Below are positions 1 to 22,488 of a DNA stretch of 22,488 nt, piece by piece. The notes below the pieces were generated by a model that was not told the origin of the DNA, did not search any database, and worked only from the letters and a program-made list of their open reading frames with translations. Numbering within the stretch: position 1 is the stretch's first letter; each line of letters opens with the position of its first letter. This DNA is from a virus: positions 1-22,488 of the IMG/VR virus record IMGVR_UViG_3300025880_000129, one strand, 5' to 3'. Made by a program: the position numbers and the translations under genes.

Positions 1-60
1 TATTGATCTCCCATAAGTGCTACCACCTATAGACATAGTTCCACTAGTTGCTAGAGTCAT
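1..60 (-). CDS. Small tail-associated protein, N-terminal fragment (runs off left edge)
   Basis: An ATG at 58-60 opens a frame that stays open for all 20 codons up to the window edge and starts inside the last codons of the giant fibre gene (17-bp overlap). The visible residues begin MTLATSGTMSIGG. That Thr/Ser/Gly-rich opening, with a T-S-G-x-M/I-S-I-G pattern, resembles small tail or fibre-associated proteins that I recall from downstream of fibre genes in marine phages. The function is unknown. Its overlap with the fibre gene suggests translational coupling within the same late transcript. Only the first 20 residues can be seen, so length and domains cannot be judged. Confidence 0.55.
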   Translation of the reverse strand, partial: MTLATSGTMSIGGSTYGRSI

Positions 61-3000
61 TATCTAACCTCTGCTTTAATTCATCTATTTGCTTTTGTTG
101 GTCTTTTATAGCTTCAACAAGCAGACCAACAATATTTCCATAACGTACTGCTTTATATTTATCTTCTTCATCATGTAAGTCATGTGTTTCATATACCACT
201 TCAGGTAATACTTTTTCTAATTCTTGAGCAATAAGCCCAGTAGATTTGCTACCATCTTTTTTATAATTAAAAGTTACACCTCTTAATTTTTTTACTTTTT
301 CTACAGAGTCTTCAATAGTTTCAATGTTTTCTTTTAAACGTATATCTGAAGCAGACCCATAAGCAGTAATATTGCTATTAGATATTACAGCACCAGTTTC
401 ACCGCTAACACTAAATAAGTTAGACATAGTGCCAGTACCACCACCATGTCTGCCTATAACAAAGTCTGCACCAGCATCATTGTTATTGTTTGAATCTAAA
501 TCAATATATAAAGCACCATAAGAACTAATCCTTAAATCATCTGTGATAGCACCTGAACTACTACGAGAACCTATAGAGTGGTTAGTGGAGTTATTACCAT
601 AAAAAGTTATGTGACCGCCACGAGGTAAATGAACATCTCCTGCACTTCCTGTATCACCTGCACCAGTTAAATCTATTGCTCCACTTGTAGTAATAGTTCC
701 TATATTTAATAAATTACGAGAAGCATCCAAGATTTGTGTGCCATCCATCTTAATATTGCCATTAAGAAAGTTGATACCTGATTTACCAAAAGTAGTACCA
801 TGACCATCTATTTCTATACCTGTATGCCACTTTAATTTTAGTTGCTGATAATTGCCACTCCAAGCACCTGCTGTTCTGTAAATTCCATAATCACTGCTTG
901 AATGCCAAAAAATACCTTCATCAACAGAAGCAGTATGAGCAATACTTGCACCTGCCTTAACAGTACCAAAGCCAAGTCTTGAGGCATCAGTAAGTTGTAT
1001 GCTGTCAAAGTTTGATGTGCCACTACTGTCTATAGCACCTGATGATAGAGTACCTGTTACAACTACATCATCAGCAAGAGTTAAGTCGCCTGTATCATTA
1101 GTAATACCGCCTCTAAACCTAGCAGAATTACTAAAATACGCACCTGCTGCTGCGGTAACATAAAGATAATTACTATCTATTAGTACTTCTCCTGTATTTA
1201 AAACTCTAAAAGCAGCATTACCATTGCTACCTCTGTTTACCCTAAAAGCATCTCCAGTAGAGCCGCTTCCAGTAAACATTGAATTGCCTGTACTTGTAAT
1301 TGCCCCTGAAGTAATAGTTCCATTAACAGCCAAACCTGCACTTGGTATTGTTGTATCAGTTTCGCCATAACCAACTCTTATTCCCTCTGCTACAGTAAGT
1401 CTTCCTTGAGTAGTAAGAGCCATTGCTCCTTGAGCATTTGTATGTGTTGTATCTCCCCACCAAAAACCACGATCATTGTCGTCGTTCATTTGGAATGTCA
1501 TGGCATAGTCGTTGTTTAGACCACCATAGGTATACCCATTCTGCATACCTATTCCATAATTGGTATCTGACCACACACCTAACTTAACTCTTGCTTGTCC
1601 TGTTCCTGTTCTTATTCCTGTACTGGTTATAAGTCCTGCTGCATTTATACCCCAAGAATTAGCTGTTATTACATTACCTCTAAAGTGAATCGTATCACCT
1701 GAAGTATTACCATAATATTGATTGGTAGCATAGTTATAAAAATTAGGAACACTTGTTTGAATGTAAAAGTCTCCACTGCTAAAGGCAGTTCTACCTGCTG
1801 TATCGCTGTAGAAAAACCCATCAGTGCCATCACCTACTCTTAATCGTGTTCCAGTAATGTAGCCTGTAGCAGTAATAGCACCATCTGAAGCAAAGGTCAT
1901 TCGCGTTGTATTGTCGTGCTGATTAGCTGTTCCAAAATTAAAGTTTAAACTATTACCCCCGCCACTTGTTTTTCTAGCTATAGACCAATTATTTGTATTG
2001 GTTGAAGTAGATGCACCTTCTACAAAATTTATTGCTGAACCCCATGTACCTGCACTTGATGAAACTAAGTCTAGTTGTGCATCTGCTGCTTCCATTGTAA
2101 AAGAGCTGTAAGTAGTTGGAACACCAACATTACTTATTGTTTGGCGAATAACCCCTGAATTTGATATTGCACCTGTATCGCCATCAACTCTAAATAAAGT
2201 ACTTATGGTTCCAGTAGCACCCCCATGCCGACCAATTAAAAAATCCTTACCATCATCATTATTATTATTTGCATCTAAGTTTATAGATACTGAACCATAA
2301 CTGTTAATTCTTAAATCATCAGCAACAGCTCCTGCACTACTTCTTGAGGATATTGAATGTTGAGTTGATTCATCACCATAGAATGTTATAAATCCTGCTC
2401 TTGGAATGTGTATTGCTCCAGTACCTGAAGCACCTGCTGTAGTCCATAAATTGATTTTGCTGTTATTTGTAAGTAAAATATTTCCACTAGAGATAGTTCC
2501 TGCTGTTATGTTTCTTGATTGATCTGCAAAAGTAGAGCCGCCTATTTCAAGGTTTCCATTTACAATATTGGTATGTGCATCAATTTGTATTTTAGAAGAA
2601 CCTGATGCTGTAAGAACAATTTTATCTGATGACCCTGCCCTTATTTGAACATCATCATAAGCATAAATGTCTACCTGCCTTCCTGTTAAAACACTTGTAT
2701 GAACTGTTCCACCTGAAATTATTGAACCCACGTTGTAATAAAGTTTATGTTCGGCATCACTGCCAAGCTCTATTTCAGGCGTATATATATTGCGAGAGGC
2801 ATCTATGACTGTTGTACCTGTTCCTGTACCTACTGCATAACCATTAAGTGCGTTAAACATTCCATCAGAAGCACTATTTGCATAAGATGTTTGAGCAGAT
2901 ACAGCTTTAAACTGACCGACTTGTGCTTGACCTGCTGTACTTAGAAATTTAAAAACTTGATCTGACCTAATATTAGAACTACCTGAAAATCTTAAATCTT

Positions 3001-6000
3001 CGTTATTGATAGTAACTCTGCTACTAGAGATAGTTCCTGCAAAGGTGGCGTTGCCACCATTAGCTATGGTTAATCTTGTACCTCCATTAGTTCTAAAGAA
3101 CATATTGCCAGTGCTATAATCTAGCTGTATGCCATAAGATGTATTTGCTAAATATAAATTAACGTCATTAGAACCATCTACTATAGTTACACCACTACTA
3201 GTAATAGCACCACTAGAGATAGTTCCTATATTGGTAAGGTTTCTTGAGGTATCAATAACAGTTGTTGACCCTACTTGATAATAGCCACCTTTTATTAAAC
3301 CTGCCGCACCTGTTTGTATTGTGCCATTACCTGTTACTGTTAAGGATGGTACTGTAAGACCGCCACCAAAGATTGGAGCTGAAGCAAAATTAACAACCCC
3401 ACCTGCTACATAAAAAACATTAGACCCACCATCTGTTAAATTTAATCTGTTTGTGTAATGGTCATATAAGAGAGAATACTCATTAGCAGTAGTTGAGCCA
3501 AAATTGATCGCAATAGAGTCCCCTTGACTTGAGCCTGACAATAACTGCATACCCACAACCGCACCAGTGCCATTTGCCTTGTCTACTGTAATTGAACCTG
3601 ATGATAGAGTTGTTATTCCTTGAACAGGATTAGATTCAAAGTTAAATCCACCTGTACCACTAATTGTAAGTCTTGCAGTTTCATTAGTACCTAAAACTAA
3701 ATTCCTAGAGGCTGAATTTTGGTATATATGCATGGCACTACCATCTAAAGCAATAGCACCCTGATAACCATTTCCATCAACCTCTAGTTGTCCATTAGCA
3801 GAAGAATCCATACTAATGTTTGTGCCATCACCTGCATGAAGATTTCCACTACTGGTAATTGCCCCTGATGAGATAGTTCCTGTTACAGCTAAAGCACTAC
3901 CATTATAAGTTAGTCCTGATTCTGCATTTAAGGTATTTGCTGTTCCGCTACCTGTAATAATTCTATTATCAGCGTTGTTGTTAATGGTAGTTCCTGCACC
4001 AACTTCCTTCCACGCGTACCATGTACCATTGTAATATTTACGTTCGTAAGTTTTATTAACCCCATAGCCTTGATAGACTTGATAAATCATTAAACCATCT
4101 GCTTTTACAGTAAGCATACCTGCAACATTTGCAGGATAATTAGAACCTGACGTGGCGTTAGCATTACTATTTTGATTATATAAACCTATTGCCGTATAGG
4201 TATTCAAATTTACACTAGCAGGTATATCAGTTCTTTTTCTTAATACATCAGCATCAGTTTGAGAATAAGTATAAGCAGTATTCCAATTAGTAGAGTTACC
4301 GCCTGTGGCTGTTACTGTACCACCAACAGTTAAAGCACCTGCTGAAGCTGTTACTCTTAAATCAAAATCGTTATTACCTCCTGAATCAGAGGTATGAAAG
4401 TCAAGGTACTTGCCAACCTCCATAACACCATCCGTTGCAACCTTTACAACACCTCCGTTCCACCAATCTCCACTTACTGGACTAGGAATACGAGCAGCAT
4501 TAAGAACTCCTGAAGTAATTTTATTAGCATTAAGACTAGCTGTAGAGTTTGTAATATAACCTGCAAGAGCATGATTGCCCCATCCGTAAGCAGTATTCCA
4601 ATTGGTAGAGTTACCGCCTGTTGCTGTTACGTTTCCTGTTACATTTAACCCATGACTAGTTGTAAATCTACTGTTGGGCTTATCCCATAAAATAGTGGCA
4701 TTAGTTGTGCTATTAACAGCATCCTGAATAGTAATACCTGCACCATTAGCATTAGCAGAAGTATCACCAGTTCCATAGTTAAGAGTAATGTTTTTATCTT
4801 TTACATCTAGGTTGGTAGTATCAATTGTTGTAGTCGTTCCCTGTACGTCTAAATTTCCGCCTATGACTACATTGTTTGAAAAAGTATGATCTCCACTAAT
4901 AGTAGAATCAAGATTAAGAGTAACAGCACCTGAAGTACCGCCACCATTTAGGTTAGTACCTGCTGTAACTGCTGTAATATCTCCTGTCGGAACAGTTTGT
5001 GAGCCATCTCCATTATCTATATAAAAACCATCTCCTGAAGTATCAGTGATAGTTAAAGTTCTTGGTGCTGTAGCTGTAACTTTATTAATAGTGTTATAGC
5101 CTGAATCAGTTGTGGTTACTAATGTTCTAAATTTATAAGTTGTACCACTTGATGTACCTGCAAGGTTTGTAATTGTTCCTGTTATATTTGTAAAACCATT
5201 TGCATCAACAGAACCATAATTACTTAATGTATTGCCTTTTCTTACATCAGCAAAAGCAACAAAAAATGCAGGTTCTGCTTCATTCGTAATTTCTACAGAA
5301 TATTGTTGTGCAGTTGGACTTGTTGAGGTTGTTTTTGTAAATTGTTGTGAATTACCTGAACCACCTGTTGTAATAGCAATATTATTCCAATTAGAACCAC
5401 CATCAGATGAGTATTGCATCTGTAATGTAAAGTTATCAGGTATTTCTGCTAAAGCATCAGCAGTTGCAAGAGCAGAACTTGTATTAGAAAAACCATCACC
5501 ACCAAACAATGTATTTAAAGCTACTGAAACACTTAAATTAGTATTAGCAACTAAGGTTATTGATTGCCAAGAAGCAGAAGTATCACCATTAGCACTAAAT
5601 GTATCTGATACACTTTGAACAGGCGTTCCTGTAACAGCAGATATTTGTGTTAATGCTAAGTCTGAAAAACCTGCATCAGAACTAAATATCAAACCACCTT
5701 CGTTATTATATATACTAATTTTCTTAGCTATAATCTCACCTGTTTTAGAAACAGAAAAATCAGCAGTACTTCCTGATGTACCACCTGACCAAAACCTGTA
5801 AGTATCATCTTCGCCACTTAATGTAGCTTGTGTTATTCCAGTGCCTGATGTAATACGCTTATTACTTTGCACCACACCTGCAGGACTTACTTTAAAAAGT
5901 GCAGATGCATACGAAGTATTGCCTAAATAAATACCATTAGTATCTGCTTTAAATATGTTGTTTCCTGACCCTATTGCTATAGAACCATTAAATGTTCCAC

Positions 6001-8308
6001 TAGTTGCGTTGACTTCACCTGTAACAATTGCACCAGTTGCGGTCATCAACCCTGCTGTAGAAACAGTAAAATTGCCTGAACCTATGTTCATATTACCTGC
6101 TGTAATAGAGCCAAGATCAGCAGATATAGCAGATAGGCTTGTTACATTAATTTCATTAGCAGTAATAACATCAGCCTGCACATCTCCAAGACCTACAGGT
6201 GCATCTCCAACAGTAAAAGTTAAAGTAGCGGCAGAAGATTCAGTACCTAAAGTATTTAAAGAAGTTATGCTAGCAACATAATTAGTGCCAGTAGGTAAAA
6301 AGTTAAGATCAGCATTGTTAACATCAACTATTTTATTTAAAACTTGATTATTAGATGAGTCTTTAACATTAATTCTATATTGATAATCTGGAAAATCAGT
6401 TGGTATGTTCCAAGATATAAATGGCCTGTCTGTTGAACTAGCATTACTATCAGTAAATGATAACCCTGTTGGAGCTTTAACTGCATAAGCAGAAGGTAGG
6501 TTAGCTAGCTCTTCTAGTGGCTCTTCAGGTGGAGTTTCCCATGTATATACATCAAAGTATTCTATTAGGCTAACAGAAACCAAACCATTAGACTGTAATT
6601 CTAATGCCTCAACCCTACAGGTTTGAACTGTATCAAAAGTACCTGCATAGCTTAAAGTAACTATATCCCCAACATTTAATTTATACATCTCAGGAGTTCC
6701 TAAGAACTGTATAGTCATTTGCTTTCTACTTCTAACAAGTATTGCTTTGGCCATGTTATAGGCTATATATGGGTCAGTTACATAAGGAAATTCTGCTTTG
6801 ATTTCTAATATCTCATCACCATCATCTGAATAATACTCAGGGGTTGCATCATGTAAAACTGTAGCTGTATCTAATTCGTATTTTTTATTGGCATTAAAGA
6901 ACTCAACAATAACTTTATTAGCTTTTTTGTCTTTATTTCCATAATCTACTGATATGCCTGTATCAGAAATAATATGGTCATCAGTAATGCTAAATGTAGA
7001 TGTTCCTGTATCTTCTATAGATAATTCATATTTGCCATCTATATATAAAAAGATACCTCGCATATTTGCAAGAAGGTCTTTTGCATTATCCATGACATTT
7101 TTATTAGCATCTAAATAGCCATTACAGTGAAATCTTTTTACCTTAACTAATGATGTTCCTGTTTGTGAAGAGTATGTAGAACCTAGCGTATCATTAATAT
7201 ATACAATGTATTCGTTGTTTTGATCGTAGAATCCATTTCTTTGAACATCTTTAATTTCTTTACCATCTACAATAAGAGTATTGCTTCCATCACGAATATC
7301 TATTACTTCCCCAACTTTATTTTGCCACCAAGCACTATCAGGGTTAGTTCCACCAATAGTTATGAAATCATCCCCAGCATTACCTGACCAAGTAAGAGAT
7401 TGTGCTGAACCATTAAAGTAAGGTTGGTCAACTTCTGTATCACAAACATTTGCAGCAGCAGTAAATGTGCTCATGTTTATTTGTGATTGTGTTAGTCCTT
7501 TACCATACTCATTATTAGTTATGTAATCTAAAAATGTTAAAGCTGGATTATCTGAATATTTATAAGTAGATACAGTTCCAAATGTTTGATTTGTATCTCT
7601 TGGGTCAAATACTTTTTTACCTCTAACTTGGACTGTAAGTTGTGGTACTCCTGACCATATACCCTCTTTGTCATAGCCATAGTGAGCTGCTATATAAGCA
7701 ACACCATTTAGTTTATGTGCAGAAGTCCAGTTAGGCATAGAAGCCACAAGCATAGGGTCTGCTGTTTGTGTTGCAGCTCCGTGATGTAGATTCATAACAT
7801 ATCTATATTTAGATGTTGGACTAGAGCCAAATTGACCAGCACCAGCATCTATACCAGTACCATTTTGTGAAACTGAATTTAAGGAATAATTACCTGATGT
7901 AATTTTATCTGAACCAATATAACCACCATCTCTAAATCTAGCTGAATCAGTTAATGGATTGCCATCTAATTCAATAGTTCTTCCAATTATTTCATCACAT
8001 TCACCAACTGAAAGAGCGTAGACTACATATAAATCTCTTGAGTCATTAGCAGACACATCCATATAAATAACCTGAGCACCAACACGCCTAGTTCCATATA
8101 TGACAGGAAGTTTGCCTCCAGCAGAGGTTTTATTAGCTAATATATCCTGGCCTTTTCCAAGCATTTGTCTTGCTTGTAAAAAACCTTTAACACCAACTAC
8201 TGCTGTTACTGCTGTAAATACATAACTTATTTTTTGTAATGTATTAGCTGCATCCCATGCTATTTTTGCATCCTTAAAGAAAGTAGCAACTGCTGTCCAA
8301 AAACTCAT
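44..8308 (-). CDS. Giant tail tip / host-specificity fibre protein with C-terminal S74 chaperone
   Basis: A 2754-residue protein at the end of the tail module, in the place of lambda J. The N-terminal ~600 residues look like a gpJ/phage-tail_3-type tip protein: a hydrophobic start, then LPVIYGTRRVGAQVIY near residue 68. A fibronectin type III-like domain follows at about 610-705. The rest is a long Gly/Ser/Thr/Asn-rich fibre built of repeated strands with recurring GTISSGAITSSG-type motifs. The last 101 residues match the peptidase S74 intramolecular chaperone, opening with SDIRLKENI (Ser2654-Asp2655), followed by GLIAQELEKVLPEVV and a short C-terminal coiled coil. In this family the chaperone helps fibre trimerisation and is then cut off at the Ser-Asp. 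The start ATG overlaps the preceding gene's stop (TAATG). Its likely role is tail tip and receptor binding. The receptor cannot be inferred. Confidence 0.93.
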   Translation of the reverse strand: MSFWTAVATFFKDAKIAWDAANTLQKISYVFTAVTAVVGVKGFLQARQMLGKGQDILANKTSAGGKLPVIYGTRRVGAQVIYMDVSANDSRDLYVVYALSVGECDEIIGRTIELDGNPLTDSARFRDGGYIGSDKITSGNYSLNSVSQNGTGIDAGAGQFGSSPTSKYRYVMNLHHGAATQTADPMLVASMPNWTSAHKLNGVAYIAAHYGYDKEGIWSGVPQLTVQVRGKKVFDPRDTNQTFGTVSTYKYSDNPALTFLDYITNNEYGKGLTQSQINMSTFTAAANVCDTEVDQPYFNGSAQSLTWSGNAGDDFITIGGTNPDSAWWQNKVGEVIDIRDGSNTLIVDGKEIKDVQRNGFYDQNNEYIVYINDTLGSTYSSQTGTSLVKVKRFHCNGYLDANKNVMDNAKDLLANMRGIFLYIDGKYELSIEDTGTSTFSITDDHIISDTGISVDYGNKDKKANKVIVEFFNANKKYELDTATVLHDATPEYYSDDGDEILEIKAEFPYVTDPYIAYNMAKAILVRSRKQMTIQFLGTPEMYKLNVGDIVTLSYAGTFDTVQTCRVEALELQSNGLVSVSLIEYFDVYTWETPPEEPLEELANLPSAYAVKAPTGLSFTDSNASSTDRPFISWNIPTDFPDYQYRINVKDSSNNQVLNKIVDVNNADLNFLPTGTNYVASITSLNTLGTESSAATLTFTVGDAPVGLGDVQADVITANEINVTSLSAISADLGSITAGNMNIGSGNFTVSTAGLMTATGAIVTGEVNATSGTFNGSIAIGSGNNIFKADTNGIYLGNTSYASALFKVSPAGVVQSNKRITSGTGITQATLSGEDDTYRFWSGGTSGSTADFSVSKTGEIIAKKISIYNNEGGLIFSSDAGFSDLALTQISAVTGTPVQSVSDTFSANGDTSASWQSITLVANTNLSVSVALNTLFGGDGFSNTSSALATADALAEIPDNFTLQMQYSSDGGSNWNNIAITTGGSGNSQQFTKTTSTSPTAQQYSVEITNEAEPAFFVAFADVRKGNTLSNYGSVDANGFTNITGTITNLAGTSSGTTYKFRTLVTTTDSGYNTINKVTATAPRTLTITDTSGDGFYIDNGDGSQTVPTGDITAVTAGTNLNGGGTSGAVTLNLDSTISGDHTFSNNVVIGGNLDVQGTTTTIDTTNLDVKDKNITLNYGTGDTSANANGAGITIQDAVNSTTNATILWDKPNSRFTTSHGLNVTGNVTATGGNSTNWNTAYGWGNHALAGYITNSTASLNANKITSGVLNAARIPSPVSGDWWNGGVVKVATDGVMEVGKYLDFHTSDSGGNNDFDLRVTASAGALTVGGTVTATGGNSTNWNTAYTYSQTDADVLRKRTDIPASVNLNTYTAIGLYNQNSNANATSGSNYPANVAGMLTVKADGLMIYQVYQGYGVNKTYERKYYNGTWYAWKEVGAGTTINNNADNRIITGSGTANTLNAESGLTYNGSALAVTGTISSGAITSSGNLHAGDGTNISMDSSANGQLEVDGNGYQGAIALDGSAMHIYQNSASRNLVLGTNETARLTISGTGGFNFESNPVQGITTLSSGSITVDKANGTGAVVGMQLLSGSSQGDSIAINFGSTTANEYSLLYDHYTNRLNLTDGGSNVFYVAGGVVNFASAPIFGGGLTVPSLTVTGNGTIQTGAAGLIKGGYYQVGSTTVIDTSRNLTNIGTISSGAITSSGVTIVDGSNDVNLYLANTSYGIQLDYSTGNMFFRTNGGTRLTIANGGNATFAGTISSSRVTINNEDLRFSGSSNIRSDQVFKFLSTAGQAQVGQFKAVSAQTSYANSASDGMFNALNGYAVGTGTGTTVIDASRNIYTPEIELGSDAEHKLYYNVGSIISGGTVHTSVLTGRQVDIYAYDDVQIRAGSSDKIVLTASGSSKIQIDAHTNIVNGNLEIGGSTFADQSRNITAGTISSGNILLTNNSKINLWTTAGASGTGAIHIPRAGFITFYGDESTQHSISSRSSAGAVADDLRINSYGSVSINLDANNNNDDGKDFLIGRHGGATGTISTLFRVDGDTGAISNSGVIRQTISNVGVPTTYSSFTMEAADAQLDLVSSSAGTWGSAINFVEGASTSTNTNNWSIARKTSGGGNSLNFNFGTANQHDNTTRMTFASDGAITATGYITGTRLRVGDGTDGFFYSDTAGRTAFSSGDFYIQTSVPNFYNYATNQYYGNTSGDTIHFRGNVITANSWGINAAGLITSTGIRTGTGQARVKLGVWSDTNYGIGMQNGYTYGGLNNDYAMTFQMNDDNDRGFWWGDTTHTNAQGAMALTTQGRLTVAEGIRVGYGETDTTIPSAGLAVNGTITSGAITSTGNSMFTGSGSTGDAFRVNRGSNGNAAFRVLNTGEVLIDSNYLYVTAAAGAYFSNSARFRGGITNDTGDLTLADDVVVTGTLSSGAIDSSGTSNFDSIQLTDASRLGFGTVKAGASIAHTASVDEGIFWHSSSDYGIYRTAGAWSGNYQQLKLKWHTGIEIDGHGTTFGKSGINFLNGNIKMDGTQILDASRNLLNIGTITTSGAIDLTGAGDTGSAGDVHLPRGGHITFYGNNSTNHSIGSRSSSGAITDDLRISSYGALYIDLDSNNNNDAGADFVIGRHGGGTGTMSNLFSVSGETGAVISNSNITAYGSASDIRLKENIETIEDSVEKVKKLRGVTFNYKKDGSKSTGLIAQELEKVLPEVVYETHDLHDEEDKYKAVRYGNIVGLLVEAIKDQQKQIDELKQRLDNDSSN
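4272..4630. repeat. Pair of 44-bp near-identical direct repeats in the fibre gene
   Basis: 4272-4315 and 4587-4630 differ at only two positions. They encode the motif TATGGNSTNWNTAY twice in the fibre (near residues 1230 and 1335). This is a duplicated structural cassette and a likely recombination point. Confidence 0.8.
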
Positions 8309-8856
8309 TATTTACCCCACCTTACATCTGTTTTAACTTGTGTAGCAAATTCAAAACCTTTATCCCCAGTGCTAAAAGACTGTTGTGACTCATCAGAATA
8401 GTGCCTGCCTTTGGTTAAGTTCCAATTTGCCCAATGTGATGCTACTGTCATATTTAATATTGAATTATCTATATCTTCTTGTATAGATACATTTCTTATT
8501 TGCCCTGTAAAATAATTTATAGCACCAATAATTGTTTCATCTGAATTAAAGTAAGCTATATAAATATCTACTGTTTTATCTGTAAATTCTCCATCTTGAA
8601 CTAAAGACCTTACATCATCTGTAATATTAGAAAAACCTAAATTAATTTCATTAACTTGTAACTGTCCTGTTTCTGTTGTTGAGTCAACAGTTAGGAAAGC
8701 TCCACCAGCTTCATAACTATTAGAATCATAAGTAACATTAGAATACCAATCAGTTAATCTAATAGTAGATGATAAGTTAAGTTCAACAAGAAATGCTGTC
8801 TTAGTTGCTGTTGATGATACTTGAGTTTGTAGATCAGTAGATAAACTTCTAGGCAC
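8308..8856 (-). CDS. Minor tail protein (DUF2163 / BR0599-like)
   Basis: A 182-residue protein between the 201-aa minor tail gene and the tip/fibre gene. The N-terminal half has LTDWYSNVTYDSNSYEAGG near residue 34, typical of DUF2163-type tail proteins. The C-terminus ends GDKGFEFATQVKTDVRWGK, the 'GD+GFEF....I+WG' ending I associate with the BR0599 C-terminal region. Members sit at the distal tail next to tip proteins and are thought to take part in baseplate or tip assembly. The start codon is GTG at 8854-8856 and overlaps the previous stop by one base (TAGTG). No nearer ATG preserves the conserved N-terminus. The family call rests on motif recognition by eye. Confidence 0.8.
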   Translation of the reverse strand: MPRSLSTDLQTQVSSTATKTAFLVELNLSSTIRLTDWYSNVTYDSNSYEAGGAFLTVDSTTETGQLQVNEINLGFSNITDDVRSLVQDGEFTDKTVDIYIAYFNSDETIIGAINYFTGQIRNVSIQEDIDNSILNMTVASHWANWNLTKGRHYSDESQQSFSTGDKGFEFATQVKTDVRWGK

Positions 8857-9461
8857 TATGTAATAACCTCTCTAACATCAAATGAAATACTATAAAAACC
8901 ACTGGCATCCGTTGAGTACATAATTTCGTTGTTTTCTAAATATACAGTAAAACTTGGTTTGTTTACAGTGACAGCTTCATTATTTGCTAGAGAAGTTACT
9001 AGGTTTGGGGATATTTGCAGAGTCAATGCACCACTGCTATTAGCATCAATATTATTTTGCACCATATAAACTTTACTATGATTGGCAAACTTAATTAAAT
9101 CTCCAGCCTTTAAAGCACCTGTTTGGTTCGCTGTAAAGCCATCTAAGGCTATAGAAGAATCTCCTGATGAAAATGTACCATTGACCAATATATCTGTTTC
9201 TGACTTGCCTGCACCTAAGTTATCTAATGGTGCGACTATTGTAAAGTCCTCAAAAGAACCTTTTTGTTTTTGTAAAAATGCAAATATTTCTTGAGACTTT
9301 TCTTGTTGTAATGGAGGCATTGCAACTGTAAAAGAAAAATACTGAGCACCTATTTGTCTGACTTGTTTTTTACCTGATAGTGTTTGATTTAATAGAGTGG
9401 GTCTGTTGTCTTTAAAATTAAGACTCCTAAAATTTGGGTCTGTTGGAAATTGTCCTGACAT
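8856..9461 (-). CDS. Minor / distal tail protein
   Basis: A 201-residue protein directly after the tape measure gene and before the DUF2163-like protein, the slot normally held by a distal tail or tape-measure-proximal minor tail protein. It has no signal peptide or membrane segment. The first ~90 residues include a Q-rich stretch and an alternating beta pattern (YFSFTVAMPPL, then FEDFTIVAPL), and the C-terminus ends in beta strands (FYSISFDVREVIT), consistent with a beta-rich structural subunit. Its ATG overlaps the tape measure stop by one base (TAATG), and its TAG overlaps the next GTG. The exact family is not recognised, so the role comes mainly from position. Confidence 0.7.
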   Translation of the reverse strand: MSGQFPTDPNFRSLNFKDNRPTLLNQTLSGKKQVRQIGAQYFSFTVAMPPLQQEKSQEIFAFLQKQKGSFEDFTIVAPLDNLGAGKSETDILVNGTFSSGDSSIALDGFTANQTGALKAGDLIKFANHSKVYMVQNNIDANSSGALTLQISPNLVTSLANNEAVTVNKPSFTVYLENNEIMYSTDASGFYSISFDVREVIT

Positions 9462-11440
9462 TATACTATTCCCATTTTGCCTTGATTATTCATGGCATTG
9501 TTTATGATTGATGTTATCAATCCTTTTCTTGATGCTAGTAACTGGTCAAAGCCAGCAGCATCTACTGTTGATATATTGAAGTTTACTGTAGGTGCTTGTT
9601 GTTGTGTTTGTTGAGGTTGTGTTTTTGTATGATCTATAACAGTTTCATTTGGATGTAAAACACTTAAAAAGCCACCTTTGTTATCCAGGCCGCCTGATCT
9701 TGAGCCAAAGCCTGTAAAACCTCCACCATTTCCTGATGGTATAGAATCAAACAAAGAACCTCCATCAGTTAATTTATCAAACTCTCTGCCAGCAGTAAAT
9801 TTATCTCTTGCTATAGATATGCTACTACCAAATGATGCAAACATTTTATCAAGCAATAGTTTTTGTATAGCTATTCTTATTAGCTCTCTAACGATAGAAG
9901 TAGCAAAATCTTTAAAACTTGCCTTACCTTTTTCTAAAAATTCCATGGTTAAATTTGATATTCCGTCATACGACTTTTTCATAATATCACTAATCTCGTC
10001 TTGCATGGTTTTTATTGAGGTAACAAATTTTCCATAACCTTTTTCAGCATCTAATAAAAACTTTTCAAATGCTGCTAATTTACCAAAACCAGTCTCATCA
10101 TCCTCTTCTCCAGTTCTGCCGAGAAGTACATCCATGATAGATGGAATTTTCATTTTCTCAATTTTTTTATTTAAAAAGTGCTCAGCAGAATCAGCTATTG
10201 CTTCTAGTTTTTTCTTGTTAGACTCTTGTGCAGATTTAGGGTCACTAAATAAAATTAACTCATCTAAAGGGTTTGAACCAAATGCAACCTTAATTCTATT
10301 AATTTCTTGTATTAATTTATTAAATTGACTTAAAATAAAATTAAAAGAATCAAAAAACATATTTTTTAATGGCAATATAAATAGGTCATGTGCATAACCT
10401 CTCATCTTTATATAACCCTCAGCAAATTTTAAGGCAAGATAGGGAATCCATTTTGTTGCCACTAATTGAAAAACAAAAACTAATTCATTTCTAAATACAT
10501 AAGCTGCTGTAGCTAAAGCAGTTAATCCAATAATTGCAACAGTAAATGGGTTTGCAGAAAAAGCTGCTAGTAAAGCAAATTTAAGGGCTATAATTGAATT
10601 CGTTGCTGCTATTGCAAGGGGAGGAATAGCTACAAGAACAGGTATTAATAAAGCATCCATATTGTTTGCTAAGAAACCTACAGCACCAGCCATTTTTGAA
10701 AATACCCCAGTTGCCTCTTCTATATCACCAATCATAAATTGGAAATTATTACGCAGAGCAACAGCAGCCTGACCAAGAGTCATGGGCATTTTATTTATTT
10801 GCTCATTAGTCTCTTTAGTGCCTTTAATAAGAATTGGCATAACTGTTTCTGCTGTTAGCTTACCAGCATGACCAAATTCTCTAAGTTCACCAATGGTCAT
10901 ATTTAAACCATCAGCTAACATTTTTGTCAGAATGGTATTGTTTTCCATTACTGACCTAAGTTCGTCTCCTCTTAAAGCTCCTGAAGCTAAACCCTGAGCT
11001 AACTGTCTAGCAGAGTTATTTGCCTCTTGAGCATGAGAACCAGCAATAATAAAGGTATTTGCTACAGTTTGGGTGGCATCAGCAACATCTCTTTGAGTAG
11101 CACCCAAATGTTCTGTAGCTAAAGCAAGCCTTGTATATAACATAGCAACAGCATCAAAGTCTGATCTTGAATCAGATGCTATTCTTCTCATCTGATTCAT
11201 AGCTGATGAAGTCTTATCTGCACTACCAGTTAAGGCGTTCATTCTGTTTTTTACGCCAATCATAACATTGGCAGCTTCAGCTATTTCTTTGACACTAAAA
11301 GCACCGACTAAAACAGTCGCAATTCTTTTTACAGAATTTTCCGCAGATTTTGCATTTTTATTAAAACTATCAAACGCCTTTTTGGATTGATCTGACCCAA
11401 ATATTCTCAGTAATAAATCTGTTTTACCTGCTGCTCGCAT
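9461..11440 (-). CDS. Tail tape measure protein (lambda gpH-like)
   Basis: A 659-residue tape measure protein. It is expected to set tail length, with the two chaperone products coating it during assembly, and to leave through the tail at DNA ejection. Residues ~40-260 match the lambda-family tape-measure N-terminal domain (VKNRMNALTGSADK, then LASGALRGDELRSVMEN). Residues ~262-330 form a long hydrophobic region able to insert in a membrane. The C-terminus has the typical Gly-rich GGGFTGFGSRSGG and FLSVLHPNETVIDHTK elements. At 659 residues it is somewhat shorter than lambda gpH, implying a modest tail length. The start is ATG at 11438-11440 with AAGGA about 8 bases upstream. It lies inside the frameshifted end of the chaperone gene (17-bp overlap), the classic G-T/H arrangement. 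Confidence 0.93.
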   Translation of the reverse strand: MRAAGKTDLLLRIFGSDQSKKAFDSFNKNAKSAENSVKRIATVLVGAFSVKEIAEAANVMIGVKNRMNALTGSADKTSSAMNQMRRIASDSRSDFDAVAMLYTRLALATEHLGATQRDVADATQTVANTFIIAGSHAQEANNSARQLAQGLASGALRGDELRSVMENNTILTKMLADGLNMTIGELREFGHAGKLTAETVMPILIKGTKETNEQINKMPMTLGQAAVALRNNFQFMIGDIEEATGVFSKMAGAVGFLANNMDALLIPVLVAIPPLAIAATNSIIALKFALLAAFSANPFTVAIIGLTALATAAYVFRNELVFVFQLVATKWIPYLALKFAEGYIKMRGYAHDLFILPLKNMFFDSFNFILSQFNKLIQEINRIKVAFGSNPLDELILFSDPKSAQESNKKKLEAIADSAEHFLNKKIEKMKIPSIMDVLLGRTGEEDDETGFGKLAAFEKFLLDAEKGYGKFVTSIKTMQDEISDIMKKSYDGISNLTMEFLEKGKASFKDFATSIVRELIRIAIQKLLLDKMFASFGSSISIARDKFTAGREFDKLTDGGSLFDSIPSGNGGGFTGFGSRSGGLDNKGGFLSVLHPNETVIDHTKTQPQQTQQQAPTVNFNISTVDAAGFDQLLASRKGLITSIINNAMNNQGKMGIV

Positions 11441-11911
11441 TTCTTTCTTCCTTTATTTCAAGATAAGCCAACCAACCCTGAAACTCCTCAACTGTCATCT
11501 CTTCAATTTCAGTTAAGGTTTTGTTTAGTTTTTCAGCTAGTGCATATTTTATGTATAGCTGCTCATCTTCAATTACTTTTTTTTAACTTCTTCCTGAGAG
11601 ACATTGTTCATCATCTCACTAGAAACTCTAATTAATACATCTCTGTCTACCTTCTCCAATAAGGTTTTTTTATCAGCGATTGTAAATAACTTTTCTCCAG
11701 CCTCGTCTAATGCTTTATAAATTAAAACATAAACTAAAAGCTGAACCTCGTCATCTTTAGCTAATTTCATAAATTTAGAAGTCTCTGAAAGAGTTATTGG
11801 CCTACAATAAATCTTTAAAGCATTATTTTCGTCATCACCCCATTCAGGGACTTCTATAATTTTAGTTTCTAAGCTATCAAAATGTTTTTGTGCGTTATCT
11901 ATAACTGACAT
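11424..11911 (-). CDS. Tail assembly chaperone G-T fusion made by -1 ribosomal frameshift (162 aa)
   Basis: The longer product of the tail chaperone gene. Translation follows the 112-residue frame to the heptamer A AAA AAG just before its stop, slips back one base, and continues for 50 residues to a TAA at 11424-11426. The added tail includes EEFQGWLAYLEIKEER, a typical gpT-like pattern (acidic/aromatic with W-L-A-Y). In lambda and most long-tailed phages such a G-T fusion binds the tape measure and recruits tube subunits, while the short form acts in excess. The extension fills the otherwise empty gap 11441-11572 exactly and overlaps the tape measure start. The frame was translated by hand and is open throughout. 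Use of the shift is an inference from the signals and from family practice. Confidence 0.85.
11534..11561 (-). promoter_or_regulatory. Candidate frameshift-stimulating stem-loop
   Basis: A perfect 6-bp inverted repeat (CAGCTA ... TAGCTG) with a 16-base loop lies 14 bases downstream of the slippery heptamer on the mRNA strand. A downstream hairpin is a common stimulator of -1 frameshifting. The stem is short and its spacing is longer than the usual 5-9 bases, so its role is uncertain. Confidence 0.4.
11573..11911 (-). CDS. Tail assembly chaperone, short form (gpG-like)
   Basis: The zero-frame product, 112 residues, immediately upstream of the tape measure and downstream of the tail tube gene. 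The sequence is acidic and helical, with an early VPEWGDDENNALKIYCRPIT segment; 'EWG....-IYCRPLT' is typical of HK97/lambda-type tail chaperones. It ends VKKK-stop, encoded by the slippery A-run. Its role is to chaperone the tape measure during tail assembly, and it is not expected in the virion. The start is ATG at 11909-11911, four bases after the tail tube stop. The upstream sequence has no strong Shine-Dalgarno, so coupling to the preceding gene is likely. Confidence 0.88.
   Translation of the reverse strand: MSVIDNAQKHFDSLETKIIEVPEWGDDENNALKIYCRPITLSETSKFMKLAKDDEVQLLVYVLIYKALDEAGEKLFTIADKKTLLEKVDRDVLIRVSSEMMNNVSQEEVKKK
11576..11595 (-). promoter_or_regulatory. Programmed -1 frameshift site (A AAA AAG with upstream SD)
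   Basis: On the minus strand eight A's and a G precede the stop, giving codons AAA AAA AAG TAA. The last seven bases are the canonical A AAA AAG slippery heptamer used by E. coli dnaX. An SD-like AGGAAG (11590-11595) begins AGGA about 9 bases before the heptamer, close to the dnaX stimulator spacing. The zero-frame codon after the heptamer is a stop, which should prolong the pause. Confidence 0.85.
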
Positions 11912-11915
11912 TTTT

Positions 11916-12311
11916 TTATACTGTTGTTGTAGTTAAATCGCCAGTACCTTGTACTGTTAGACTTGCTTCAACCATACCATCAAATGAACCAGTCCTTGAA
12001 ACACCAGTAACAATAGCTGAACCACTGTAATAAGTATCTGAAGCACCTGCTGGATATAGATTAATCTCTATAGTATTTCCAACTACAAAAGCACCTTGAC
12101 CATTAGTGTCGCTATCATCCCAAAAAACATCCAATGAACCTGAGAAAGATTTTAATGTAGCCACATGAGTTCTGCTTCCATCACCCATAGCTGTATCTTC
12201 AACAGTGTCACTTGTATGTTCTAAAGAATATGACTTAACTTCACCAACGATATTAGTTCCACCAGTAGTACCTAGCTTAACAATACCATCATTTCCTTTA
12301 AATGTTGACAT
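11916..12311 (-). CDS. Major tail tube protein
   Basis: A 131-residue beta-rich protein just upstream of the tail chaperones, the standard position of the major tail protein (lambda V analogue). The sequence begins MSTFKGNDGIVKLG and continues with SYSLEHTSDTVEDTAMGD, then strands ending in VSRTGSFDGMVEASLTVQGTGDL. This matches the TP901-1-type tail tube pattern, in which residues after the first strand specify the ring interface. Many copies would stack around the tape measure to form the tube. The length is at the short end for siphophage tube proteins, and no extra Ig-like decoration domain is present. The start ATG lies within the end of the 56-aa gene (14-bp overlap). Confidence 0.88.
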   Translation of the reverse strand: MSTFKGNDGIVKLGTTGGTNIVGEVKSYSLEHTSDTVEDTAMGDGSRTHVATLKSFSGSLDVFWDDSDTNGQGAFVVGNTIEINLYPAGASDTYYSGSAIVTGVSRTGSFDGMVEASLTVQGTGDLTTTTV

Positions 12312-12468
12312 TTTCTTTTACCTCGCCTTTCGGCTTTTTCTTAGAAGAAGATTTAATTTTGTCTTCCGACTGGACTGCTTCTTCCTTCCAACCCATTCCC
12401 AACATAGTTTCCACATTTGATTGTGGAACTTCTATTGAAGTTTTGCCATTTGGACTAATCATTTTCAT
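12298..12468 (-). CDS. Small conserved-looking protein between tail terminator and tube genes (56 aa)
   Basis: A 56-codon frame fills the gap between the tail terminator and tube genes. It has an ATG at 12466-12468 preceded by AGGAGA at good spacing, and it ends at TAA 12298-12300 inside the start of the tube gene. The N-terminal half (MKMISPNGKTSIEVPQSN, then a GMGWKEE element) looks like a small folded domain in which a 'P-N-G' turn leads to a 'V.....G-W' helix. The C-terminal half is lysine/serine-rich (KSSSKKKPKG) and probably disordered. I recall similar small proteins in phage head-tail clusters but cannot name a function. Good RBS, tight packing and shared strand make it a real gene. 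Confidence 0.75.
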   Translation of the reverse strand: MKMISPNGKTSIEVPQSNVETMLGMGWKEEAVQSEDKIKSSSKKKPKGEVKENVNI

Positions 12469-12480
12469 AATTGTCTCCTG

Positions 12481-12927
12481 TTATACCGCTACATCAGGAT
12501 TAGTTTCCTGGACATAGTAGTTCGTTAAAAAAGTTAGAGTAACATAACCAACTGGCTGTTCTCCATCACCTGTAAATTCTATATCTGTTGATTCAATATA
12601 TGTATCTTTTGCTAGACCTCCTAGAGTTCTATCAGCAGAAATAGCTTCTTCTACCTCTTTACTTATTGTATCAATAGTATCATCAAAATTGCTAACAGCT
12701 TTACAATACGCCTCAACCACAACTGATAATTCTCTACTCATAACTCTGTTAGTACCAATAACAATTGGCTCAGAGCCTTCTGTTTTAGTATAAATAACTA
12801 AAGATGGCAGTGTTGATTCTTGTAATGTGTATACCCTAGATTCATAAACATTAGAGCCTGTAGTTGTCAGACCTGTTAATGTAGTTCCAAAGTATTCCCT
12901 GATCTGTTGTCTAACATGATTTGCCAT
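12481..12927 (-). CDS. Tail terminator / tail completion protein (gpU/gpZ position)
   Basis: A 148-residue protein between the head-tail attachment gene and the tube gene cluster. The opening HVRQQIREYFGTTLTGLTTTG and ESRVYTLQESTLPSLVIYT is a common pattern in small phage tail-completion proteins: a helix, then 'R-V-Y-P/T-L....LP.L.VYT'. The alpha/beta length fits tail terminators, which cap the tail tube and join it to the head. The ATG at 12925-12927 shares a base with the previous stop (TAATG). The assignment to gpU rather than gpZ cannot be made from sequence by eye, and both roles fit the position. Confidence 0.72.
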   Translation of the reverse strand: MANHVRQQIREYFGTTLTGLTTTGSNVYESRVYTLQESTLPSLVIYTKTEGSEPIVIGTNRVMSRELSVVVEAYCKAVSNFDDTIDTISKEVEEAISADRTLGGLAKDTYIESTDIEFTGDGEQPVGYVTLTFLTNYYVQETNPDVAV

Positions 12928-13274
12928 TATTGAACCTCAAGAAGCAAAGAGGTCATGCCTAAATTATCATGCTCAAAATTTATAACTTTATAATTGGTTG
13001 CTGCTTTAATTTGAGTTCCATCTAAATTTTTAATAGCTGGAGCAGCTATAGTATCGCCAAATGCAATACTTGGTATGTCAGTAGTCTTAGCTTGTGCTAC
13101 TGGTTGATACCCCTGAACTGGCAATCCACCACTGTCAATATCTACATATTCTTGGTTTAGGATTACATTGATAGAAGAAGATGAACCACCTGTAGGTGTG
13201 TAGGTAATTTGAATACCATGACCATAGGTGGCATCTAAGTAGCCATTAAAATCTCTATCAAATTCCATTGGCAT
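12927..13274 (-). CDS. Head-tail attachment protein (lambda FII-like)
   Basis: A 115-residue beta-rich protein following the capsid region. The central part reads ILNQEYVDIDSGGLPVQGY followed by TTDIPSIAFGDTIAAP, resembling lambda gpFII-type connectors: a short barrel with a 'GDTI' turn and a C-terminal strand pair. Such proteins form a ring at the portal vertex and give the docking surface for the tail. The N-terminus MPMEFDRDFNGYLDATYGHG supports this start; a second ATG two codons later is the alternative. It starts three bases after the upstream small gene ends and shares a base with the next gene. Confidence 0.7.
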   Translation of the reverse strand: MPMEFDRDFNGYLDATYGHGIQITYTPTGGSSSSINVILNQEYVDIDSGGLPVQGYQPVAQAKTTDIPSIAFGDTIAAPAIKNLDGTQIKAATNYKVINFEHDNLGMTSLLLEVQ

Positions 13275-13277
13275 AAT

Positions 13278-13493
13278 TTACTTTTTAGCTCTTGTTTTAG
13301 GAGCTTTAACCTCTGATGTTTCTAAACCTACACTTCTGTCTTCTTTTTTAGCTTTTGGTTTAGCAACATGAATTTCTGCTTTGTTATAAGCACATAATGA
13401 ATGACCTTCTGAATCGTTAAGCTCTACTATATCTCCAGCATGAACCTTAGAACCACCAGCCATTGTATCTGTTAAGATTTTGTATTTTTTCAT
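13278..13493 (-). CDS. Small head-region protein, Lys-rich C-terminus (71 aa)
   Basis: A small protein just downstream of the major capsid gene. I take the ATG at 13491-13493 (MKKYKILTDTMAGGSKVHAG) because it begins a compact SH3-like pattern, 'KY+IL.D....G..V.AGDIVEL.D..'. The frame also allows an ATG at 13533-13535 (85 aa), but that extension would run through a GC-rich hairpin and adds an unlikely Asn-rich leader. Neither start has a strong SD. The C-terminal 25 residues are Lys/Ala/Glu-rich and probably flexible. The position right after the capsid gene suggests a head-associated or head-completion role. The function is not known. Confidence 0.7.
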   Translation of the reverse strand: MKKYKILTDTMAGGSKVHAGDIVELNDSEGHSLCAYNKAEIHVAKPKAKKEDRSVGLETSEVKAPKTRAKK

Positions 13494-13502
13494 ATTTAAG
13501 TT

Positions 13503-13520
13503 GGGGGTATTACTACCCCC
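13503..13520 (-). promoter_or_regulatory. GC-rich hairpin after the major capsid gene
   Basis: A perfect 7-bp inverted repeat with a 4-base loop (GGGGGTA on one arm, TACCCCC on the other) lies between the capsid stop and the next gene. It is far more GC-rich than its surroundings. There is no T-run after it on the minus strand, so it is not a classic terminator. It could attenuate, protect the 3' end of capsid mRNA, or modulate translation of the next gene. Confidence 0.6.
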
Positions 13521-13541
13521 ATTCCATTTAAGCATTAGTTA

Positions 13542-14798
13542 TTATGCACCATCATTTGATACACAGAAGCTAACTGCGTGTCTTACAGCAACATCAACAG
13601 TTTGTAGAGCAACAATTCTTACTCCACCTGAAGTTGATAATGCATAAGGATCAACAGTAATATCTAAGCCACCATACATACCAATTAATAGGTCTGCAAA
13701 ATTACCAAAGTAGAAATCTCCACTTGTTACTTGGTTACTTCTGACAACGTTATAGCCATTCATGCTATTGTCAGGATTAACAACAAATTGAGCAGTATTA
13801 GTTGCTTTTTCAGTTGTTTTTAAAGTACCAAAGTCAGCAGGTCTACAAATGTAACCTAAAGAACCACTTAGAGCATTGTCATTAGCGATTGCAGATTCCA
13901 TAGCCACGATCTCAGCCCATGTTGGGTTAGCAGCAGCAAATGTAGTAGTGTTAATACCTGTAGTATTAGAAATACCTGTAGGTTGACCACTTGAACCTGA
14001 ACCAGCCAAAGCACCTAAGTCAATTGCAGTAGCGATTGATTTTGTTAGGTCATCTCTGATTAAGTTCTCAACATCTAATGATGATTGTTGTAACAAAAGT
14101 CTTGTTGCATCAGTGAAAGCACCAATTACTTTAGGACTCATTGTTACTGAACCAGCAGTAAATTCACTTTCAGCAGCAGGGTTGCCTTCTGTAGCAATCC
14201 AACCAGCAGATGAAGCAGCAGTTTTCTTAGGTATTACAACATTTCCTTGTAATCCTCTAAGCATTGTTGCTCCAGCTTGCATTACTGAAGATTCGTTTCT
14301 TAATACATCAATAAATGAATCTCCTCTGTAATCTTCAGCGATTAAAGTTGAGTCATCAGATGTGTTTAAGTCTCTTTTGCCCCAAGTTCTTAGGACATCA
14401 GCAGGCAACATGATACCTTGAGCATCTTTACCATACTGTCTTGCAGCTTCAGCAGAACATTCAAATTCAAATGCTGCATCTTGTTGTGCTTTTCTGTCAG
14501 ATGGGTTAGCCATAGCTCTGATAGCTTTTACTAGGCTAAATTCTCTAACTTCTTCTTTGCTCATTCCAATTTCTGATGGAGTTTCTAAAGGAGTGTCATT
14601 AGAAATATTTTCTAATAATACGCCTCTAAATTCTTCAACAGAGATACCATTTGAAATGGCTTTGTCAGCTAAATCTCTTTTATTGTGTCTAGCTGCTAAA
14701 TCTATAATCTCTTTTGAGTTTCTTTTAAATTCAGCTTTAGCTTCGTCAATAGTTTGAGTTCTAACTTCTTCTATATTTATGTCTTTATTTTCTGACAT
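13542..14798 (-). CDS. Major capsid protein made from internal start (418 aa)
   Basis: Within the long protease-capsid frame an ATG at 14796-14798 (MSENKDINIEEV) has a near-ideal RBS, AAGGAG, six bases upstream. Starting here gives a 418-residue protein with the normal architecture of an HK97-type capsid subunit: a charged, helical first ~100 residues like the delta/scaffold domain, then the capsid fold (TEGNPAAESEFTAGSVTMSP, DDLTKSIATAIDLGALAGSGS, and a C-terminal VRHAVSFCVSNDG strand). Hundreds of copies are needed per head, so independent high-level initiation at this site makes biological sense. The N-terminal segment would be removed by the protease. The cleavage position cannot be set by eye. 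Confidence 0.75.
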   Translation of the reverse strand: MSENKDINIEEVRTQTIDEAKAEFKRNSKEIIDLAARHNKRDLADKAISNGISVEEFRGVLLENISNDTPLETPSEIGMSKEEVREFSLVKAIRAMANPSDRKAQQDAAFEFECSAEAARQYGKDAQGIMLPADVLRTWGKRDLNTSDDSTLIAEDYRGDSFIDVLRNESSVMQAGATMLRGLQGNVVIPKKTAASSAGWIATEGNPAAESEFTAGSVTMSPKVIGAFTDATRLLLQQSSLDVENLIRDDLTKSIATAIDLGALAGSGSSGQPTGISNTTGINTTTFAAANPTWAEIVAMESAIANDNALSGSLGYICRPADFGTLKTTEKATNTAQFVVNPDNSMNGYNVVRSNQVTSGDFYFGNFADLLIGMYGGLDITVDPYALSTSGGVRIVALQTVDVAVRHAVSFCVSNDGA

Positions 14799-16112
14799 TG
14801 TTATCTCCTTAAAGTTAATATTATTTTTATCTTCAGAACGACCAACGCCAACAAGTCTTGACTGGTCAGCAGGGACTGATACAGAGGAAACCTCCATAGG
14901 AGTCCACTTAGCTTTATAGTAAGTCTCACCTTTGTCTTCATATCGTTCTAATTTATCAATGCGATAACCTACAGATATGTTCATCCGTATGCCATCTTTT
15001 ACATCTTCAAACACTTCTTGAGCCAAAGCAGATTTTCCAAATCTGACTACTGCTAAAGACCTTTTGGCAGTCTCATCTAGTTTGAATTCTTCAATCACAC
15101 CTATTTGCTTGGTCATATCATGATCAAGTAATAATGGTGCTCTTCCTGAGTTAATAAACTCCATGTTTATATCCCCAGCAGAATGTCCCAGGACTTCCAT
15201 CCCAAAACTTCTTTCAACAGGTTCTTCAGAAGAAACGCCTACACGAACCACTCTATTTTCTTCATCAAGATAAGAGTGCTTGGATAAATCAATAGTTCTA
15301 TATTTCATAGGCATATCAATTACTTTCCTTTCTTCTTCACTTGATTCAGTCATAGAAACTTCGTCAGTCATTTCCAATTCTTCACCTTCATGTTCTACAT
15401 CCTCATGCTTTGCAAATTCAACGATAACTTTATCATCAGTTTCACTCACATTAAGGATATGTCTATCTTCTTTATTCATAGATTTCTCCTCTTCATTTGT
15501 TAATAAAGGATGTTTTTCCAATTCATTAGAATTGAAATCGTTTAAATCCCTAATGGGATTAATTTTTGTTAAAGTGCTGAACTTATGTCCTACCTCAGTA
15601 TCTGTAGGTTCACCACTTCTATAAACTTGTATTAATGCAGCAGGGTCATCTGAAGTTCCTGTAATTACAAAATCACTATCAGGAACATTAATTGTTCCAT
15701 CTCTTTCAATTTTAATAATTTTACCTCTAGCCCTACCACCTGAACTATTCCAACTTACAAAATCACCAACCTTTAGCCCATCAGGCATAGCTCTATCTTC
15801 TTCGTTTTTCATTTGATTTACCAATTTTTTTGACCAGCTAAATCCAGCATCCCCACCCCATAGTGCCCATGCTATTCTTCCGTTAGATGGATATCCATCC
15901 TCTCCTGGTCTAAATCCTTGAGCTTTCTTGTCTACCTCATGCCTACTAAAAAAACTATACATTCTTTTTATAGTTTCGTCAGATAGGTTTTCGCCATTTA
16001 AGATTTGATTTGCCCTCTCAGCACCAATTCTAGTTCCACCCCTACCATGCTCTTTACGCCAATCTAATCCTTTTCTAGCTTCTGACTTCATGCCTTGAGT
16101 AGGTTTACTCAT
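13542..16112 (-). CDS. Joined N-terminal domains + HK97-type prohead protease + major capsid protein
   Basis: One uninterrupted frame. I choose ATG at 16110-16112 (856 aa), which has GGAG nine bases upstream and overlaps the portal stop by 8 bases. An upstream in-frame ATG at 16142 gives 866 aa but has no RBS. By residue (856-aa form): ~10-100 is a conserved phage domain of unknown function (WRKEHGRGGTRIG, GRIAWALWGGDAG). ~114-165 resembles an Hva1/TUDOR-type small barrel (KVGDFVSWNSSGGRARGKI). ~260-430 is an HK97-type S/H protease with His331 in LLLDHD, Ser380 in RMNISVGYR and a PMEVSSVSVPA element. From 439 on is an HK97-fold major capsid protein with a helical delta-domain-like N-terminus. 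Two strong internal RBSs suggest that protease and capsid are also made separately. The full fusion may be a minor product that is incorporated in the prohead. Confidence 0.85.
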   Translation of the reverse strand: MSKPTQGMKSEARKGLDWRKEHGRGGTRIGAERANQILNGENLSDETIKRMYSFFSRHEVDKKAQGFRPGEDGYPSNGRIAWALWGGDAGFSWSKKLVNQMKNEEDRAMPDGLKVGDFVSWNSSGGRARGKIIKIERDGTINVPDSDFVITGTSDDPAALIQVYRSGEPTDTEVGHKFSTLTKINPIRDLNDFNSNELEKHPLLTNEEEKSMNKEDRHILNVSETDDKVIVEFAKHEDVEHEGEELEMTDEVSMTESSEEERKVIDMPMKYRTIDLSKHSYLDEENRVVRVGVSSEEPVERSFGMEVLGHSAGDINMEFINSGRAPLLLDHDMTKQIGVIEEFKLDETAKRSLAVVRFGKSALAQEVFEDVKDGIRMNISVGYRIDKLERYEDKGETYYKAKWTPMEVSSVSVPADQSRLVGVGRSEDKNNINFKEITMSENKDINIEEVRTQTIDEAKAEFKRNSKEIIDLAARHNKRDLADKAISNGISVEEFRGVLLENISNDTPLETPSEIGMSKEEVREFSLVKAIRAMANPSDRKAQQDAAFEFECSAEAARQYGKDAQGIMLPADVLRTWGKRDLNTSDDSTLIAEDYRGDSFIDVLRNESSVMQAGATMLRGLQGNVVIPKKTAASSAGWIATEGNPAAESEFTAGSVTMSPKVIGAFTDATRLLLQQSSLDVENLIRDDLTKSIATAIDLGALAGSGSSGQPTGISNTTGINTTTFAAANPTWAEIVAMESAIANDNALSGSLGYICRPADFGTLKTTEKATNTAQFVVNPDNSMNGYNVVRSNQVTSGDFYFGNFADLLIGMYGGLDITVDPYALSTSGGVRIVALQTVDVAVRHAVSFCVSNDGA
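14805..14810 (-). promoter_or_regulatory. Strong internal ribosome binding site for capsid start
   Basis: AAGGAG on the minus strand, six bases before the ATG at 14796-14798. It lies inside codons of the upstream frame (Asn-Phe-Lys-Glu-Ile-Thr), so it is read through by the long product. It is among the best SD matches in the whole late operon. Confidence 0.8.
15486..15491 (-). promoter_or_regulatory. Internal ribosome binding site for protease start
   Basis: GAGGAG on the minus strand, six bases before an in-frame ATG at 15477-15479 (MNKEDRHILNVSE). Initiation here gives a 645-residue protease-capsid form lacking the N-terminal unknown and TUDOR-like domains. The ATG sits in the linker between those domains and the protease. 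Confidence 0.65.
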
Positions 16113-17598
16113 CTTCGTCATCTCCGCCTTGTATCTTTGCATCTACAGGGTTCTTTTGACCAAATGGTTGATATGCTAGTTCAATGTCATATTGTTTTGC
16201 TAGTTCTATTTCTTTTTGATGTTGTTCAAATAATTCTTCTGTATCTCTTCCATAACTACTACTGATATCAGCATAAGTAAGTGTGCCATTCTGTAAACCT
16301 ATAACATTTGCCTGCATTTCTTTTAAAGGGTCAATCCAAGCAAAACTTCTTGGTATATAGTTCACTGATTTTGCAAATTTATCTACTTTAGACATGGGTA
16401 AATTTATATAACCATTTGATATAGACATTTCTAACCATGACTTGAATATTGGGTCTACAAAATGATCTATAACAAATTGCTGATATATCTGATACATGCT
16501 TCTGTCTTCTAAAGCACCTTGTCTTATTGAGCTGTAATTTACTGATGTAAGGTCATTACTTAGAGAGTGATAAGAAATATTTAAACCTGAAGCAATACTT
16601 CTTAATACGCTAGTTGTAAAAGAATCAAAAGCAGTAGTTGGATGCGTTGGGTCAAAAGCCTTGAAATCCATACCTTGTGGAAGCTGCTCAAAGACCCCAG
16701 CTTGTGCGTTCATTGTAGGGTTGAAGGTGTCAGTATATTCACCATCACCAACATAACCATCTCCATCAGGAGAGGTAAAGAAACCCATTTTAGATGCACC
16801 AACTCTAGCTGCAACTATTTCTGCTTCTAAATAACCATTTAACATTTTCACATTAGCCATTGCTGTAGCAACCAAAGAAACACCTCTAGTTTGTTCTGCT
16901 CTAGTAGGTAAGTAAGCATGGATAATCTCGTCAGCAGGGACTCTAATGTGTTGTGCTTGAGCTAAATAAACCCTATCAAAAGGATGGTCTTTAAATAAGT
17001 GATAAGCAACTGGTTTGTCATACTTATCTACTTCCACACCCATCTTAATACGATTGCCAGTAGCTTTATAAATATCATTTTTATTTTCATCTAAATGATC
17101 TGATTCTAAAAATTGTAGTTCAAAACCAAAAGGCGAATCCTTCTTTTTGATTTTTCTAACCAATACTTCTCCATCTCTACAAAGAGATTCAATAAATATT
17201 TTTTGACAGTCCAAGAATGATAATCTTCCATTAGTTGTGCAATTACCAACTTTACCCCATTGTTTCCAGGCATCTTCAATGAGCTGGTTTCCAGCAATGT
17301 CTAATGAACCATTATCATCACGACCTTTGCTAGAAACTCTTATGCCATGCTTACCGATAACATTAGATACCATCAGGTTAAGGTATCTTGCAATATAGCT
17401 ATCGTTTCTTGCTAACTCTCTTGCTCTATCTCTTAATATTCTTATGTTATCTTTTATTTCAGCATCAGCACTTGTAGATGTGGTAACGAAGTCAGCAAAA
17501 AGCCTGCCAGTGTTAGCACCAGTGTAACTTCTTCTATATGCTTGTCTTTTTTTCTTTTTAGGCTCATTAATGCCTAATATTCTGTTATACCACGCCAT
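16105..17598 (-). CDS. Portal protein (lambda gpB family)
   Basis: A 497-residue protein of the lambda-type portal family, forming the dodecameric ring at one capsid vertex through which DNA enters and leaves. The N-terminus is basic (PKKKKRQAYRRSY), then come DFVTTSTSADAEIKDNIRILRDRARELARND and YLNLMVSNVIGKHGIRV, highly typical of this family. The middle has LPTRAEQTRGVSLVATAMAN, and the stem/crown region has GLNISYHSLSNDLTSVNYSSIRQG. Length is close to lambda gpB. The C-terminus is acidic (GGDDEDE). The ATG at 17596-17598 shares a base with the previous stop (TAATG), and the end overlaps the protease-capsid gene by 8 bases from its preferred start. Confidence 0.95.
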   Translation of the reverse strand: MAWYNRILGINEPKKKKRQAYRRSYTGANTGRLFADFVTTSTSADAEIKDNIRILRDRARELARNDSYIARYLNLMVSNVIGKHGIRVSSKGRDDNGSLDIAGNQLIEDAWKQWGKVGNCTTNGRLSFLDCQKIFIESLCRDGEVLVRKIKKKDSPFGFELQFLESDHLDENKNDIYKATGNRIKMGVEVDKYDKPVAYHLFKDHPFDRVYLAQAQHIRVPADEIIHAYLPTRAEQTRGVSLVATAMANVKMLNGYLEAEIVAARVGASKMGFFTSPDGDGYVGDGEYTDTFNPTMNAQAGVFEQLPQGMDFKAFDPTHPTTAFDSFTTSVLRSIASGLNISYHSLSNDLTSVNYSSIRQGALEDRSMYQIYQQFVIDHFVDPIFKSWLEMSISNGYINLPMSKVDKFAKSVNYIPRSFAWIDPLKEMQANVIGLQNGTLTYADISSSYGRDTEELFEQHQKEIELAKQYDIELAYQPFGQKNPVDAKIQGGDDEDE

Positions 17599-18224
17599 TA
17601 TGTGTAACTCTTAGGTGTTGAGCCAGTTGTACTACCAAAATTAACCTTAATGGTATTACCTGACCCTCGTTTGTTTTTAATTCTTGTCTGTTTTACCTCT
17701 TTTAAGTATTCGGCATGATATCTATCTCTAAATGTCATTAATTCATCAATAGACATCCTAGATAGCGATCTACCACCTAAAGAGAAGGATGATTGGTCTA
17801 TAGTAGCCCTTCCTTCTATTACAGCCTCAATATTATCTAAAACTTTCTTTGCATGACTTCTTAAATCAGCGTTTGTGTCCGCTAGATTAGGTAATATAGT
17901 CATATTGCCCTCTCCAACCTGTACTCTTGCAGAGTCTGAGGTTCTTGTTATATAAGAACCCCATATATAATCATGCGGATTATAGTCATCTGTAGTTGTT
18001 GTTGGAACTTCTATGTAATAAGTGTTGTCTGCTTCAACAGCATTTATAGTAAATTGATGGCTTCCACCACCACCTGAGTCGCAATGAAATTCATAAGACA
18101 AAGAATAAGAGTCTGTTGGATAGTCTGTAGCTAAATCATCTTTCTTCCAAACCCAATAATCGCCCACGACTAGTTCTATAGGCTCTTGAGAAGGATAATT
18201 CTCTCTGTCAAATTTGTTGCTCAA
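17598..18224 (-). CDS. gpW-like head-joining protein with N-terminal beta domain
   Basis: A 208-residue protein between terminase and portal, the place of lambda W. Residues ~120-185 look like gpW: a helix, then a short hairpin (GRATIDQSSFSLGGRSLSRMS) and a second helix (IDELMTFRDRYHAEYLKEV). The preceding ~110 residues form a beta-rich domain (EPIELVVGDYWVWKKDDL, YSLSYEFHC, YIWGSYITRTSDSARVQVGEG) like an Ig-type or decoration domain, so the protein is about three times the length of lambda gpW. The start is TTG at 18222-18224 with GAGG eight bases upstream; the only nearby ATG is out of frame and hits a stop. gpW plugs the filled head so the tail can join. The extra domain's role is unknown. 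Confidence 0.78.
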   Translation of the reverse strand: MSNKFDRENYPSQEPIELVVGDYWVWKKDDLATDYPTDSYSLSYEFHCDSGGGGSHQFTINAVEADNTYYIEVPTTTTDDYNPHDYIWGSYITRTSDSARVQVGEGNMTILPNLADTNADLRSHAKKVLDNIEAVIEGRATIDQSSFSLGGRSLSRMSIDELMTFRDRYHAEYLKEVKQTRIKNKRGSGNTIKVNFGSTTGSTPKSYT

Positions 18225-18314
18225 GCAAAAAACCTCATAAATGTTTAAGATATATCTAATATCACACTATGGTTTTCTATCAAAAAGTCAACACATTAAG
18301 AAAGAAAAGTCAAA
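18225..18314 (-). promoter_or_regulatory. 90-bp gap after large terminase with weak promoter-like signal
   Basis: This is the only sizeable non-coding gap inside the late operon. On the minus strand it carries TTGACT (18286-18291), a five-of-six match to a -35 box, but no convincing -10 at 16-18 bases (best is TAGTGT). A loose inverted repeat GATAT...ATATC lies nearby. A local promoter for head genes is possible but weakly supported. Confidence 0.25.
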
Positions 18315-20135
18315 TTACTTCCAAGAAGTAGCAAAATTGCCCCTATTTATACCCTTTTTTTGTGTTTTTTTGCTATCTTCTGTTGGTTTTATTTGTTGAG
18401 ACAGTATTCTTTCCTCAATTGTGTCGTAATTTGGATTAAGTATATAAATAGCAGCAAAATTATATACCAATGTATCTAACGCTTCATTTCTTGGCCTTAT
18501 TTGCTTCCAAACTAGTGATTTTTTACCTCTTACAAACTTTGTAACTCTTTTTTCTGCTGTAAGTTGTTGGAAATATTCTTCATCAAGATCAGAGCAGAAA
18601 TGTAGTGTTGTATACTCAGGTTCAGAAGATAATCTAGCAAAAATAGCTTCTTTAGCACTATCTGAGCCAACGCCATATAAAACAGCCTTATTTTTTCCAA
18701 CAAATGTAGGTCTATTAGCTATTGGCTTTCCTGCTGTTGATAATCCCTTTACAGCAAAAATTCTTCTACCCTGTCTTGGTTTTGTGAATTGATATACTTG
18801 GTTAGCATGATGACCACCTGAATCAATACAGGTACAAGATATAGTTAAAATCCTACCATTTTCAGTCTTAAATCGTTTTTTAAGGTAGTTATCAAGCTCT
18901 TGCCAAACATTTGCAGCATTTGGGTCGCCCCAAAAGATTTTATACTCTATAACCCAAGATTCATAATTAGAACCCCAACCAACCATTTGCAGTTCTAACC
19001 TGTCTTTTTGTGTATCAACACCAGCAGTTAAAACTAAAACAGCTTCAGGTATTGTTTCAGAGTCATAATTAAGCCTTCTTTCCAATAATTTTTCATGCTC
19101 AATAGTTTCTCCTTGCTCCTCCCAAGATTCTCCCAATGCGGTATTTATCCAAGTTTTAAGCATTTCAGGCTGTTTTTTAGCCTCTAGGAAGTTCTTAGCC
19201 ATATCTGCCCATGTTGACCAAACTGAATAAAGCTCAGATATATGAAAGCCTGCTGTATTAGAACTGTTGGATGAGGCTATCCATTCTCCATGTTTTAACA
19301 TCCATTGTTTTTTAGATTCATTTATTACAGAACCACAATGATCGCAAGCATAAGATGCTGTTTCAGGTTGGTTTTCTTCCCAAACCACATTTTTCCACTT
19401 TAAAACCTGTTTTTCATTACATTCAGGACAAGGCACATGATAATAACGCTTATCAGACTCTTCAAAAGCAGTTTCTATTCTTGATAGTCCTTTTACAGTT
19501 GGGGTAGAGCATAGATAAATCTTTTTATTCCAAAAAGTAGTAGTTCTCTTTGTTGCCAGTGATATAGGGTCACCTTCTGAGCCTGCTGATGATTCATACC
19601 TATCAACCTCATCAGCAAGAACAATTCTAATCGGTCTTGAGGCTAATCCTGATGCTGAGTTAGAGCCAACTATGTTTAAATTACCACCAGGAAACTTTTT
19701 AGATAAAACTGTATTACCACTATCTCTACTTCTAGGGTCTTTAACACAACCTCTTATCTTTTCAGAATCACGAATCATGGTAGCAAGCCTATCTTTTGAG
19801 AACGCCTGACCCATCTGTAAGGTAGGCTGCATAACCAGCATGGGAGAAGGGTCTTGATCTATATAATACCCAATAACATTAAGTAATATTTCTGTAGCTC
19901 CAACCTGAGCAGATTTCATAAATACTATTCTTTGAATACTTGGGTCGTTAAAAGAGTCCATAATCTCTCTTTGATATGGTGCTCTTGAGGTTTTCCATGC
20001 CCCACTCTCTGCTGAAGATTCAGGTGATAATTTTCTATAAGAGTCTGCCCAATCGCTAATTTTTAAATTAGGAGGTGGAGTCCATGCTTGATTCGTCTGT
20101 TGAATCACTTTTTCTATATTCTTTAGGTATTCCAT
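18315..20135 (-). CDS. Terminase large subunit (lambda gpA family)
   Basis: A 606-residue packaging motor of the GpA family, which cuts concatemeric DNA and pumps it into proheads with ATP. Visible elements in order: WADSYRKLSPESSAESGAW (~29-47, typical GpA opening); Walker A-like KSAQVGAT (74-81); Walker B IVLADEVDRY with Asp175-Glu176; a Cys4 zinc-finger-like pair CPEC (236-239) and CDHC (264-267); and the nuclease with acidic residues in GVDTQKDRLE (Asp374), CIDSGGHH (Asp438) and RNEALDTLVYNFAA near the C-terminus. Length is close to lambda gpA. The ATG at 20133-20135 has GAGG about 12 bases upstream, and the gene overlaps the small subunit by 68 bases in another frame. GpA-type enzymes usually cut at cos sites. 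Confidence 0.95.
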   Translation of the reverse strand: MEYLKNIEKVIQQTNQAWTPPPNLKISDWADSYRKLSPESSAESGAWKTSRAPYQREIMDSFNDPSIQRIVFMKSAQVGATEILLNVIGYYIDQDPSPMLVMQPTLQMGQAFSKDRLATMIRDSEKIRGCVKDPRSRDSGNTVLSKKFPGGNLNIVGSNSASGLASRPIRIVLADEVDRYESSAGSEGDPISLATKRTTTFWNKKIYLCSTPTVKGLSRIETAFEESDKRYYHVPCPECNEKQVLKWKNVVWEENQPETASYACDHCGSVINESKKQWMLKHGEWIASSNSSNTAGFHISELYSVWSTWADMAKNFLEAKKQPEMLKTWINTALGESWEEQGETIEHEKLLERRLNYDSETIPEAVLVLTAGVDTQKDRLELQMVGWGSNYESWVIEYKIFWGDPNAANVWQELDNYLKKRFKTENGRILTISCTCIDSGGHHANQVYQFTKPRQGRRIFAVKGLSTAGKPIANRPTFVGKNKAVLYGVGSDSAKEAIFARLSSEPEYTTLHFCSDLDEEYFQQLTAEKRVTKFVRGKKSLVWKQIRPRNEALDTLVYNFAAIYILNPNYDTIEERILSQQIKPTEDSKKTQKKGINRGNFATSWK

Positions 20136-20580
20136 GTTGTGCTAATTCCTCAAGTATTTCATAAACCTTTTCTTTAATTATTGATTCTGCTTCAGAGTAT
20201 TGATCTACTGTAATAACCTGGTGTGCTATTCTTGATGGTAAGCCTAATATCTTTGCCCTAGAGTTTGAAACATATTCAATCCAGGTGTCTTGAACCAATT
20301 GAGCTGGAATCAGTGAACCTTCGAGTTGTTCAACTTCCAGCTCAGCTTTATCTGCTTGTGCTTTTGTAAGTCTTGCCTTCTCTTCTGCAATATCTCCAGT
20401 ACCACTTCTTTTATTATATCCACCTAGCTTTCTAAGATACGAGATATATGCAACCCTACAAACATCTAAGTTCAATGGGCTTCTACCTAATTTTGAAGGC
20501 AGTATACCATCTCTGATTAACTCAGATATTCTTTTAACAGATAGGTCTAAATGATCTGCAACTTCTCTTTGTGTGGCCAA
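20068..20580 (-). CDS. Terminase small subunit (Nu1-like)
   Basis: A 170-residue DNA-recognition subunit of the packaging enzyme. The N-terminus carries a winged-helix/HTH-type motif (TQREVADHLDLSVKRISELI, then DGILPSKLGRSPLNLD), matching Nu1-like proteins that bind the packaging site. A charged coiled-coil-like helix follows (EEKARLTKAQADKAELEVEQLEG), typical of this family and used for oligomerisation. The last ~20 residues are Ser/Asp-rich. The start must be close to the HTH. The only suitable codon is TTG at 20578-20580, with no clear SD; upstream in-frame stops block an earlier start. It is the first gene of the leftward operon, adjacent to the control region, and overlaps the large subunit by 68 bases. 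Confidence 0.88.
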   Translation of the reverse strand: MATQREVADHLDLSVKRISELIRDGILPSKLGRSPLNLDVCRVAYISYLRKLGGYNKRSGTGDIAEEKARLTKAQADKAELEVEQLEGSLIPAQLVQDTWIEYVSNSRAKILGLPSRIAHQVITVDQYSEAESIIKEKVYEILEELAQHGIPKEYRKSDSTDESSMDSTS

Positions 20581-20619
20581 CTATTATTCTGATTTCTTAA
20601 TACTCATAAATATAAATAT

Positions 20620-20625
20620 ATCATA
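20620..20625 (-). promoter_or_regulatory. Candidate extended -10 promoter for the leftward late operon
   Basis: On the minus strand TGC-TATGAT forms an extended -10 element (TGN before TATGAT) about 40 bases before the terS start. No good -35 is present at 17 bases, as expected of extended -10 or activator-dependent promoters. A perfect palindrome lies just upstream (20658-20670). Confidence 0.35.
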
Positions 20626-20657
20626 GCAAAAATATAAAAACAAAACATTTAGGGTTG

Positions 20658-20670
20658 AGGTAAATTACCT
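20658..20670. promoter_or_regulatory. Operator-like perfect palindrome
   Basis: AGGTAA and TTACCT arms around one central base, a perfect 6+1+6 inverted repeat. It lies about 35 bases upstream of the leftward -10 candidate, a position suited to a dimeric regulator. No matching second copy was seen in the window. Confidence 0.4.
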
Positions 20671-20708
20671 TAATAGTTTGATATCAATAAGATATAAATC
20701 TGATGAAT

Positions 20709-20727
20709 AGTAGCGGCCTGTCGCTAC
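20709..20727. other. Candidate cos-like symmetric site
   Basis: TAGCG...CGCTA arms flank a six-base GC-rich centre (20711-20726) in an otherwise AT-rich intergenic region next to terS. GpA-type terminases nick cos sites with approximate two-fold symmetry, so position and symmetry fit. The sequence does not visibly match lambda cosN and no cut site can be demonstrated. Confidence 0.25.
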
Positions 20728-20872
20728 AAAAAGAATGAGGTGCTGCAACCTGCGTACCCATTGGGTCAGAAGAACCTAGCGTCTCAGAAGCCTATAAACA
20801 AAGGTTTTGAGAGAACAACAAGAAACAACGCGGAAAAATCAAAGGAATGACAGGAAAATAATAATATCTGTA

Positions 20873-20891
20873 TTATAAGTACAGCTTATAA
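20873..20891. promoter_or_regulatory. Operator-like inverted repeat upstream of early promoter
   Basis: TTATAAG and CTTATAA arms (7 bp, perfect) around a 5-base spacer, 40 bases upstream of the early -35 box. An overlapping CTGTA...TACAG repeat shares the centre. Suited to binding by a dimeric regulator. Confidence 0.4.
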
Positions 20892-20930
20892 AGGTATTAA
20901 AAAAGAAATAAATATTTATTAAATTAATTG

Positions 20931-20960
20931 TTGACATATAAATATATATTTATATATAAT
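20931..20960 (+). promoter_or_regulatory. Consensus sigma70 promoter for the early operon
   Basis: TTGACA (20931-20936) and TATAAT (20955-20960) are both perfect matches, separated by 18 bases, with an extremely AT-rich spacer. Transcription would start near 20967, about 30 bases before the first gene. It should work with host RNA polymerase alone, as expected for an immediate-early promoter. Confidence 0.85.
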
Positions 20961-20996
20961 ATAGTTATGTTTAACATTAATAAGGAGAATATAAAC

Positions 20997-21464
20997 ATGA
21001 CAAAGAAAACGTTTAAGTTTGGAAAAATAGACTACAACGGAACAGGTAGAAAAATTAACGCTGTTACTGTAGAGGTTGAATATGACGGAGAAAAATTCTC
21101 CGCTTCTGGCAATATTTGGAATAGTAAGAAAACAGATATACTTTGTGGCGGTCAATGTTTAGATGAGATAAATAAATATTTATTTCCTAACGGAATATTC
21201 AAAAAGATTTATTCTATATGGAAAGACTACCATTTAAACGACTGCACACCAGGAACACCAAAACAAATGGCATATTTAAAAACTTTAGATAGACCTAGTG
21301 ATGCAGAATTTTACACATGGGAATGTGAGCAATTAGAAAAAGCTAATCTCTTAATTGATGATCATAACGGAGAGCCGTACAAGTATGGTAGTAAATGGCT
21401 AACTACACCATTACCAAAGCAAGTTAAAAAGTCTTTAACGGGCTTAGGGCTAGAGGTGGCTTAA
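20997..21464 (+). CDS. Conserved hypothetical early protein (155 aa)
   Basis: The first gene after the strong early promoter. The start is ATG at 20997 with AAGGAG eight bases upstream; an upstream in-frame TTG would lie before the promoter and is rejected. The protein begins MTKKTFKFGKIDYNGTGRK. It has an amphipathic beta region (VTVEVEYDGEKFSASGNIWN), a CGGQCLDEI element at ~50-58, a long helical middle (YSIWKDYHLNDCTPGTPKQM), and a C-terminus with YKYGSKWLTTPLP. I recall similar 'SASGNIWN...GGQ..D.I...W..YHLND' proteins in phages and plasmids, all without known function. No membrane segment or signal peptide. An early, host-takeover or DNA-associated role is only a guess from position. Confidence 0.85.
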   Translation: MTKKTFKFGKIDYNGTGRKINAVTVEVEYDGEKFSASGNIWNSKKTDILCGGQCLDEINKYLFPNGIFKKIYSIWKDYHLNDCTPGTPKQMAYLKTLDRPSDAEFYTWECEQLEKANLLIDDHNGEPYKYGSKWLTTPLPKQVKKSLTGLGLEVA

Positions 21465-21605
21465 ATGAAATATAAACTAATAATACAAAATGGACACCTT
21501 AAAGGCTTTGTAGCCTTTAGGGGTTCTTGTCTTGTAACTATGCTGGATAAGTTCAAACGCTTACATAATGAAGGGCATAAATTAAAACTAATAAGGGGTA
21601 AATAA
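21465..21605 (+). CDS. Small early protein (46 aa)
   Basis: A 46-codon frame fills the gap between the 155-aa and 93-aa genes. Its ATG follows the previous stop directly (TAA-ATG), GAGG lies eight bases upstream within the end of the previous gene, and its TAA overlaps the next ATG by one base (TAATG). The product is basic (MKYKLIIQNGHLKGFVAF, then DKFKRLHNEGHKLKLIRGK), shaped as a short beta hairpin followed by a basic helix. No family is recognised. The coupling on both sides and shared codon style argue that it is a gene rather than a spacer. Confidence 0.72.
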   Translation: MKYKLIIQNGHLKGFVAFRGSCLVTMLDKFKRLHNEGHKLKLIRGK

Positions 21606-21886
21606 TGGGAATGACCAAAGAGGATATACTAGAAGTTTATGAGACTAGAAAAGAAGAAAGTGAATACAGCTTTTCAATTGATTTAAAAGTTGGAAAGCTC
21701 GAAATATTTGCTGATTGGTCTAGCGAGGAAATCGCCCTAGATTATGACTACTTCATTAATAAAACTGATTATCATTACGGGGGTAGGTTTATACGTGAAG
21801 CATTTGAAGAACCCGAAGATTACCAATTCGAGTTTTTAGTATTCGATATTTTAGAAACTCTTAACATGAGAGAGGCTACACAATGA
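21605..21886 (+). CDS. Hypothetical acidic early protein (93 aa)
   Basis: Third gene of the early operon. The ATG at 21605 has AAGGGG four bases upstream and overlaps the preceding stop; an ATG two codons later is an alternative. The protein is strongly acidic and aromatic (MTKEDILEVYETRKEESEYS, EIFADWSSEEIALDYDYFIN, EEPEDYQFEFLVFDILETLN), with beta strands and helices alternating. Small acidic phage early proteins are often inhibitors or DNA mimics of host enzymes, but nothing in the sequence proves this. The stop TGA overlaps the next ATG by four bases (ATGA), so the genes are translationally coupled. Confidence 0.78.
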   Translation: MGMTKEDILEVYETRKEESEYSFSIDLKVGKLEIFADWSSEEIALDYDYFINKTDYHYGGRFIREAFEEPEDYQFEFLVFDILETLNMREATQ

Positions 21887-22116
21887 GTGCTGATACATGG
21901 TTAACCAATTGCGAAGCGTGTTCTAAGTCTATTGACAAGCTAGACCAAAATAACGGCATTTATATTGTCGGCGGTAGTGATTCCGTATGCTCAATACAAT
22001 GTGTTGAGCAAGTTCTAGGAAAAGAACAATTTAAACAAGCCAATGAAGACTGGGAATTTGACGGACATTCTGACTCCTATTATTGGACATATTACGAAGA
22101 AAAAGAAGAAGATTAA
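21883..22116 (+). CDS. Putative Cys4 zinc-ribbon early protein (77 aa)
   Basis: The last gene of the early operon, starting within the end of the 93-aa gene (ATGA overlap). Two cysteine pairs are visible, CEAC (residues ~10-13) and CSIQC (~36-40). The second pair is C-x3-C, so a treble-clef or zinc-ribbon fold binding one zinc is plausible. The spacing resembles small MYM/TRASH-like or 'C..C...C' zinc proteins. The C-terminus is acidic and aromatic (DWEFDGHSDSYYWTYYEEKEED). A strong terminator follows 21 bases after the stop. The function is unknown; a protein- or nucleic-acid-binding role is inferred only from the Cys pattern. Confidence 0.75.
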   Translation: MSADTWLTNCEACSKSIDKLDQNNGIYIVGGSDSVCSIQCVEQVLGKEQFKQANEDWEFDGHSDSYYWTYYEEKEED

Positions 22117-22137
22117 TAACTAAACTAACCAATTAAG

Positions 22138-22162
22138 GGCGGTATTGTTACCGCCTTTTTTT
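22138..22162 (+). terminator. Rho-independent terminator of the early operon
   Basis: A perfect 7-bp GC-rich stem (GGCGGTA / TACCGCC) with a 4-base loop TTGT is followed directly by seven T's. It lies 21 bases after the last early gene. There is no comparable T-run for the minus strand, so it acts on rightward transcripts only. Confidence 0.93.
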
Positions 22163-22358
22163 ATGCCAGTAATAAATAAAAGTATATATTAGAGAGCCTC
22201 TAAGCCTTTGTGAGGTGTTTTTATATTAAAGTAATGCTTTACTACTTATATATATTTATATTGTAATGTAGAGGCTTAGAATGTCTTATGGTGTTTTTGT
22301 TGTTGGTCTTTGTTTTTTGTTGGTATTTTTTTTCTTGCGGTGTTTTTTTTATCATAAT
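22163..22358. other. AT-rich non-coding segment with inverted repeats and G/T-rich strand bias
   Basis: No convincing gene. A 9-bp inverted repeat (TCTAAGCCT at 22199-22207 and its complement at 22270-22278) brackets an AT-rich stretch holding a second, smaller inverted repeat (AGTAA/TTACT). From about 22284 to 22350 the plus strand is almost free of C and dominated by T and G. It leads straight into the repeat array, so the whole segment may be one replication or regulatory locus. Confidence 0.6.
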
Positions 22359-22488
22359 AAATTTGCCTTGATTATAAATTTGCCTTTATGAAATTTGCCT
22401 TGATTATAAATTTGCCTTTATTAAATTTGCCTTTATGAAATTTGCCTTTATTAAATTTGCCTTTATGAAATTTGCCTTGATTATAAAT
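22359..22488. repeat. Iteron-like tandem repeat array (15/17-bp units, open at right edge)
   Basis: At least eight complete units begin with the invariant core AAATTTGCCTT, followed by GATTAT (17-bp type A), TATG (15-bp type B) or TATT (15-bp type C). The order is A B A C B C B A, at 22359, 22376, 22391, 22408, 22423, 22438, 22453 and 22468, and a ninth starts at 22485. The core is fully conserved while the unit tail varies. There are no spacers, so it is not a CRISPR. Iterons that bind a replication initiator, or a regulator-binding array, are the main possibilities. Confidence 0.92.

What the first reader, a model, noticed from the sequence alone, without database searches (positions are those of the whole stretch)
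11424..11911. Complete dnaX-style -1 frameshift signal in the tail chaperone gene
Seen: A AAA AAG directly before the zero-frame stop, SD-like AGGAAG about 9 bases upstream, a perfect 6-bp inverted repeat 14 bases downstream, and a 50-codon -1 frame that fills the gap and ends 17 bases inside the tape measure gene. Known: lambda G/G-T uses frameshifting in exactly this position, though with a different heptamer; dnaX uses this heptamer with an upstream SD. The combination of a dnaX-type three-part signal with a tail chaperone is notable. An automated annotation would miss the gpT part.
Basis: partly seen in the sequence, partly recalled or inferred. Interest (0 to 1): 0.75.

Follow-up and report, generated by a model that had tools for sequence, protein, structure and literature searches.

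The report
Frameshift-made tail chaperone in marine phage
This uncultivated marine phage almost certainly makes a second, longer version of its tail-assembly chaperone by having some ribosomes slip back one base at a run of A's; this is a well-known trick of long-tailed phages, here with a helper signal arranged as in the bacterial gene dnaX, and existing gene annotations miss the extra piece.

Summary
The 112-aa gene upstream of the tape measure ends GTT AAA AAA AAG TAA. A 50-codon -1 frame follows and stops 17 bases inside the tape-measure gene. Of 141 distinct homologous regions, 141 carry an in-frame X_XXY_YYZ heptamer at the zero-frame stop followed by a gpT-like -1 extension. The extension evolves as protein only in the -1 frame (pN/pS 0.14, against 0.91 and 2.05 in the other two frames). 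The heptamer is kept while the preceding codon changes among nine amino acids and the A-run varies from 6 to 9, so ribosomal slippage is favoured over RNA-polymerase slippage. The upstream SD-like element is under synonymous constraint here. In two outgroup clades it exceeds synonymous expectation (20/23 and 19/25 representatives against 7.8 and 5.9). The downstream hairpin is plausible but unproven: it starts 14 nt away and no pair changes on both sides. Lambda-type G/G-T frameshifting, including A_AAA_AAG in this gene, is already known. This is a new member of a known kind; the modestly new point is that dnaX-like SD stimulation recurs in marine-phage tail chaperones. No shifted product has been measured.

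The parts
11573..11911 (-). Tail assembly chaperone, zero-frame product (gpG-like), 112 aa
   Evidence: ORF; PHROG 344 and 16513 'tail assembly chaperone'; Pfam Phage_TAC_13 below cut-off; lies between tail tube and tape measure
11590..11595 (-). Internal SD-like AGGAAG (core AGGA), 9 nt (AGGA) or 7 nt (AGGAAG) before the heptamer
   Evidence: Q106 codon CAG in all 75 distinct clade members although CAG is 50 of 231 Gln codons in the window; codons 106-112 are the least synonymously variable stretch of the gene
11576..11582 (-). Slippery heptamer A_AAA_AAG (within A8G), directly before the zero-frame TAA
   Evidence: 141/141 distinct homologous regions carry an in-frame X_XXY_YYZ at this place; the codon before it always ends in A while its amino acid changes
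11534..11561 (-). Candidate downstream hairpin (6 bp CAGCTA/TAGCTG plus inner 4 bp), starts 14 nt after the heptamer
   Evidence: MFE -7.6 kcal/mol, z -1.45; mean z -1.42 against synonymous recoding in 16 clade representatives; 96.9% of outer-helix cells paired but no change on both sides
11424..11576 (-). -1 frame gpT-like extension VIEDEQ...NASSR, 50 aa, with stop TAA at 11426..11424
   Evidence: pN/pS 0.141 in the -1 frame and no stops; homologous to the T part of Bcep176 gp69' (hhalign E 7e-8); AF2 two-helix hairpin, pLDDT 90.8
9461..11440 (-). Tape measure protein, 659 aa; its start overlaps the end of the extension by 17 bases
   Evidence: Pfam TMP_3 E 1.5e-48; PHROG 339
11916..12311 (-). 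Tail tube (major tail) protein, immediately upstream
   Evidence: Pfam Phage_tail_2 E 5e-6

Best explanation
The gene is the tail assembly chaperone of a lambda-like siphophage. Most ribosomes stop at TAA and give the 112-aa G form. A minority, decoding AAA-AAG in the P and A sites, slip back one base on A_AAA_AAG and read on for 50 codons, giving a 162-aa G-T fusion. Pairing of AGGA with the 3' end of 16S rRNA (and perhaps a downstream hairpin) pauses or strains the ribosome and raises the slip rate. By analogy with lambda, many G and few G-T coat the tape measure, and the T part recruits tail-tube subunits. Shown here: the conserved heptamer, protein-level selection on the -1 frame, and synonymous constraint on the SD-like element. 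Inferred: actual slippage, its rate, the hairpin's role and the protein functions.
For: Heptamer at the stop in 141/141 distinct regions: A_AAA_AAG 90, A_AAA_AAC 48, A_AAA_AAT 2, G_GGA_AAC 1. -1 frame extension: pN/pS 0.141 and no stops in 43 codons, against 0.911 and 2.047 with several stops in the other frames. No ATG/GTG/TTG near the start of the window's extension. The T part matches Bcep176 gp69' (noted 'lambda T equivalent') with hhalign E 7e-8 and the start of lambda gpT weakly in the same register. PHROG 16513 'tail assembly chaperone' aligns across the junction, residues 3-153. RcCronus, Bcep176 and KS9 relatives are annotated as joined genes. SD element. Heptamer conserved independently of A-run length.
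Against: No expression data. The SD in this phage is weak (4 bp). The hairpin lies further downstream than in proven cases and shows no compensatory change. SD enrichment across deeply separated lineages is modest in the window's own wider set (10 of 21 clusters against 6.7 expected). Host and its anti-SD are unknown.
Confidence: 0.93

Rival explanations
1. The G-T fusion is made by RNA-polymerase slippage on the A8 run: some transcripts carry nine A's, which gives the identical VKKKV junction.
For: The run here is A8; runs of more than 7 A are known for transcriptional realignment (PMC3711429). The fusion protein would be the same, so mass spectrometry of the junction cannot tell the two apart.
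Against: Among 219 distinct sites the A-run is 6 in 20, 7 in 91, 8 in 103 and 9 in 4, while the six-A heptamer in the right frame is constant and the preceding codon varies over nine amino acids, always NNA. RcCronus and R4C use G_GGA_AAC. An SD-like element has no known role in polymerase slippage.
Confidence: 0.05
2. The extension is a separate small protein made by re-initiation or an internal start, not a fusion.
For: The frame is open and conserved; in 80 of 219 related sites some ATG/GTG/TTG lies between the upstream -1 stop and codon 10.
Against: In the window the -1 frame has no ATG before Met27, which lies after the conserved LAEKLNKT motif. The heptamer coincides with the opening of the frame in all relatives, which a separate gene would not need.
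Confidence: 0.01
3. Signal without function: the heptamer is a relic or a sequencing/assembly frameshift and only G is made.
For: A homopolymer site is prone to indel errors.
Against: 248 loci from independent samples and isolates have the same out-of-frame arrangement; the -1 frame is under purifying selection comparable to the G frame (0.141 against 0.118).
Confidence: 0.01

Closest known systems
Phage lambda G/G-T tail assembly chaperone frameshift (and relatives, Xu et al. 2004 as cited in PMC3483164 and PMC5009743)
   Same: Position between major tail protein and tape measure; -1 slip on X_XXY_YYZ near the end of G; gpT-like C-terminal extension overlapping the start of the tape-measure gene
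   Different: Heptamer A_AAA_AAG instead of G_GGA_AAG; directly at the stop rather than 5 codons before; extension 50 aa rather than 144 aa; SD-like element upstream, absent in lambda by the same rule
Burkholderia phages Bcep176 gp69/gp69' and KS9
   Same: Same gene, A_AAA_AAG or A_AAA_AAA, GAGGA upstream, homologous T part
   Different: Longer extension (103 aa); heptamer 11 codons before the stop
E. coli dnaX -1 frameshift (gamma/tau)
   Same: A_AAA_AAG with an upstream SD-like element and a downstream hairpin (PMC3711429)
   Different: In dnaX the shift shortens the product; the SD is stronger; the hairpin is closer. Not homologous: resemblance of signal only
Pelagibacter phage HTVC112P/HTVC111P tail chaperone
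   Same: A_AAA_AAG at the stop, usually GAGGA upstream, -1 gpT-like extension
   Different: More canonical three-part signal than in the window, with a 7-bp hairpin starting 5 nt downstream; protein only distantly related; extension not annotated in the records

Membership tests
Lambda G/G-T type tail assembly chaperone frameshift | Gene lies between major tail protein and tape measure | tested here: met
   Tail tube 11916-12311 and tape measure 9461-11440 flank it
Lambda G/G-T type tail assembly chaperone frameshift | In-frame slippery heptamer near the end of G | tested here: met
Lambda G/G-T type tail assembly chaperone frameshift | Conserved protein-coding extension in the -1 frame, related to gpT | tested here: met
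   pN/pS 0.141; hhalign to Bcep176 gp69' T part E 7e-8; lambda gpT itself E 0.0034 but probability only 9.6
Lambda G/G-T type tail assembly chaperone frameshift | Both G and G-T proteins made, in a large excess of G | not testable with these tools
   No expression data
dnaX-type three-part -1 signal | A_AAA_AAG heptamer | tested here: met
dnaX-type three-part -1 signal | SD-like element 6-17 nt before the motif's second base (rule of PMC4066793) | tested here: met
   AGGA at 10 nt by that rule; synonymous constraint; stimulation itself not tested
dnaX-type three-part -1 signal | Downstream hairpin, 4-10 nt after the motif | tested here: inconclusive
   Hairpin starts at 14 nt, z about -1.4, no change on both sides; clear in HTVC112P-like relatives
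Transcriptional slippage cassette | Conserved long homopolymer run irrespective of codon phase | tested here: not met
   Run length 6-9, heptamer phase constant

The most novel reading that the evidence does not exclude
SD-assisted slippage is a general, evolutionarily tuned part of tail-chaperone frameshifting in marine and related phages, gained and shifted in position independently of the protein sequence (AGGA starting in the seventh codon from the end here, GAGGA in the sixth in several other clades), so that rRNA-mRNA pairing helps set the G:G-T ratio.
Probability: 0.45. Interest if true: 0.45.

Novelty: new member of a known kind. Interest (0 to 1): 0.3.

Why it matters
It gives a secure annotation of a 162-aa G-T protein for a large, unannotated group of marine phages, including pelagiphage and roseophage isolates whose records list only G. 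It also supplies hundreds of natural variants of a -1 frameshift signal (heptamer, SD, hairpin), in which the contribution of each stimulator to a structural-protein ratio could be measured.

Tried and rejected
Alignments of nine to eleven very divergent sequences could not seed the collection scan; closer sets worked. RNAalifold over 48 sequences finds only 3 pairs, so no conserved consensus hairpin can be claimed; a second hairpin at about 11518-11486 that lowers the window's 100-nt z-score to -4.1 is not kept in relatives. A Pfam scan of the extension alone found nothing credible; a PDB sequence search found no relative. A class-wide genome search with PHROG 344 gave only five hits in 289 genomes. 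Scans with R4C and Bcep176 G gave one locus each. SD enrichment by synonymous recoding in the window's own wide set is only z 1.9 at 75% clustering, so the SD claim leans on the within-clade constraint and on the two outgroup clades. Xu et al. 2013 is not held in the library and Xu et al. 2004 was not looked up there, so whether they mention SD elements was not checked.

Full report
OBSERVATION. The window is an uncultivated virus record of 22,488 bases with its structural genes on the minus strand in lambda-like order: terminase (GpA family), portal, capsid, joining protein, tail terminator, tail tube, tail chaperone, tape measure, distal tail, hub, and a long 2754-aa ORF. The chaperone gene ends GTT AAA AAA AAG TAA. 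All the numbers in the finding are correct: heptamer A_AAA_AAG at 11582..11576 directly before the stop, AGGAAG at 11595..11590, a perfect 6-bp inverted repeat starting 14 nt downstream, a 50-codon -1 frame, and a stop 17 bases inside the tape-measure ORF. In-frame heptamers are uncommon here (49 of 6706 codon pairs), and this is the only gene with one near its stop.

HOMOLOGUES. The closest 80 relatives in IMG/VR (88-99% identical) all keep A8G-TAA and a -1 extension of 48-54 aa. Widening the search to isolate phages, further virus contigs and bacterial genomes gave 248 loci, 141 of them distinct. Every one has an in-frame X_XXY_YYZ at the zero-frame stop or one codon before it: A_AAA_AAG 90, A_AAA_AAC 48, A_AAA_AAT 2, G_GGA_AAC 1. 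The extensions share a pattern around LA..L.KT..EI..M...E...W.AY. Relatives include Sinorhizobium phage phi3LM21, Pelagibacter phages HTVC026P/111P/112P/202P, Roseobacter phages CRP-406/811/823/831, cyanophage KBS-S-2A, Rhodobacter phage RcCronus, and loci in Rickettsia endosymbiont MAGs and Pseudovibrio. RcCronus, Bcep176 and KS9 are annotated as joined genes; the HTVC, CRP, KBS and LC06 records are not.

THE -1 FRAME IS PROTEIN. Over 43 codons in 29 representatives of the window clade, pN/pS is 0.141 in the -1 frame, against 0.911 (zero) and 2.047 (+1), and only the -1 frame is free of stops; the G frame itself gives 0.118. The extension is predicted with high confidence as two helices (pLDDT 90.8, single sequence). 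It matches the T part of Bcep176 gp69' (hhalign E 7e-8) and, weakly, the first 40 residues of lambda gpT in the same register (E 0.0034, probability 9.6). PHROG 16513 aligns across the junction.

RIBOSOME OR POLYMERASE. Slippage of RNA polymerase on A8 with one added A would give the same VKKKV junction, so the product alone cannot decide. The alignment can. Among 219 distinct sites the A-run is 6, 7, 8 or 9 long (20, 91, 103, 4), the codon that supplies the heptamer's first base is AAA, GAA, GCA, CAA, AGA, GGA, ATA, GTA or TCA, and the heptamer stays in phase. RcCronus and R4C use G_GGA_AAC. What is conserved is a tandem-slip heptamer, not a long run. In E. coli A_AAA_AAG is among the most efficient heptamers (PMC4066793).

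STIMULATORS: SD. The SD-like element meets the published rule (for example AGGA 6-17 nt before the motif's second base; PMC4066793) in 125 of 141 regions. In the window clade Gln106 is CAG in all 75 distinct sequences although CAG is 50 of 231 Gln codons in the window, and codons 106-112 are the least synonymously variable stretch of the gene; part of that stretch is the heptamer itself. Other clades have GAG GAA one codon later, CAA GGA GAT, or AGG GAA, i.e. the motif persists through amino-acid changes. Against synonymous recoding the excess is z 4.0 with 45 clusters but only z 1.9 with 21; codon usage there came from short stretches. Two outgroup clades give clearer results: HTVC112P-like 20 of 23 against 7.8 expected, LC06-like 19 of 25 against 5.9; members are related, so these are not independent tests. 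GAGGA at the same place also occurs in Bcep176, KS9, Nitrincola 1M3-16, Halomonas H4907 and Dinoroseobacter R4C. In the window itself the pairing is weak: 4 bp, -4.3 kcal/mol against a general bacterial 16S end.

STIMULATORS: HAIRPIN. The hairpin (-7.6 kcal/mol) folds only somewhat better than shuffles (z -1.45) and than synonymous recodings (mean z -1.42 over 16 representatives). Its outer helix is 96.9% paired over 48 sequences, but with no pair changed on both sides, and RNAalifold does not recover it. Rare codons AAG, CAG and CTA around its 5' arm and GCT in its 3' arm are nearly fixed, which is compatible with a structural role. It starts 14 nt downstream, outside the 4-10 nt rule. HTVC112P-like phages instead have a 7-bp hairpin starting 5 nt downstream (mean z -2.0). 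I regard the hairpin in this window as possible, not shown.

WHAT IS KNOWN. Low-level -1 frameshifting in this gene is widely conserved in long-tailed phages, with G and G-T binding the tape measure and T binding the major tail protein (PMC5009743). A_AAA_AAG in this gene is already listed for VT1-Sakai, psiM2, PVL, PV83, ul36 and a Borrelia prophage (PMC3483164 citing Xu 2004) and for Paenibacillus phages (PMC6003738). Two tail-chaperone genes measured in reporters shifted at 6 and 7% (PMC3711429). I found no paper in the held library that reports SD elements at tail-chaperone sites, but key papers are not held, so novelty of that point is uncertain.

VERDICT. A real, conserved programmed -1 frameshift; a member of the lambda G/G-T kind; its signal works like dnaX in two of three parts, the third unproven. 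Interest is modest, mainly for the recurrent SD element.

Noticed in passing
L004 and L019 (IMGVR_UViG_3300050343_000089, 65,678 bp): One contig holds two tail-chaperone loci 33.9 kb apart, 97% and 92% identical to the window's protein: two related phage genomes in one contig, by tandem integration or chimeric assembly.
   Followed up: no
window 13542-16142 (-): 866-aa ORF with an HK97-type capsid domain only at residues 607-861; the long N-terminal part reads like a prohead protease, suggesting a protease-capsid fusion (protease part judged by eye, not by a profile hit).
   Followed up: no
L246, L247, L248: Rickettsia endosymbiont MAGs carry tail-chaperone genes of this family with a slippery heptamer and gpT-like -1 extension, i.e. 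probable prophage tail modules.
   Followed up: partly
L269-L348 (HTVC112P-like): Pelagiphage tail chaperones have a fuller three-part signal than the window: GAGGA, A_AAA_AAG and an AGCGACC/GGTCGCT hairpin 5 nt downstream.
   Followed up: partly
window 11567-11556 (-), codons 4-7 of the extension: Nearly fixed rare codons (AAG, CAG, CTA) just downstream of the slip site, more constrained than the hairpin alone requires; the fixed G of AAG/GAG is unpaired in the model.
   Followed up: no
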